Assembly (NCBI GenBank): GCA_016215605.1
Contig: JACRJB010000052.1
Coordinates: 124,001-188,000, forward strand
DNA: 64,000 nucleotides
Reading direction: 5' to 3'
Source: Rhodopseudomonas palustris
GTDB taxonomy: Bacteria; Pseudomonadota; Alphaproteobacteria; Rhizobiales; Xanthobacteraceae
The translations under genes and the position numbers were made by a program. This document shows positions 1 through 64,000 of this stretch, one piece after another. The notes under the pieces were generated by a model that saw only the letters and a list, made by a program, of their open reading frames with translations, made no database searches and had not been told where the DNA came from. How positions within the stretch are numbered: position 1 is the stretch's first letter; each line of letters begins with the position of its first letter.

Positions 1-1
1 G

Positions 2-826
2 GTCTCGCGATACGCCTCGGCCGAGTTGCTCGGTATCCCTATCAATCAGTTTCCGGGGTCACCCAACAGCCCCAAGCTTTTGATGTACCGGGATGGACAG
101 GAGCCCTTCGATGTCGGTTCGATGCAGCTCACCATCGTCGGCCCAACGAACGATGAGCTGACGCTGCTCCGCGATGGCTGGAACAATTTCCTGCGCGACG
201 TGAAAGGACGTGAGTCGATTAAGAAGCTGCGCGCCGAGATCAAACGCAAGATCGAGGCATTCGGCGCCGAATCCTTCGATTTGCGCGACTGGAACGGCAT
301 CGAGGACTACAAAGGCGTCACCACTCCCAACATCGCATCGCTGATGTTCATGGTGGAGGAGAATGGAAAGCGTCTGCTGCTCACCGGCGACTCGCAACGG
401 GATATCATCCTCAAGGGGCTCGAGTTGGCGGGCTTCCTGGAGCCTGGCCATCTTCATGTCGACGTCCTGAAGACCCAGCACCATGCTTCCGAGCACAATT
501 TTGACGCCGAGTTTTGCCGCCAGGTCTCGGCCGATAATTATGTTTTCTGCGGAAACGGCTCGAGCGGAAATCCCGAGCTCTCCGTAATCCAGATGATCTA
601 CGACTCGCGGCTGGGACCGAAGGCCAAACGCGCTCTGGCACCCAAGGCCGAGGATCGTCCTTTCAAGTTCTGGTTCAGCACCACGTCCGAAATGCAGGCC
701 GAAGAGAGTCTCCAGCGCCAGACCTTCGAGAAGGTGGAGAAGCTCGTCGAGAAGCTCGTGCAGAAATCTGATGGGCAATTGACCGCCGCTTTCAACAACG
801 ACGCCAGCATCGAACTCGCTATCTGA
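2..826 (+). CDS. Metallo-beta-lactamase-fold hydrolase, C-terminal part (5' end outside window)
   Basis: The frame is open from the first bases of the window, so the gene starts upstream and only its 3' part (about 274 codons) is visible. Seen: a hydrophobic strand ending in LLLTGDSQ, then LKTQHHASEHN and FCGNGSSGNP. These match the late metal-ligand motifs (Asp, then His) of ComEC/Rec2-like metallo-beta-lactamase hydrolases. The upstream HxHxDH motif would lie outside the window. The last 60 residues are charged and probably helical (EKVEKLVEKLVQK). It sits in an integrated element just upstream of a broken gene and a HEPN protein, so a role in element maintenance or defence is possible, but this is inference. 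The substrate is unknown. Confidence 0.7.
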   Translation, partial: VSRYASAELLGIPINQFPGSPNSPKLLMYRDGQEPFDVGSMQLTIVGPTNDELTLLRDGWNNFLRDVKGRESIKKLRAEIKRKIEAFGAESFDLRDWNGIEDYKGVTTPNIASLMFMVEENGKRLLLTGDSQRDIILKGLELAGFLEPGHLHVDVLKTQHHASEHNFDAEFCRQVSADNYVFCGNGSSGNPELSVIQMIYDSRLGPKAKRALAPKAEDRPFKFWFSTTSEMQAEESLQRQTFEKVEKLVEKLVQKSDGQLTAAFNNDASIELAI

Positions 827-861
827 CCTAGCCCGGGCCGCCCCTCGTTGGGTACCGCGAA

Positions 862-1515
862 ATGGAGAACGCCATGGAATCGATAGAACGCGCGCGCCGC
901 GACCGTGATGCGGTATTCGGCCTAGGGGGAGCAGCGCAGGCCGGGCGGGCGGATCCGGCAACGGCCGCGCCGGACGCTGCCGGGCAAGCCCGCCGACGCC
1001 TGTTCACGCCGTTCCTCGCCGAAGATCAGGAACGGGCGGCGACGCTCGCCGAACGGCTGGCCGAGCAAGCCGACGCGCAGCCGGGGCTGAGCGATGCCAA
1101 ACGACTGGAGCTCGTGATGCGAACGGCGCGCGGCTTCGCCAACCAGTACCGGGCGCGACCTTCCCAAATCTCGCCAGCGCACGGGCCGCGGTGCAGTCAC
1201 ACCTGATCTTCCTGCGCGAACCAAGGGCGCCGTACGTCGACGACGTGGTCCTGCTGCGGGATGTGGCCGACGCCTTCAAGCACCATAAGCTGGATCGTAG
1301 GAACGCCACCGTTGACGGCGCCGACGCGATCGTGATGACAGGCACGGGCTGGGGAAAGCTGAGATACGGCCGAAGGCAAGTGGGGCGGCGTCGAGCAGGT
1401 CATCGTCGAGCGCAAGGATGGCTCGCAACGCGCGCTGTCGTCCGTGATCCAGAACGTGTTCGACGCCTGGCTGACGCTGCTGGGCCAGCCGCTGCCGCCT
1501 ATAAACGACTATTGA
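862..1515 (+). pseudogene. Hypothetical protein gene with two compensating frameshifts
   Basis: Reading starts at 862 (ATG) in frame 1, must shift to frame 3 near 1155-1165, and returns to frame 1 near 1370, ending at TGA 1513-1515. The joined product of about 217 aa reads smoothly: ...ANQYRAR / TFPNLASARAAVQSHLIFL ... VLLRDVADAFKHHKLDR ... GTGWGKLRYG / EGKWGGVEQVIVERKDGS ... LSSVIQNVFDAWL. The second lesion looks like one extra C in ggcc at about 1369-1371. The total length is a multiple of three, so the lesions cancel out. I do not recognise the family. The gene follows the metallo-beta-lactamase gene by 35 bp and may be its partner. Either it is decaying or the indels are sequence errors. 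Confidence 0.6.
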
Positions 1516-1559
1516 GATGGAACGCCGCTGACGAGGATACTCACGTCACTCGGCCTTGA

Positions 1560-2300
1560 ATGGTGCGCTCCGAAATGCCGGAAAACAAGTCCTACGTCCC
1601 GCCGACGCCTCCCGACATCCGGGAGGAGATCGATATCTTCCGGAAGGAGGAGGAGGCCGCACAGCAGACATTTTTCGCCTACATCGGGATCCGCGATCTT
1701 CTCTCCAAGCGCCCAGACGTCCTCGCGGCTGTTAACAGGAATTCGATGTTCTGGCTCACGACCAACCACGCGCTGTTCGTGTCGACGTTCATCTGGCTCG
1801 GCCGCATCTTCGATACGAAATCCGCGCACAATGTTGGCCTGCTGCTGAAGGCCGTCGAGCGGAACCTGCCAGAACTCGACCGCGAAGCCCTGCGCAAGCG
1901 CAAGGAGGAATTCATCACCCCCGCAGAGGCCGCCGACTACGTAAAGGAGAAGCACGACACCGCAATCGATGACGTCCGCGAACTGCGGAAGCAGGTCCGC
2001 GAATGGCGTAAGATCTATGAGCCGGTCTACGGTGAGGTCCGTGACCACCTCGCGCACAACAAAGGCGCCAAGGACGAACTCGAAGCGCTGCTGGCGCGCA
2101 CCAACATCGGCGAGATGAAGAGCATGTTCGCGTTCCTACACGGGCTCCACGAAGCCCTGATCGAACTTTACCTCAACGGCCGCAACCCGTTGCCACTGCC
2201 GGATGTGACGTTCAATCCGCCGCCGGCCAGACCACGCTATCCCGGCGACATGGCATATGCCGAGGCGCAGGCGTCGCTGCTTTCGATGGTCGACGAGTAA
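1560..2300 (+). CDS. HEPN/AbiU2-like protein (possible RNase of a defence module)
   Basis: The product is a 246-aa, mostly helical, soluble protein. A helix around residues 155-170 carries RDHLAHNKG (R161, H166), which fits the R-x4-6-H signature of HEPN ribonucleases. The upstream segment (WLTTNHALFVSTFIWLGRIFD, split across residues 65-85) and the charged central helix resemble the AbiU2 HEPN group. In established HEPN families the Arg and His form the RNase active site of a dimer. Starts at 1560 and 1575 are both possible. It lies between a damaged gene and the integrase in the right end of an integrated element, the usual setting for cargo genes. Phage defence or toxin activity is inferred, not shown. 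Confidence 0.65.
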   Translation: MVRSEMPENKSYVPPTPPDIREEIDIFRKEEEAAQQTFFAYIGIRDLLSKRPDVLAAVNRNSMFWLTTNHALFVSTFIWLGRIFDTKSAHNVGLLLKAVERNLPELDREALRKRKEEFITPAEAADYVKEKHDTAIDDVRELRKQVREWRKIYEPVYGEVRDHLAHNKGAKDELEALLARTNIGEMKSMFAFLHGLHEALIELYLNGRNPLPLPDVTFNPPPARPRYPGDMAYAEAQASLLSMVDE

Positions 2301-2523
2301 CTAAACCCTTTTCTTTGAGCTCGTGATTGCGAAGTCAATGAAATGCAAGATCCGCTATTGGCCCTTAGCGAACATCGTCCCGCACTTCACAAACGCCCGC
2401 TTTCCGTGTGAAGCAGACCCGCCGACGTTGACGGGGTCGGAGGGTATATATGCCAACACCACCCGGATTAGTAATTCAACCGCGGCGTTGGCCGCGCGCC
2501 GCTAGGCTTGGGCAATCCAGTTG

Positions 2524-3615
2524 TCAAGCGTTCGCTTGAACGGTGACATCATCCGGAAACAGCCTCGACCTCTGCTCCGCCGGGGTCGGGTTCAGATACC
2601 TCATCAGCACCGCGACAGTCTTGTGGCCGCTCTGCCGCATCAGCGTCTTGAGATCAGCGCCGCGCGCCGACATGCGGGAAAGGGCTTCGTGCCGAAGATC
2701 GTGGATGCGGAGATCCGGACATTGCGCCGTGATACGAATCTCGTTTCGCCACGCGTTCTCGGCAACCCAGGACGAGAACCTGAACACCTTGCTGTCCGCC
2801 GGCTCCCGATCAGTCAGGTCCAGCAAGCCGGCGTAGGCACGATCCGAGATCGCCACGTGGCGCGCGCTGCTGTTCTTCGAGTCCGGAATGACGACGAACC
2901 CGGGCTCCTGCCGGATCCATGCGCACTCGATCGACATCGCCTCACCGAGGCGCATCCCGGTGTCGAGCAGCAGCGGAAACAGAGCCTTCCACTGCCGGCC
3001 CGCCGGGCCGGTTAGACCCGCGATCGCCTCGCTGATGGCCCTCTCCTCGCCCTGCCGCAGCCGTCGTTCACGATGGCCGGAAGGTTGCGGCACGCCGCGC
3101 CGGCGCTTCCGGAGCGAGGCGATCGGATTGGAGACGTCGACGGACTTCTCGTGAATCAACCACTCGTACACGGCCGAGACCGTGTTAAGGTTGTTCCGGA
3201 TCGTCGACGCCGACTTTCCGATCGTCTCGCGCGCGTCGCGGAAGTCGGCAAAATCAGCAACGGTCAGATCCCGAATGCGCTTCTGCGCGAACCCCTCGCG
3301 CGCCAGCATCTGCAGCATCGCCGCTTCCTGCGAAGCCCCCTTCTTCTCGGGAGTGACCTTGACGCGGTAGTCGTCGAGCGCTTCGGCGAAGCGCTTCTCC
3401 GGCCATCCGAGCGGCCCGTAGGCTTTCGGTTCGAGCCGCGGGTCGCGCCAGTTGCCGAGCTTCATTGCAGCCTCGGTCGCCCGCAGCCAGAGCTTGGCAT
3501 CGTCCTTTTTCGTAAAGGTCTGGCTGATGGATTTCGAAGCTGCCGGCCCCTGAAAGATGTCCGGCAGGCGCGCCGTCGCGGTCCATTTTTTCCCGCGCTT
3601 CAGTAAGCTCGACAT
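2524..3615 (-). CDS. Tyrosine-type site-specific recombinase (integrase)
   Basis: The 363-aa protein has a C-terminal phage-integrase domain: LLDTGMRLGEA supplies the first catalytic Arg, IHDLRHEALSR the H-x-x-R box, RQSGHKT the second His, and MRYLNP the nucleophile Tyr. The N-terminal 70-170 residues look like a SAM-like core-binding domain. ATG at 3615 (MSSLLKRG) was chosen over a TTG at 3642. The gene is transcribed away from the tRNA-Ser fragment that begins about 85 bp upstream of its start, as expected for an element integrated into a tRNA gene. It presumably catalyses integration and excision at this site. The 223 bp between it and the HEPN gene hold no clear gene. Confidence 0.93.
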   Translation of the reverse strand: MSSLLKRGKKWTATARLPDIFQGPAASKSISQTFTKKDDAKLWLRATEAAMKLGNWRDPRLEPKAYGPLGWPEKRFAEALDDYRVKVTPEKKGASQEAAMLQMLAREGFAQKRIRDLTVADFADFRDARETIGKSASTIRNNLNTVSAVYEWLIHEKSVDVSNPIASLRKRRRGVPQPSGHRERRLRQGEERAISEAIAGLTGPAGRQWKALFPLLLDTGMRLGEAMSIECAWIRQEPGFVVIPDSKNSSARHVAISDRAYAGLLDLTDREPADSKVFRFSSWVAENAWRNEIRITAQCPDLRIHDLRHEALSRMSARGADLKTLMRQSGHKTVAVLMRYLNPTPAEQRSRLFPDDVTVQANA

Positions 3616-3698
3616 GGCGTTTTCCGTCCCACTTTGCAACAATACGACAACAACAACGAAACAATGCCATAAAAACTCAATTTAATCAACAGTTGCAA

Positions 3699-3762
3699 AC
3701 CGGTCTTGAAAACCGGCGTGGGTGCGAGCCCACCGTGGGTTCGAATCCCACCCCTTCCGCCA
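3699..3762 (+). other. 3' fragment of tRNA-Ser(UGA): attachment-site scar of the integrated element
   Basis: From 3699 the sequence contains an anticodon stem-loop (CCGGT, loop CTTGAAA with anticodon TGA, ACCGG), a long class-II variable arm (GTGGG...CCCAC), a T arm (GTGGGTTCGAATCCCAC) and the acceptor 3' strand CCCTTCCG plus encoded CCA. The 5' half of a tRNA (acceptor strand GGAAGGG and D arm) is absent; the bases before 3699 are AT-rich and unrelated. This is the structure left at one end of an element integrated into tRNA-Ser(UGA). The intact tRNA should lie beyond the left edge of the window. Confidence 0.85.
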
Positions 3763-3940
3763 TAAACCGTTGATTGGCCCCGCTCCCGCCCTAGGTCGGA
3801 GCTTTCGCGACCGGATGTCTAAGCGTATCCGGCCTCCTCGACGGCCGCCCTCAGCATTTGCACCGACATCGGCTCGAACACGTCTCGCAACGGTGGTCTT
3901 GTCTTTGCGGATGGCTTAGTTTCTAAAAAAGCCCTGATAG

Positions 3941-4019
3941 TTCTTGAACATGCTCTGTTGGTTCCTGACCTTGGCTGTTGGTTCTTGACCTCGGCCTGTT
4001 GGGTCTTGAACTTTGCCTG

Positions 4020-4041
<22 letters not shown>
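3941..4041. repeat. Imperfect tandem repeat, about 21-bp unit, five copies
   Basis: Units of the form ttcttgacc-tnggcctgttgg recur at about 20-22 bp spacing (ttcttgaacatgctctgttgg, ttcctgaccttggctgttgg, ttcttgacctcggcctgttgg, gtcttgaactttgcctgtta, ctcctgaacctggcctgg). On the minus strand, one frame would encode a 7-residue repeat (approximately V-Q-D/E-P-T-G/A-K/R). The array spans the last codons and stop of the small gene at 4020-4391 and runs on downstream. I do not recognise it as a terminator. Confidence 0.75.
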
Positions 4042-7615
<3,574 letters not shown>

Positions 7616-7645
7616 TTAAGACCGCGGCGATGGTGCGGGGACGGG

Positions 7646-8674
7646 TCAGTGGTCATGCGACGCCTCGCTCTTGCCGAGTTCCGCCTTGACGACGAAACTG
7701 TTGGTGGCGGCGTATCTGTCGCCGTCCATCACCCCGAAGACGATCTCGACGTTCTCGGAATCCCGCGAGCCGATCTCCACATCGCGCGCTTCGAACTTGT
7801 CCCCGTTGCGGACGAACACCACGTTGCGGTTGTCCACCGTCTGCAGCGCCGAGCCCTTCACCGCCACCGGCACCCGCTTCGCCGACAGCAACAGCCTGGC
7901 CGAGACGAACAACCCGGTGCGAAGGCGCATGCCGTGGTTCGCCACGACGGCCCTGACGAGCGCGCTCTGGGTGTCGGCGCTGCCGACCGGAGAGACGTAG
8001 GACAACTCCGCCTTGATCGGCTCGCCGCCGTCGCCGACGTCGATCACGATCGCATCGCCCAGGCGCACGCGCGGCAGGTCGCGCCTGTAGACCGAGAGGT
8101 CGACCCAGACCGTCGAGATGTCCGCGACCACGAAGGCGGGCTTCTGCTCGGACGCGTATTCGCCGAGCGAAATCTGTCGGTCGATCACCGTTCCGGAGAA
8201 CGGCGCACGCACCTCGTAGACGCTCAGGCTCTGATTGCTCTCGATCTTCGCGAGAAGTTCGCCCTTCTCGACGGAATCGCCGATCCGTTTCTTGATCTCG
8301 CGGACCACGCCGGGAAACCGCGGCGTCACCTGCACCAGCGCTTCCTGGTTGGGCTGCAGAATGCCGTTGAGGATGATGGAATCGTGCAGCGTCGCGGGCG
8401 CCGCCGTCACGATCTCGATTCCCGCAGCGGCGACTTTGGCGTCGGACATCTCGACGACACCCTCAGCGCCGTGCGCCTCGCCGTCATGGTCTTTCTCGTC
8501 ATGCCCTTTTTCATCATGGCCTTTTTCGTCGTGACCTTTCTCGTCATGCCCCTTCGCGCCGTGCCCGGCATGTTTGCCCGAGGGCACGCCGCCGCTCGGC
8601 GCGTTGGCGTAGAGGGCGACCGCTGCGGCCAGAACCGCGACGGCGCCGACGATCATGAGGACAGGTTTCTTCAT
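7646..8674 (-). CDS. czcB: RND efflux membrane-fusion protein, CzcB family
   Basis: The 342-aa product has an N-terminal membrane anchor (MKKPVLMIVGAVAVLAAAVAL), then a His/Asp-rich linker made of repeated GHDEK units (about residues 34-62). The usual adaptor follows: barrel-sandwich segments (VTPRFPGVVREIKKRIGDSV, VYEVRAPFSGTVIDRQ), a beta-barrel and a C-terminal SHDH tail. It links the inner-membrane pump to the outer-membrane channel in the periplasm. The His-rich part probably binds metal ions, by analogy with other Czc/Cnr adaptors. Start ATG 8674 overlaps the czcC stop (ATGA). Confidence 0.92.
   Translation of the reverse strand: MKKPVLMIVGAVAVLAAAVALYANAPSGGVPSGKHAGHGAKGHDEKGHDEKGHDEKGHDEKDHDGEAHGAEGVVEMSDAKVAAAGIEIVTAAPATLHDSIILNGILQPNQEALVQVTPRFPGVVREIKKRIGDSVEKGELLAKIESNQSLSVYEVRAPFSGTVIDRQISLGEYASEQKPAFVVADISTVWVDLSVYRRDLPRVRLGDAIVIDVGDGGEPIKAELSYVSPVGSADTQSALVRAVVANHGMRLRTGLFVSARLLLSAKRVPVAVKGSALQTVDNRNVVFVRNGDKFEARDVEIGSRDSENVEIVFGVMDGDRYAATNSFVVKAELGKSEASHDH
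8480..8553 (-). repeat. In-frame 15-bp repeats encoding GHDEK units in czcB
   Basis: Four to five near-identical 15-bp units encode Gly-His-Asp-Glu-Lys in the N-terminal linker of CzcB. Third-position changes (gtcatg/gtcgtg, ctt/ttt) show they are not freshly duplicated. Copy number may vary between strains because such arrays expand and contract by slippage. Confidence 0.85.
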
Positions 8675-9942
8675 CTTGCGCTCCCCCGCGCCAGAGCGAA
8701 CGGATTGCCGACCAGCGCCTCGATGGTGGCGACGGCGACGTGGAAATTCTGCTGGGCTTCCTGTTCGCGCAGCCGCGCCTGCGCGACGCTCGCTTGCGCG
8801 TCGAGGACTTCGAGCAGCGAATAGCGCCCCTGCCCGTAGCCGTCGAAGATCGCATCCGAAGCCGCCTGCGACTTCGGGATCGCGGTCTCGCGCAGAACGG
8901 CGAGTTCGCGCAGCGATCCCTGCAGCGTGTCGTAGGCACGCCCGGCCACGACGATGAGCATGTTGCGGTTCGCTTTGCGCTCGGCCGCCGTCTTCGCCAG
9001 GCTCTCCTGGGCCGACAGGATGTTGCCCCGATTCTGGTCGAACACGGGGATCGGGATCGACACGGACAGCCGCGCAGCGTCGTCGCCGGTCGCGTTGTAG
9101 TGGCGCCAGCCCGCCGAGACCGTCACGTCCGGATAGGGCTTGAGCCGCGCCAGAATCAATTGGGCGTTGCGCTGCGCGTAGATCGCCGTCCACCGCACCA
9201 GTTGCGGATTGGCGTCGATCGCGGCGACCACCGCCTGGAACGCCGGCGGCCGACCGCTCACATCCAGCCGTCCGGACAAGGTGCCGAACTTCGGCGCGGT
9301 GTCGCCCATCAGGATCGCCAGCTCGCGACGCGCGGTGGCGAGCGACGACTTCGTCCGCTCGCGGTCGGCCTTGACGAGGGCCGAGGCGACTTCCGCACGT
9401 CCTGTTTCCGCGACCGACGATGCGCCGGCCTCGACGCGGCGCTGCAGCAGCGGCGTGATCCGGTCGATCGAACTGACCTGCTCGTCGAGGATCTGGATCC
9501 TCCGCTGCAGGCCGAGCACATTCAGAAACGCGATCGCCGTCTCGCCCAGCACTTCGAGTCTCACCGCCTGCCGCTCGATTCCGGCCTGATCGAGCCCGGC
9601 CTGCCCCGCTGCAACGCGCGCCTCGCGCTTGCCCCACAGCTCGAACATCTGGCTGATCTGCAGCGTCGTTTCGGCCGAGCGCGTGCCGCGATAGGCGCCG
9701 GACCCGAAGGCGTTGTCCTGTTCGAACGACACCTCCGGATTGATCAGCGCTCCGGACTGGATGCGTTGTCCGCGCGCGATGCCGATGTCGCGCTCAGCGG
9801 CGGTCAGACGTGGGTTGGTCGCGAGCGCGCGCTGCAGCGCCGCCCCCATGGTGAGCGTCTGCGAATGTGCGGCGCCTGCCGGCAGTGCACCTGCGAGCAA
9901 GGTCGTCGCGCATGCGAGACGCATGGCGTATGTCGAAAGCAT
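8671..9942 (-). CDS. czcC: Outer-membrane efflux channel, CzcC/TolC family
   Basis: The 423-aa protein has a signal peptide (cleavage likely after AGAAHSQ, about residue 28) and two outer-membrane-efflux-protein repeats, each with long helical hairpins (ALATNPRLTAAERDIGIARG and AIDANPQLVRWTAIYAQRNA). The motif SIPIPVFDQNRG is typical of CzcC. It forms the trimeric outer-membrane duct of the CzcCBA system. It is the first of the three structural genes on the minus strand and overlaps czcB by 4 bp. Confidence 0.92.
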   Translation of the reverse strand: MLSTYAMRLACATTLLAGALPAGAAHSQTLTMGAALQRALATNPRLTAAERDIGIARGQRIQSGALINPEVSFEQDNAFGSGAYRGTRSAETTLQISQMFELWGKREARVAAGQAGLDQAGIERQAVRLEVLGETAIAFLNVLGLQRRIQILDEQVSSIDRITPLLQRRVEAGASSVAETGRAEVASALVKADRERTKSSLATARRELAILMGDTAPKFGTLSGRLDVSGRPPAFQAVVAAIDANPQLVRWTAIYAQRNAQLILARLKPYPDVTVSAGWRHYNATGDDAARLSVSIPIPVFDQNRGNILSAQESLAKTAAERKANRNMLIVVAGRAYDTLQGSLRELAVLRETAIPKSQAASDAIFDGYGQGRYSLLEVLDAQASVAQARLREQEAQQNFHVAVATIEALVGNPFALARGSAR

Positions 9943-9995
9943 GTGAAGACCTGACGAACGACGGAGTCAGGGCGCGATGCGCCCGGCGATCACGT

Positions 9996-10361
9996 TCAGG
10001 TCAGGAATTTGGGTGGAGGAGAATCGAACCACGCATGATCGTCGGGCGAGAACGATACGACCGACATCGTGATCGAGCTCGGCAGGCCGCCGAGAGCGTC
10101 CGCAACCACCGGCGCGGGCATCAGCGCGGGAACGCAGGTCGGGCAATGGTCGCAGAGCGCCAGTTCGGACGGCGATGAATGGTCGTCCGAGGAGTCGGAA
10201 ACCTGTTCGATGCCAAACGTCGCCGCGACGGCCTGATCGAAGCAGGACATCTGATGCGCGACGCCGACGAACAGGTAGACGAACGCAATCACCATCAACA
10301 GGCAGCGGCGCGCGCCGCCTGCCTGTCTCTTCGAAGCACCGATGGGTGTCGAATGGTTCAT
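9996..10361 (-). CDS. Small membrane-anchored Cys/His protein preceding czcCBA
   Basis: With the start at ATG 10361 the protein is 121 aa: a basic N terminus, one hydrophobic segment (residues 20-36, LLMVIAFVYLFVGVAH), then a periplasmic tail with C40 and the cluster C70-DH-C73-PT-C76 plus scattered His and Asp. It lies 53 bp upstream of czcC on the same strand. Small Cys/His-rich proteins ahead of czc operons, such as CzcI, are known from other bacteria. This one has no sequence features that prove homology. A role in metal sensing or periplasmic metal binding is inferred. The 238 bp upstream of it probably contain the operon promoter; no clear motif was found. Confidence 0.6.
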   Translation of the reverse strand: MNHSTPIGASKRQAGGARRCLLMVIAFVYLFVGVAHQMSCFDQAVAATFGIEQVSDSSDDHSSPSELALCDHCPTCVPALMPAPVVADALGGLPSSITMSVVSFSPDDHAWFDSPPPKFLT

Positions 10362-10599
10362 GCCGTTCGAATAGCAAACCGCTCGCGCGAACACCATCGC
10401 AATTCCGTTCACGGCTACGGCTTTCGCCCTCTCATCCGCGACGGATTGCCCCACGATCGCGTGAACCGCGCCACGCGTCGAGCGCCCATTGCTCGAGAGC
10501 GTCTCGATGGCGGCGCCGGGCGACGTCGGCCGGGAAGCACGAAGCAACCCTTCGCGCCGAACTGCTCGGTGACGTCGTCGGCGACGCGAGCGCCGGCGA

Positions 10600-11427
10600 T
10601 CACGCCGCCGCGGGGCCGAACTGGAACGCGGACATTGGCTTGCCCATCAGGTGGTCCGCATAGATGTTGCGGCCCGGATCGGTCTCCGCCGCGCCGGCGG
10701 CGACGAACAGCGGGATCAGATGATCGGGCTCGGGCTGGGCTGCGGCGCTGCCCGGCGCGGACTGCCAGTCCGCGAGGCGCTGCGCGCGCACCGCCTGGTC
10801 GGGCTCGGTGACGGCCGCGTTGAGCCAGGCGTCGAACGCCTCGGCCGCCTCGTCGCGGCCGCCGCGCCGCAGGTCGCGCAGATTGTGATAGCTCATGCCG
10901 CTGCCGATGATCAGCACGCCTTCGTCGCGCAGCGGCGCCAGCGCCCGGCCGATCGCCAGATGCCGCACGGGATCGAAGCCGGATTGCAGCGACAGCTGCA
11001 GGATCGTAATGTCGGCGTCGGGAAACGCCAGCTTCAGCGGAATGAACACGCCGTGGTCGAAGCCGCGATCCTGATTACGCGCCGACGCGATCGCGGCCGC
11101 CGCCAACAATTGCTCGACGCGGCCAGCGAGATCGACCGCACCCGGCGCCGGATATTGCAGCTGATAAGTCTCCGGCGGAAAGCCGTAGTAATCGTACAGC
11201 AGATGCGGCGCGGCCGGCGCGTAGAGCGTCGGCACCCGCTCGTCCCAATGCGCCGAGATCACCAGCAGTGCAGTCGGCCGCACGCCGACTGCCGCCGACA
11301 GGCCCGACAGATGCGCGGCCATGCGATCCCAGGTGCCGGCGGGAAAGAACTGCCCCGGCTGCATGAAGAAGCACGGCCCGCCGCCATGCGGGATGAACAG
11401 CGTCGGCAGGCGGGTGGAGGCGCTCAT
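10600..11427 (-). CDS. ygiD: DODA-type class III extradiol dioxygenase (YgiD-like)
   Basis: The 275-aa protein matches the length and motifs of the 4,5-DOPA dioxygenase/YgiD family: LFIPHGGGPCFF (H14), LLVISAHWDE (H60), RGFDHGVFIPL (H125), SGMSYHNLRDL (H181) and PDHLIPLFVAAGA (H236). In this family His residues bind a catalytic metal ion that opens catechol rings. The physiological substrate in bacteria is usually unknown. The gene is divergent from a LysR-type regulator, with 122 bp between the two starts, the classical arrangement of a LysR protein and its target. Confidence 0.9.
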   Translation of the reverse strand: MSASTRLPTLFIPHGGGPCFFMQPGQFFPAGTWDRMAAHLSGLSAAVGVRPTALLVISAHWDERVPTLYAPAAPHLLYDYYGFPPETYQLQYPAPGAVDLAGRVEQLLAAAAIASARNQDRGFDHGVFIPLKLAFPDADITILQLSLQSGFDPVRHLAIGRALAPLRDEGVLIIGSGMSYHNLRDLRRGGRDEAAEAFDAWLNAAVTEPDQAVRAQRLADWQSAPGSAAAQPEPDHLIPLFVAAGAAETDPGRNIYADHLMGKPMSAFQFGPAAA

Positions 11428-11528
11428 CTCGTGTCCTTTCGGGGCGGCGGCCGCATCAGATCCGATGCCCCTCGACTTAGCCCGCGCCGCGCCGCGCGAT
11501 TAGCCAGGATAATATGGAAAGATCGTCC

Positions 11529-11545
11529 CGATTATGGGATAATCG
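11529..11545. promoter_or_regulatory. Perfect inverted repeat in the dioxygenase/LysR intergenic region
   Basis: The sequence CGATTAT-GGG-ATAATCG is a perfect 7-bp inverted repeat with a 3-bp spacer, 4 bp before the chosen LysR start. A GGATAAT direct repeat occurs about 25 bp upstream. AT-rich dyads next to the regulator start are typical for LysR autoregulation. Function is inferred from position. Confidence 0.5.
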
Positions 11546-11549
11546 ATCG

Positions 11550-12425
11550 ATGAGCATGGATGAGATCAACGTGTTCGTCGAAGTGGTCGACGCGCAGAGT
11601 TTCACCCGCGCGGCGCGGCGGCTCGGGCTGCCGACCACGACGGTGAGCGCCAAGCTGGCGCGGCTCGAAGCCCGGCTCGGCGTGACGCTGATCCAGCGCA
11701 CCACCCGGCAGCTCCACGTCACTCCCGCCGGGCGCGCCTATCATGCGCACTGCGTCCGCGCGCTGGCGGAGATCGCCGAGGGCGAACAGGCGCTCGCCGC
11801 CGAAGCCGCCGAGCCGAGCGGCCTGCTGCGCATCACCGCGGCGCCCGACCTCGCCCACAGCCTGCTGGCGCCGCTGGTCGAGCGCTTTCTGCAGCGCCAC
11901 CCCAAGGCCGGCGTCGAACTCATCGTCACCAACACGACGATGGATCTGATCGCCGCCGGCATCGATCTGGCGGTGCGCGCCGGGCCGCTCGCCGATTCCT
12001 CCCTGGTGGTGCGAAGATTTCGTGCGGCGCGGATCGGCCTGTGGGCGTCGCCGGACTATCTGGCGCGCGCCGGAACGCCCATGACCCCGGCCGATCTCGC
12101 GCGGCACGCGTTCATCCGCTTCAGCCGGATGGGCGATCGCATCGTGCTGAGCGCCCCGTCAGGCGAAGCCGTCGCATTGCCGGTGACGTCGCGGCTGGCG
12201 AGCGACGACCTCGAAAACGTCAGGACCTTCATCGCCCGCGGCAACGGCATCGGGCCGCTGCCCGAATTCGTCGGCCGCGACGCGCGCAATGCGGTGCCGC
12301 TGGTTCCGGTGCTGCCGGGCTATGCCAGCGAGCTCGGCGCCGTGCATTTCGTCTATCCGGCGCAGCGCTATGTGCCGAAGACGGTGCGCGCCTTCCTCGA
12401 CATCGCGACCGAAGGCGGTGATTGA
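11550..12425 (+). CDS. LysR-family transcriptional regulator
   Basis: The start ATG at 11550 gives a 291-aa protein beginning MSMDEINVFVEVVDAQSF. An N-terminal winged helix-turn-helix (SFTRAARRLGLPTTTVSAKLARLE, residues about 16-40, then RTTRQLHVTPAGRAY) precedes a substrate-binding domain starting LLRITAAPDLA. An alternative ATG 36 bp upstream lies before the palindrome and is less likely. It probably controls the divergent dioxygenase gene in response to a small ligand; the ligand is not known. Confidence 0.9.
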   Translation: MSMDEINVFVEVVDAQSFTRAARRLGLPTTTVSAKLARLEARLGVTLIQRTTRQLHVTPAGRAYHAHCVRALAEIAEGEQALAAEAAEPSGLLRITAAPDLAHSLLAPLVERFLQRHPKAGVELIVTNTTMDLIAAGIDLAVRAGPLADSSLVVRRFRAARIGLWASPDYLARAGTPMTPADLARHAFIRFSRMGDRIVLSAPSGEAVALPVTSRLASDDLENVRTFIARGNGIGPLPEFVGRDARNAVPLVPVLPGYASELGAVHFVYPAQRYVPKTVRAFLDIATEGGD

Positions 12426-12552
12426 CCGGGCCGGTCTTCGGGCACCGCATACTTTCGTCGCAGTCGCCGGATCGACGGATCGCAAGTGCAACGTTGAGCT
12501 CTGCCGCCGCGCGACCTAGGGTGGCCTGTTACTGGTGTCCCGACGGTCGGCA

Positions 12553-13974
12553 ATGACAAGAAAATCATTCTCAAACTCAACTCTCGCGCCCTGGCTGCTC
12601 GGCGCGACCTTGATGCTGTTCATCGTCATCGCCGCGGCGCTGTTCCTGAATCTGATGCGGCTGCGCGACAGCTTCTCCTGGGTGCAGCACACCAACGACG
12701 TGCTGCTGTCGATTTCCGGGATTCAGCGCGCCGTGCTGGAAGCCGAGACCAACGAACGCGGCTATCTGCTCACCGGCATCGACAGCTACAGCGAGAACTA
12801 TCACCACACCCGGGACGCGCTGGCGTCGCGGCTCGACAGCCTGCGCTCCGTCGTCACCGACAACCCCGACCACGTCGCCCGGGTCGACGAATTGCGGCAG
12901 CTGATCGACATGCGGACCGCGCAGCTCGGGCGGGTGATCGAACTCGGGCCGGAACGGATGCGCGAGGCGCTCGACATCCTCGAACAGGCCCGCACCGACC
13001 GGTTGACGGAGCGCGTCGAAGCCAGCCTGTCGGCGCTGACCCGGGTCGAACAGGGCCTGCTCGCGGAACGGATGGCGCGGCACGACCGCGAGAGTCTGGC
13101 CGCGGCGCTGATCACCGCCTGCCTGCTGATCCTCGCCGTCGCCAGCGCCGCGATCGCCGCGTTCCTGCTCGAGCATCAGCGCGCCGGCGCGCGCCAGCGC
13201 GAGGCCGATCAGCGGCTGCAGAGCCTGCAGGCCGAGCTGATGCGGGTGGCGCGGCTCAGCACCATGGGCGAGATGTCGAGCGCGCTGGCGCACGAACTCA
13301 ACCAGCCGCTCGGCGCCATCACCAACTACGTGCAGGGCTCGCGCCGGCTGGTCGAAGCCAGCAGCCATCCCGACAAGGCGAAGATCGGCGCCGCGCTCGA
13401 CAAGGCCGCGCAGCAGACGCTGCGCGCCGGCGCGGTGATCCAGCGGCTGCGCGAATTCGTCGGCCGCGGCGAGACCGACAAGACCGTCGAAAGCTTGCGG
13501 GCGATCGCCGACGACGCGCTCACCCTCGCCTCTGTCGTCTCCCGCGACCGTCCGGTCGACGTCGCGCTGAAGCTCGATCCGTCGATCGACCGCGTGCTGG
13601 TCGATAAGATACAGTTGCAGCAGGTGTTCCTCAATCTGATCCGCAACGCCTTCGAGGCGATGCGCGACCTGCCGGAGCGCAAGCTGTCGATCATCAGCCG
13701 CGCCGCCGAGGACGGCATGATCGAGGTCGTGGTCGCCGACACCGGCCCCGGCCTCGATCCGCAGATCGCCGACCGCATGTTTCAGCCGTTCGAAACCACC
13801 AAGCCCGAGGGCATGGGCATCGGCCTGTCGATTTCGCAGACCATCATCCAGGCGCATGGCGGCTCGATCACCGCGGAGCCGTCCCCCGGCGGCGGCACGC
13901 TGTTCCGGTTCACCCTGCCGCGCGCCGATCCCGGTGGTCACGACACGCGGGGCGCTGCTATTTCGGTGGTGTGA
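12553..13974 (+). CDS. Membrane sensor histidine kinase with CHASE3 domain
   Basis: This protein of about 473 aa has TM1 (residues 15-35), a CHASE3 periplasmic domain with the hallmark ETNERGYLLTG, TM2 near residues 180-205, and a kinase core. The H-box is MGEMSSALAHELNQPLGAI, the N-box NLIRNAFEAM, G1 DTGPGL and G2 GMGIGLS; this is the FixL/DctB-like kinase class. No response regulator gene is adjacent, so it is an orphan in this window. A GTG 18 bp upstream is an alternative start. The signal sensed is unknown. Confidence 0.92.
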   Translation: MTRKSFSNSTLAPWLLGATLMLFIVIAAALFLNLMRLRDSFSWVQHTNDVLLSISGIQRAVLEAETNERGYLLTGIDSYSENYHHTRDALASRLDSLRSVVTDNPDHVARVDELRQLIDMRTAQLGRVIELGPERMREALDILEQARTDRLTERVEASLSALTRVEQGLLAERMARHDRESLAAALITACLLILAVASAAIAAFLLEHQRAGARQREADQRLQSLQAELMRVARLSTMGEMSSALAHELNQPLGAITNYVQGSRRLVEASSHPDKAKIGAALDKAAQQTLRAGAVIQRLREFVGRGETDKTVESLRAIADDALTLASVVSRDRPVDVALKLDPSIDRVLVDKIQLQQVFLNLIRNAFEAMRDLPERKLSIISRAAEDGMIEVVVADTGPGLDPQIADRMFQPFETTKPEGMGIGLSISQTIIQAHGGSITAEPSPGGGTLFRFTLPRADPGGHDTRGAAISVV

Positions 13975-14005
13975 GCAAACAGTCCGGCTGACGCCGAACC
14001 CGCCG

Positions 14006-16285
14006 TTACGTCGCCGGATGCAGCGTCGCCGGCGCCGGCAGCGCGACGCGTTCGGCCAGATGATCGTACAGCCCGGCCAGCGCCCGCGGCGCCGCGGCGC
14101 GGCAGGCCGCGAGCGGAGCGGCCGCGGCCGTCGCATCGCCCGCGGCCAGCGCCTCCAGCAGTTCGCGGTGCCGCCGCTGCAGCTCGGCGAATTCCGGCGT
14201 CGCCGCGAACGCCTCGTCGCCGGCGAGCGCGTACAGCCGGGTCGGCTTCGACTTGCCTTTCAGCATGATCTCGCCGGCTTCGAGCAGCGCGAGGCCGGGC
14301 GCGGCGCGGGCGACGTCTTCGGAGACCAGAAGGTCGGTGCTGAAATTCTTCGACGCGCTTTCGATCCGCGCCGCGACGTTCACGACGTCGCCCATCGCCG
14401 AGTAGTTGAAGCGCTTGGCCGAGCCCATATTGCCGACGCAGGCGGCGCCGGTGTTGACGCCGACGCCGATCCGCACCACCGGGTCGGCGACGCCGCGCGC
14501 CGCGAAGCCGAACGCGTCGCTGTCGTTGAGCTGCTCGACCACCGCGCGCATCTTCAGCGCGGCGCGGCAGGCTCGCGCGGCGTGCTCGGGCACGTCGACC
14601 GGGGCGTTCCAGAACGCCATGATCGAGTCGCCGATGTATTTGTCGATGGTGCCGAGTTCCTCCTGGATCGCGTCGGACAGCGGCGACAGCAGCGTGTTGA
14701 TGAAATCCACCAGCTCGGTCGCGCTCAGCGTTTCCGAGATCGGCGTGAAGCCGCGCACGTCCATGAACATCACGCTGAGGTCGCGGGTCTCGCCGCCGAG
14801 CCGCATCGCGTCGGGCGCCTGTTCCAGCTTCGCCAGCAGCTCCGGCGCGAGATATTGCCCGAACGCCTGGCGGGCGAATTTCTTCTCGCGATCGGACGCC
14901 ATGTGCAGCACGCGCTCGACCGCGACGTAGGTCGCCAGCGTCGCGAGCGAGGGAAACACCGGATCGATCAGCAGACGGAAATGCGAGAACGCGATCCACG
15001 ATCCGCCGATCGCGCCGAGAAACACCACGCCGCAGGCGATCAGCGAGAACCGCGCGCCGGCGATCAGCAGCAGCCCCGCCACCAGCGAGCCGAACAGCAG
15101 CGTCAGCACGATCTCGAAACCGTCGGCCCAGTCCGGCCGCTCGATGAAATCCTGTGCGATGATCTGCTCGATCATCTGCGCCTGGATCGCGACGCCCGGC
15201 ACCACCTGGCCGAGCGCCGTCGCGCGCGCGTCGAGAAGCCCTGCGGCGGAGGTGCCGACCAGCACGATCATGCCCTCCAGCCGGTCGCGCATCTCGGCGT
15301 CCTTGGCCGGGTCGAGTACGTCCTTGACCGAGACGTAGTGGTCCGGCCGGTCGCGGTTGAAGTACACCCAGGCCTCGCCGTCATGCGTCAGCGGCAGCTT
15401 GAACTGGCCGACCCGCATGTCGACCAGCGCGGCGCGGCCGGTGTCGGCGTCGCCGCTGGCGCCGGTGCCGCGCACCACGATGCCCTTCTGGTTCTGCACC
15501 ACGCGCAGCGCCTCGATCGCCAGACTCGGATAGACCCGCGCGCCGTCCGACATCAGCATCGGCAGCCGCCGCACCACGCCGGACCGGTCGCGCGCCGACA
15601 GATTGATCGCGCCGACACCGGCGGCGGCCTCGTCGAGCAGCGGAAGATTGGAGATCGCGCCGCGGAACGGCGGCAGCACGGCGGTCGGCGTGACGCCGAC
15701 CGCGGCGAGCCCGGCCTTCACCGATGGCCGCGTGGCATTGGCGGTGCGGATCGCGGCGAAGCCGAGCACGGTCGGCGTCTTGCGGATCGCCTGCGCGAAA
15801 CTGCTATCGTGGTCCGGCAGGCTCTTCAGCAACGCCACGGTGAGATCGCGATCCGGCAGATCGGCGTCACCGAGTTCGGTGGCGAGCCGGCCGGGCGTGG
15901 TGCGGTCGGGCTCCGAGAAAATGATGTCGTAGGCGACCACGCCGGCGCCGAGTTCGCCGAGCCGCTTGGTCAGCGCCGCCAGCCTGGTGCGCGGCCACGG
16001 CCATTGCCCGAACGCGGCGATCGAGGCCTCGTCGATATCGACGATCCGCACCGGCAGATCGGTGTAGGGCCGCGGCGACAGCCTCTGATAGGCGTCGAAG
16101 GCGCGTTCCTTGGTTTCGTTGACGAGCCGCGGATCGTAGGTGCGCAGCGCGGTGAGCGCGATCAGCGTCACCAGCGCCGCCGCGACGGCGCGCATCGATT
16201 TGCTGCGCGCCCAGCGGCGCAGCCGCACCCGGCCGCGGAGCAGCGCGCTCCACACCGGATGCGCCGAAGGGTTCAGGCGGCGCAT
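14006..16285 (-). CDS. CHASE2-domain adenylate/guanylate cyclase
   Basis: The 759-aa membrane protein has an N-terminal TM, a large extracytoplasmic CHASE2 domain (residues about 50-370, with RIVDIDEASIAAFGQWPWPR), three closely spaced TMs (about 380-450), and a class III nucleotide cyclase domain. The cyclase has the first metal Asp in VMFMDVRGF (near 505), the second in IGDSIMAFWNAP (near 557), and NYSAMGDVVNVAAR. All catalytic Asp residues are visible. It should make cAMP (or cGMP) in response to an envelope signal. The 3' end converges with the histidine kinase gene, 31 bp away. Confidence 0.92.
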   Translation of the reverse strand: MRRLNPSAHPVWSALLRGRVRLRRWARSKSMRAVAAALVTLIALTALRTYDPRLVNETKERAFDAYQRLSPRPYTDLPVRIVDIDEASIAAFGQWPWPRTRLAALTKRLGELGAGVVAYDIIFSEPDRTTPGRLATELGDADLPDRDLTVALLKSLPDHDSSFAQAIRKTPTVLGFAAIRTANATRPSVKAGLAAVGVTPTAVLPPFRGAISNLPLLDEAAAGVGAINLSARDRSGVVRRLPMLMSDGARVYPSLAIEALRVVQNQKGIVVRGTGASGDADTGRAALVDMRVGQFKLPLTHDGEAWVYFNRDRPDHYVSVKDVLDPAKDAEMRDRLEGMIVLVGTSAAGLLDARATALGQVVPGVAIQAQMIEQIIAQDFIERPDWADGFEIVLTLLFGSLVAGLLLIAGARFSLIACGVVFLGAIGGSWIAFSHFRLLIDPVFPSLATLATYVAVERVLHMASDREKKFARQAFGQYLAPELLAKLEQAPDAMRLGGETRDLSVMFMDVRGFTPISETLSATELVDFINTLLSPLSDAIQEELGTIDKYIGDSIMAFWNAPVDVPEHAARACRAALKMRAVVEQLNDSDAFGFAARGVADPVVRIGVGVNTGAACVGNMGSAKRFNYSAMGDVVNVAARIESASKNFSTDLLVSEDVARAAPGLALLEAGEIMLKGKSKPTRLYALAGDEAFAATPEFAELQRRHRELLEALAAGDATAAAAPLAACRAAAPRALAGLYDHLAERVALPAPATLHPAT

Positions 16286-16565
16286 CGCCGGGACTCCCCG
16301 CGCAGCCGGCCGCCGCTCGCGTCCGCCCTCTCCCCGCTCGCTTCGCGGCAGCGCAACAACAAGATCACGGCGCGGTCCGGGAACTGGCGCATCGAGGGAA
16401 CGTTACCTGTTCGTCGACAACACTACGACATTTGCGTCCGGGGCATCAGCGGCCCCGTAGCGATGTTTAGAGAGATCGGCCCTGCGCCGCCACCGCTTTA
16501 ACCGGCGCGAACCAGCCGGCCCCTAGCATCGGTTCGGTCAGTTTCGCGACATCGGAGGACACGCG

Positions 16566-16991
16566 ATGCGTCGGCTTCATCGGAATTCGCTCCTGGCTCC
16601 GCTGGTGCTGCTGGCGGCGTTGCCGCTTGCCGGGGTGACGATCTATGCCGGGATGAGCAGGGCCAGCAGTCATCCGCCGCTGCAACAGATCGCCAATGAA
16701 GCGGCGATCGCCGGCGTCCACGCCCTCGCCGCCAGCAACCACCAGACGGCGGCAGGCCGGGCCGCGGTGTCGACCGCCGCCGCCCGGCGGGTGATCGGCG
16801 ATCGCGTCGCCACGCTGCGCACGGTCACGCCATCGCCGGACGAACTCGTGGTCTCGGTCGAGCTGATCGACCCGGCGACCAGCACCGAGGCTACCGCCAC
16901 CGCGCGATATGCGCCGCCGAGCATGGGCCTGGCCGAGCAGAAGGCCGCCGCCGTATCGAACCGCGCCGCGCCGCTCGCGCACCGGTTCTGA
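16566..16991 (+). CDS. Small secreted or anchored hypothetical protein, TadG-like N terminus
   Basis: The 141-aa protein has an N-terminal hydrophobic segment (LLAPLVLLAALPLAGVTIYAG), followed by LQQIANEAAIAGVHALAAS and repeated Ala-rich helices. That pattern resembles the start of TadE/TadG-type pilus-assembly proteins, in which membrane insertion precedes an Ala-rich helix. No other tad genes are nearby, so this is only a resemblance. It is divergent from the cyclase; the 280 bp between them carry no other gene. Confidence 0.6.
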   Translation: MRRLHRNSLLAPLVLLAALPLAGVTIYAGMSRASSHPPLQQIANEAAIAGVHALAASNHQTAAGRAAVSTAAARRVIGDRVATLRTVTPSPDELVVSVELIDPATSTEATATARYAPPSMGLAEQKAAAVSNRAAPLAHRF

Positions 16992-17010
16992 GCCGGAGCA
17001 GCCGTGGCGG

Positions 17011-18867
17011 CTATTTCATCTTCGCCGCGAAGATGCCGCCGCCGAGATAATTGGTGCCGGTGATCGAGACGCTGCCGCCCATCTCTCCGACCGGACTGGT
17101 GGCGCCGCGGAAGAAGCTGCCGGTGAGCGCCATCTGCCGCGCGCCGGTGTCGCCTGCGAGCGAGCCGGCGAAGTTGCGCCGGTCCGACAGGAATTGCACC
17201 TGCCCCGCATAGTTGGTGTTGTCGAGTCCGGTCACGGTGACCCGCCCGGTGCGGTTGCCGAAATTCACCGTGTTGGTGAAATCGCCGGCGGCCACGTAGG
17301 TGCTGCTCTGGTTTTCGATCGCGGCGACGACATGGCCCGCATAGGTCGCCTGCCCGGTCAGCGGCACTTCGCCGGCGGTGGTCGGCCGGCCGCCGACCCA
17401 GAACCCGACGATGGTGTCGTAGTATGAATATTGCGTGCTCTGGCTGGCCCACAGCCCCCAGCGCGTGTAGTCGCACTCGCAGAAATTCGTCGTCGACGAG
17501 CCGTGCTCGGTCGCGAAGGCGCGCGCCTGGTCGCGCGTCACGGTGATCATCGCGCCGGTGTGGTTGGTGATCGCCGCGTTGTCGATCTTCGACAGCGGCT
17601 TGCCGGTCTTGTCCTGCGCCGCCGCTGCGCCGAAATTGCTGTAGTCGCCATACGCGCTCTGCCCGTCGAGCGACGGGTCGGTCGAGCCGAACTGATAGTT
17701 GAACCGGCTCGGCAGGTAGTAGGTGTTCGGGCCGCGGGTGACGTCGCCGTTGAAATTGGCCTGCACCCGGTTGGTGGTGGCGTCGAGCGCGATGGTCGCG
17801 GTGCCGGTCGCCGTGCCGGTCGAGTGCCGGCCGTCGTTGCCGTAGTTGCTCAGAACGCTGTGCATCAGGCCGCCGACGAAGCCCTCCAGCGTCAGCGACG
17901 GCCGTGCCGCGGCCTGTTGCTGCTCGGTCTGCTGCGCTCCGGCCTGCTGCGTTGCGGCCTGCTGGATCGAGGTCTGGACCGTCTGGTTCAGCGACGCCAC
18001 CACCGGATTGATCGGCGGGACCGGCGGCGGCTGTGGCGGCGGCGTCAGTGGGCCGGCGACCGAGCCGCCCGGCGTGCCGGTGGCGCGGGCCTCGGCGCGC
18101 TGCACGTTGCCGCGCGACGCGGTGCCCTGCCCGGCGCCGCCGGACTGGCCGCTGCCGCTCTGGAACAGCTGGATCTGGCTCAGCACGAAATTCGGCGGCG
18201 GCGGACCGGGCGGCGACGGCGGCTGGCCGCTCTGCAGCGAGGTGTATTCGCCGGCCCCGAGCGACACCGTGCCGCCGCTGCCCCTGACCGTCGAAGTGCC
18301 GTACCCGGCATAGACGTGATTGGTGCCGATCAGCGCCACGCCGCCGCGGATGCCGACGGTGGCCGACGCGGTCCTGATCTCGGCGTCGCCGGTGTGGCTG
18401 ATCTGGCCGCCGACGAAGCGCAGTGCGCCCTTGCCGAGCGTCGCCGCCAGCTTGCCGCTGCCGGCGTTCGGATCATAGACGTATTCGTCGATGGTCAGGT
18501 CGCTGTTCGGACCGATCGTCATCGACGTCTTGTCGATGAACAGCAACTGCACCGAACCCGCCGAGGTGGTCTGGATCCGCTCCTTGTGGGTGATCGAGGC
18601 GCCGATGGTGATCGTGCGCATGTTCGCGGTGGCGTTCGGATTGACCGCCGAGGCCCGGCCGACCTCCTGCGCCAGCGCGCTGGTGGAGAGCATCGCCAGC
18701 AACAACGCGGCGAGAGCGCTGCGACCGACGGCTCTGCCCCTCCTCGTCATGGCCGGGCTCGTCCCGGCCATCCACGCCTTCGACGTCGCCGTCGCTGCAA
18801 GGCGTGGATGCCCGGCACAAGGCCGGGCATGACGGCGGTGAGTGGCTGACGACCTGATCTCTTGCAT
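17011..18867 (-). CDS. FecR-domain protein with C-terminal TbpB-like barrel
   Basis: The 618-aa exported protein has a FecR domain (about residues 85-190 from the 18867 start; SVQLLFIDKTSMTIGPNSDLTIDEYVYDP split over this region, IRGGVALIGTNH), a Pro/Gln-rich linker (PPQPPPVPPINP, then Gln-rich), and a C-terminal beta-rich domain ending GGEM-like repeats (GEMGGSVSITGTNYLGGG), like the transferrin-binding-protein-like fold. A strong ribosome-binding site (gaggaggt) precedes ATG 18867. The real signal peptide (MTRRGRAVGRSALAALLLAML...ALA) begins 39 codons later, at 18750, after a palindromic repeat element. Initiation at 18750 is therefore a real alternative. It probably forms a unit with the next gene. 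Confidence 0.82.
   Translation of the reverse strand: MQEIRSSATHRRHARPCAGHPRLAATATSKAWMAGTSPAMTRRGRAVGRSALAALLLAMLSTSALAQEVGRASAVNPNATANMRTITIGASITHKERIQTTSAGSVQLLFIDKTSMTIGPNSDLTIDEYVYDPNAGSGKLAATLGKGALRFVGGQISHTGDAEIRTASATVGIRGGVALIGTNHVYAGYGTSTVRGSGGTVSLGAGEYTSLQSGQPPSPPGPPPPNFVLSQIQLFQSGSGQSGGAGQGTASRGNVQRAEARATGTPGGSVAGPLTPPPQPPPVPPINPVVASLNQTVQTSIQQAATQQAGAQQTEQQQAAARPSLTLEGFVGGLMHSVLSNYGNDGRHSTGTATGTATIALDATTNRVQANFNGDVTRGPNTYYLPSRFNYQFGSTDPSLDGQSAYGDYSNFGAAAAQDKTGKPLSKIDNAAITNHTGAMITVTRDQARAFATEHGSSTTNFCECDYTRWGLWASQSTQYSYYDTIVGFWVGGRPTTAGEVPLTGQATYAGHVVAAIENQSSTYVAAGDFTNTVNFGNRTGRVTVTGLDNTNYAGQVQFLSDRRNFAGSLAGDTGARQMALTGSFFRGATSPVGEMGGSVSITGTNYLGGGIFAAKMK
18745..18834. repeat. Palindromic repeat element, family A, copy 1 (inside the FecR gene 5' end)
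   Basis: The 90-bp element reads cgtcatggccgggctcgtcccgg...ccacgcctt at one end and aaggcgtgg...cccggcacaaggccgggcatgacg at the other, a large imperfect inverted repeat with internal palindromes. A related element lies at 23252-23356. It lies between the ribosome-binding site/first codons and the signal peptide of the FecR protein, and it stays in frame. Confidence 0.8.
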
Positions 18868-18878
18868 CGCCGACCTCC

Positions 18879-20213
18879 TCAGAAACGCAGCGTCGGGCCG
18901 ATCGAGGCCGACAGATTGTTGGTGCGATAGTTCGGCAGATTGGAGTCGATCCGGGTGTAGGTCACCTGGGTGCGCAGCCCGATATTGTCGACCAGCTGCG
19001 CGTCGAAGATCGCGCCGTAGCGATATTCCTGGTCGCGGCGCACGATCACCGGATCGACGATGAAATTCGGCGCCGCGTAATTGGCCTGGCTGAAGCCGGC
19101 GGTCGGCGCGAACACGAAGGCGCGCTGGGCGCCGAACACCGGCAGTACAAATTCGATCGGCAGCGCGACGTCGATCGAATAGCGCTTGTAGCCGTTGTAG
19201 TCCGCGATCGCCTTGTTGCTGTCGAAGCCCGCGCGCGTGGTCCAGTGCACGCCGGCCCAGCGGAAATCGGTGAGGATCGCCGCGGTCAGGAGATCGCCGC
19301 TCTGGTCGCTGGCGGTCGGGAAGTAGTTCGAGTCGCTGAAGCGGCGGTGCCGGGTCTCGACCACGCCTTCGACGACGCCGAGGCTGCCGAGCGTGGTGCG
19401 CGCCGACAGGCCGCCGCCGAGCGCGTTGAAATAGCTGTAGTCGCCGAGCCAGACCTTGTCGCCGATGCCGTAATATTTGAACGACGAGTTCTGGCCGAGG
19501 CCGACGCGATGACCGGCGGTGACCTCGATCAGGCCGAGATTGAACTGGCTCAGCGTCATCTGCCGCGAATTCAGGCCCAGAAACGTCGTCTCGATCGCGT
19601 CGCCGCGCTGGTTGAGCTTGTAGGCGTAGCTCGCGGCGATGTTCTGGAACGTGTTCCAGTCCGGCTTCTTGCCGAAGCGCGGATCGAGGATCGCCTCCTG
19701 GCCGAGCGCGCGCACCTGCAGCCCGTTCGGCCCGATATTGGCGTTGGTCTGGTAGCGCATGCCGGCGTGCATGAACACGCTGTATTCGTAGGTCGCCAGC
19801 CGCCGGTCGATCTCGGCCAGATAGGCCATCACCTGGGCACGGATGTCGTCGGGCACGTTGCTGCCCTTGATGGCGTCGAGCAGATAGCCGCGCGCGATCT
19901 CGTAGGACGCGAGCTTGAAATACAGCACGCCGAGTTCGAGCTTCACCCGCGGCAGATCGGGATTGAAGAACAGCATCCGCTCCAGCGCGCCGATCGCGGC
20001 TTCGTAATCGCCGCGCTCGACCGCCTGATGGGCGAATTTGAAGCTGACGTCGAGATCCGACGGGCGCCGATACATCTCGGCGAACAGCGCGTCGTAGTCC
20101 GGCTGCACCGCGGAAACCGGAACGGCGCCGGCTGCGCCCTGCTGCGCCGCGGCTCCCGACACGGCGACGCCGATCGCCGCCAGCCAGCCAAGCATGATTG
20201 CTCGAAACGTCAC
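18879..20213 (-). CDS. TPR plus outer-membrane beta-barrel protein
   Basis: Starting at GTG 20213 (preceded by ggggtg), the 444-aa protein has a signal peptide (MLGWLAAIGVAVSGAAAQ), a TPR-like region (about residues 45-130: AHQAVERGDYEAAIGALERMLFFNPDLP, split), then a long series of amphipathic beta-strands ending in ASIGPTLRF with a terminal Phe, the outer-membrane assembly signal. It lies 11 bp upstream of the FecR gene start, so the two are co-transcribed. It probably displays or exports a ligand at the outer membrane. The exact family is not named with certainty. A TTG at 20267 is a less likely start. Confidence 0.8.
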   Translation of the reverse strand: MTFRAIMLGWLAAIGVAVSGAAAQQGAAGAVPVSAVQPDYDALFAEMYRRPSDLDVSFKFAHQAVERGDYEAAIGALERMLFFNPDLPRVKLELGVLYFKLASYEIARGYLLDAIKGSNVPDDIRAQVMAYLAEIDRRLATYEYSVFMHAGMRYQTNANIGPNGLQVRALGQEAILDPRFGKKPDWNTFQNIAASYAYKLNQRGDAIETTFLGLNSRQMTLSQFNLGLIEVTAGHRVGLGQNSSFKYYGIGDKVWLGDYSYFNALGGGLSARTTLGSLGVVEGVVETRHRRFSDSNYFPTASDQSGDLLTAAILTDFRWAGVHWTTRAGFDSNKAIADYNGYKRYSIDVALPIEFVLPVFGAQRAFVFAPTAGFSQANYAAPNFIVDPVIVRRDQEYRYGAIFDAQLVDNIGLRTQVTYTRIDSNLPNYRTNNLSASIGPTLRF

Positions 20214-20334
20214 GCAGCACCCCGAAATCAAATGGTCTGTAAACCGATTGCTCGATGTCCGAGCCAATTGGTCGGGATTTTGCGGGCAACGTTCGGGGAG
20301 CGGTACCCCTTTTTAGGCGAACCGGCCGCGTTTA

Positions 20335-20368
20335 CCCCCCGTCGTGACTTTTGGGTCACGCCGGGGGC
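20335..20368 (-). terminator. Stem-loop downstream of the LTXXQ gene
   Basis: On the minus strand CCCCCGGCGTGAC and GTCACGACGGGGG pair in a 13-bp stem with one mismatch and the loop CCAAAA, about 65 bp after the stop of the LTXXQ gene. There is no clear T-run, so it may be a weak terminator or an mRNA end-protecting hairpin. Confidence 0.4.
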
Positions 20369-20433
20369 ACGGAAATGTCCTGAAATCGAACGAGGTCACA
20401 TAAAACGCACGGCGATTGGGCAGGCGTGCAGGC

Positions 20434-21177
20434 TCAATCCAGTCCGCGCTCGGTGCTGAGCCGTACCATCTCGTTGACGAAGATCGCCTTCTGCTTGTCG
20501 TCGAGAGTCGCGAACAGCGGCTCGGCGGCGTCGGCGACCGCGCGCTGGTCGGCGCCGCGGTCGTACAGGAACTGCGCCTCGTTGCGCATCTGCTCGACGA
20601 TGTCGTCGGGCGGATCGCGCTGCGCGCGGGCCTTGCGCAAATTGAGCCGCTCGGCGCCGTGCTGGCCGAGATAGTGCATCGCGCTGGAGAACTGGCCCCA
20701 GTGCTTCTCCTGCTCCGGCTTCAGCTTCAATTCGCTCTTGATGCGCTCGATATTGGCGTCGGAATTGGCGACGATCTGCTCGGCGGTGAGTTCCACCGGC
20801 GCGGGCGCGGCGGCCGGCGCAGCCTTGCCGCGATTGGCCTTGGCGTCGCGAGCCTCCTGGCGTTTCTGCTTGGCGGATTTCGCCGGCTCGGCCGCCGGCT
20901 GCGACGGCTGTTGCGACTGCGCGCCGACCGGCCCGCGCGCAGTGTTGCCGCCGGTGACGCCGGTCAGCACCCCGCCGACAACGCCGACCACGCCGCCGAT
21001 CGCGCCGCCCAGCACGCCGCCGACCGGCCCCGCCGCCTTGTTGCCGGCCCGCGCGCCCTGCTCCACGCCCTGAACCAGCCCCTGCGCATCGGCAGGGTGT
21101 GGCGGCGCGACGACGAGCCATGCCGCGACGGCGGCGATCACGGGAACACAGCGGCGTGGCAAAGCGAGTCCGGGCAT
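20434..21177 (-). CDS. Periplasmic LTXXQ-motif (Spy/CpxP-like) protein
   Basis: ATG 21177 gives 247 aa with a signal peptide (MPGLALPRRCVPVIAAVAAWLVVAPPHPADA, shown in part), a Gly/Val-rich segment (GGVLGGAIGGVVGVVGGVL) that may associate with membrane, an Ala/Lys/Gln linker, and a C-terminal helical domain with ELKLKPEQEKHWGQF and FATLDDKQKAIFVNEM. These are the two LTXXQ-type motifs of the Spy/CpxP chaperone family. It probably acts in the periplasm in envelope stress or protein binding. A single-gene transcript is likely, with flanking genes on the other strand or spaced away. Confidence 0.78.
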   Translation of the reverse strand: MPGLALPRRCVPVIAAVAAWLVVAPPHPADAQGLVQGVEQGARAGNKAAGPVGGVLGGAIGGVVGVVGGVLTGVTGGNTARGPVGAQSQQPSQPAAEPAKSAKQKRQEARDAKANRGKAAPAAAPAPVELTAEQIVANSDANIERIKSELKLKPEQEKHWGQFSSAMHYLGQHGAERLNLRKARAQRDPPDDIVEQMRNEAQFLYDRGADQRAVADAAEPLFATLDDKQKAIFVNEMVRLSTERGLD

Positions 21178-21307
21178 TTCAATCTCCGTCGTCCGCGCGG
21201 GATGCCGCACGTCTCAGAACTGTATCGGCGCTTCGATTCGGTTGAAAGTCTGGCAGAGTGCGGCGGCGCGATGAAGCCGCCGCGTTCCGGCATGGGAGAC
21301 GTCCGCC

Positions 21308-21811
21308 ATGATGCCCGCTCTCGTCACCGCGCTGCTGTGGTTCGGCGCGATCGGCTGCGGCCTGATGGCCGGCGTGTATTTCACGTTCTCGGCGTTCGTG
21401 ATGACGGCGCTGGCGCGGCTGCCGCCGGCGTCCGGCATCGCCGCGATGAACGCGATCAATGCCGACATCGTCCGCTCACTTTTCCTGCCGCTGTTCTTCG
21501 GCACCACGCTGGCCGCCGCGGCGCTGGCCGCGCTCGGCGTGCTGCAATGGGGCGAGCCCGGCGCCGCGGCGATGGCCGCCGGCGGCGCGATCTACGTCCT
21601 CGGCATGTTCGTCGTGACCGTGGCGCGCAACGTCCCGCTCAACAACGCACTCGCCGCCACCGATCCGGCGAGCGCAGCGGCGGCCGAGCCATGGGCGACG
21701 TATGTGCGGGACTGGACGTGGTGGAATCATCTGCGCACGGTGGCCTCGACAGCGGCGTGCGGGTTGTTCGTCGCCGGGCTGATCGGCTTTCGAATATCAA
21801 GAGGATTGTAG
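21308..21811 (+). CDS. DUF1772 (anthrone-oxygenase-like) membrane protein
   Basis: The 167-aa protein has four hydrophobic segments (about residues 5-28, 57-80, 86-108 and 140-162) and the features of DUF1772: GLMAGVYFTFSAFVM near the N terminus, RNVPLNNAL after TM3 and WTWWNHLRT before TM4. A second Met immediately follows the first. The substrate in bacteria is unknown; family members include fungal anthrone oxygenases. It is divergent from the LTXXQ gene. Confidence 0.82.
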   Translation: MMPALVTALLWFGAIGCGLMAGVYFTFSAFVMTALARLPPASGIAAMNAINADIVRSLFLPLFFGTTLAAAALAALGVLQWGEPGAAAMAAGGAIYVLGMFVVTVARNVPLNNALAATDPASAAAAEPWATYVRDWTWWNHLRTVASTAACGLFVAGLIGFRISRGL

Positions 21812-21844
21812 GGACCGCGTTCGGAGTGCTCACAACAGGCAGCA

Positions 21845-21950
21845 CCTCATGGTGAGGAGGCGCGAAGCGCCGTCTCGAACCATGCGCCGCAGGCACTGCG
21901 TTTCCCCATCCTTCGAGACGCCCGGCTTTGCCGGGCTCCTCAGCCTGAGG
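21845..21950. repeat. Palindromic repeat element, family B, copy 1
   Basis: A 106-bp element, cctcatggtgaggaggcgcg...cgtctcgaaccatg...catccttcgagacgcccggc...ccgggctcctcag..tgagg, is nearly identical to 30532-30637. cctcatggtgagg and the gtctcgaa/ttcgagac arms give internal dyads. It sits 34 bp after the DUF1772 stop codon. Confidence 0.85.
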
Positions 21951-22002
21951 ACTTTGGGCCCTTGGCAAGGGCCAACTCCGCTTCATCAATCGATCAATCG
22001 TC

Positions 22003-22335
22003 CTAAGCCTGCACCACGACCGACAAACGCCCCGCCCGACCCGCCGCTTTCCGGCGCGGCGCGGGCTTCACCGTGACCTGCACGTCTTGCCCGAGCAGAG
22101 TCAGAAATTCCATCAATCGTCCGACCGAGATCGAGGTCGGCCGACAGCGCATCAGCGCCGAGACTTGCGGCTGCGTGGTGCCGAGAAGCTTCGCCGCCGC
22201 CCCCTGCGTCATGCCGCGCTCGGAGAGAAGTTTGTAGATCTGCACCGTCAGCTTGGCTTTGACCAATTCCTGTTCGGAGTCAGCAAAGCCGAGATCGGCG
22301 AACACGTTGCCGCTGCTGATTTCATGAGTCTTCAT
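22003..22335 (-). CDS. higA: HTH antitoxin of a type II toxin-antitoxin pair (HigA-like)
   Basis: ATG 22335 gives a 110-aa protein with an XRE-type helix-turn-helix (LLSERGMTQGAAAKLLGTTQPQVSALM, residues about 37-62, shown in part) and a basic tail. It overlaps the upstream toxin gene by 14 bp. The toxin-first order, overlap and HTH fold are those of HigBA/Gp49-type systems. It should neutralise the toxin and, with it, repress the shared promoter. Confidence 0.85.
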   Translation of the reverse strand: MKTHEISSGNVFADLGFADSEQELVKAKLTVQIYKLLSERGMTQGAAAKLLGTTQPQVSALMRCRPTSISVGRLMEFLTLLGQDVQVTVKPAPRRKAAGRAGRLSVVVQA

Positions 22336-22696
22336 GGTCGGCCTTCCTGTGCAGCTCTTCAGCAAATTTCAATCGCGATCGGATCAGCTCGATATCTTGA
22401 TGCGGTGTCGCGATCCCCTGCTTCGACTTCTTCTGGAACACGTGGAGGACGTAGACCGCCGTCGTGAAGCGCACGGTGTAGACCGCGCGGTACGTCCCGC
22501 TGCGATCGTCTTCGATCAACTCCAACACGCCAGCGCCGCCGAACCCCTTCAGCACTTTGGCGATCGGTGGCGCGACGCCCATCTGCGCCGCGAACAGAGC
22601 CGTCCCGAAGCTCCGGCGAACGCTCTTAGGAAGAGTCTGCATGTCGCGGCGGCTGGATGCGATCCAGACCAAGCGCTTTGGAAGATCGTCGGACAC
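22322..22696 (-). CDS. higB: RelE/ParE-superfamily toxin, phage-derived Gp49 (HigB-like) group
   Basis: GTG 22696 gives 124 aa: VSDDLPKRLVWIASSRRDM at the N terminus, then LKGFGGAGVLELIEDDRSGTYRAVY, VYVLHVFQKKSKQG and a C-terminal helix. This order is typical of the DUF891/Gp49-like RelE toxins, ribosome-dependent mRNA nucleases. GTG was chosen because a longer frame would run through the AT-rich operator-like region at 22707-22725. The 14-bp overlap with the antitoxin gene supports a working pair. Confidence 0.83.
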   Translation of the reverse strand: MSDDLPKRLVWIASSRRDMQTLPKSVRRSFGTALFAAQMGVAPPIAKVLKGFGGAGVLELIEDDRSGTYRAVYTVRFTTAVYVLHVFQKKSKQGIATPHQDIELIRSRLKFAEELHRKADHEDS

Positions 22697-22706
22697 CGCC
22701 GCCCTA

Positions 22707-22725
22707 TATAAATAATTGTATAAAT
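22707..22725 (-). promoter_or_regulatory. Direct repeat in the toxin-antitoxin promoter
   Basis: The sequence TATAAAT-AATTG-TATAAAT contains two perfect 7-bp direct repeats with a 12-bp period (about one helix turn) in an AT-rich patch 10 bp upstream of the toxin GTG. The surrounding DNA is over 60% GC. It probably combines the -10 region with an operator for the HTH antitoxin. Confidence 0.45.
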
Positions 22726-22789
22726 GGATTTCAAGTCTGACGATGCAGCAAACGCGCACTCGGATCGGTTGACAAGCCCTCCGTATCGG

Positions 22790-23245
22790 TTTATATTCCT
22801 ATTCGTCTCGTTCGCGAGGGGCGCTTCTCGAGGGCGCTTGCGAGGCGGAGCGGGATACGGCGTCCGCGCGCGGGGTTCGCACCCTCGCTCCCGGAGGCTT
22901 GGGGTTCCCGTCCGGGCCCACTACGGGGCTCTGCCGCTATCGTCGGCTGGACGCGGGACAGGCGAACGGCGGGAAACCGCCGGGATGGAGCGCCGAGGCG
23001 CTCCGGCCACGTCCCCGGAAGAACGGCCCCCTCGCCTAAAACCGCCGGGGTGGCGCGCCGCAAGGCGACGCGCGGTTCGCGATCTTCGCCGCTCGCGCGG
23101 GCGAAGGCCGGATCGCGACACTAGTCAACGCCGCGTCTTGCGGCGCGCCGCCGCCCCTCACTTCGGGGGCGGCCCTCCGGGCACAACTCGGGCGCGATGC
23201 GCCGCGAGGCTGCGGAGGTGTGGCTGTTTGAAGGTGTAGCAAGAC
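22790..23245. other. GC-rich, hairpin-dense non-coding stretch
   Basis: No convincing gene is present in either direction. The stretch holds several strong hairpins: ggagcgcc-ga-ggcgctcc (22987-23004), cgccgc-gtctt-gcggcg (23129-23145) and gccgcccc-8 nt-ggggcggc (23150-23173). Its composition (runs of cg, cgcgcggg) is unlike the flanking genes, and it abuts the palindromic element at 23252. It may be a composite repeat element or a structured RNA. The open frames seen here are Arg/Gly/Pro-rich and look spurious. Confidence 0.5.
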
Positions 23246-23251
23246 GAAAGC

Positions 23252-23356
23252 CGTCATGCGCGGGCTTGACCCGCGCATCCATCGCGCGCTTAGCGCGCAA
23301 CCGAGACGGCCATGAGTCGAAGAGGATGGATTGCCGGGTCAAGCCCGGCAATGACG
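23252..23356. repeat. Palindromic repeat element, family A, copy 2
   Basis: The element begins cgtcatgcgcgggcttgacccgcgcatcc and ends ggattgccgggtcaagcccggcaatgacg (both shown only as ends), with inverted halves and internal palindromes. It shares the cgtcatg...catgacg frame with the copy at 18745-18834. It lies between the hairpin-dense stretch and the 3' end of prfC. Confidence 0.78.
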
Positions 23357-23361
23357 GGTCG

Positions 23362-23388
23362 CGAAAAGGCGCGGGCGCGAAATCGCCC
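23362..23388 (-). terminator. Possible terminator of prfC
   Basis: On the minus strand directly after the prfC stop, GGGCG-atttcg-CGCCC forms a 5-bp GC stem followed by gcgcctttt. The stem is short, so confidence is low. Confidence 0.35.
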
Positions 23389-25014
23389 TCACGCCACCTT
23401 CTTCACGTCCTTGATCTCGGAGAACACGATGCCTTCGGCGCGGTCGCGGGTGTAGCCGAGATAGAATTCGTTCTTGGCCAGATACACCGGATCGCCGTCG
23501 ACGTCGTCGGCGATCGAGGAGTTGTTGGTGGTGATGAAGCTGTCGAGCTTCTTGCGGTCCTCGGCCGAGATCCAGCGCGCGAGCTGGAATTCGGAGACTT
23601 CGAAATCGACCGGCAGCTGATATTCGGCCTCGAGCCGCGCCTTGAGCACGTCGAGCTGCAGCGGGCCGACCACGCCGACCAGCGCCGGCGCGCCGTCGCG
23701 CGGGCGGAACACCTGGACGACGCCCTCTTCGGACATCTGCTGCAGCGCTTCCTTCAGCTTCTTGGCCTTCATCGCATCGCCGAGCCGGACGCGGCGGACG
23801 ATTTCAGGCGCGAAGCTCGGCACGCCGACGAAGGTGACGTCCTCGCCCTCGGTCAGCGTGTCGCCGATCCGCAGCGTGCCGTGATTGGGAATGCCGACGA
23901 CGTCGCCGGCGAAGGCTTCGTCGGCCACCGAGCGGTCCTGCGCAAAGAAGAATTGCGGCGCCGACAGGCTCATGTTCTTGCCGGTGCGGACCAGCTTGGC
24001 CTTCATGCCACGCGTCAGCTTGCCGGAGCAAAGCCTTGCGAAGGCGATGCGGTCGCGATGGTTCGGATCCATGTTCGCTTGGATCTTGAAGACGAAGGCG
24101 CTCATCTTCGGCTCGTCGGCCTCGATCTTGCGCAGGTTGCTTTCCTGCGCGCGCGGCGGCGGCGCGTAGCGGCCGAGCCCCTGCAGCAGATCGCCGACAC
24201 CGAAATTGCGCAGTGCCGAGCCGAAATACACCGGCGTCAGATGACCCTCGCGAAACGCCTCGAGGTCGAACGGCTTGCAGGCCTCGGTGGCGAGTTCCAG
24301 CTCTTCCTTGACGGCCGCGACGTCGAGATTGGCGTTGCGCTTGCCGAGATCCTCGATCGCGATCTGCTCGGCCGCGCCGGTCTTGGCGCCGCCGCCTTCC
24401 AACAGGCGCACGCCGCCGGTCAGCACGTCGTAGGTGCCGAGGAAGTCGCGGCCGCGCCCGACCGGCCAGGTCATCGGCGTGGTGTCGAGCGCCAGCGTCT
24501 TCTCGATCTCGTCGAGAATATCGAAGGTGTCGCGGCTCTCACGGTCCATCTTGTTGATGAAGGTGATGATCGGGATGTCGCGCAGCCGGCAGACCTCGAA
24601 CAGTTTTCGCGTCCGCGCCTCGATGCCCTTGGCGGCGTCGATCACCATCACCGCCGAGTCGACCGCGGTCAGCGTCCGGTAGGTGTCCTCCGAGAAGTCC
24701 TCGTGGCCCGGGGTGTCGAGCAGGTTGAAGACCAGATCCTCGAATTCGAAGGTCATCACCGAAGTGACCACCGAGATGCCGCGGTCGCGCTCGATCTTCA
24801 TCCAGTCCGACCGGGTGTTGCGGCGCTCGCCCTTGGCCTTGACCTGGCCGGCGAGGTTGATCGCGCCGCCGAACAGCAGCAGCTTTTCGGTCAGCGTGGT
24901 CTTGCCGGCGTCGGGATGCGAGATGATCGCGAAGGTGCGCCGCCGCGCCACTTCATGGGCGAGCGAAGACGGGGTCGAGGACGGCGCGTCGGCCGGAGCT
25001 GCGATGTCGGACAT
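23389..25014 (-). CDS. prfC: Peptide chain release factor 3
   Basis: The 541-aa translational GTPase (E. coli RF3 is 529 aa) contains G1 [10 protein letters not shown]2 [17 protein letters not shown]3 [16 protein letters not shown] and G4 NKMDR, followed by domain 2 and an RF3-specific C-terminal domain (QPLQ-type region [17 protein letters not shown]). RF3 recycles RF1/RF2 from the ribosome after peptide release. ATG 25014 (MSDIAAPAD) was chosen over an upstream in-frame start. It is divergent from gdx with 153 bp between the starts. Confidence 0.95.
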
Positions 25015-25167
25015 GGGCTGAGGCTGTGGCAAAGAAAGCGGGCGCAATCAAGGGCGAAGGCTGCGAAGATCAAGCGCTCCGTGCAATTGCCAAGGCGTTG
25101 TCGCAGCCTCATATGGGATTGCAGGAGCAGCTTCCAAGCATCTGAATTCTCTGCAGGAGTGAGCCGA

Positions 25168-25482
25168 ATGGCATGGGGTTTGTTGGTCGTCGCCGGGCTG
25201 ATGGAAGTGGGCTGGGCGATCGGCCTGAAATACACCGAAGGTTTTACCAGGCTGGTGCCCTCGGTGCTGACCGTGGCGGCGATGATCGTCAGCATCGCCC
25301 TGCTCGGCCTGGCCCTGAAGACGCTGCCGATCGGCACCGCCTATGCGGTCTGGACCGGGATCGGCGCGGTCGGCACGGCAGCGCTCGGCATCGTGCTGTT
25401 CGGCGATCCCGCGACGGCGGCGCGGCTGTCCTGCATCGGCCTGATCGTCGCCGGCATCATCGGGCTGAAGGTGGTGACGTGA
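25168..25482 (+). CDS. gdx: Guanidinium exporter of the SMR family (Gdx, formerly SugE)
   Basis: The 104-aa protein has four TMs and all the residues described for Gdx exporters: G10, E13, W16, S42, W62 and K101 occur at exactly these positions. Gdx works as a dual-topology dimer that exchanges guanidinium for protons. A ribosome-binding site (caggagt) lies 9 bp upstream of ATG 25168. I could not see the paired ACGR hairpins of a guanidine-II riboswitch in the 153-bp leader, so regulation is open. Confidence 0.92.
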
Positions 25483-25486
25483 GGCC

Positions 25487-26497
25487 TCAGAACGACGGCA
25501 GCAGCCGCGTCGCCCAGTAGGCCAGCGCCGCGACGATCGCCGAGGCCGGGATGGTGATCACCCAGGCATAGACGATCGAGCTCGCCACGTTCCAGCGCAC
25601 CGCCGACATCCGCCGCGCCGCGCCGACGCCGACGATCGCGCCGGTGATGGTGTGGGTGGTCGACACCGGCACGCCGAGGAAGGTCGCCATGAACAGCGTC
25701 GCGGCGCCGCCGGTCTCGGCGCAGAAGCCCTGCATCGGCGTAAGTTTGGTGATCCGCAGCCCCATGGTGCGGACGATCCGCCAGCCGCCCATCAGCGTGC
25801 CGAGCGCCATCGCCGCCTGGCACGACAGCACCACCCAGAACGGCACCGAAAACTCGCTGCCGAGATAGCCCTGCGAATACAGCAGGACCGCGATGATGCC
25901 CATGGTCTTCTGCGCGTCGTTGCCGCCGTGGCCGAGCGAATACAGCGACGCGGAGGCGAATTGCAGGATGCGGAAGGCGCGGTCGACCGCGAACGGGGTC
26001 GAGCGCACCGAGGCCCAGGACACGATCGCGACCAGCACCAGCGCCAGCAGGAACCCGACGACTGGCGACAGCACGATCGCCAGCAGCGCCTTCGACAGTC
26101 CGCCCCACACCGCCGCCGACAGTCCGGCCTTGGCGAGGCCGGCGCCGAGCAGCCCGCCGATCAGCGCATGCGACGAACTCGACGGAATCCCGAGCGCCCA
26201 GGTGACGATGTTCCAGACGATGGCGCCGACCAATGCGGCGAAGATCACCGAGGAGTCGATCACGCTCGGCTCGATGATGCCGGTGCCTATGGTGTTGGCG
26301 ACGTGCAGGCCGAACACCAGGAACGCCACGAAATTGAAGAAGGCCGCCCAGAACACGGCGTATTGCGGCCGCAGCACCCGCGTCGAGACGATGGTGGCGA
26401 TCGAATTGGCGGCGTCGTGCAGGCCGTTCAGAAAGTCGAACAGCAATGCGACGGCGATCAAGCCGACCAGAATGGGCAGTCCGAGCGAAGCGTCCAC
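25487..26497 (-). CDS. pit: Inorganic phosphate transporter, PiT family
   Basis: The 336-aa membrane protein has the duplicated PiT signatures FDFLNGLHDAANSIATIVSTR at the N terminus (in part) and LGHGGNDAQKTMGIIA in the second half, plus the paired motifs GIPSSSSHALIGG and GVPVSTTHTITGA. It imports metal-phosphate in symport with protons or sodium. It lies 15 bp downstream of the DUF47 (PhoU-like) gene on the same strand, the common DUF47-pit operon. Its stop converges with gdx, 4 bp away. Confidence 0.94.
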   Translation of the reverse strand: MDASLGLPILVGLIAVALLFDFLNGLHDAANSIATIVSTRVLRPQYAVFWAAFFNFVAFLVFGLHVANTIGTGIIEPSVIDSSVIFAALVGAIVWNIVTWALGIPSSSSHALIGGLLGAGLAKAGLSAAVWGGLSKALLAIVLSPVVGFLLALVLVAIVSWASVRSTPFAVDRAFRILQFASASLYSLGHGGNDAQKTMGIIAVLLYSQGYLGSEFSVPFWVVLSCQAAMALGTLMGGWRIVRTMGLRITKLTPMQGFCAETGGAATLFMATFLGVPVSTTHTITGAIVGVGAARRMSAVRWNVASSIVYAWVITIPASAIVAALAYWATRLLPSF

Positions 26498-26512
26498 AAT
26501 GCGGCCCCTGCC

Positions 26513-27156
26513 CTAGACTTGCTCGATGACGATGCTGTTGATCTCGTTGGCGACGTCGTCGAACCGGTCGGCGACCTTCTCGAGATGGTCGTAGATTTCG
26601 GCGCCGACGATGAAGTCCATGGTGTTGGCGTTGCGATGTTTGAGGAACAGCTCCTTCAGCCCGATGTCGTGCAGATCGTCGACACGGCCCTCGAGCTTGG
26701 TGATCTCCTCGGTCATCGCCGTCAGCATCTGCAGATTCGGGCCGATCGACTTCATCAGCGGCAGCGCGCGGCCGACCAGATTGGCGCTCTCGACCAGCAG
26801 CGTGCCGATCTCGCGCATCGGCGGTCGAATTCGCGGACCTCGAACAGGATCACCGCCTTGGCGGTCTGCTGCATCTGGTCGATGGCGTCGTCCATCGAGG
26901 TGATCAGGTTCTTGATGTCGACGCGGTCGAACGGGGTGATGAAGGTGCGGCGCACCGCGGTCAGCACCTCGCGGGTGATGTTGTCGGCCTCGGCCTCGAA
27001 ATGGCTGACCCGCTGGCAATGCACCAGGGTCTCGTCGCCTCCCCGCAACATGTCCTGCAGCGCATGCGCGCCCTGGACCACGGTCTCGGTATGCCGGGCG
27101 AACAGGTCGAAAAACCTCTCCTCCTTCGGCAGAAAGGCTCGAAAGTAGCGAAGCAT
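26513..27156 (-). pseudogene. DUF47 (PhoU-like) protein gene with a single-base frameshift
   Basis: The first part (from ATG 27156: MLRYFRAFLPKEERFFDLF ... ILFEVREFD) and the second part (PPMREIGTLLVESANLVGRAL ... VANEINSIVIEQV) lie in different frames and meet near 26822. Adding one C to the gac-cgccgatg junction restores a single frame of 214 aa, the usual DUF47 length. DUF47 proteins accompany and are thought to modulate PiT transporters, like the adjacent gene. As written, translation ends about 24 residues after the lesion. It is either a true null allele or a sequence error in a C run. Confidence 0.8.
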
Positions 27157-27745
27157 TTGGAGTTATCCGATTGACGGGACTGGGCCCGGGCGTCGGCCCG
27201 CGTCACAGGAGCGTCATAAATCATTTCGGGCGATGGCAGGCAACCGCCCATTCGCAGAACCCACGGCCGGCCGCTCGCGCCGAGGTTCCCGCAGCAGCCG
27301 CGGCAGCGGCGGTGGCCGGCCGGGATGGTCCTGCCGCAGCCCGCGCCCTGATCCGATCATCCACAGAATAGGTGTCGGACAAGGTTGATCGCTTCGCAGT
27401 GCAACCGTCGCCGCGGCCGCGCCGCTCGCGAATCAGTTGAACGGGTCGATGTTGATTCGCGCCGGCGCCCGGCGAGTCGCAGCGGTAATCGAGGACAGAA
27501 CGACGTCCTGTCAACGACGCGCCGAGGAATTTTTTTGAGGACAGAACGAGCCGCCTTCGGGTTCGCCGAGCTACCCGAGTTCTCTACTAACCATCATGAC
27601 TTAGCAGCGATTGCTGAGGCGGACTGAGAGCTGGTTGAATCGGTCTGCAAAGTGCGTCGCGTATTGAATTTGGTAACGCTCTGTTAGACTCGCGCGGACC
27701 TGTCATTTCCAACCGCGGCGCACATCACCGCAGAATTGGGCGGCC
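27157..27745. other. 589-bp intergenic region
   Basis: This region separates the divergent DUF47-pit operon and the DUF4407 gene and must hold both promoters. The left half is very GC-rich, with short inverted repeats (ccggccgc, gccggccgg); the right half has a T7 tract near 27530 and less biased composition. I see no tRNA, repeat family member or convincing gene. Confidence 0.5.
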
Positions 27746-30388
27746 ATGATTCAACGCGCATTGGGTGTCATTGCGGGCGTCGATCGCAAGACGCTGTCGA
27801 CCTGCCCGGCCTCGGACAAATTGTGGGCCGCGCATCTCGGCGCCTCGCTCTGCCTGTCCTTCATCGTCGTGCTCGGCGTCTCGTACCACGCCACCGGCTA
27901 CATGATCGCGAGCGTGTGGACGCGGCTGCTGGTCTCCGGCGTGATCGCGCTGACCGTGCTGATGTTCGACCGCGCGCTGTGCCAGTCGGATTGGTTCTAC
28001 CAGGGCACGCTCTGGAATACCGCGCCGATCCAGTCGAGCGCCGAAGCCAAGCAAACGGCCTGGCGCTTCGTCCGGGTCGGAATCCGGCTACTGATGTCGT
28101 TCGGGCTCGCCTGGGTGATCGCGATGTTCCTCGAACTCGCGATCTTCTCCGGGACCATCAACGAGAAGATCGAAGCCGACCGCGTCGCCGCCAACCAGCC
28201 GATCTACAACAAGATCGCGCAATACGAGGCCGGGCTGAACGCCGAGGCCGCGCGCCGCCAGGCCGGGATCGACGCACTGCAGGCGCTGCATCGCGACGCC
28301 CTTACCGAAACACCGCCCGCAGAACCCAACCTGCAGACCCGCAACGACGACATCGAGCAGCAGATCAAGGCGCTGGTCGCCCGCGAAGCCGACATCCGCG
28401 CCGACATCGGCCAGATCGACCGCACCATCCAGCGCTACATCGCCGACATGAATGCCGAGGAGTTCGGGCTCAAGGCGGCGCCGAACAATTCCGGACGTCC
28501 CGGCGCCGGGCCGCGCTACGAATTCGCCAAGAAGCAGAAGGACGCGTTCATCGCCCGCCGCGCCGAGCGCGAGGCCGAGATCGTCCAGCTCCACGCCAAG
28601 CGCGACGAACTGCGCGCCGCGCAATCCAAACTCGCCGCCGAGGCGCTGGTGGCGCGCGACCAGGAGCGCTCCGCGATCAAGGCCAAGGCCGATGCCCTGC
28701 AGACCCGGATCGATGCCGCACGCGCCGACCTGAAGGCGTTCGAGGCGGACAAGGTCGCCAGCGTCGCCGACTTCCGCAACAAGGCGCTCGCTGAGTCCTA
28801 CTACCAGGAGAAGAAGGACCGGATCGATCCGCTGACGAGGATCGCCGCCTATCAGGAGCTGAAGAACGATCCCAAGGACGGCGCCACCATGACGCTGTTT
28901 TCGTGGATGACGCGCTTGTTCATCATCTTCCTGGAAATCGTTCCGGTGGTTGCGAAAATCTTCTTCTCGCCGCCCAGCGTCTACGCCGCCAAGATCCAGG
29001 CCCAGGTGGAGCGCGCCCGGCAGCGGATCGAGAACAATGAAGACCTGGACGACGACAAGCCGGCCGAACCGGCGCCGGCCGCGGCGATGGCTGCGATCAC
29101 GTTGCCGGCCATGAGCCTCGGCGCCGTCGAAATGAAACAGCCCGCGCCCGCACCCCGCGCCGAACCGCCACGCGCGCCGGCCGACGACCGCCTCGAGCGG
29201 TCGCGCCGACCCGACTACGGCCCGCGCGACTACGCGCGCGATCGCGGCGACCGCGACGGCGACCGTCAAGACTTCAATCGTCGCGACTTCGACCGGCGCG
29301 ACTTCGATCGCCGCGACTATGCCGCGCCGGTCTATGGCCGGGACTATGACGACCGCGATCGTCGCGACCATGACCGTCACGACCGCGACTGGCGCGTCGC
29401 CGCGCGCGACGAGCACGAGGGATACGGCCGCCGCGATCTGCGCCGGCGAGACTACGACCGGCGCGATCTCGGACGCCGCGACGAGGATCTGCCGCGGCAC
29501 GACGTCCCCCGGCATCGCGCCGCGCAGTTCGTCGCCCGCGACTACGCCGCCGCCGAGTTCCTGGCGCCGGAGCACGACGAGCCGGAATTCGACGCCAGCG
29601 AGATCGATGTCCGCAACCTGATCATGCCGCGACGGGGCGCGCCGCGCCGCGAGGCGATGCCGCGCGAAGCCGTGGCCCGGGAGAGCTTTGGCGTCCGCAA
29701 GGCGGCGCCGGCGGCGCCCGGCATTCCCGAGGCGATCGCCGAACGTCCGGCGCCGCGTCCGATGCCAGCCACAGTCACAGCCACAGCCACAGCCACAGAC
29801 CCGGACACCAGCGAGCTGGTTCGGCAAATGCTAGCCGAGCCGCAGCCGCCGACGATCGAGGAGCTGCCGCCGATGCCGCTGCGCCCGGCCGCCGCTTTGC
29901 GCGCCGCAACGGCGGTCGAAGTCCCGGCGGTGCCGGCCGCCGTCGAGCCCGACGCAACGCCCGAGGCCGAAACGGTGGATCAGAGCACCATCCAGGCCGT
30001 CGCCGACAAGGCCCTCGCGCGGGTGGAGCCGGAGACGGCCGTCGAGCCGACCCCGACCGCCCTCGCCGCCGAGCCGACCAGCGCGGCCATCGATCCCGCG
30101 CCAGCGCCATCCAGCACCGCGGAGCCTCTGGTCGAGACACCGCCTCCGCCCTTTGAGCTCCCGCCAGCCGCCGGCGCCGAGGAAGATGCTCACTACGCCA
30201 CCGGCAGCCCGGTGCAGAAGTTCAGCGCCGATGTCGAGAAGCTGATGAGCGAAGCGGTCGAGCTGTCCAAGGCGCGGAAGAAGGTCGCCCGCACCCGCCG
30301 TGACCACCCGGTCGACGCCGAGCACGCCGCCGAAGCCGAACTGCCACTCGAGCCGACGCCGCAATACGAGATCTTCCCGAAGGCGTAG
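27746..30388 (+). CDS. Large DUF4407 membrane protein with Arg/Asp-rich and Pro/Ala-rich tail
   Basis: The 880-aa product starts with three TMs (about residues 27-50, 58-76 and 108-134), then a long charged coiled-coil region (about 140-370), a fourth TM (about 388-410, FIIFLEIVPVVAKIFF) and the SPPSVYAAKIQ motif; this is the DUF4407 architecture. From about residue 485 to 585 it carries a low-complexity array of RRDFDRRDY-type units, followed by Pro/Ala/Glu-rich sequence and a short (TA)n stretch from ACAGCC repeats near 29770. The tail is about twice the length of the core's remaining part and is unusual for the family. It may be cytoplasmic and bind nucleic acid or partners; the function is unknown. 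A strong terminator follows. Confidence 0.8.
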   Translation: MIQRALGVIAGVDRKTLSTCPASDKLWAAHLGASLCLSFIVVLGVSYHATGYMIASVWTRLLVSGVIALTVLMFDRALCQSDWFYQGTLWNTAPIQSSAEAKQTAWRFVRVGIRLLMSFGLAWVIAMFLELAIFSGTINEKIEADRVAANQPIYNKIAQYEAGLNAEAARRQAGIDALQALHRDALTETPPAEPNLQTRNDDIEQQIKALVAREADIRADIGQIDRTIQRYIADMNAEEFGLKAAPNNSGRPGAGPRYEFAKKQKDAFIARRAEREAEIVQLHAKRDELRAAQSKLAAEALVARDQERSAIKAKADALQTRIDAARADLKAFEADKVASVADFRNKALAESYYQEKKDRIDPLTRIAAYQELKNDPKDGATMTLFSWMTRLFIIFLEIVPVVAKIFFSPPSVYAAKIQAQVERARQRIENNEDLDDDKPAEPAPAAAMAAITLPAMSLGAVEMKQPAPAPRAEPPRAPADDRLERSRRPDYGPRDYARDRGDRDGDRQDFNRRDFDRRDFDRRDYAAPVYGRDYDDRDRRDHDRHDRDWRVAARDEHEGYGRRDLRRRDYDRRDLGRRDEDLPRHDVPRHRAAQFVARDYAAAEFLAPEHDEPEFDASEIDVRNLIMPRRGAPRREAMPREAVARESFGVRKAAPAAPGIPEAIAERPAPRPMPATVTATATATDPDTSELVRQMLAEPQPPTIEELPPMPLRPAAALRAATAVEVPAVPAAVEPDATPEAETVDQSTIQAVADKALARVEPETAVEPTPTALAAEPTSAAIDPAPAPSSTAEPLVETPPPPFELPPAAGAEEDAHYATGSPVQKFSADVEKLMSEAVELSKARKKVARTRRDHPVDAEHAAEAELPLEPTPQYEIFPKA

Positions 30389-30413
30389 GTCGCGCCCGAC
30401 CCGCTTCAACGGC

Positions 30414-30450
30414 AAACCGCCGCGCAATGGAAATTGCGCGGCGGTTTTGT
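30414..30450 (+). terminator. Rho-independent terminator of the DUF4407 gene
   Basis: AAACCGCCGCGCAAT and ATTGCGCGGCGGTTT form a perfect 15-bp stem with a GGAA tetraloop, followed by TTTGT, 25 bp after the stop codon. It is the clearest terminator in the window. Confidence 0.9.
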
Positions 30451-30531
30451 ATTCGAGGGGGTTGGGACTGGAGCAATTCTGTTTCTGTTGGAATCAGAAA
30501 TGGCGCGCTGGGACGCTGACCACGGGCAAAA

Positions 30532-30637
30532 CCTCATGGTGAGGAGGCGCGTAGCGCCGTCTCGAACCATGGGCCGCAAGCGATGCGTCGCCCCATCCTT
30601 CGAGACGCCCGGCTTCGCCGGGCTCCTCAGGATGAGG
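30532..30637. repeat. Palindromic repeat element, family B, copy 2
   Basis: This 106-bp element is almost identical to 21845-21950 (cctcatggtgaggaggcgcg, cgtctcgaaccatg, catccttcgagacgcccggc, gggctcctcag, tgagg). It lies between the DUF4407 terminator and the 3' end of livM. The 312-bp gap at 30389-30700 holds no other feature. Confidence 0.85.
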
Positions 30638-30700
30638 ATTCAGTGCATCTCGAAAGGCTGTGTCGCGTCAATCAAACGATGAACCGCTCTAACGGGTACG

Positions 30701-31675
30701 CTACAGCGACCGTTTGAAGTAGTGCCCGATCTCACCGACGATGCCGCGGCGGAAGGTCAGCACGCAGGCGACGAAGATCACTCCCTGGATGACGGTGACC
30801 CACTGGCCGAAGCCGGCGAGATATTGCTGCATGGCGATGATCACGAAGGCGCCGACCACCGGGCCGAACACGGTGCCGAGACCGCCGACCAGCGTCATCA
30901 GCACGATTTCGCCGGACATCGACCAGTGCACGTCGGTCAGCGAGGCATTCTGCGCCACGAACACTTTCAGCGCGCCGGCGAAGCCAGCCAGCGTGCCGGA
31001 CAGGATGAAGGCCAGCAGCTTGTACTGGTCGGTCTTGTAGCCGAGCGAGATCGCGCGCGGCTCGTTCTCGCGGATCGCCTTCAGCACCTCGCCGAACGGC
31101 GAATTGATGGCGCGGTAGATGATCAGGAAGCCGAGCAGGAAGCCGGCCAGCACCACGAAATACAGCGTCGTGGCGTTCTGCAGGTCGATCACGCCGAACA
31201 TCTTGCCCTGCGGGATGCCCTGGATGCCGTCCTCGCCGTGGGTGAACGGCGCCTGCAGATAGATGAAGTAGAGCAGCTGCGACAGCGCCAGCGTGATCAT
31301 CGCGAAGTAGATGCCCTGGCGGCGGATCGCGATCAGCCCTGTGATGACGGAAAGCCCGAGCGCCGCGGCGGTGCCGACGAGGATGCCGAGTTCCGGCGAC
31401 AGATCCCACACCTTCAGCGCGTGGGCGGTGACGTAGCCCGCGGTGCCGAGGAACATCGCGTGGCCGAACGACAGCAGGCCGCCGTAGCCGATCAGCAGGT
31501 TGAAGGCGCAGGCCAGCAGCGCGAAGCACAGCCCCTGCATCACGAAGAACGGGTAGACGCCGGTGAACGGCACGATCGCCAGCACGATCGTCATCAGCGC
31601 CAGGGCGATCATCTCGTCGCGCACCGGACGACGCGTCGTCGGGGCCGGAACGGAATTCTGCGTAATCGTGCTCAT
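30701..31675 (-). CDS. livM: Branched-chain amino-acid-type ABC transporter permease, LivM family
   Basis: The 324-aa inner-membrane permease has about nine TMs, with LLIGYGGLLSFGHAMFLGTAGY and the coupling-loop motif GRPFGEVLKAIREN-like (INSPFGEVLKAIRENEPRA). This is the second permease of a HAAT-family importer. It is the last gene of livG-livF-livH-livM on the minus strand, 1 bp after livH. No periplasmic binding protein is encoded here, so the substrate cannot be named. Confidence 0.92.
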   Translation of the reverse strand: MSTITQNSVPAPTTRRPVRDEMIALALMTIVLAIVPFTGVYPFFVMQGLCFALLACAFNLLIGYGGLLSFGHAMFLGTAGYVTAHALKVWDLSPELGILVGTAAALGLSVITGLIAIRRQGIYFAMITLALSQLLYFIYLQAPFTHGEDGIQGIPQGKMFGVIDLQNATTLYFVVLAGFLLGFLIIYRAINSPFGEVLKAIRENEPRAISLGYKTDQYKLLAFILSGTLAGFAGALKVFVAQNASLTDVHWSMSGEIVLMTLVGGLGTVFGPVVGAFVIIAMQQYLAGFGQWVTVIQGVIFVACVLTFRRGIVGEIGHYFKRSL

Positions 31676-31676
31676 G

Positions 31677-32552
31677 TCAGCTTGCCCGTCCCGTCAGGCC
31701 CGAGGGTTTGACCAGCAACACCAGCACCATCAGTACGAACACCACGGTGTTGGAAGCCTCGGGGTAGAAATATTTGGTCAGTCCCTCGATCACGCCGAGC
31801 GTGAAGCCGGTGATGATCGAGCCCATGATCGAGCCCATGCCGCCGATCACCACCACCGCGAACACCACGATGATCAGGTCGGCGCCCATCAGCGGGCGGA
31901 CCTGGTTGATCGGCGCCGACAGCACGCCGGCGAGCGCCGCGAGACCGACGCCGAGACCGTAGGTCAGCGTGATCATCCGCGGCACGTTGATGCCGAAGGC
32001 ACGCACCAGCGTCGGGTTTTCGGTGGCGGCACGCAGATTGGCGCCGAGCCGGGTTCGCTCGATCAGGTACCAGGTCAGCAGGCAGATCACGAGCGAGAAC
32101 GCCACCACCCAGCCGCGGTAGATCGGCAGGAACATGAAGCCGAGATTCATGCCGCCCTTGAGTTCGTCGGGGATCGCGTAAGGCAGGCCGGACGAGCCGA
32201 AATAATTCTGGAACAGGCCCTGGATGATCAGCGCGACGCCGAAGGTCAGCAGCAGCCCGTAGAGATGGTCGAGCCCGGACAGCCATTGCAGCAGCGTGCG
32301 TTCCATCAGCATGCCGAACGCACCGACGATCAGCGGCGCCAGGATCAGCGCCCACCAATAGCCGATGCCGAACAGGTTCAGCAGGAAATAGGCGCAGAAC
32401 GCGCCCATCATGTAGAGCGCGCCGTGCGCGAAGTTGATGATGTTCAGCATGCCGAAGATCACGGCGAGGCCGAGACTCAGCAGCGCGTAGAACGAGCCGT
32501 TGATCAGCCCGACCAGAAGCTGTGCCAACAGGGCCTGGATATTGATCGACAT
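31677..32552 (-). CDS. livH: Branched-chain amino-acid-type ABC transporter permease, LivH family
   Basis: The 291-aa inner-membrane permease begins LLVGLINGSFYALLSLGLAVIFG, then NIINFAHGALYMMGAF, and has the coupling loop TRLGANLRAATENPTLVRAFG, as in LivH. It pairs with LivM to form the channel. It lies 38 bp after livF. Confidence 0.93.
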   Translation of the reverse strand: MSINIQALLAQLLVGLINGSFYALLSLGLAVIFGMLNIINFAHGALYMMGAFCAYFLLNLFGIGYWWALILAPLIVGAFGMLMERTLLQWLSGLDHLYGLLLTFGVALIIQGLFQNYFGSSGLPYAIPDELKGGMNLGFMFLPIYRGWVVAFSLVICLLTWYLIERTRLGANLRAATENPTLVRAFGINVPRMITLTYGLGVGLAALAGVLSAPINQVRPLMGADLIIVVFAVVVIGGMGSIMGSIITGFTLGVIEGLTKYFYPEASNTVVFVLMVLVLLVKPSGLTGRAS

Positions 32553-32590
32553 AGGGTTGAGCTCTCAGCGAAATGCGATGGGCACGGCGT

Positions 32591-33340
32591 TCACACGCCG
32601 AGATAAGTGTGAAGCTTGTCCATGTTGGCCTCGAGCTCCGCGTTGGCGAAGCCGTCGATGATCTTGCCGTGTTCGACCACGTAATAGCGATCGGCCACCG
32701 TCGCGGCGAAACGGAAGTTCTGCTCGACCAGCAGGATGGTGAAGCCTTCCTTCTTGAGCCGCGCGATGGTGTGGCCGATCTGCTGAATGATCACCGGGGC
32801 GAGGCCTTCGGTCGGCTCGTCGAGCATCAGGAACCGGGCGCCGGTGCGCAGGATGCGGGCGATCGCCAGCATCTGTTGCTCGCCGCCCGACAGCTTGGTG
32901 CCCTGGCTCTTCAGCCGCTCGCGCAGGTTCGGGAACAGTTCGAAGATCTGCTCCAGCGACAGCCCGCCGGGCCGCACCTGCGGCGGCAGCATCAGATTTT
33001 CGCGAACGTCGAGGCTGGCGAAGATGCCGCGTTCTTCAGGACAGAACGCGATGCCGCGCTTGGCGATCTTGTCCGACGCCGCACGGCTGATGTCGTGGCC
33101 GTCGAAATTGATCGCGCCGGTGCGTTTGCCGATGATCCCCATCACCGACTTCAGCGTGGTGGTCTTGCCGGCGCCGTTGCGGCCGAGCAGCGTCACCACC
33201 TCGCCGGTGCGGACCTCGAAGTTCATGCCGTGCAGAATGTGGGACTCGCCGTACCACGCCTGCAGGTCGCGGACGCTGAGCAGCGCCGGGCCGGAAGATG
33301 CCGGCGGCGCGGGGCGGTCCAAAGTCGTCGTCTCAGCCAT
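32591..33340 (-). CDS. livF: ABC transporter ATP-binding protein, LivF family
   Basis: The 249-aa ATPase has Walker A GRNGAGKT, Q-loop region, signature KLSGGEQQMLAIARIL, Walker B FLMLDEPTEGLAP and H-loop ILLVEQNFRFA. These are LivF hallmarks, including the missing C-terminal extension. The start overlaps the livG stop by 8 bp. Confidence 0.93.
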   Translation of the reverse strand: MAETTTLDRPAPPASSGPALLSVRDLQAWYGESHILHGMNFEVRTGEVVTLLGRNGAGKTTTLKSVMGIIGKRTGAINFDGHDISRAASDKIAKRGIAFCPEERGIFASLDVRENLMLPPQVRPGGLSLEQIFELFPNLRERLKSQGTKLSGGEQQMLAIARILRTGARFLMLDEPTEGLAPVIIQQIGHTIARLKKEGFTILLVEQNFRFAATVADRYYVVEHGKIIDGFANAELEANMDKLHTYLGV

Positions 33341-34088
33341 GACCCGCTCCGAGATAGGCTTCCTTGACCCGCTCGTCCTGGGTCAGATCGTTGTAATTGC
33401 CTTCCGCCAGCACCTGGCCGCGGGTCAGCACGGTGATGACGTCGGACAGATTGGCGACGACGCTGAGATTATGTTCGACCATCAGGATGGTGTACTTCGC
33501 CGAGATCCGCTTGATCAGCGTCGCGATCTTGTCGATGTCCTCGTGGCCCATGCCGGCCATCGGCTCGTCGAGCAGCATCATCTCCGGATCGAGCGCCAGC
33601 GTGGTGGCGATCTCCAGCGCGCGCTTGCGGCCGTACGCCATCTCCACCGCCGGGGTGTCGGAGAATTCGCTTAATCCCACGTCGTCCAGCAGTTCCCGCG
33701 CCCGATCATTGTAGCGGTCGAGCACGCTCTTGGAGCGCCAGAAATCGAACGAATGGCCGTGCTGGCGCTGCAGCGCGACGCGGACGTTCTCCAGCGCCGT
33801 CAGATGCGGAAACACCGCCGAGATCTGGAAAGACCGTACCAGGCCGAGCCGCGCCACGGCGGCCGGCGCCATCGCGGTGATGTCCTGGCCCTTGTAGAGA
33901 ATCTTGCCGGCCGACGGATGCAGGAACTTGGTGAGCAAATTGAAGCACGTCGTCTTGCCGGCCCCGTTCGGGCCGATCAGCGCGTGGATGTGGCCACGCC
34001 GCACCCGCAAATTGACGTCGCGTACCGCAAAAAAGCCCGCAAACTCCTTGGTCAGGCCATGGGTTTCAAGGATGATGTCATCAGCCAA
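33333..34088 (-). CDS. livG: ABC transporter ATP-binding protein, LivG family
   Basis: The 251-aa ATPase has Walker A GPNGAGKTT, the LivG-typical TRSFQ-like stretch GLVRSFQISAVFPHLT, Walker B MMLLDEPMAGMG and H-loop ILMVEHNLSVVANLSD. The signature region reads VEMAYGRKRALEIA rather than LSYGxxR, so its first position is divergent, as in some HAAT subgroups. It is the first gene of the operon. The 232 bp upstream show no clear feature. Confidence 0.92.
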   Translation of the reverse strand: MADDIILETHGLTKEFAGFFAVRDVNLRVRRGHIHALIGPNGAGKTTCFNLLTKFLHPSAGKILYKGQDITAMAPAAVARLGLVRSFQISAVFPHLTALENVRVALQRQHGHSFDFWRSKSVLDRYNDRARELLDDVGLSEFSDTPAVEMAYGRKRALEIATTLALDPEMMLLDEPMAGMGHEDIDKIATLIKRISAKYTILMVEHNLSVVANLSDVITVLTRGQVLAEGNYNDLTQDERVKEAYLGAGHG

Positions 34089-34320
34089 GTAAAACGTCCC
34101 CCCTGTCGGTCCGGCGGCTGAGCCGTCACGCGGCCGACTTGTTGTTGCTATCCGGTGCGAGCGCCCTGGCAGACGCGTCCCGACCGGTCATTTCTCGGCG
34201 GACTATGCCGCTATTCAGCAGCCGTGCGCAAGATGCAATGCAGGGCCGCGTTTGCGAGTGCCCTAGGTTGTGGATGCGGAAAGGGTCGCCCGTCTCTGAC
34301 CCCGATGCATCCCGGCGACG

Positions 34321-34668
34321 TTACCGGAACGCCTCCGCATAAGCCTCGGGTCGAAATCCGACAAGCAGCGTGGCGCCCTTTTCCAGCACCGGACGCTTGA
34401 TCATCGACGGCTGCGCCAGCATCAGCGCGATCGCCTTGGCCTCGGTCAGCCCCTCTTTGTCGGCGTCGGGCAGTTTTCGGAAGGTGGTGCCGGCGCGATT
34501 GAGCAGCGTCTCCCAGCCGGCCTGCTTCGCCCAGCGCGCGAGATGCGTCTTGTCGATGCCCGCCGCCTTGTAATCGTGGAAGTCGTAGGCAACGCCGTGC
34601 TCGTCGAGCCAGGCCCGCGCCTTCTTCATGGTGTCGCAGTTCTTGATGCCGAAGATGGTGACGGACAA
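34321..34668 (-). CDS. ArsC/Spx-family thioredoxin-fold protein (YffB-like)
   Basis: TTG 34668 gives 115 aa beginning LSVTIFGIKNCDTMKKARAWLDEH. The fold has a single N-terminal Cys in NCDTMKKA, the family motif TTFRKLPDADK and SMIKRPVLEKG. These match the YffB branch of the ArsC superfamily, which resembles glutathione-dependent reductases. Whether it reduces arsenate is not shown; it has no ars neighbours. A longer start (ATG 34698) is possible. Confidence 0.85.
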   Translation of the reverse strand: MSVTIFGIKNCDTMKKARAWLDEHGVAYDFHDYKAAGIDKTHLARWAKQAGWETLLNRAGTTFRKLPDADKEGLTEAKAIALMLAQPSMIKRPVLEKGATLLVGFRPEAYAEAFR

Positions 34669-34909
34669 GGCGGCCTCGCTTGGGTGTTGAGGCCGCATTC
34701 AGGCCGGCGCGCGCGGCCGCCGTCAAGCAGCCGATCCGAGGCCGCTGTGGACGAGGCTGCTGCGGACGGCTGCCGCGCCCGTGCGCCGCCATGAGCAGAA
34801 GGTCGCAGGCTACATCCGCTTCACTGTCACAGGAGTTACATCGATGCCGCCCAAGAGTGGGCGGTGCGGCCCAGTCGGCCGCCGCAATCCGCGATCAAGT
34901 GAGCCCGCT

Positions 34910-36388
34910 ATGCCGACCGAAATCGTTCGTCTGAAACAAAAACTCGACCGGCTGATCGCCGAGATCGAAGCCGACAGCCGGCCGCGCATCGGCGGCTGGG
35001 CCGAACGGATCGAACGCCCGGGATTCTCCGCCAGCGCCACCAATCTCGCGCATTATTTGGCGCTGCGCCGGCACGATCTGCGGCCGCTGCAGCGCGCCTT
35101 GATGACGCTCGGCCTGTCGTCGCTCGGCCGGTTGGAAAGCCGGGTGATGCCGACGCTGCTCGCCGTCCGCGCCACGCTGGCGGCGATGTGCGGCGAACCC
35201 GAGAGCCTGCGGCCGTCGCCGCGGCAATTCTTCGCCGGCGAGCACGACCTCGCTCACCGCAGCGAGGAGCTTTTCGGCGCGCCGTCGAGCGGGCGCGGCA
35301 CCGCGCTGCTGGTCACCTGCCCAAGCGAGGCCGCCGACGATCCGTCTTTCATGTTGCGGCTCGCCGAGCGCAAGGTCGAGGCGGTGCGGATCAACTGCGC
35401 CCACGACGACGCCGCGGCGTGGCAGCGGATGATCAACCATCTGCACGTCGCCGAGGAAGCCACCGGCCACCGGATGAAGATCCTGATGGACATCGCCGGC
35501 CCGAAGATCCGCACCGGCGCCGCGCGGGCCCCGGAGGGCCGCGAACGCATTCTGACCGGCGACGTGATCGCGATCGTCGCCGAAGGCGCCTTCCACCGCA
35601 TCGATCTCGGCGAGGATCACTTCGCGATCGAATGCACGCTGAGCGATCCGCTGATCAACAGCGCCGTCGGCGCGCGGGTGTTCGTCGACGACGGCAAGCT
35701 CTGCATCCGGATCGAGCGCAAGACGCCGTGGGGCCTGGTCGGGCGCGTCACCTCGACCTCGGACAAGGGCCTGCGGCTGAAGCCGGAGAAAGGCCTCAAC
35801 TTCCCCGACACGCTGCTCGACATTCCGGCGCTGACCGCCAAGGACCGCGCCGATCTCGATTTCGTCGCCGACCATGCCGACGGCATCGAATTCTCGTTCG
35901 TGCAGTCGGTCGCCGATGTCGAGACGCTGCAGACCGCGCTCGCCGAACGCCGGCCCGACGACTGGCGCAAGCTGTCGCTGGTGCTGAAGATCGAAACCCC
36001 CGAGGCGGTCGCCAACCTGCCCGACATTCTGGTGCAGGCGGCGGGTCAGCAGCCGACGGCGGTGATGATCGCGCGCGGCGACCTCGCGGTCGAGATCGGC
36101 TTCGCGCGCCTCGCCGAGATGCAGGAGGAGATCCTGTGGATCGGCGAAGCCGCACACATCCCGGTGATCTGGGCGACGCAAGTGCTGGAGCAACTGGTCA
36201 AGAAGGGCACGCCGTCGCGGGGCGAGATGACCGACGCCGCGATGGCGGCACGCGCCGAATGCGTGATGCTCAACAAGGGCCCCTATCTGTTCAAGGCGAT
36301 CACCGAACTCGACACCCTGCTCGGCCGGATGGCCGACCATCAGCACAAGAAGACGCCGCAGCTCCGCAAGCTACAAAGTTGGGGATGA
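34910..36388 (+). CDS. Atypical pyruvate kinase lacking the C-terminal domain
   Basis: Starting at ATG 34910 (MPTEIVRLKQKLD), the 492-aa protein has an unrelated helical N-terminal region of about 125 residues. The pyruvate kinase barrel follows: KVEAVRINCAHDD (in place of RxNFSHG), MDIAGPKIRTG, KGLNFPDT, LKIETPEAVANL, MIARGDLAVEIGF and IWATQVLEQLVKKG. The stretch after it reads ECVMLNKGPY instead of AVMLSGET, and the protein ends soon after, so the allosteric C-terminal domain is missing. It probably has pyruvate-kinase-like chemistry, but activity and regulation may differ. The gene is alone. Confidence 0.85.
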   Translation: MPTEIVRLKQKLDRLIAEIEADSRPRIGGWAERIERPGFSASATNLAHYLALRRHDLRPLQRALMTLGLSSLGRLESRVMPTLLAVRATLAAMCGEPESLRPSPRQFFAGEHDLAHRSEELFGAPSSGRGTALLVTCPSEAADDPSFMLRLAERKVEAVRINCAHDDAAAWQRMINHLHVAEEATGHRMKILMDIAGPKIRTGAARAPEGRERILTGDVIAIVAEGAFHRIDLGEDHFAIECTLSDPLINSAVGARVFVDDGKLCIRIERKTPWGLVGRVTSTSDKGLRLKPEKGLNFPDTLLDIPALTAKDRADLDFVADHADGIEFSFVQSVADVETLQTALAERRPDDWRKLSLVLKIETPEAVANLPDILVQAAGQQPTAVMIARGDLAVEIGFARLAEMQEEILWIGEAAHIPVIWATQVLEQLVKKGTPSRGEMTDAAMAARAECVMLNKGPYLFKAITELDTLLGRMADHQHKKTPQLRKLQSWG

Positions 36389-36478
36389 GCGCTGATATCA
36401 ACCTCTGGTTGATTTCTTTGTTCTCTTAATGTTCCATCGCCGTAATGCGCAGTCGTGCACTGTTGCGTGGAGGGGGCG

Positions 36479-37441
36479 ATGGAATTTCGCGGATTTTGGG
36501 CGGCGCTGATCGCAGTCCTGGTGCTGGGTGTCGGTCCGGGCGGAGCCGCCGCGCAGACGCCGGTCGACCGGATCGACGCCGCCCTGCAGAACATCACCAG
36601 CATCAGCCGCAAGGATCGCGTCGGCTATGCCACGGCCTGGGACGGCAACAAATACGTCCAGTGCCGCCGGTTGCCGACGCGCGAAATGCGCTGCGAGTCC
36701 GCCGGCACCGTGTTGCAGCCGTCGCTCGCCCGCGTCCTCAATGCCGAGCGCCAGACCCGCCTCACCGCGCTCGGCTGGGTGCTCGATCCGGCCTTCGGCA
36801 ACTACGTCCGGCAATTTCCCGCCGACGCGCCGACCGCCGAAATCGCCGGGCACGTGCTCAAAGCCCTGACTGAAGCCTACGATGCCAAAACGGCCGATCT
36901 CGAAGTGTCGACCGCATGGGTGGTCGACATCCCCTGCCCGCCCCGCAACGGCCCATCGCAGAATCTCGCCGGCCTCGTCAACGATGCGCAAGCGATGCTG
37001 CCGACCGCGGTGATCGCCTGCTCCTACAAGGCGCCGGCGCCGCCGCTAAAGGCGGACACCACCGAGGCGCTGATCGCGCTGTACGGTCCGACCGTGACCG
37101 CCGAGATCCAGCGCCTCCGCATCAACGCCACGCGCCAGGTTCATGTCGTGTTCGACAGCGCCATCGGCTACATCCAGTGCATGCCGGAAACACCGCCGGT
37201 CGCCTTCTACTGCGAGGCACAATCGGCCGAGAGCTGGCCCGCGCTCAGTGCCGTTCTCAGGCCGGACCGGGTGACGCGACTGACCGCAGCCGGCTACGCA
37301 GAGCCCGGGCGCGCGCCGAACTACAGCAAGAGCTATCCAATGACGATGACCGACGCGGCGATCGCGGGCGAGATCCTCACCCTGCTGCACGACGTCTACG
37401 GCTACGCCGGATCGACCAAGCTGAAAATCAGGACCGAGTGA
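36479..37441 (+). CDS. Secreted protein with two TY-Chap-like domains
   Basis: Start ATG 36479 (preceded by ggaggggg) gives 320 aa with a signal peptide (FWAALIAVLVLGVGPGGAAAQ). Two similar domains follow, each about 120 residues: RVGYATAWDGNKYVQCR ... RQTRLTALGWVLDP ... EIAGHVLKALTEAYD, and RQVHVVFDSAIGYIQCM ... RVTRLTAAGYAEPG ... AGEILTLLHDVYG. The pattern (beta sheet with a Cys, LTALGW-like loop, C-terminal helix) resembles TY-Chap proteins, which act as chaperone-like domains. The domain pair suggests internal duplication; the function is unknown. Confidence 0.65.
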   Translation: MEFRGFWAALIAVLVLGVGPGGAAAQTPVDRIDAALQNITSISRKDRVGYATAWDGNKYVQCRRLPTREMRCESAGTVLQPSLARVLNAERQTRLTALGWVLDPAFGNYVRQFPADAPTAEIAGHVLKALTEAYDAKTADLEVSTAWVVDIPCPPRNGPSQNLAGLVNDAQAMLPTAVIACSYKAPAPPLKADTTEALIALYGPTVTAEIQRLRINATRQVHVVFDSAIGYIQCMPETPPVAFYCEAQSAESWPALSAVLRPDRVTRLTAAGYAEPGRAPNYSKSYPMTMTDAAIAGEILTLLHDVYGYAGSTKLKIRTE

Positions 37442-37625
37442 CGGGCCGCCGCTGCGGCACCGGTGGACGGGCGTCGCGACAGCACGACGCGTGCATCGCA
37501 CAACTACGCATCATCACAAATTCAACACCGAGCCGCTTCGCCCTCGCACTCCCGACGCGCGGTGTTAGGATCGTCGCAACGAGAACGCAGCATCGCGTCG
37601 CAACGACGATCAACGGGAGGACATC

Positions 37626-39428
37626 ATGCTCGACACTGCGCCGAACGGCAAAGTCACGACACTGCTCGCCCTGCTGGATGAAGCGCTGAGCGCCAACAAT
37701 CCGGATCGCGCGGTCGAGCTGTTTCAGACCGATTGCTACTGGCGCGATCTGATCGCCTTCACCTGGAACATCAAGACGATGGAAGGCAAGGACCAAGTCC
37801 GCGACATGCTCGCCGCGCGGCTGGCCGATACCCGTCCCTCGAACTGGCGGATCGCCGAGGGCGAGGACGCCACCGAAGCCGACGGCATCGTCGAGAGCTG
37901 GATTCAATTCGACACCGCGGTCGCGCGCGGCTTCGGCCATCTGCGCATGAAGGACGGCCGGATCTGGACGCTGCTCACCACCATGGCGGAGCTGAAAGGG
38001 TTCGAGGAGCCGCTCGGCTTCGATCGCCCGATGGGCGCCAAGCACGGCGTCGATCCGACGCGCAAGACCTGGAAAGAGGAGCGCGACGCGGAGGCCGCCG
38101 AACTCGGCATCACCCGCCAGCCTTATTGCGTCATCGTCGGCGGCGGCCAGGGCGGCATCGCGCTCGCCGCCCGGCTGCGCCAGCTGAACGTGCCGACCAT
38201 CATCATCGAGAAGAACGAGCGCCCCGGCGACTCCTGGCGCAAGCGCTACAAGTCGCTCTGCCTGCACGATCCGGTCTGGTACGACCACCTGCCCTATCTG
38301 CCGTTCCCGCCGAACTGGCCGGTGTTCGCGCCGAAGGACAAGATCGGCGACTGGCTGGAGATGTACGCCAAAGTGATGGAGCTGAATTTCTGGGGCTCGA
38401 CGGTGTGCAAGAGCGCCACCTACGACGAAGCCAAACGCGAATGGACCGTCGTGGTCGAACGCAACGGCCAGGAGATCACGCTGAAGCCGAAGCAGTTCGT
38501 GCTCGCGACCGGCATGTCGGCCAAGCCCAACATGCCGAGCTTCGAGGGCATGGACGTCTTCAAGGGCGATCAGCACCATTCCTCGCAGCATCCGGGCCCC
38601 GACGCCTACAAGGGCAAGAAGGCCGTGGTGATCGGCTCCAACAATTCCGCGCATGACATCTGCGCGGCGCTGTGGGAAGCCGGCGCCGACGTCACCATGG
38701 TGCAGCGTTCGTCGACGCATGTGGTGAAGTCGGACTCGCTGATGGAGCTCGGGCTGTCGGCGCTGTATTCCGAACAGGCGGTGAAGAACGGCGTGACCAC
38801 GGCCAAGGCCGATTTGATCTTCGCCTCGCTGCCCTACAGGATTCTTCACGAATTCCAGATCCCGGTCTACAACGCGATCCGCGAACGCGACGCCGACTTC
38901 TACAAGCGGCTGGAAGCCGCCGGCTTCATGCTCGACTACGGCGACGACGATTCCGGCCTGTTCATGAAGTATCTGCGCCGCGGCTCCGGCTACTACATCG
39001 ATGTCGGCGCCTGCGAGCTGATCGCCGACGGCCGCATCAAGCTGAAGAGCGGCGTCAGCGTCACCCGCCTCACCGAGCATTCGGTGATCCTGAGCGACGG
39101 CACCGAGCTGCCGGCCGATCTCGTCGTCTATGCCACCGGCTATGGTTCGATGAACGGTTTCGCCGCCGACCTGATCTCGCAGGACGTCGCCGACAAGGTC
39201 GGCAAGGTCTGGGGGCTGGGCTCGAACACCACCAAGGATCCAGGGCCGTGGGAAGGCGAGCAGCGCAACATGTGGAAGCCGACCCAGCAGGAAGGCTTGT
39301 GGTTCCACGGCGGCAATCTGCACCAGTCGCGGCACTACTCGCAATTCCTGGCGCTGCAGCTCAAGGCGCGAATGGAGGGCATCCCGACGCCGGTCTACGG
39401 GCTGCAGCCGGTGCATCACCCAAATTGA
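37626..39428 (+). CDS. Flavin-containing monooxygenase-like protein with N-terminal SnoaL/NTF2-like domain
   Basis: The 600-aa fusion protein has residues 1-125 of a SnoaL/NTF2-like fold (DEALSANNPDRAVELFQTDCYWRDL). From about 160 on is an FMO: FAD site CVIVGGGQGGIALAARL, IIIEKNERPGDSWRKRY, KGDQHHSS near the FMO fingerprint FxGxxxHS, NADPH site AVVIGSNNSAHDICAAL, and DLVVYATGYGSM. A strong ribosome-binding site (gggaggac) lies upstream. It probably oxygenates an organic substrate using NADPH; the SnoaL domain may shape the pocket. It stands alone and converges with the DUF2023 gene. Confidence 0.9.
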   Translation: MLDTAPNGKVTTLLALLDEALSANNPDRAVELFQTDCYWRDLIAFTWNIKTMEGKDQVRDMLAARLADTRPSNWRIAEGEDATEADGIVESWIQFDTAVARGFGHLRMKDGRIWTLLTTMAELKGFEEPLGFDRPMGAKHGVDPTRKTWKEERDAEAAELGITRQPYCVIVGGGQGGIALAARLRQLNVPTIIIEKNERPGDSWRKRYKSLCLHDPVWYDHLPYLPFPPNWPVFAPKDKIGDWLEMYAKVMELNFWGSTVCKSATYDEAKREWTVVVERNGQEITLKPKQFVLATGMSAKPNMPSFEGMDVFKGDQHHSSQHPGPDAYKGKKAVVIGSNNSAHDICAALWEAGADVTMVQRSSTHVVKSDSLMELGLSALYSEQAVKNGVTTAKADLIFASLPYRILHEFQIPVYNAIRERDADFYKRLEAAGFMLDYGDDDSGLFMKYLRRGSGYYIDVGACELIADGRIKLKSGVSVTRLTEHSVILSDGTELPADLVVYATGYGSMNGFAADLISQDVADKVGKVWGLGSNTTKDPGPWEGEQRNMWKPTQQEGLWFHGGNLHQSRHYSQFLALQLKARMEGIPTPVYGLQPVHHPN

Positions 39429-39526
39429 GCACCCACGCGTGGACGGCCCACGCGAGCCGATAGCGCGAAGCTGGGGTCGTTGTTTCCCTCGCCCGGAAAT
39501 GACGACACCCGCCGCTGTGGACCGAG

Positions 39527-39958
39527 CTAGAGAACCAACGCCTTATGATCCGTGGCGATCGCCAGCGGCGGCGCCGACGTCACCTCCAGCCCCGTCTCCG
39601 TATCGACAGCATCGCCGCAACGCCCGAGATAGCGTTCGCACTGCATCTCGCGATCGTAGCCGAACAGGATGCCAAGCATGAAATCATGCTCGGCCGACAA
39701 TTCGCACAGCGGACCGCGGACAAAGTGCTGGATCACCTTGACCGCGAGCCTGCTGCCGAACACCACGTTCACCCGATCAGGACACGCCTCGTGGACGTAG
39801 TGGGCAATGCCCCGCCCCTGCAGACGCGCGATCACCGGCGCCGCGGCATCGACCGCCATTGTCATCAGCGCCAGCGGCCGCATCCCTTTCGAGAGTTCGT
39901 ACAGATGATGATTGAAGATCTGCAGCGTCGCGCTGGTCAGATCAGCCGACTGACCCAT
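39527..39958 (-). CDS. DUF2023 protein downstream of flavodoxin
   Basis: ATG 39958 (MGQSADLTSATLQIFNHHLYEL) gives 143 aa. Conserved features are IFNHHLYELSKGMRPLALMT, an alpha/beta core (RVNVVFGSRLAVKVIQHFV), and HDFMLGILFGYDREMQCERYLG with a Cys near the end. The gene overlaps the flavodoxin gene by 22 bp and is translated from inside it. DUF2023 genes are found next to flavodoxin genes in several bacteria; the function is unknown. A partner role in flavodoxin maturation or redox is inferred from the coupling. Confidence 0.85.
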   Translation of the reverse strand: MGQSADLTSATLQIFNHHLYELSKGMRPLALMTMAVDAAAPVIARLQGRGIAHYVHEACPDRVNVVFGSRLAVKVIQHFVRGPLCELSAEHDFMLGILFGYDREMQCERYLGRCGDAVDTETGLEVTSAPPLAIATDHKALVL

Positions 39959-40419
39959 TCGGTGATCCTCTTCTCCGTCTTGGATGACTGGTTGTCCTGG
40001 TCGAGTGGCAGCCCGACGAACTGGCCGTCCCGTTCGGCCCGCGAGCCGGTGTGGTCGTAGCCGGCGGTCGCGGTGAAGCCCACAACGGTCGCGCCCTGCT
40101 CGACGACGATGTCGTACAGCACGCCCATCGCATCGACGAAGCAGTCCGGATAACTGACCTGATCGCCGGTGCCGAACAGTGCCACTTTCTTTCCGCTGAG
40201 CCGAGCCTGGGTGAGCTTGTCGAGGTGAGCCTCCCAATCGGCCTGAAGATCGCCGGCGCCGTAAGTGGGCGTTCCGAGAATCAGCAAGGTGCAACTCTCA
40301 AAATCGGCGACGCTTGCAGCCTTGATATCAATCGCCCGTCCATTGGTGTGTTTCGCGATACGGCTGGCAACCGCTTTGGTGGCTCCTGCATCGGAGCCGA
40401 AAATGACGTTCACGCTCAT
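39937..40419 (-). CDS. fld: Flavodoxin
   Basis: The 160-aa protein starts MSVNVIFGSDAGATKAVASRIAKH, the phosphate-binding loop of FMN (GSDAGATK, in place of the usual T/S-x-T-G-x-T). LILGTPTYGAGDLQADWE supplies the 60s loop and ALFGTGDQVSYPDCFVDAMGVLYD the 90s loop with the aromatic that stacks on FMN. Length and the long 120s insert fit the long-chain type. It carries low-potential electrons, commonly as a ferredoxin substitute in iron limitation or for nitrogenase. The upstream AT-rich region (40520-40610) probably holds its promoter; no clear Fur/Irr or sigma-54 site was found. Confidence 0.92.
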   Translation of the reverse strand: MSVNVIFGSDAGATKAVASRIAKHTNGRAIDIKAASVADFESCTLLILGTPTYGAGDLQADWEAHLDKLTQARLSGKKVALFGTGDQVSYPDCFVDAMGVLYDIVVEQGATVVGFTATAGYDHTGSRAERDGQFVGLPLDQDNQSSKTEKRITEWVSRLI

Positions 40420-40873
40420 GGATCTCTGGGTGGCTCGAGGAAAATCGAGAGGCCCGCGTTACAATTTGATGTTTCGCGGTTCTCCGTGAAATCGAAGCAG
40501 CCGGAGCTTAATGCTCTCGCTCATCACGCCTCAATTTCAAAAATGCGTCTTCTGCGCACATTTTGATCAATCTGTTGCTTTACTAATTCCAAACTAACTC
40601 GTTTGAGCGACGCGAAGACGATGAAGGCTTCGGCACAACACAGCCGGATACCGCAGCAGATCGAATACGAACATTCGATCCGCACATCGAAGCTCAACTC
40701 TGAAGACGCTCGAAGGGGCGGACGACAAACCGATCCATCACCGCGCTCGCGACGGCGATCTATGCGTGCCTTTGAAGTCTTCCAAGGCACTCGCTCGAGT
40801 GCATCACACGCAAGGCACGCCGGTCGACGGCAAACGACGGCCTTCGACAAGCGCCACGTGCACCGACAATCGG
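40420..40873. other. 454-bp intergenic region between flavodoxin and cobF
   Basis: This is the leader of the flavodoxin gene plus the region beyond the cobF stop. It has moderate GC content with an AT-rich patch (about 40540-40600) that may be the flavodoxin promoter. I see no repeat, RNA gene or convincing coding region on either strand. Confidence 0.5.
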
Positions 40874-41635
40874 CTACGAGCCGTCATCCGCGCGGCGGAG
40901 CAGATAGGCATCCATGATCCAGCCCTTCGCCTCGCGGGCTTCGCGCCGGACCCGCTGGATCTCCGCACTCACCTCGGCGAGCTTTCCCGCGATCAGGATC
41001 TCGTCGGCCATGCCGAGATAGGCGCCCCAATAGATCGTGATATCGGCCGCGTCGATCTTGGCGAAGGTCTCGTCGCCGTCGAGCATCACCACCAGATCTT
41101 CGGTGACCTTCCCCATCGCCGCGAGTTTTCTTCCGGTCGTAATGGTGACGGATTCACCGATCCGGTTGAGCGCAATGCCGTGGCGCGCCGTCAGCACCTG
41201 CACGGCGCTGATCCCGGGGATGATCTCGTACGCGACATCCATTCCTTCGGCGCGCAACCGATCCAGGATTCGCAGCGTGCTGTCGTACAGCGCCGGATCG
41301 CCCCACACCAGGAACGCCCCGCAACCGTCGTCGGGCAAGGCATCGATCAGAACTCGCCGATAGCGCGCCGCGATCTGCGCGTGCCAGTCGTCGACGGTCT
41401 CGCGATAATCGTGGGTCGCTGCGGCGCGCTGCGGAATCTCGATCGTGACGCTGCGATAGTCCGGCTTTGCGATGAACCGCCGGCAGATCTGCTCGCGGAT
41501 CTCGCGCAGTTCGGCCTTCTCGGCGCCCTTGTCCGGCAGAAACAACACCTGCGCCCGGTTGAGGGCGTCGATGGCCTGGACCGTCATGAAATCCGGGCCG
41601 CCGGGACCAATTCCGATCAAGAGAATCTTGCGCAT
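40874..41635 (-). CDS. cobF: Precorrin-6A synthase (deacetylating)
   Basis: ATG 41635 (MRKILLIGIGPGGPDFMTVQ) gives a 253-aa tetrapyrrole methylase with GIGPGG at the SAM site, FLVWGDPALYDST, IIPGISAVQVL and HGIALNRIGESVTITTG. CobF methylates C1 of precorrin-5 and releases acetate in the aerobic B12 pathway. The gene is divergent from the CobZ genes with 245 bp between, and it is separate from the main riboswitch-led operon. Confidence 0.93.
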   Translation of the reverse strand: MRKILLIGIGPGGPDFMTVQAIDALNRAQVLFLPDKGAEKAELREIREQICRRFIAKPDYRSVTIEIPQRAAATHDYRETVDDWHAQIAARYRRVLIDALPDDGCGAFLVWGDPALYDSTLRILDRLRAEGMDVAYEIIPGISAVQVLTARHGIALNRIGESVTITTGRKLAAMGKVTEDLVVMLDGDETFAKIDAADITIYWGAYLGMADEILIAGKLAEVSAEIQRVRREAREAKGWIMDAYLLRRADDGS

Positions 41636-41880
41636 GACTGACTTCACTCGCGCCGTGTCGTCGGCCGAACGGCCGCAACCTTCACGACGACGGAACCGTG
41701 CTTCGATGGAAGAAGATGCGGCCACAAAAGCATGGCGCCCTTCCGCACGCAAGCATTGGTCCGATTGACAAGCGCCGCAACGCGGGCCCTAAGACGAATG
41801 GAGCATGAGCGCGCGGTCGATTTGGCCATCGATCGGCGACGCCGCGCTGGACGACCGGCGCAATCGATCTGGAGTCGCGT

Positions 41881-43206
41881 GTGCAGTCGACGTGGGATGT
41901 CGTGGTGATCGGAGGCGGCCTCGCCGGGCTGTGCGCGGCGATCGCCGCCCGCCGCGGCGGCGCTTCGGTTCGTCTGCTCGAGAGCGCGCCGCCCGCATTC
42001 CGCGGCGGCAACGCGCGCCACGCCCGCAATTTCCGCATCGTCCACGATGCGCCGACACCGCACGTGCCGGACTCGTATCACGCCAGCGAATTCATCGACG
42101 AACTCGATCGTGTGACCGCCGGTGAACGCGATCCCGCGCTGGCCGAACGCCTCGCTGGCGAGTCCGAGACGATCGCGCCGTGGCTGATGACCAATGGTGT
42201 ACATCTGCAGGATCCAGCCGTCGGCATCGTGCCCTACTCCCGCCGCACCGTGTTTCCGCTCGGCGGCGGCAAGGCGATGATCAATGCGCTGTATGCGACG
42301 GCTTCCGATTTGGGCGTCACGATCAGCGCCGACAGCGAAGTCGGCACGCTGCGACAGGCCGCGGACGGGTGCTGGCGTGTCTCGCTTGCCGCGGACTCGC
42401 CGGGCGGCTCGACGCTCGAAGCGCGCAGCGTCGTGGTCTGCGCAGGCGGCGCCGGCGCCGATCCGGACTGGCTGCGCTCCCATTATGGCGACACCGCCGA
42501 CGGCTTCATGGTACGCGGCACGGCCTATGCGAACGGCCGGGTGCTGACGGATCTGATTTCGGCCGGCGCCCGCACCGTGGGGGATCCGACCGTGTGCCAC
42601 ATGGTCGCCGTCGATGCTCGCGGCCCGCGCTTCGACGGCGGCATCGCCACCCGGATCACCGCGATCCCCCATGGGATCGTGGTCGACGGCTCGGGCGCGC
42701 GCATCGATGCAACCGGCGCAGGCGCGGAGCCGACGCATTACGCCCGCTGGGGTCCTCGGATCGCCGCCTGTGTCGATCAGACGGCCTATCTCATCCTCGA
42801 CGCTGACGGACTGCAGCGGGCCGCGCCGCAGGCCTTTCCGCCGATCGTCGGAACGACGATCGCCGACCTCGCTGCCGCGCTCGGGCTCGATCCCGCGGCG
42901 CTGGCGCACAGCACCGGCGCGTTCAACGCGGCGCTCGCCGCCGGCGCGCGACCGATCGCGACCGCGCCATTCGCCGCGTATCCGATGCGTCCCGGCGTCA
43001 CGTTCGTGCATTACGGTGTAGCCGTCGATCAGCACATGCGGGTGATCTGGACGGACGGCCGCCGCAACGACAATCTGTTCGCCGCCGGCATGATCATGGC
43101 GGCCAATGTGATCGGACGGGGCTATCTGGCCGGGCTCGGGCTCACCCTCGCAGCGGTGTTCGGGCGGCTGGCCGGCGAGGAGGCCGCGCGTCATGTCGTC
43201 GGTTGA
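41881..43206 (+). CDS. cobZ: CobZ flavoprotein half: precorrin-3B synthase (tricarballylate dehydrogenase-like)
   Basis: The GTG start at 41881 (ggag 8 bp upstream) gives a 441-aa FAD protein with DVVVIGGGLAGLCAAIAARRGG, VFPLGGGKAMINAL, ARSVVVCAGGAGAD and a C-terminal FAD contact LFAAGMIMAANVIGRGYLAG. This is the TcuA/fumarate reductase-flavoprotein-like fold found in CobZ of Rhodobacter capsulatus, which hydroxylates and ring-contracts precorrin-3A in place of CobG. No cobG is present in the window, and the gene lies between cobF and the cob operon. The 3' end overlaps the next gene by 14 bp. Confidence 0.85.
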   Translation: MQSTWDVVVIGGGLAGLCAAIAARRGGASVRLLESAPPAFRGGNARHARNFRIVHDAPTPHVPDSYHASEFIDELDRVTAGERDPALAERLAGESETIAPWLMTNGVHLQDPAVGIVPYSRRTVFPLGGGKAMINALYATASDLGVTISADSEVGTLRQAADGCWRVSLAADSPGGSTLEARSVVVCAGGAGADPDWLRSHYGDTADGFMVRGTAYANGRVLTDLISAGARTVGDPTVCHMVAVDARGPRFDGGIATRITAIPHGIVVDGSGARIDATGAGAEPTHYARWGPRIAACVDQTAYLILDADGLQRAAPQAFPPIVGTTIADLAAALGLDPAALAHSTGAFNAALAAGARPIATAPFAAYPMRPGVTFVHYGVAVDQHMRVIWTDGRRNDNLFAAGMIMAANVIGRGYLAGLGLTLAAVFGRLAGEEAARHVVG

Positions 43207-44332
43207 TCTGCCCGCGGACGAATTGACCGCCGAAGCCGAACGCGTGCTGCGGATTTGCACCGCCTGCATGTATTGCGACGGCCTGTGCCCGGTGTTTCCG
43301 GCGATCGACAACACCCATCAGTTCAAGCTGAGCGATCTGAACTATCTCGCCAATCTCTGTCACAACTGCAAGGGCTGCTGGTACGCCTGCCAGTACACGC
43401 CGCCGCATCCGTTCGCGGTCAATCTGCCGGCCACCCTCGCCGCGGTCCGGCAGCGCTCCTACCGCGACTATCTGTGGCCACGCTGGCTCGGCCGCGCCTT
43501 CCGGTCGCCGGCCGTGGGCATCGCCGCGACCGTCGGCTTCGTCGTGCTGGCCACACTCGCCATCGTCCTGATGTGCACTCCACCCGCCGCACTGTTCGGC
43601 GCCGACGACCGCGAAGGGGCGTTCTATCGCGTGGTTCCGTGGTCGATCATGGCCGGCGCGGCCGGCGCCTCGCTGCTGTGGGCGATGGCGTGCATCGCTC
43701 TGGCGACGGTGCGATTCTGGCGCGACATCGCTCCAGACGTTCCAAAACGTGCGATGCTGCGTGCGGTGGCGCCGGCGCTGCGCGACATCGTCACGCTGCG
43801 CCATCTCGGCGGCGGCGGGCCAGGCTGCAACGACGTCGGCGAGCGCACGTCGCAGCAGCGGCGGTGGGCTCACCATGTGATGGTGGCGGGTTTCGCCGGC
43901 ACCGTGCTGTCGACGGCCACGGCCGCAATCTATCATCACGCGCTCGGCGTGGCAGCGCCCTATCCGCTCACCAGCCTGCCGGTTCTGCTCGGCCTCGTCG
44001 GCGGCGTTGCGATGCTGGCGGGAATCGGCGGGCTGCTCGGGCTGGAATTTCGCGCCGACAAGGAGCCGTCCGACCCACGCGAGGTCCGGCTCAATGTCGC
44101 TTTCCTGGTCCTGCTCGCGCTCGTCACGCTCAGCGGCGTGGCCGTGCTGGCGCTGCGCGGGACGGCGGCGATGGGGCTGCTGCTGACCGGTCACCTCGGC
44201 CTGGTGTTCGGATTTTTCCTCGTGCTGCCGTTCTCGAAGGCCGTTCACGCGCCGTTCCGCGCCGCCGCCCTGCTGCGGGCAGCGGCCGAAAAGGCCGCGG
44301 CTCGACCGCGCGGCAAACCCGATCGGGGATGA
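43193..44332 (+). CDS. CobZ iron-sulfur/membrane half (TcuB-like)
   Basis: The 379-aa protein has an N-terminal [4Fe-4S]-type double cluster (RICTACMYCDGLCPVF and NLCHNCKGCWYACQYTPPHP), followed by about six TMs with His residues suited to heme b (RWAHHVMVAG, IYHHALG). This is the TcuB/CitB architecture, which is fused to the flavoprotein in Rhodobacter CobZ. Start ATG 43193 follows ggcgaggagg within the end of the upstream gene. Together they should feed electrons to or from the flavin in precorrin-3B formation. An alternative is tricarballylate catabolism, disfavoured by the cob context. Confidence 0.83.
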   Translation: MSSVDLPADELTAEAERVLRICTACMYCDGLCPVFPAIDNTHQFKLSDLNYLANLCHNCKGCWYACQYTPPHPFAVNLPATLAAVRQRSYRDYLWPRWLGRAFRSPAVGIAATVGFVVLATLAIVLMCTPPAALFGADDREGAFYRVVPWSIMAGAAGASLLWAMACIALATVRFWRDIAPDVPKRAMLRAVAPALRDIVTLRHLGGGGPGCNDVGERTSQQRRWAHHVMVAGFAGTVLSTATAAIYHHALGVAAPYPLTSLPVLLGLVGGVAMLAGIGGLLGLEFRADKEPSDPREVRLNVAFLVLLALVTLSGVAVLALRGTAAMGLLLTGHLGLVFGFFLVLPFSKAVHAPFRAAALLRAAAEKAAARPRGKPDRG

Positions 44333-44492
44333 TGCTCGCCGCGCCGGGCGGGCGCGGCTGCTACAGCCGCGCTGCGAAATCAGCTTGATCCAGCTCAAGC
44401 GAACGCCGATTTATTGCCCGTCGATGCGGGCTCGGCTCGACGCAAGCTCGATTGACACCCCGCTGTTTTCGGACCAAACATCGAACCGCCGA

Positions 44493-44675
44493 CGGTTCCT
44501 GTCTTCGGACGGGACTAAGAGGGAATATCGGAAGTCATCGCCCGCACGCGGGATGATGACGGTGCCGAAGCTGCTCCCGCAACTGTAAACGGCGAGCCAC
44601 CGCAACACGCCACTGGATCTTCTCCGGGAAGGCTGCGCTGGCGACGACCCGTGAGCCAGGAGACCTGCCGTCGCC
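44493..44675 (+). promoter_or_regulatory. Cobalamin (B12) riboswitch
   Basis: The element reads ggttcctgtc ... cgggactaagagggaa, then gctcccgcaactgtaaacgg, gccactgg ... ccgggaagg, and ends with the B12 box gacccgtgagccaggagacctgcc (segments separated). All conserved blocks of the adenosylcobalamin riboswitch are present in order. It lies about 100 bp ahead of the truncated cobN and should repress the cob operon when B12 is abundant. It occupies most of the 440-bp gap after the CobZ genes; upstream bases probably hold the promoter. Confidence 0.96.
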
Positions 44676-44772
44676 TGCTGATTGACGCCATTCCGGGCGG
44701 GATGTTCCGGAGTGAAGTTCGGCCGTTCGGAGTGCAGGTCCGTTCGCCGGTTGTGCATCATCGCTTGACGCG

Positions 44773-45369
44773 ATGGTCAACCGACGGACTGCGACGATGA
44801 CGCTCTCGATTGTTCGCTGCGACGGACCCGACGCCGATGGTCCGCCCGACGCGCCGCCCCTGTCCGCCGATCTTGTCGTGCTCTCGTTCTCCGACGCCGC
44901 CCTCGCCCGCTACGCACGGGTCTGGCACGGCACCGGCCAACAGCTGCCGGCGCTGTATCTCGCCAACATCAGCCGGCCATTGCCCCCGCAGGCCTTGCGC
45001 GACACCGCCGCCGCCGCGCGCGGCGTGCTCGTGCATCTCCCCGAAGGTCTCGATGATTGGCGCGACGGCATCGAAACCCTGGTCGCCCTCGCCCGCGACC
45101 AGCGGATCGCACTCGCCGTCATCGCAGATCAGCCCGACCCGCGGCTCGACGCGCTCAGCAACCTGCCGCGCACGACGCTGCGCCGGCTGGCGTCGCTTTG
45201 CCGAGGCAGTGACGACCAGGCCGCGCGCGCGGTGCTGACGCAGTTGTCGCTGGCCGCCGGCCTGACGATCGAGCCCTGGCTGGATCAGGCTGCATCGCCG
45301 ATTGATTGCGCCGCGCAAGGCGACGGCCATCCCGCCGCAGCCGAACCGATCCGTGGGATGCTGCGATGA
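44773..45369 (+). CDS. cobN: Truncated CobN: N-terminal fragment of cobaltochelatase
   Basis: The 198-aa protein resembles only the N terminus of CobN: ADLVVLSFSDAALARYARVW, LPALYLANISRPLPPQALRD, GVLVHLPEGLDDWRDGIETLVALARDQRIALAV and DPRLDALSNLP. Full CobN, the large subunit of the aerobic cobalt chelatase, has about 1,250 residues, so about 85% including the catalytic part is missing. Its stop overlaps the cobH start (ATGA). It is the first gene after the riboswitch, where cobW-cobN is common. It probably arose by internal deletion; a full cobN would have to lie elsewhere. An alternative start is ATG 44797. Confidence 0.7.
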   Translation: MVNRRTATMTLSIVRCDGPDADGPPDAPPLSADLVVLSFSDAALARYARVWHGTGQQLPALYLANISRPLPPQALRDTAAAARGVLVHLPEGLDDWRDGIETLVALARDQRIALAVIADQPDPRLDALSNLPRTTLRRLASLCRGSDDQAARAVLTQLSLAAGLTIEPWLDQAASPIDCAAQGDGHPAAAEPIRGMLR

Positions 45370-45995
45370 CTTACACCTACGAGACCGACGGCGCCGCGAT
45401 CTATCGGCAGTCCTTCGCCATCATTCGGGCAGAAGCGCAGCTCGATCGCTTCGACCGCGACGAAGAGGTCATTGCCGTCCGCATCATTCATGCCAGCGGC
45501 ATGGTGGAGGTCGCGAGCGACATCGTCTTCACCCCCGGCTTCGTCACGGCCGGCCGTGCGGCGCTGCAGGCCGGCGCGCCGATCCTGTGCGACGCGCGCA
45601 TGGTCGCCAACGGCGTCACCCGCAAGCGGCTGCCGGCGGACAACGAGGTGATCTGCACGCTGAATGACCCGCGCGTGCCGGCGCTCGCCGCGCAGCTCGG
45701 CACCACCCGCTCAGCCGCCGCACTGGAACTGTGGCGCGAGCGGCTCGACGGCGCCGTAGTGGCGATCGGCAACGCGCCGACGGCTCTGTTTCGGCTGCTC
45801 GAAATCCTCAGCGAACCCGGCGCGCCACGGCCCGCCGCAATCGTCGGCATTCCGGTCGGCTTCGTCGGCGCGGCGGAGTCGAAGGAGGCGTTGCTCGAAG
45901 CCGGGCCCGCCCCCAGCGTCATCGTCCGCGGCCGCCGCGGCGGCAGTGCGATGACGGCGGCGGCCATCAACGCGCTGGCGAGCGAAATCGAATGA
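45366..45995 (+). CDS. cobH: Precorrin-8X methylmutase
   Basis: The 209-aa protein has VRIIHASGMVEVASDIVFTPG with the catalytic His (H42 here), LCDARMVANGVTR, and GNAPTALFRLLE ... AAIVGIPVGFVGAAESKEAL. CobH moves a methyl group from C11 to C12 to form hydrogenobyrinate. ATGA overlaps occur with cobN' before it and cobI after it. Confidence 0.95.
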   Translation: MTYTYETDGAAIYRQSFAIIRAEAQLDRFDRDEEVIAVRIIHASGMVEVASDIVFTPGFVTAGRAALQAGAPILCDARMVANGVTRKRLPADNEVICTLNDPRVPALAAQLGTTRSAAALELWRERLDGAVVAIGNAPTALFRLLEILSEPGAPRPAAIVGIPVGFVGAAESKEALLEAGPAPSVIVRGRRGGSAMTAAAINALASEIE

Positions 45996-46720
45996 CCCGG
46001 CCGACCGTTTACGGCGTGGGCGTCGGCCCCGGCGATCCGGACCTGATGAGCGTGCGCGCGGCGCGGCTGGTCGGCGCCGCCAAGGTCGTCGCGTATTTCC
46101 GCAAGGCCGGCCGGGCCGGCCACGCCCGCACCATCGTCGACGGCCTGCTCGCCGACGGTGTCGTCGAAGAGCCGCTCGACTATCCGGTGACGACCGAAAT
46201 CCCGCTCGACGATCCGGCCTACGCATCGACCTTGCGCAGCTTCTACGAGGACTGCGTCGCGCGGCTGTCGGCGCATGTCGCGCAAGGCCGTGACGTCGTC
46301 GTGCTGTGCGAGGGCGATCCGTTTCTCTACGGCTCGTTCATGCATCTCTACAACCGGCTGGTCGGCCACGTGCCGGTGGTCGTGGTGCCCGGCATCTCCG
46401 GCATGGCGGCGTGCTGGACGGCGAGCGGCACGCCGATCACCTATGGCGACGACGTGCTGTGCGTCGTCCCCGCCACGCTGAATGCGACGCGGCTCGCCGA
46501 GACGCTGAAGGCCGGCGACGCCATCGTGATCATGAAGCTCGGGCGCAATCTGCCGAAGGTGCGGCGCTCGCTCGAAGCCGCCGGCCTGATCGATCGCGCG
46601 GTCTATGTCGAACGCGGCGCGATGGCGGGCGAGACGGTGATGCGGCTCGCCGACAAGGCCGACGATCAGGCGCCGTATTTCTCGATGATTCTGGTCCACG
46701 GCCAGGGGCGTCGGCCATGA
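45992..46720 (+). CDS. cobI: Precorrin-2 C20-methyltransferase
   Basis: The 242-aa tetrapyrrole methylase begins TVYGVGVGPGDPDLMSVRAARLV, then VVVLCEGDPFLYGSFMHLYNRL, VVVPGISGMAACWTASG and VIMKLGRNLPKVRRSL, the CobI/CbiL order. It makes precorrin-3A from precorrin-2. It is translationally coupled at both ends by ATGA. Confidence 0.95.
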   Translation: MTRPTVYGVGVGPGDPDLMSVRAARLVGAAKVVAYFRKAGRAGHARTIVDGLLADGVVEEPLDYPVTTEIPLDDPAYASTLRSFYEDCVARLSAHVAQGRDVVVLCEGDPFLYGSFMHLYNRLVGHVPVVVVPGISGMAACWTASGTPITYGDDVLCVVPATLNATRLAETLKAGDAIVIMKLGRNLPKVRRSLEAAGLIDRAVYVERGAMAGETVMRLADKADDQAPYFSMILVHGQGRRP

Positions 46721-47478
46721 CCGGCTCGGTCGTCGTCGCCGGGCTCGGCCCCGGCTCCCGGGAGCTGATCACGCCGGAGGTCACTGCCGCGCTCGACGCC
46801 GCCACCGATCTGGTCGGCTACGCACCCTATGTCGCGCGCGTCACCGCGCGCGACGACGTCCGCCGACACGCGTCCGACAATCGCGAGGAGATCGACCGTG
46901 CGTCGTTCGCGCTGCGGCTCGCCGCGGAAGGACGTCACGTCGTCATCGTGTCGTCCGGCGATCCCGGCGTGTTCGCGATGGCGGCAGCTTTGTTCGAGGC
47001 GATCGAAGCCGGCGATCCGGCCTGGCGCGATCTCGACATCCGCGTGCTGCCGGGCATCAGCGCGATGTTCGCCGCCGCGGCGCGGATCGGCGCGCCGCTC
47101 GGCCATGATTTCTGCGCCATCAACCTCTCGGACAATCTCAAACCATGGGAGACCGTCGAGAAGCGGCTGCGCGCCGCGGCCGAAGCCGACTTCGTCATCG
47201 CGCTGTACAATCCGATCTCGAAGGCGCGGCCATGGCAGCTCGGCGGCGCGTTCGAGTTGCTGCGGACGATCCATCCCGTGTCGGTGCCGGTGATGTTCGC
47301 GACTGCGGTCAGCGATCCGAAGGAGCGCATCGACGTCGTGCCGCTCGGCGAGGCGCTGCCGAGCCGCGCCGACATGCGCACCGTGGTGATCATCGGCTCG
47401 TCGCAGACGCGGTCGATCACGCGCAGCGACGGCGGCAGCTACGTCTACACGCCGCGCTCGCTCAGAGCGTCGTCATGA
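46717..47478 (+). CDS. cobJ: Precorrin-3B C17-methyltransferase
   Basis: The 253-aa methylase has VVVAGLGPGSRELITPEVTAAL, LVGYAPYVARV, VVIVSSGDPGVFAMAAALFE, INLSDNLKPWETVEKRLRAA and LYNPISKARPWQ, all typical of CobJ/CbiH. The last 34 bp overlap the 3' end of the oppositely oriented cobK. Confidence 0.95.
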   Translation: MTGSVVVAGLGPGSRELITPEVTAALDAATDLVGYAPYVARVTARDDVRRHASDNREEIDRASFALRLAAEGRHVVIVSSGDPGVFAMAAALFEAIEAGDPAWRDLDIRVLPGISAMFAAAARIGAPLGHDFCAINLSDNLKPWETVEKRLRAAAEADFVIALYNPISKARPWQLGGAFELLRTIHPVSVPVMFATAVSDPKERIDVVPLGEALPSRADMRTVVIIGSSQTRSITRSDGGSYVYTPRSLRASS

Positions 47479-48227
47479 CCGAGCCAGGCCATCACCTCGG
47501 CGACGGTCGCGGCCGTGCGCCGCGCCGGCACGGCCGGACGCCGCACCATCACCACCGGCAATCCGAGATCTCGCGCCGCCTCGATCTTGGCCACCGCCGC
47601 ATCGCCGCCGGCGTTCTTGGCGACGACGATTTCGGTGCGATGGGCCTCGAGCATCGCCCGATCGATGGCCCGATCGAACGGCCCGCGCGCCACGATGACA
47701 TCGGCCTTCGGCAACGGCAGCGCCGCGCGCGGCGGATCGACCAGCCGGAGCAGATAAGCGTGCTGCGGATGCGCGGCGAACACGTCGAGGTTTTGCCGGC
47801 CGATGCCGAGGAAGACACGGCGCGGCTCCGCGCCGAGCGCCAGCGCCGCGGCCGGCAGATCGTCCACCTCGACCCAGCGATCGCCTTCGCAGGCTTGCCA
47901 CGGCGCGCGCTCCAGTGCGAGCAGCGGCACGCCGGCGACGTCGCAAGCCTCCACCGCGTACCGGCTCATCTGCGCCGCAAACGGGTGCGTCGCGTCGACG
48001 ACGCGATCGATCCGCTCCGCACGCAAGTAATCGATCAAGCCCTGCACACCACCGAAACCGCCGACGCGCCACGGGATCGGCGGCGGCCTCGGATTGTCGG
48101 TGCGGCCGGCGAACGACAGCACGGCATCGAGACGCGCCTCTGCGGCGATCGCGGCCGCAAGCCGCGACGCATCGGCGGTGCCGCCGAGGATCAACAGGCG
48201 CAAGCGCTGGGCGGATGGAGACGTCAT
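47445..48227 (-). CDS. cobK: Precorrin-6A reductase
   Basis: The 260-aa NADPH-dependent reductase has LRLLILGGTADASRLAAAI, IDRVVDATHPFAAQMSRYAVEAC and VFLGIGRQNLDVFA, as in CobK/CbiJ. It reduces precorrin-6A to 6B. It is the only gene of the run encoded on the minus strand. Its ATG (48227-48225) shares the CATG with the cobL start, and its 3' end overlaps cobJ by 34 bp. Confidence 0.94.
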   Translation of the reverse strand: MTSPSAQRLRLLILGGTADASRLAAAIAAEARLDAVLSFAGRTDNPRPPPIPWRVGGFGGVQGLIDYLRAERIDRVVDATHPFAAQMSRYAVEACDVAGVPLLALERAPWQACEGDRWVEVDDLPAAALALGAEPRRVFLGIGRQNLDVFAAHPQHAYLLRLVDPPRAALPLPKADVIVARGPFDRAIDRAMLEAHRTEIVVAKNAGGDAAVAKIEAARDLGLPVVMVRRPAVPARRTAATVAEVMAWLGHDDALSERGV

Positions 48228-49449
48228 GACGCCCACCGATGACATGCCGACGCCGTGGCTGTCCATTGTCGGAATCGGCGAGGATGGACTCACGGGCCTG
48301 TCCGACAAGGCGCGCGCGCTGCTCGCCGCGGCCGATCTGGTGATCGGCGGCGAGCGCCATCTGGCGATGGTCGCCGCGCTCGGCAAGCAGGCGCTGCCGT
48401 GGCGGGTACCGTTCGCCGCCTCGCTCCCGGAGGTGCTGGCGCAGCGTGGCCGCAACGTCGTCGTGCTGTGCTCGGGCGATCCGTTCTGGCACGGCGCGGG
48501 TTCGGTGCTCGCCGATCATCTCGCCCCCAACGAATGGACCGCCCTGCCCGCGCCGTCGACGTTTTCCTGGGCGGCCGCCACACTCGGCTGGCGACTGGAA
48601 GACGCGGTCGCGCTCGGGCTCCATGCCCAGCCGATCGCGACGCTGCGGCCGCATCTACGCAATGGCGCACGTCTGATCGTTCTGGTGCGCGACGGCGCGG
48701 CCGTCGGGCAGATCGCGTCGTATCTCGCAACGTCGGGCTTCGGCACGTCCGATCTCGTCGTGCTGGAGGCGCTCGGCGGACCGCGCGCGCGTGTCCGCCG
48801 GACGACGGCGACTAACTACGCGTTCACGGATGTCGCCGCCCCGGTCGCGCTGGGCATCGAGGTGACCGCGCAGCCGGATGCGGCGATCATCCCGCGCACC
48901 GGCGGCCTGCCGGATGAGCTGTTCCAGACCGACGGCCAACTCACCAAGCGCGCGATCCGCGCGGTGACGCTGTCGTCGCTGGCGCCGCGCGGCGGCGAAT
49001 TGCTGTGGGACGTCGGCGCGGGGTCCGGTTCGATCGGCATCGAATGGCTGCTGGCGGCGCGAAGTAATCGCGCCATCGGGATCGAGGCGCGACCGGACCG
49101 GCTCGCGACCGCCCGCGCCAATGCCGACGCGCTCGGCGTGCCGCAATTCGACCTCAGGCTCGGCCAAGCCCCCGACGCGCTCGCCGGCCTGCCGACGCCG
49201 GACGCGGTGTTCGTCGGCGGCGGCGCCGGACGTCCAGGCGTGCTCGACGCGGTGTGGCAGGCGTTGCCGTCCGGCGGACGGCTGGTGGTCAACGCCGTGA
49301 CGCTGGAAACCGAGGCTCTGCTGATCGCCTGGCACGGCCGGCACGGCGGCGAGCTGCTGCGACTCGGCGTCGAGCGCGCCGCGCCGGTCGGCGGCCTCAC
49401 CGCCTGGCGCGCCGCGATCCCGGTGGTGCAATGGAGCGTCCGCAAATGA
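48226..49449 (+). CDS. cobL: Precorrin-6Y C5,15-methyltransferase (decarboxylating)
   Basis: The 407-aa bifunctional enzyme has a CbiE-like N-terminal half ([36 protein letters not shown]) and a CbiT-like C-terminal half with the Rossmann motif [17 protein letters not shown]. It performs two methylations and a decarboxylation. The ATG at 48226 is preceded by ggatggag inside cobK. An alternative ATG lies 18 bp downstream. ATGA overlap with cobE. Confidence 0.94.
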
Positions 49450-49838
49450 CCCGGGTGGTGATCGGCCTGGGGTTTCGCGCAGCGGCTTCGCAGGCCTCGA
49501 TCGCCGAAGTGATCGCGGCGGCGCGCAACGCCGCGGCGCCCGCGCAAGCGACGGCGCTCGCCGTTCCGGCAGACAAGGCCACGCATCCGCCGCTGATCGC
49601 AGCCGCGACGGCCGCCGCGTTGCCCTGCCGCGCCGTCAGCGACGCCGAACTCCGCCAAGCAGCCGGTCGCGTCGAAACCAACTCGCCCCGCGTCGCACGC
49701 GCCCGCGGCGTCGGCAGCGTCTGCGAGGCGGCGGCGCTGGCCGCGGCCGGGCCGGCGGCGCGTCTCGCCGTGCCGCGGCTGATTTCAAACGACCGCCAAG
49801 CGACCGCCGCCGTCGCGATCGAGGAGCTCACCCCATGA
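49446..49838 (+). CDS. cobE: CobE, CbiG C-terminal-like cobalamin biosynthesis protein
   Basis: The 130-aa protein starts [20 protein letters not shown], then [49 protein letters not shown] (shown in part) and [18 protein letters not shown]. This matches the CobE/CbiG C-terminal domain, a small protein thought to carry or bind corrin intermediates. It is coupled to cobL and cobM by ATGA. Confidence 0.9.
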
Positions 49839-50614
49839 CGGTTCACTTCATCGGCGCCGGCCCCGGCGCGCCCGATCTGATCACCGTGCGCGGCCGGGAT
49901 CTGATCGCACGCTGCCCGGTGTGCCTCTACGCCGGATCGCTGGTGCCGCGCGAGCTGATCACGCTGTGCCCGCCGGGTGCCCGGGTGATCGATACCGCGC
50001 CGCTCGATCTCGATGCCATCACCACCGAATTCATCGCGGCCAACGATGCCGGCCACGACATCGCGCGTCTGCATTCCGGCGACCTGTCGGTGTGGAGCGC
50101 GATGGGCGAACAGATCCGCCGGCTCGAAGCCCATGGCATCGCCTACACCGTCACGCCCGGCGTGCCATCCTTCGCAGCGGCCGCGGCGGCGCTCGGGCGC
50201 GAACTCACGCTGCCTGAAGTCGCGCAGACCGTGGTGCTGACGCGCACCTCCGGCCGCGCCTCGGCGATGCCGCCGCGCGAAACCCTGGAGGCCTATGCGG
50301 CGACCGGCGCGACCCTGGCGATTCATCTGTCGATCCACGTGATCGACAAAGTGGTCGAAAAGCTGCGCCCACACTACGGCGACGACTGCGCGGTGGCGGT
50401 GGTGGTTCGCGCCAGCTGGCCGGAGGAACAGATCATTCGTGGCACGCTGGCGACGATCGCCGCGCAGGTGGCGGAGGCCGGCATCGATCGCACCGCGCTG
50501 ATTCTGGTTGGCCCCTCGCTCGCGGCCACCAGCTTCCGCGAGAGCGCGCTTTACAGCACCGACTACGACCGACGCTATCGCCGCTCCGCGGAGGACGATC
50601 GTGCCTGCGACTGA
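49835..50614 (+). CDS. cobM: Precorrin-4 C11-methyltransferase
   Basis: The 259-aa methylase has [76 protein letters not shown] and [18 protein letters not shown], the CobM/CbiF signature set. The 3' end overlaps cobB by 14 bp. Confidence 0.95.
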
Positions 50615-51953
50615 TCGCGCCAGCAGCATCGTGCGCCCGCCGGGCCTGATCGTCGCGGCGCCCGCGACCAACAGCGGCAAGACCACCGTGACGTTGGCGC
50701 TGCTCGCGGCGCTGCGCCGCCCCGGCCGGGTGATCCAGCCCTACAAATGCGGGCCCGACTACATCGATCCGGCGTTCCACGCCGCCGCGGCCGGCCGCCC
50801 GTCCTACAATCTCGACTCGTTCGCATTCACCCGCGGCCGGATCGCCGCCTTGCTCGATGCGGCGAGCGGCGCGGACCTCTGCATCGCCGAAGGCGTGATG
50901 GGACTATTCGACGGCGGCAGCCGTATCGGTTCGTGGGGCAATGGCGCGACCGCCGATATCGCTGCGGCCACCGGCTGGCCGGTCGTGCTGGTGATCGATG
51001 TCGCCGGCCAGTCGCAATCCGCCGGCGCGCTGGCGCTCGGCTTTTCGACCTATCGCATCGATGTGAAGCTGGCCGGCGTCATCCTGAACAACGTCGCGAG
51101 CGCGCGGCACGAAGCGCTGGTGCGCGCCGGCTTCGAGAACCACGCCGTTCCCGTGCTCGGCACGCTCGCGCGGCACGCCGGCCTCGCGATCAAGAACCGC
51201 CATCTCGGGTTGGTGCAGGCGCGCGAACATGCGCAGCTCGACGAGCGACTGGAAGCTCTCGCCACACTGGCCGAACAAGGCATCGATCTCGACGCGCTCG
51301 AACGCGCCGCCGTGCCGGCGCAATTCGACACCCCGGCGACACCGCGCATCGCGCCGCCCGGCCAGCGCATCGCGCTCGCCAGCGACGACGCTTTCTCCTT
51401 CATCTATCCGCATCTGCTCGCGGGCTGGCGCGCCGCCGGCGCCGAGATCGTGCCGTTCTCGCCGCTCGCCGATCAAGGCCCCGACGACAGTTGCGACGCC
51501 GCCTGGCTGCCGGGCGGCTATCCCGAATTGCATGCCGGCAAACTCGCCGCAGCGATGCGCTTCAAGTCTGCACTGACGAACTTCGCGCAGACGCGCCCGG
51601 TGCACGGCGAATGCGGAGGCTACATGACGCTCGGGGACGGCTTGATCGATGCGGACGGGAATCGCCACGCGATGGTCGGACTGCTCGGCCTCGAAACCGA
51701 TTTCGCCCAGCGCAAGCTGCATCTGGGCTATCGCCTCGCGACCTTGAAGACCCCCGCCGCCGGCCATCCCGCCGGAGCCGTGCTGCGCGGACACGAGTAT
51801 CACTACGCCCGCGTGCTCAGCGTCTCCGACGAGCCGCTCGCCGAAATCTGCGACGCTGCGGGCGCGCCGACCAGCGAGACCGGAAGCCGGCGCGGTCATG
51901 TCACCGGCACGTTCTTCCACCTGATCGACGCCGCGCAGGAGCTGGCCGCCTGA
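50601..51953 (+). CDS. cobB: Cobyrinate (hydrogenobyrinate) a,c-diamide synthase
   Basis: GTG 50601 (gaggac 5 bp upstream) gives 450 aa. An N-terminal ATPase has [20 protein letters not shown] and [12 protein letters not shown], and GVMGLFDGG; the C-terminal glutamine amidotransferase has the nucleophile in [13 protein letters not shown] and a final His in GHEYHYAR. It amidates the a and c side chains before cobalt insertion in the aerobic route. Overlaps cobM by 14 bp. Confidence 0.94.
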
Positions 51954-52702
51954 TGCCGAACGCGTCGCCCCCCTCGTTCGCCCCCGGCAGTGTCGCTCTC
52001 GTCGGCGCCGGCCCCGGCGACGCCGATCTGCTGACGCTGCGCGCGATCAAGCGCCTGCAGGAGGCCGACGTCGTGCTGTACGACGATCTCGCCGGCGAGG
52101 ACTTCATGTCCTTCCTCAAGCCCGAGGCCGAACTCGTCGCCGTGGGCAAACGCGCCGGACATCCGTCGCCGCGGCAAGACGAGGTCAGCCGGCTGCTCGT
52201 GGCCTATGCCCGACGCGGCAAGCGCGTAGTTCGGCTCAAGGCGGGCGACCCCACGGTGTTCGCGCGATCGGACGAGGAGCTCCGCGCCGCGCGCGGCGCC
52301 GGCATCGCGATCGAGATCGTGCCCGGCGTCACCACCGCCACAGCCGCCGCCGCGGCGATCGGGGCCTCGCTGACCAAACGCGGCGTCGCCCGCCGCGTCC
52401 AACTCGTCACCGGACACGATGTCGACGGCCGGCTGCCCGGCGATCTCGACATCGCCGCCCTGGCCGATCCCGCCGCCACCACTTGCGTCTATATGGGCAA
52501 GGCGACCTTTCCGGCGCTGGTCGAGCGCCTGATCGCCCACGGCATGAGCCCGGCCACGCCGGCTGCGATCGTCGAGAGCCTCGGCTCGCCTGAAACCGCG
52601 ATCCGCCGCGGCACGATCGCCGAGATCGCCGCCGTGCTCACCACCGATCGGCCGCACGGCGCCTGCATGATCGTCTACGGCCTGGCGCTCGCCGGCTCCT
52701 GA
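51953..52702 (+). CDS. cobA: Uroporphyrinogen-III C-methyltransferase (SUMT)
   Basis: The 249-aa enzyme has VALVGAGPGDADLLTLRAIKRLQEADVVLYDDL (split), VRLKAGDPTVFARSDEELRA, VPGVTTATAAAAAIGASLTKRG and VVYMGK-like CVYMGKATF, the SUMT family. It makes precorrin-2, the entry to the corrin and siroheme branches. The start overlaps the cobB stop by 1 bp (TGATG). It ends the operon; the 42 bp to the convergent flavoprotein gene show no clear terminator. Confidence 0.94.
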   Translation: MPNASPPSFAPGSVALVGAGPGDADLLTLRAIKRLQEADVVLYDDLAGEDFMSFLKPEAELVAVGKRAGHPSPRQDEVSRLLVAYARRGKRVVRLKAGDPTVFARSDEELRAARGAGIAIEIVPGVTTATAAAAAIGASLTKRGVARRVQLVTGHDVDGRLPGDLDIAALADPAATTCVYMGKATFPALVERLIAHGMSPATPAAIVESLGSPETAIRRGTIAEIAAVLTTDRPHGACMIVYGLALAGS

Positions 52703-52744
52703 CAGGTCGATCAGCAGCGCGGCAGCAGTGGCGCTGAACGGCGA

Positions 52745-54016
52745 TCAGCCGAAAATATCGGTGGTCATGCCGATGTACCAGCCCGCCGCCTCGCGCGCCT
52801 GTTTGGCGCGCAGCTGCGGGCTTTCGTCGAGCTGCGACGTGTACGGATCGGATGCGACGATCTTGCCGTCCTGCGGCGCATAGCGCGCACCGTTCTTGAC
52901 CGCGTCGTCCGGCGCGATATCGCTCCAGCAGTGGTTGGTGAAACGGATCGGCATCCGGCGCTCGCCGAGCAGTTCGGCTCGCAGGATCATCGCCGCGCCC
53001 TTCGCTTCGTTGTTGGCGGCGAAGCCGGACTTGGGAAATTCACCGCCGATCGCGGAATCGCCGACCACCTGGATCGACGGATCGAGCAGCGAGGTCATGG
53101 TCTCGGCATTGACCGGGCAGAAGCCGGAGGCATCGGCGAGGCCGGCGTCGCGGCCGAGCTTGCCGGCGATCTGCGGCGGGATGACGTTGACCAGCGCCGC
53201 CTTGTGGGTCTCGAAGTCGGTGGTCACGGTCATCGCCTTGGGATCGACCGCCTTGATGCCGCCGTGGATCGTCGGGTCCTGCCATTCGATCATGCCGGGG
53301 TAGTGACGCTCCCAGCCGTCGATGAACAGCGTCTGCATCGCGAAATGATCCTTGGCGTCGAGGATCACGATGCGGGCGTTCTTCACCCCCCTGCTCTTCA
53401 ACGCATGCGCCATCATCGAGGCGCGCTCGTAGGGCGCCGGCGGGCAGCGATACGGATTCGGCGGCGCGATGATCACGATCAGCGCGCCGTCGGAAAGTGC
53501 GTCGAGCTTGCTCTTCAGCAGCTTGAACTGAGCGCCGCCGCGATAGCCGTGCGGCATCGCCTCGGCCGCGGCCTCGGAATAGCCGGGGACGGCGTCCCAG
53601 CGGAAATCGATGCCGGGCGACAGCACCAGCCGGTCGTAGTCGAGCCGGGCGCCGCCCGCGGTGCGCACCTGCTTGGCGTCGCGGTCGATCGCGGTGACGC
53701 TGTCGAACACCATGCCGACGCCGCGCGCGGCGATCGCCTCGTAGCCGAAACTCAGCGTCTCGAACGGCTTCAATCCGCCGAGATAGAGGTTCGAGGTGAA
53801 CGGCGTGACGTAGGTGCGGTTGGCCTCGACCAGCGTCACTTCGACGGAGTCGTCGCCGTGACGGAGATACTTCGCCGCGGTCGCACCGCCGGCGCCGCCG
53901 CCGACCACCACCACCTTCGGCCGCGCCTTGGCGATCGCAGGACAGGCGAACAGAGCTGTTGTCGCCGCGGCGGCGCCGATGAGGCCGCGACGGCTGATCA
54001 GGATCGGTTGGCGCAC
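52745..54016 (-). CDS. Flavocytochrome c sulfide dehydrogenase-like flavoprotein, paralog 2 (lacks FAD-linking Cys)
   Basis: GTG 54016 (ggag 8 bp upstream) gives 423 aa with a Tat-type signal (SRRGLIGAAAATTALFACPAIA). FAD motif VVVVGGGAGGATAAKYLR, NPYRCPPAPYER and NHCWSDIAPDD carry the two redox Cys of the family. The site that binds FAD covalently in Allochromatium FccB (Cys42) reads TPFTSN, with Pro replacing Cys (P72 here). It is about 50% identical by eye to the next gene. It is the last gene of the leftward sox group and may be SoxF-like. Confidence 0.88.
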   Translation of the reverse strand: MRQPILISRRGLIGAAAATTALFACPAIAKARPKVVVVGGGAGGATAAKYLRHGDDSVEVTLVEANRTYVTPFTSNLYLGGLKPFETLSFGYEAIAARGVGMVFDSVTAIDRDAKQVRTAGGARLDYDRLVLSPGIDFRWDAVPGYSEAAAEAMPHGYRGGAQFKLLKSKLDALSDGALIVIIAPPNPYRCPPAPYERASMMAHALKSRGVKNARIVILDAKDHFAMQTLFIDGWERHYPGMIEWQDPTIHGGIKAVDPKAMTVTTDFETHKAALVNVIPPQIAGKLGRDAGLADASGFCPVNAETMTSLLDPSIQVVGDSAIGGEFPKSGFAANNEAKGAAMILRAELLGERRMPIRFTNHCWSDIAPDDAVKNGARYAPQDGKIVASDPYTSQLDESPQLRAKQAREAAGWYIGMTTDIFG

Positions 54017-54071
54017 GTGATGTCTCCGAACGGGAAACGCGAGGCGGCGCGACGCGCCGCCCCGCTGGTGG

Positions 54072-55334
54072 TCAGGTGAAGATGTCGGCGGTGATGCCGG
54101 CATACCAGCCCATGTTTTCTTCGGCGGTCTGGAACCGGAGGCCGGAATCCTCGCCGGTCTTCGACACGAAGCCTTCGACTTCGGCGATGGCGCCGTCCTT
54201 CGGCTCGTAGCGGCCGCCGACCTTCACCGTATCGTCCTTCGCCAGCACCGACCAGCAGGTGTTGGCATAACGCGCCGGGAAGGTGCGCGTGCCGGTCAGT
54301 TCGCCGCGCACCGCATTCGCCACCACCTTGGCGTGGCTGCTGGCGGCGAATGCCGATTTCGGCATCGCGCCGGCGATCGAGGCGTCGCCGAGGACGTAGA
54401 TGTTCGGGTCGATCGCGGACTTCATGTTGGTCGCATCGATCGGACAATAGCCGGTCTGGTTGGCGAGGCCGGCGTCGCGCGCGATCTTGCCGGCCATCTG
54501 CGCCGGAATGACGTTGACCATCGCCGCCTTGATGGTCTCGAAATCGGTGGTCACCGTCATCGCCGACGGATCGACCGACTTCACGCCACCGTGCATCTTC
54601 GGATCCATCCATTCGACCATGCCGGGATAGTGCTTCTGCCAGCCCTCCTGGAACAGCGCCATCTTGGAGAACTTGTCCTTCGGATCGATCACGATGATCT
54701 TCGATTTGGTGTGGCCCTTCGCCTTCAGCACCATCGCCATCACCGACACCCGCTCGTAGGGTCCGGGCGGGCAGCGATACGGATTCGGCGGTGCCAGCAT
54801 CACGATGGTCGACCCGTCTTCGAGCGCATCGAGCTGCTTCTTCACCAGCAGCGTCTGCGCGCCCGGCTTCCAGCCGTGCGGCATGATCTCGGCGGCGGCT
54901 TCGGAATAGCCCGGCACGGAGTCGAATTTGATGTCGATGCCCGGCGCGACCACCAGCCGGTCGTAGTCGACCGTGCTGCCGTCGGCCAGCCGCACCTGCT
55001 TCTTGTCACGGTCGATTGCCGCCGCCATCTGGCGGACGTGTTTCACGCCGTAGCCGCCCAGCTTGTAGGGGTGGGTGATCGACTCCATGCTGCGCATGTC
55101 GCCGAGGACCAGGTTGGAATGAAAGCAGGTGATGAACTTCTCCAGCGGCTCGACCATGGTGACGTCGATCGCGCCCTGCGAGTCGCGCGCGACGTATTTC
55201 GCCACCGTCGCCCCGCCCGGCCCGCCGCCGATCACCACGACGCGCGGCTTGGCCTGCGCACGCAGCACGCCCGGCATCGCGATGAGACTGGCAGCCAGCA
55301 GGCCGGTCGAGAATTGGCGTCTGTCGATGGTCAT
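54072..55334 (-). CDS. fccB: Flavocytochrome c sulfide dehydrogenase flavoprotein subunit, paralog 1 (FccB/SoxF)
   Basis: The 420-aa Tat-exported protein (MTIDRRQFSTGLLAASLIAMPG) has VVVIGGGPGGATVAKYVAR, FITCFHSNLVLGD with the presumptive FAD-linking Cys (C70), and the redox Cys pair in NPYRCPPGPYER and NTCWSVLAKDD. The family oxidises sulfide in the periplasm and passes electrons to the cytochrome subunit. Its start overlaps the stop of the cytochrome gene upstream (ATGA), so the two form a pair. A 55-bp gap separates it from paralog 2. Confidence 0.9.
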   Translation of the reverse strand: MTIDRRQFSTGLLAASLIAMPGVLRAQAKPRVVVIGGGPGGATVAKYVARDSQGAIDVTMVEPLEKFITCFHSNLVLGDMRSMESITHPYKLGGYGVKHVRQMAAAIDRDKKQVRLADGSTVDYDRLVVAPGIDIKFDSVPGYSEAAAEIMPHGWKPGAQTLLVKKQLDALEDGSTIVMLAPPNPYRCPPGPYERVSVMAMVLKAKGHTKSKIIVIDPKDKFSKMALFQEGWQKHYPGMVEWMDPKMHGGVKSVDPSAMTVTTDFETIKAAMVNVIPAQMAGKIARDAGLANQTGYCPIDATNMKSAIDPNIYVLGDASIAGAMPKSAFAASSHAKVVANAVRGELTGTRTFPARYANTCWSVLAKDDTVKVGGRYEPKDGAIAEVEGFVSKTGEDSGLRFQTAEENMGWYAGITADIFT

Positions 55335-55777
55335 TTCTTCCCCTCCATGGTCGTTGTGAACTCGCGGACGTCCCCCGTCCGGTCTGCGGTGCGCTCTGAC
55401 TTTTCTTGTTCGAGGCTGCCGAAGTAGCTCGCGAGCGCGGCGATCTCCTCGTCGTTGAATTTGGCGGCGATCGCCCGCATCACTTGGTTGTCGCGAATCT
55501 TGCCGCGATATTCGGTGAGCGCTTCGATCAGCTCCGACTCGGCGCGGCCGACGATCGACGGGATGCCGTCGAACCGGCCGCTGAGCTGGTGACAGGTGAC
55601 GCATTCGCTGGACAGATATTCGCCGAGTTCGCGGTCCCCGGCCGCCCCCGGCCCGGCCGCCAAACACAGCGCCGCGACGGCGACAGCTGCGCGCAGCCCG
55701 GCGCGCACCCCGCGCGCCCGGCGCTTCGGCTGCATCGTCCGCTCAGCACGCGGCGACGCCCGGCCTGTCATGGCCAT
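55331..55777 (-). CDS. Periplasmic monoheme cytochrome c, FccA/SoxE-like
   Basis: The 148-aa protein has an N-terminal signal (AAVAVAALCLAAGPGAAG) and a single CVTCH heme motif early in the mature part (SSECVTCHQLSGRFDGIPSI). The distal Met ligand is likely in NQVMRAI. The gene precedes fccB with a 4-bp overlap, which points to the cytochrome subunit of the flavocytochrome c. ATG 55777 follows gggaggacacagg. Confidence 0.85.
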   Translation of the reverse strand: MAMTGRASPRAERTMQPKRRARGVRAGLRAAVAVAALCLAAGPGAAGDRELGEYLSSECVTCHQLSGRFDGIPSIVGRAESELIEALTEYRGKIRDNQVMRAIAAKFNDEEIAALASYFGSLEQEKSERTADRTGDVREFTTTMEGKK

Positions 55778-55821
55778 CCTGTGTCCTCCCGAGACGTTTC
55801 CTGTCGATCGTCGACGCCGGC

Positions 55822-56913
55822 TTAATTGCCGGTCTGTTTTGGCGTCAGCACCGGCGCCAGCGCCGCCGCTTTCGCGTCAATCAATGTATGCGTCGCCAGC
55901 GCACCGAGCCACATCGCCGCCAGCGCCAGCCATGCGGTCACCGCGAAGATCGAGCCGCCGGTGACGCCGGCACCAACCGCGCATCCTCCGGCCAGCATGC
56001 CGCCGAAGCCCATCAGAAACGCTCCGGCCGCATAGCGCCCCATGCTCAGGCCGTCGTGAAAGCCCTGCAGCTTCCACTCCCGGCCGATCAACGCCGCCAT
56101 CAGCGAACCCGCGAACACGCCCGGCACCAGGCCGATGTCGAAGCCGAGCGGCACCGACGGTGAGTTGATCAGCCCCATCAGCGTGTCGGCCGACGGCCCG
56201 GTGAAACTGACGCTCTTGACCGTGGTCGGCTCGAACGCGTGCAGCGACAGCGTGTAGGTCACCAGCCATCCCGCCGTCACCGCCAGCCCGACGCCGAGCG
56301 CCGCGATCCCGTTCACGATGCCGATCCGGTTGCGCCATCCCAGCCAGAACGCGACGCCGAGGCCGAACACGCCGAGGCCGATGCCCGCCACCGGCCCGAC
56401 ATGCGCGACCGTGAGCAGATTGCGCGACGCGCCGCCGGGCAGCGTCCACAATTGCGAGAGAAACTCGCGCGCCGGCGACAGCACGCCGCGCAGCGACGCC
56501 TGCGCCACGATCGTCAGGATCAGACCGGTCACCAGCGCGCGCAGATTGCCGGTTCCCGACAGCACGAGGAGCCGGCTGGCGCAGCCGCGCGACAGGATCA
56601 TGCCGGCGCCGAACATCAGCCCGCCGATCACCGCGCCCGACAGGCTGCCGGTGGAAGCCAATTGCCGCGCCTCGGAGACATCGAGCACGCCGGCCGAAAT
56701 CGCCGCCTGTGTCGCGGCCACCGCCGCCGAGAAGGTCAGCAGCCAGACCGCGAGCTTGGGGCCGAGCGAGCCTTCCGAGAATTCGATCACCGCCGCGCGC
56801 AGGCAGAACTTGCTGCGCTCGGCGCACGCACCGAACGCGAGACCGACCGCCAGACCGCCTGCGGTCAACGCGGTGACTTCACCGAAGCGCTCGACGAGTT
56901 GATCGATGTTCAA
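55822..56913 (-). CDS. YeeE/YedE-family sulfur-compound transporter (SoxT-like)
   Basis: TTG 56913 with a strong ribosome-binding site (ggaggaag) gives 363 aa and about nine TMs. Conserved Cys-containing motifs ERSKFCLRAA, ILSRGCASRLL and LAGGCAVGAGVTGG are those of the YeeE (TsuA) fold, whose Cys residues pass thiosulfate across the membrane. It lies between soxD and the flavocytochrome genes, so it probably imports a sulfur compound for assimilation or signalling, as proposed for SoxT. Confidence 0.87.
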   Translation of the reverse strand: MNIDQLVERFGEVTALTAGGLAVGLAFGACAERSKFCLRAAVIEFSEGSLGPKLAVWLLTFSAAVAATQAAISAGVLDVSEARQLASTGSLSGAVIGGLMFGAGMILSRGCASRLLVLSGTGNLRALVTGLILTIVAQASLRGVLSPAREFLSQLWTLPGGASRNLLTVAHVGPVAGIGLGVFGLGVAFWLGWRNRIGIVNGIAALGVGLAVTAGWLVTYTLSLHAFEPTTVKSVSFTGPSADTLMGLINSPSVPLGFDIGLVPGVFAGSLMAALIGREWKLQGFHDGLSMGRYAAGAFLMGFGGMLAGGCAVGAGVTGGSIFAVTAWLALAAMWLGALATHTLIDAKAAALAPVLTPKQTGN

Positions 56914-57081
56914 GGATGCTTCCTCCGCGCCCCATTCAGGCGCGCAAGCCTGTGGACATATCAGATTGTGTGTCGATCCTCCGATCGGGCATTGATCTGG
57001 CGCAACGCAGCTCGGTTCCGCCGTCGAATCTTCGTATCTGTTACTTCGCCGCACGCGTTCTCCGCGCGTGCGTACTAATCG

Positions 57082-57810
57082 TCAGTCCACTTTCGGGCCG
57101 GCCTTGTCGTCGGGCGTGACGTCGACCGAGATCGCGCGACCGATCACTTTCGGCGCCGGGCCGCAATCCTTCATGCAGGGCGACTTGTTCCAGAACTGCT
57201 TCTCGGCGACGTCGCGATCGTCGTCGTAGAAGCCGCCGGCATTCGGCATCTTGACCTTGGCGAGGTTGTCCTGGTTGAGCTCGAAATCCGGATCCTTGAT
57301 CACGTCGCTCATGCTGAGGATGTATGCCGTCAGCGCGTAGGCCTCGTCGGCGCTGAGCGAGCGCGCATTGCCGAACGGCATGGCGCGGCGGATGTAGTCG
57401 TACACCGTGGTGGCGTCGGGCCAGTACGAGCCCACCGTCTTGTCCGGCCGATCCGCCTTCAGCGTGCCGACGCCGCCGGACAGCACCGGATAACGGCCGA
57501 CGCCTTCGCCGAATTCGCCGTGGCAGGTCGAGCATTTCTCCTGAAACAGCGAATCGCCCTGTTTCGCGGTGCCCTTGCCGGGCGGCAGGCCGACGCCGTC
57601 GGGGCGCACGTCGGTGTCCCACGCATGAATTTCGTCGGGCAGTGCCGGCCGGCCGAGGCCGAGCTTCGCCGGTGCCGGCGGCGGCGCGGGCTGGGTCGCC
57701 ACGGCTTTCGAGGCCTTCGCCGTCGCCTTCTCCGCAATCGCCTGCGTCAGCGGCACGGCGGCGATCGCGACGACGGCGAGACCCGCGATCAGACTAAGCG
57801 ATCTCGACAT
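57082..57810 (-). CDS. soxD: SoxD cytochrome c of sulfane dehydrogenase, monoheme form
   Basis: The 242-aa protein has a signal peptide, one heme motif CSTCHGEFGEGVGRYPVLSGG, the SoxD stretch DATTVYDYIRRAMPFGNARSL with a Met ligand, and a Cys pair CMKDC near the C terminus. Paracoccus SoxD is a larger diheme protein, so this is the shorter form. It takes electrons from SoxC. Its 5' end overlaps soxC by 17 bp. Confidence 0.9.
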   Translation of the reverse strand: MSRSLSLIAGLAVVAIAAVPLTQAIAEKATAKASKAVATQPAPPPAPAKLGLGRPALPDEIHAWDTDVRPDGVGLPPGKGTAKQGDSLFQEKCSTCHGEFGEGVGRYPVLSGGVGTLKADRPDKTVGSYWPDATTVYDYIRRAMPFGNARSLSADEAYALTAYILSMSDVIKDPDFELNQDNLAKVKMPNAGGFYDDDRDVAEKQFWNKSPCMKDCGPAPKVIGRAISVDVTPDDKAGPKVD

Positions 57811-59071
57811 TTTCAGTCACTCCATCCGGATGCACGAGCCAGGTCTGGATGCCGTTGTTGTGGTACACCGAATTGACGCCGCGGACCTTGCGCAGCTCGG
57901 CCTTGGTCGGCTGCACGTAGCCGGTCTCGTCGATGGCGCGCGACTGCAGCATCAGTTCCTGACCGTTCCAGTCGAAGTCGACGTAGAAGCGCACCATCGA
58001 CTTGTCCATCACCGGCCCGTCGATCCGCGCCTCGTGCCAGTTGCGTCCGCCGTCCATGGTGACGTCGACGCGCTTGACCGTGCCCCGGCCGGACCACGCG
58101 ACGCCGCTCAGCACGTTGCGGCCCTTGAATTTCAGCGGCGCCTGCGGCGACGGATTGGTGATCACCGACTTGGCGTCCATCACGAAGGTGTATTTGCGGG
58201 CGCGGCCGTCGGGCATCAGATCGGTGTATTTCGAGGTTTCCTCGCGGGCCTGCCACGGCATGTCGCCGGCCTCGATCCGGCGCAGCCATTTCACCCAGAG
58301 ATTGCCCTGCCACCCCGGGATCACCGCGCGCAGCGGATAGCCGTTCTCCGGGCGTAGCGCCTCGCCGTTCATCGCGAAGGCGATCAGCACGTCGTCGAGC
58401 GCCTTCGACACCGGCAGCGAGCGGTTCATGCCGGCCGAGTCCGCGCCTTCCAGCATCAGCCATTTCGCGTTCGGCTTCAGCCCGGCCTGGTCGAGCAGCG
58501 TCTTCAGCGTGACGCCGGTGTACATCACGTTGTGGATCATGCCGTGGGTGAACTGGCAGCCGTTGAGCTGCGCGCCGCGCCACTCCATGCCGGAATTCGC
58601 GGCGCACTCCAGGAAGTACACCTTGTTGACCCGCGGCATCCGCTTGATGTCGTCCATGGTGAACACCATCGGAGTGTCGACCAGGCCGTTGATCATCAGC
58701 CGATGCTGCGCCGGGTCGATCTCGGCGACGCCGCCGTGATGGCGCTCGAAGCACAGGCCGGACGGCGTGATGATGCCGTCGAGCGCATGCAGCGGCGTGA
58801 AGTTGACCGAGGATTCCGGCGACGCGGTCAGCCACGACACGTCGCGGCGGATCACGTCCTTCTCGAATTTCGACGGCACGCCATAGGGCTTCTTGTCGAC
58901 GCCGTCGCCGAGAAAGCGGTTCCAGTCCTGCAGCTCGGTGATCGCCGGATCGGGCTTGGCGCCCTCGCCGGCCTTGGCCGCGATCGGCAGCAGCGCGCCT
59001 GCGGCCGAGAGCCCGGCAGCGCCGAGAAAGCGGCGGCGATCGAGGATGTCGGAGGGAGGCTTCTGACTCAT
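57794..59071 (-). CDS. soxC: SoxC sulfane dehydrogenase, molybdenum-cofactor subunit
   Basis: ATG 59071 gives a 425-aa protein with a Tat signal (DRRRFLGAAGLSAAGALLPI), the Mo-ligand Cys in VYFLECAANSGMEW, ENGYPLRAVIPGWQGNLWVKWLRR (in part) and a C-terminal dimerisation domain (GVAWSGRGTVKRVDVTMDGG), as in sulfite oxidase-type SoxC. Together with SoxD it oxidises the sulfane sulfur on SoxY. It overlaps soxD by 17 bp. Confidence 0.95.
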   Translation of the reverse strand: MSQKPPSDILDRRRFLGAAGLSAAGALLPIAAKAGEGAKPDPAITELQDWNRFLGDGVDKKPYGVPSKFEKDVIRRDVSWLTASPESSVNFTPLHALDGIITPSGLCFERHHGGVAEIDPAQHRLMINGLVDTPMVFTMDDIKRMPRVNKVYFLECAANSGMEWRGAQLNGCQFTHGMIHNVMYTGVTLKTLLDQAGLKPNAKWLMLEGADSAGMNRSLPVSKALDDVLIAFAMNGEALRPENGYPLRAVIPGWQGNLWVKWLRRIEAGDMPWQAREETSKYTDLMPDGRARKYTFVMDAKSVITNPSPQAPLKFKGRNVLSGVAWSGRGTVKRVDVTMDGGRNWHEARIDGPVMDKSMVRFYVDFDWNGQELMLQSRAIDETGYVQPTKAELRKVRGVNSVYHNNGIQTWLVHPDGVTENVEIA

Positions 59072-59140
59072 GCCGGATTGCCTTTTGCTATCACAATACG
59101 TGAATGTGTCGGTCGCGGGTGAACGCACGCGGTCGTCATC

Positions 59141-60838
59141 TCAGGCGCCCGAAACCTTGACCGCGCTGTTGGGGTCGATCTTCACGGGACCGGCCTGCGC
59201 GACGTGCTTGGACAACACCTCCCAGATTGGCGGACCTTCGGTATTCTGGTTGATGCTGGCCCAGCCGGAGACCGTGTACTTCTTCGACGCCTCGATCGGC
59301 TTGCCGGTCTTGAGGTGGGTCATGTTCGAGATCCGCGTCCCCATCTCCTTGCTGACGTCGATCGCGTAGCCCATGCCGCCGGTGCGCACCATGTCGCCGC
59401 CACCCTGGAAGTACGGGTCGGGATGGAAGATGTTGTCGGCGATGTCTTCGAGCACGTTCTTGAGCTGCTCGCCGGTCATCTCGGTCCGATAACAGTTCGG
59501 ATAGGTGATCGCGGTGGCGTTGGTGATCGCCTCCCAGGTGATGTTCTCGTCCGGCAGCAGCGTGCCGCCCCAGCGGAAGCCGGGCGACAGCGCGATCTCG
59601 GTGTCGCGTTGCTTCAGCATCGCGTCGCAGATCAGGTCGTCGAAGGTGCCGTTGAAATTGCCGCGACGATACAGCAGCGAGTCGGTCTTGCCGACGATTC
59701 GGGCGAGATCCTGTGCATATGGCGCGCGCAGCTTGTCGACCAGTTGCGCCATCGCCGGGTCCGGCTTGATGGCGTCGGCGAACACCGGCATCAGCTTGAA
59801 GCGGATGTCGGCGACTTTGCGGTCCTTCACCGCGATGTCGAGTCGCGACACGAATTTGCCGTGCGAGCCCGACGCCACCAGGACGGTGTCGCCGACCTTG
59901 ATCAGGCCCGGCATCGCGTCGTGGGTGTGCGCGGTGAGGATGACGTCGAGCCCCTTGACCCGGCCGGCGAGCTTGCGGTCGACGTCGAAGCCGTTGTGCG
60001 ACAGCAGCACCACGACCTCGGCGCCCTCGGCGCGCGCGTCGTCGATCTGCTTCTGCATGTCCTCCTCGCGGATGCCGAACTCCCATTTCGGAAACATCCA
60101 GCGTGGATTGGCGACCGCGGTGCGCGGCAGCGCCTGCCCGATCACCGCGACCTTGACGCCGCCGCGCTCGAACATCTTGCGCGCCTCGAACACCGGCTCC
60201 TGCCATTCGTTGTCGCGGACGTTCTGCGCGAGGAAGGCGAACGGCGCGCTGTCGGCGACCTGCTTGACTCGATCGGCGCCATAGGTGAATTCCCAATGGC
60301 CGGTCATCGCGTCGAGCTTCAGCGCAGTCATGACGTCGATCATGTCCTGGCCTTTGGTCTGCAACGAGGTCCAGCTGCCCTGCCAGGCGTCGCCGCCGTC
60401 GAGCAGCAGCACCTTGTCGGCGCCGCGCTCGGCACGGACCGCCTCGACCAGCGTGGCGATGCGGTCCATGCCGCCCATCCGCCCGTAGTTGCGGGCGAGC
60501 GCGACGAAATCATCCGCGGTGAGCGCGAAGGCGTCCGGCGAGCCGGTGGCGATGTGGAAGTAGTTGCGGAATTCCGCGTCGGTCAGGTGCGGCGGCTTGC
60601 CCTTGACCTCGCCGACGCCGAGATTGACCGACGGCTCGCGGAAATGCAGCGGCATCAGCTGGGCGTGGATGTCGGTGATGTGCAGCAGCGTCAGCGTGCC
60701 GAGCGGATCGAATTTCAGAATGTCCGCCTGCGTCAGCCGCTGCTGCGCCGCCACTCGCCCGATCGGACCGAGGCCGCCGCCGATCGTCAATGCCGACGCT
60801 GCCGCGGTGGCCTGCAGGAATTCCCGCCTCGAGATCAT
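59141..60838 (-). CDS. soxB: SoxB thiosulfohydrolase
   Basis: ATG 60838 gives 565 aa with a Tat signal (SRREFLQATAAASALTIGG) and the metallophosphatase-fold ligands of SoxB: LHITDIHAQL, LLDGGDAWQG, TGHWEFTYG, VLLSHNGFDVD and LTAHTHDAMPG. It hydrolyses the sulfonate from SoxY-bound thiosulfate using two manganese ions. The 142 bp to soxZ hold no feature. Confidence 0.95.
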   Translation of the reverse strand: MISRREFLQATAAASALTIGGGLGPIGRVAAQQRLTQADILKFDPLGTLTLLHITDIHAQLMPLHFREPSVNLGVGEVKGKPPHLTDAEFRNYFHIATGSPDAFALTADDFVALARNYGRMGGMDRIATLVEAVRAERGADKVLLLDGGDAWQGSWTSLQTKGQDMIDVMTALKLDAMTGHWEFTYGADRVKQVADSAPFAFLAQNVRDNEWQEPVFEARKMFERGGVKVAVIGQALPRTAVANPRWMFPKWEFGIREEDMQKQIDDARAEGAEVVVLLSHNGFDVDRKLAGRVKGLDVILTAHTHDAMPGLIKVGDTVLVASGSHGKFVSRLDIAVKDRKVADIRFKLMPVFADAIKPDPAMAQLVDKLRAPYAQDLARIVGKTDSLLYRRGNFNGTFDDLICDAMLKQRDTEIALSPGFRWGGTLLPDENITWEAITNATAITYPNCYRTEMTGEQLKNVLEDIADNIFHPDPYFQGGGDMVRTGGMGYAIDVSKEMGTRISNMTHLKTGKPIEASKKYTVSGWASINQNTEGPPIWEVLSKHVAQAGPVKIDPNSAVKVSGA

Positions 60839-60980
60839 CGTTTCCGTTCCCTTGCCCTCGCCGATGGCGCCCCGCAATCCGCGAGGACCCGATCCGCTCG
60901 ACTTGATTTCCGGCGCACCTCCGCGGCCCGGGAACGGCGTCGCCCCCGGTCGATGCGGATGAACTCCGGCGCGCCGTCGT

Positions 60981-61310
60981 TTAGGCGACGGTCAGCTTGT
61001 GCTTGGACGTGTAGTTGGAGCCGTCGTCGTCCTTCCAAGTGAAGACGAGCTCGCCGGACTCCGACGCCTTGTAGAAGAACGACTGATACGGATTGGCCGA
61101 AATCGCCGGATTCCAGTCGGCCTCGAACACCATCTTGCCGTTGAACTCGGCGACGAAGGTGTTGATGATCTTGCGCGGCACGACCTTGCCGGAGGCGTCC
61201 TTGCGCTGACCGGATTCCATTTCATGCGAAATCAGCGTCTTGATTTCGATCAGTTCGCCCGGCTTGGCCTGGGTCGGAACGCGAACGCGGGGGGTCGGAG
61301 TAATCGCCAT
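60981..61310 (-). CDS. soxZ: SoxZ sulfur-carrier complex subunit
   Basis: The 109-aa protein has TPTPRVRVPTQAKPGELIEIKTLISHEMESGQRKD (in part), KIINTFVAEFNGKMVFEADW and FTWKDDDGSNYTSKHKLTV, the full SoxZ fold without the carrier Cys. It forms the heterodimer with SoxY. It follows soxY by 40 bp. Confidence 0.95.
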   Translation of the reverse strand: MAITPTPRVRVPTQAKPGELIEIKTLISHEMESGQRKDASGKVVPRKIINTFVAEFNGKMVFEADWNPAISANPYQSFFYKASESGELVFTWKDDDGSNYTSKHKLTVA

Positions 61311-61350
61311 CTGAATGTCCTCGCCTGTCTGTTTGTTGCGTTCGACCGGC

Positions 61351-61815
61351 CTAGCCGCCGCAGCCGCCGATGGTGACTTTGACGCTGGCCTTGGTCGAAT
61401 ACAGCTTGCCGTCCGACATTTCGGCGATGCAGATGATGTTCTGGGTCTGCGCCAGACGCATCCGGGTCGAGGCCGCGGCCTTGCCGCAGGCTGGCGTGAA
61501 CTTGTAGCTGACGATGCCCGGCAGCGGGTTGCCGTCGGCGAAGACGTGGACCGCCTTGACGTAGTCGGCGTCGGTCATCGGGCTCTCGACCTCGACATTG
61601 ACCGGGACGACCAGACCGTTCTCGGCGATTTCCGGAACGTCGAGCTTGATCTTGCCGCTCTCAAATTTCTTGTCGCCGTAGAGCTTCTTGATCTCGGCGT
61701 CGACCGCGGCGACATCGGCGAACGACATCCGCGGCGCCAGCAGCGCTGCGAGGCCCGCGATGCCTGCGAGCGCCAGGACGTCGCGGCGACTCGTCTCAAC
61801 CTTCGTGAAAACCAT
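61351..61815 (-). CDS. soxY: SoxY sulfur-carrier protein
   Basis: The 154-aa Tat-exported protein (TSRRDVLALAGIAGLAALLAP) ends with VKVTIGGCGG; the Cys in GGCGG (C152) carries the sulfur intermediates. It is the first gene of the leftward sox operon. Confidence 0.96.
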   Translation of the reverse strand: MVFTKVETSRRDVLALAGIAGLAALLAPRMSFADVAAVDAEIKKLYGDKKFESGKIKLDVPEIAENGLVVPVNVEVESPMTDADYVKAVHVFADGNPLPGIVSYKFTPACGKAAASTRMRLAQTQNIICIAEMSDGKLYSTKASVKVTIGGCGG

Positions 61816-61906
61816 TGGGCTGTCTCCTCAGGGAGTCTTTCGCATCCCTTGCCTACAGTACCGCTTGACGTTTCCAAGCGCGATCAGTCATGATCCGCAA
61901 ACATCA

Positions 61907-61930
61907 TTATATTGTTTTTCTTGAATGTAA
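61907..61930. promoter_or_regulatory. Imperfect inverted repeat in the soxY/soxA divergent promoter region
   Basis: TTATATTG and GAATGTAA form arms that match at six of eight positions, separated by 8 bp, in an AT-rich island within a GC-rich region. It lies midway in the 178 bp between soxY and soxA. The position suits the ArsR-type repressor SoxR, which controls both directions in Paracoccus. No soxR gene is visible in the window. Confidence 0.4.
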
Positions 61931-61993
61931 AGATATCCGGCGAGCGAACGGATGTTTTTAGACCGCACAAGACGGTCGAGGGAGGGAGGCGAG

Positions 61994-62812
61994 ATGAGAA
62001 CCATCGGGTTATCAATGCTGTTTGCGATTGTGCTGTGCACAATGCCGTTCCGGGCCCAGGCTCAGGATGCCAGCGAGAAAGAAATCGAGCGCTATCGGGC
62101 GATGATTTCCGATCCCATGTCGAATCCCGGCTTCCTCGCGGTCGATCGCGGCGAACAGCTTTGGGCGGAGAAGCGCGGGACCAAGAACGTCTCGCTGGAA
62201 GGCTGCGATCTCGGTGTCGGCGCCGGCAAACTGGAAGGCGCCTACGCCCAGCTGCCGCGCTACTTCAAGGATGCCGACAAGGTCATGGACCTCGAGCAAC
62301 GCCTGCTGTGGTGCATGCAGACGATTCAGGGGCTCGATACCAAGGACGTCGTCGCGCGCCGATTCTCCGGCCCGGGCAAGGCGTCCGATATGGAAGATCT
62401 CGTCGCCTACATCGCCAACAAGTCGAGCGGCATGAAGATCCAGCCGCAGCTCGGCCATCCCAAGGAGCAGGAGATGGCCACGGTCGGCGAGGAAATGTTC
62501 TACCGCCGCGCCGGCGTGATGGACTTCGCCTGCGCCACCTGTCACGGCAGCGAAGGCAAGCGCATTCGGCTGCAGGCGCTGCCGGATTTCGCCAAGCCCG
62601 GCAAGGAGCCGCAGGACACGATGGGGTCGTGGCCGACCTACCGCGTGTCGCAGGGCGCGCTGCGCACCATGCAGCACCGGCTGTGGGACTGCTTCCGCCA
62701 GCAGCGCTGGCCCGTGCCGGAATACGGCTCGGACGGGATCACCGCACTGACCATGTATCTCAACAAAATGGCACAGGGCGGCGAGATCACCGTGCCCTCG
62801 ATCAAGCGCTGA
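61994..62812 (+). CDS. soxA: SoxA cytochrome of the SoxAX thiosulfate-loading enzyme
   Basis: ATG 61994 (ggagggaggc upstream) gives 272 aa with a signal peptide ([23 protein letters not shown]). A single heme motif [12 protein letters not shown] lies in the C-terminal half; the N-terminal half has [11 protein letters not shown] where diheme SoxA has CxxCH, so this is the monoheme form. DCFRQQRWP carries the persulfide-forming heme-ligand Cys. SoxAX couples thiosulfate to SoxY. soxX starts 13 bp downstream. Confidence 0.93.
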
Positions 62813-62825
62813 GGGAGGACGGATC

Positions 62826-63548
62826 ATGATCAAGATGTCGAAACTGTCGATCCTGACGCTCGCAGTCGGAGGCGCCCTCGCCTGCGGCCCGCTCGTGGCC
62901 AGCCAGGCCGCGGACAAATCCGTCCCGCCGCAGAAGGCCGAAGCCGCCAAGGCTGAACCGGTCAAGACCGAGCCTGTCAAGACCGCGGGCGCTGCGCCCG
63001 CGCACAAGGTCTCGCCGGAGCTGGTCGACGCCTACATCAAGGCGACGTTCGGCAAGGCGCCGCCGGAATGGCAGGAGCGCATCGTCCCGGACGAGACGAT
63101 GAAGGAATGCAACGCCGCGCGTGGCGACGTGCCGACCGCCGTCGCCGACAAGATCATCGCACGCGAACTGAAACGCGTGACCTATCCGGCCGACGGCAAG
63201 TATCTCGGCAACTGGAAGGAAGGCGCCAAGATCGCCAACAACGGCCGCGGCGGCCAGTTCTCCGACGATGAGAAGACGGTGAACGGCGGAAATTGCTACG
63301 CCTGTCACCAGATGGAGCAGGCCGAAGTGTCGTTCGGCACCCTCGGCCCAAGCCTCACGCATTACGGCAAGGACCGCAACTACACCGAGGCCGAAATCAA
63401 GCAGGCCTACACCAAGATCTACAACTCGCAGGCGGTGATCGCCTGCTCCAACATGCCGCGATTCGGCACCAACAACTTCCTGACCGAACAGCAGATCAAG
63501 GACGTGCTGGCGTTCCTGTTCGATCCGGACTCGCCGGTCAACAAATGA
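62826..63548 (+). CDS. soxX: SoxX monoheme cytochrome of SoxAX
   Basis: The 240-aa protein has a signal peptide (SILTLAVGGALACGPLVASQA), an Ala/Lys/Pro linker, the heme motif GGNCYACHQMEQAE and the Met ligand in ACSNMPRFGTNNFLT. At 240 aa it is the longer SoxX type with an extended N-terminal part. It accepts electrons from SoxA. A ribosome-binding site (gagggagg) precedes ATG 62826. Confidence 0.94.
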   Translation: MIKMSKLSILTLAVGGALACGPLVASQAADKSVPPQKAEAAKAEPVKTEPVKTAGAAPAHKVSPELVDAYIKATFGKAPPEWQERIVPDETMKECNAARGDVPTAVADKIIARELKRVTYPADGKYLGNWKEGAKIANNGRGGQFSDDEKTVNGGNCYACHQMEQAEVSFGTLGPSLTHYGKDRNYTEAEIKQAYTKIYNSQAVIACSNMPRFGTNNFLTEQQIKDVLAFLFDPDSPVNK

Positions 63549-63579
63549 TGGCTACACGCTGAAGGATTGGGGGGATACC

Positions 63580-64000
63580 ATGACCCGACAATGGATACCG
63601 GCGATCGTGATGATCGCCGGCGTGGCGCTCACTGCCATGCCGGCCGGCGCGCAGGACGCGCTGGTCGTCACCAAATCGCTCAGCCCGGAGCTGGCGCTGG
63701 ACAGCGCCAAGGCCGCGCTCGCCGAATGCCGCAAGCAGGGCTTTCAGGTCGCGGTCGCGGTGGTCGATCGCACCGGACTGCAGCAGGTGATGCTGCGCGA
63801 CCGGTTCGCCGGCGCGCATACGCCCACCACCGCGGCCGGCAAGGCCTGGACCGCGGTGTCGTTCAAGACCTCGACGACCGATCTGCAGGCGATCACCAAG
63901 CCCGGCATGCCGCAGTCAGGGCTGCGCGATCTGCCCAACGTCGTCGTACTCGGCGGCGGCCTGGTCATCGAAGCCGGCGGCTCGCTGGTCGGCGGCATCG
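63580..64000 (+). CDS. DUF336 (GlcG/HbpS-like) heme-binding-type protein, 3' end outside window
   Basis: ATG 63580 opens a frame that runs off the window end (at least 140 residues). Signal peptide (MTRQWIPAIVMIAGVALTAMPAGAQ), then LSPELALDSAKAALAECRKQGFQVAVAVVDRTG, RFAGAHTPTTAAGKAWTAVSF and LPNVVVLGGGLVIEAGG: the DUF336/GlcG fold with the usual cofactor-pocket motifs. It follows soxX by 31 bp. Such proteins occur in several sox loci as possible heme- or redox-sensing partners. Confidence 0.85.
   Translation, partial: MTRQWIPAIVMIAGVALTAMPAGAQDALVVTKSLSPELALDSAKAALAECRKQGFQVAVAVVDRTGLQQVMLRDRFAGAHTPTTAAGKAWTAVSFKTSTTDLQAITKPGMPQSGLRDLPNVVVLGGGLVIEAGGSLVGGI

Follow-up and report, generated by a model that had tools for sequence, protein, structure and literature searches.

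A tandem of FCSD flavoprotein genes in a Rhodopseudomonas palustris sox cluster, one without the cysteine for covalent FAD attachment

The role of the covalent bond between cysteine and FAD in flavocytochrome c is a standing question. The solved flavoproteins of flavocytochrome c sulfide dehydrogenase (FCSD) to which the locus can be compared are the FccB proteins of A. vinosum (1fcd), T. tepidum (3vrd) and T. paradoxus (5n1t). In A. vinosum FccB, Cys42 has been reported to bind FAD, while Cys161 and Cys337 form a disulfide (PMC3504083). Three residues of this protein, Tyr306, Thr366 and Trp336 as printed in PMC12010331, lie between FAD and the subunit interface and have been described there as possibly carrying electrons from FAD to heme; by count along the 1fcd alignment, these would be Tyr306, Thr336 and Trp391, and they are read as such here. 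The C-terminal domain of FCSD is described in PMC12010331 as the acceptor-binding domain. Another close system is the SoxF gene of Paracoccus pantotrophus DSM 11072 (L218), which follows soxBCD and a cytochrome gene, as in the locus described below. One copy of this gene is present in the stretch read, and its product (55% identical to the first and 49% to the second of the two flavoproteins described below) keeps TTCFFSN and NTCW, and thus resembles the first and not the second.

The right end of the window (the whole stretch of 64,000 nucleotides that was analyzed) carries a complete sox cluster, with soxA and the soxX-like gene on the forward strand and the remaining genes on the reverse strand (Table 1). 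Downstream of soxBCD and of a gene for a monoheme cytochrome are two genes encoding FCSD flavoproteins, termed P1 and P2 here. The end of the cytochrome gene and P1 share 4 nt, and P2 follows on the same strand after a gap of 55 nt; the start of P2 is most likely the GTG at 54014-54016, rather than the ATG of the longer open reading frame listed. For the YeeE/YedE-type transporter gene of this cluster, the SoxT name is taken from PMC11582611. P1 and P2 share 53% identity across 425 columns, and the Pfam domains FCSD_central, FCSD-flav_bind and Pyr_redox_2 were all found above cut-off in both. Both are members of the FCSD flavoprotein family (FccB/SoxF), and domain models alone do not separate P2 from an ordinary sulfide dehydrogenase.

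Table 1. Genes and residues of the sox cluster and the flavoprotein tandem, with positions in the window.
Feature	Position	Strand	Remarks
P2	52745..54016	-	FCSD flavoprotein paralog without covalent-FAD Cys; GTG start; Tat-type leader ISRRGLIG by eye
P2 stretch DPYTSQ (391-396)	52832..52849	-	C-terminal domain; 392-396 invariant and D391 nearly so in 16 aligned P2 (of 22)
P2 Cys364	52928..52930	-	redox Cys (= Cys337)
P2 His363	52931..52933	-	P2-only; Thr336 position beside second redox Cys
P2 Phe328	53036..53038	-	P2-only; in GD...PKS stretch
P2 Cys192	53444..53446	-	redox Cys (= Cys161)
P2 Pro73	53801..53803	-	codon CCG; at Cys42 position of A. vinosum FccB
P1	54072..55334	-	FCSD flavoprotein, SoxF/FccB type, with covalent-FAD Cys; ATG start; twin-arginine leader by eye
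P1 Cys70	55125..55127	-	codon TGC; predicted FAD attachment site
Monoheme c-type cytochrome	55331..55777	-	CVTCH; probable electron-accepting subunit; exact start uncertain
YeeE/YedE-family (SoxT-like) sulfur transporter gene	55822..57054	-	
soxD-like cytochrome	57082..57810	-	cytochrome c domain; name from position beside soxC
soxC	57794..59128	-	
soxB	59141..60877	-	
soxZ	60981..61310	-	
soxY	61351..61815	-	
soxA	61952..62812	+	
soxX-like cytochrome	62826..63548	+	cytochrome c domain; name from position beside soxA

P2 is predicted to be an FCSD flavoprotein in the three-domain fold. An AlphaFold2 model built from a 47-sequence alignment (mean pLDDT 93.1), which replaced an earlier model built from 16 P2 sequences (mean pLDDT 68.8), matched 3vrd, 5n1t and 1fcd with Z scores of 57-59 and an rmsd of 1.4-1.6 A over 390-391 residues, third domain included. 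The match to sulfide:quinone oxidoreductases (SQRs; 3hyv, 8dhk, 3t31 and 3h8i) gave Z scores of 28-39 at 15-21% identity, which argues for an FCSD in the predicted fold. Sequence searches likewise placed three FCSDs on top (E of 3.8e-92 or better), with an E of 6.3e-10 for the best SQR. As FCSDs were nearest in every search, by sequence and by fold, the possibility that P2 is an SQR was rejected; the SQRs are related in fold and much more distant. P2 resembles the three FccB proteins in its predicted fold, Cys pair and active-site Glu and Trp, at 40-45% identity, but Pro stands where these link FAD through Cys, and His where they have Thr336; neither change is found in P1.

Orthologs of P2 were found in 22 of 296 genomes of the family (71-100% identity to the P2 of the window, with the next matches at 57% or less), each with P1 adjoining. 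Sampling of the order (397 genomes) and of the phylum (398 genomes), which took in some family members, gave no P2 ortholog from outside the family. A scan of GTDB with one genome per species, prefiltered by the peptides YRCPPAPY and G[ED]FPKSGF (the latter includes the P2-only Phe328), yielded 470 relatives. Among the best 80 of the 470, 13 were 71-92% identical and the others 56% or less; the 13 came from Rhodopseudomonas and Rhodoplanes, from Blastochloris sulfoviridis and from a strain that bears the name Rhodovulum sp. PH10. Across the genomes sampled, P2 was found in Rhodopseudomonas, Rhodoplanes, Blastochloris and close relatives. Within the genus Rhodopseudomonas (16 genomes), both genes were present in 12 genomes, one alone in none and neither in 4, one of which holds only a distant third type.

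Reaction-centre genes were found in 21 of the 22 genomes with P2 and in 15 of the 274 family genomes without it (Fisher p 1.6e-21). Since these genomes are related, the association is read as a lineage pattern. A link between P2 and phototrophy was considered and rejected, as one genome with P2 has no reaction-centre genes (G140) and three phototrophs carry a P1-type SoxF without P2 (G016, G059 and G294). P2 can be described as a conserved sulfur-oxidation gene of Rhodopseudomonas-type phototrophs.

Residues were counted in 188 non-identical FCSD sequences, namely 22 P1, 22 P2 and 144 others that are a sample of a larger match set. The named records of loci already counted (L092-L104), one exact duplicate and L027-L034 were left out of the counts; five of the latter are counted as L201-L205, and L030, L033 and L034 have the attachment Cys. 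As the FCSDs from the GTDB scan were chosen by the two peptides, residue frequencies at A195 in particular are meaningless in them. Equivalences were counted along the 1fcd alignment, by which Cys161 corresponds to C192 of P2 and C188 of P1, and Cys337 to C364 and C360. Both redox Cys are kept in 188/188 sequences and hence in 44/44 tandem copies, in line with a reading of the locus made from the DNA alone (the sequence-only reading), which had noted the pair in both paralogs.

That reading had also noted TCFHSN in the first paralog and TPFTSN in the second, and had proposed that the sites be compared in homologous tandems. This comparison confirmed the two motifs in 22/22 P1 and 22/22 P2, respectively. 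Since Pro stands at the attachment site in every P2 and Cys in every adjoining P1, Pro73 is not an effect of chance or of sequencing. Pro73 aligns with the Cys conserved in the solved FCSD flavoproteins 5n1t, 3vrd and 1fcd, as does Cys70 of P1, and the alignment of the Cys site thereby holds. By its sequence, P2 is certainly without the known FAD attachment residue; a Cys at this site, taken as the mark of a covalent flavocytochrome c, was found in P1 (22/22) and is lacking in P2, which is accordingly classed with the FCSD flavoproteins and not with the covalent flavocytochromes.

Non-covalent binding of FAD by P2, which had been raised as a possibility, is well supported by the loss of the attachment Cys, by a dinucleotide-binding motif that is invariant in 16 aligned P2 and by the SQRs, although the mode of binding is deduced from sequence. 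In 3hyv and 8dhk, a Pro aligns with P73 of P2, so that the P2 residue is one found in relatives unable to make this Cys bond; 3hyv presumably attaches its FAD at another Cys. With Pro in place of the attachment Cys, the FAD of P2 would be held without a covalent bond, though another residue of P2 could attach it.

Loss of the Cys is not by itself unique to P2, because 7 of the 144 FCSDs outside the tandems also lack it (4 Ser, 1 Pro, 1 Leu and 1 Val), and for the same reason it need not mark a new function. In a tree of 102 rows, which holds six of these seven, the attachment site shows no fewer than 6 changes of residue, counting that of P2, indicating that the loss recurs and is tolerated. 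The seven scattered sequences (L120, L147, L150, L156, L160, L185 and L217) are like P2 in that the attachment Cys is replaced (S, P, L or V) and the redox pair kept; unlike P2, all of them lack both His363 and Phe328. What sets P2 apart is that the loss is fixed across a whole clade beside a Cys-bearing partner. Two natural paralogs in one cluster of one cell, the first having the attachment Cys and the second lacking it, offer a ready-made comparison for the role of the covalent bond.

The two P2-only residues are found in 22/22 P2 and in 0/166 other FCSDs each. The position of His363, directly before the second redox Cys, is occupied by Thr in 122 of the 166 others and that of Phe328 by Met or Leu in 162. 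Along the proposed route from flavin to heme, Tyr306 is replaced by Phe in both P1 and P2 of the window, Thr336 is Thr in P1 and His in P2, and Trp391 is Trp in both; its equivalent in P2, W414, is kept in 22/22 P2. The His at the proposed flavin-heme route, linked to the Cys loss, is a specific residue that can be swapped and its effect measured.

P1 and P2 differ most in the C-terminal domain. Of 39 positions with fixed differences, 15 fall within the 72 columns of this domain (of 389 columns in all), and the identity between P1 and P2 is lowest there (0.444, vs 0.528-0.631 elsewhere). Conservation of this domain within P2 (0.836) matches that of the central domain (0.833), and no other domain is better conserved among the P2 than among the P1, for which the C-terminal domain gives 0.820. 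Circular shifts gave fractions of 0.028 for the fixed differences, 0.083 for the identity deficit and 0.042 for the excess of P2 over P1 conservation; one of these three measures exceeds 0.05, the fractions are uncorrected for the choice of this domain, and its borders were set by the analyst. The divergence signal is thus suggestive and not decisive. That the acceptor of P2 differs from that of P1, as had also been put forward from the sequence, is only suggested, by the change of Thr336 to His and by this statistically weak divergence, and stands against the possibility that P2 shares the cytochrome of P1.

Taken together, these observations are best explained by P2 being a second, functional and exported FCSD flavoprotein that would have specialized away from P1 through a dissociable FAD and a rewired electron exit, a reading based on sequence and predicted fold that seems to us evenly poised between right and wrong. 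P2 would be exported to the periplasm, where the Cys192-Cys364 disulfide would, as in known FCSDs, take up sulfur from sulfide or sulfur that is protein-bound or in polysulfide; two electrons would then pass to the FAD and leave it singly for the acceptor. Since both the FAD fold and the Cys192-Cys364 pair are kept, P2 likely oxidizes sulfide or persulfide sulfur. With Pro standing for the attachment Cys, the FAD would be held non-covalently and the potential of the flavin may be lower, and His for Thr on the proposed route from flavin to heme could change the electron exit. P2 might use another periplasmic carrier or might dock the shared monoheme cytochrome differently. A bolder version, which we regard as rather improbable, would set P2 apart as its own type of FCSD, belonging to anoxygenic phototrophs and having a dissociable FAD of lower potential, a His exit and a carrier other than the heme of the classic flavocytochrome, or with the reverse half-reaction; if true, these bacteria would own two sulfide dehydrogenases suited to different redox conditions. 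Among the best literature matches, which covered few subscription papers, no title or abstract opening dealt with a tandem or Cys-less FccB/SoxF, and by sequence P2 looks like a distinct version of a known kind of enzyme.

The main rival to specialization, which we hold possible though somewhat doubtful, is that P1 and P2 are interchangeable isoforms of one flavocytochrome, with covalent and non-covalent FAD respectively, that share one monoheme cytochrome and differ in affinity or redox range and not in acceptor. P2 lies directly 3' of P1 in 22/22 loci (gap of 16-216 nt), and the order cytochrome-P1-P2, in which a single cytochrome gene precedes both flavoprotein genes, is kept in all 20 loci that no contig end interrupts, in favour of such sharing. 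Downstream of P2, within 2.2-9.1 kb, a further reading frame (60-449 aa) with CxxCH was found in none of the 22 loci, so that P2 may share the cytochrome of P1; this result fits a soluble carrier equally. The coupling of the cytochrome gene to paralog 1 only, as had been claimed, holds for adjacency and not necessarily for an operon, because P2 trails P1 so closely on the same strand. The Trp391 equivalent retained in P2 and the third domain, which is predicted to fold as in FCSD, also agree with interchangeable isoforms, whereas the acceptor-binding domain, which has diverged more than any other part, and the His fixed in P2 at the position of Thr336 speak against them.

The location of P2 in a complete sox cluster would also suit an unlikely alternative, in which P2 is a monomeric SoxF-like thiol or persulfide oxidoreductase whose task is to reactivate or drain SoxYZ or polysulfide and which is not a dehydrogenase of free sulfide. 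Monomeric SoxF has been reported for P. pantotrophus and Chlorobaculum tepidum, and the SoxF of the latter has been reported to stimulate thiosulfate oxidation in vitro (PMC3504083). However, neither the attachment Cys nor the Thr has been lost from the SoxF gene of the P. pantotrophus strain, and P2 is for this reason not simply the SoxF of that organism. It is very improbable that P2 is a duplicate undergoing drift, or a helper without catalytic activity (e.g., a partner subunit of P1), with a decaying cofactor site, as might be read from the loss of the attachment Cys and from P2 starts that are often GTG when P1 starts are ATG (with the same start rule applied), which might mean lower expression, given that the median pairwise dN/dS of P2 (0.145) is as low as that of P1 (0.154; 28 pairs each, from 8 of the 22 loci, all Rhodopseudomonas), that the redox Cys pair and the Trp are strictly kept and the dinucleotide motif does not vary, and that all 12 Rhodopseudomonas genomes with a P1 ortholog have P2.

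As to the origin of P2, P2 branched from a long stem (0.6) in the 102-row tree, outside the clade that P1 forms with the single SoxFs, and a recent duplication of P1 was rejected. When long rows were removed (76 of the 102 rows left), P2 joined the long-branched FCSDs L210-L212 with a support of 95, a grouping that may reflect long-branch attraction; both trees are quick ones built without bootstrap. P1 and P2 as one clade were not rejected by an AU test (p 0.454), and P2 may have arisen by tandem duplication long ago and then changed rapidly at first, or may be an older paralog. The P1 copies of the tandem loci group together (support 99), as do the P2 copies (100), in agreement with a tandem that arose once. 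In two loci of the R. faecalis type (L047 and L048), cytochrome, P1 and P2 lie at the opposite flank of the sox genes, where another YeeE gene adjoins them, indicating that the three genes have moved as a block.

Loss of the covalent-FAD Cys was also seen in seven flavocytochrome c sulfide dehydrogenases (FCSDs) other than the tandem P1 and P2 copies (L120, L147, L150, L156, L160, L185 and L217), where Ser, Pro, Leu or Val takes its place. All seven retain the redox pair, and the six included in the 102-row FCSD tree are scattered over it.

Start codons of the tandem flavoproteins P1 and P2 were assigned with one start rule of our own in the window (54014-54016) and its orthologous loci L035-L055. 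P1 starts with ATG in 22/22 loci, whereas P2 starts with GTG in 17/22, TTG in 3/22 and ATG in 2/22, a difference that may set the P1:P2 protein ratio. The YeeE/SoxT-like gene was found in the window and in L035-L046; no such gene was found at this position in L050-L054, which are loci of Rhodoplanes and Blastochloris type. Because other members of the G140 genus group among the matches listed have a distant FCSD only, acquisition of the cytochrome-P1-P2 block (L045) in genome G140 is suggested. G140 is also the only P2 genome from which reaction-centre genes are absent.

Features in the window and its source genome
Feature	Location	Position
YeeE/SoxT-like gene	window 55822-57054	between soxD and cytochrome
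Third FCSD flavoprotein (L003, L058)	own genome C52:178496-179776	
P2-matching stretch (L004)	own genome C34:178355-178633	

The third flavoprotein is more distant (40% to P2) and carries a TCPYGN motif. Genes resembling soxY and soxZ lie next to it, together with one of YeeE type and one for a small cytochrome, and this neighbourhood is a separate sulfur locus. The L004 stretch shows 37% identity to P2 residues 267-359 and contains one internal TGA.
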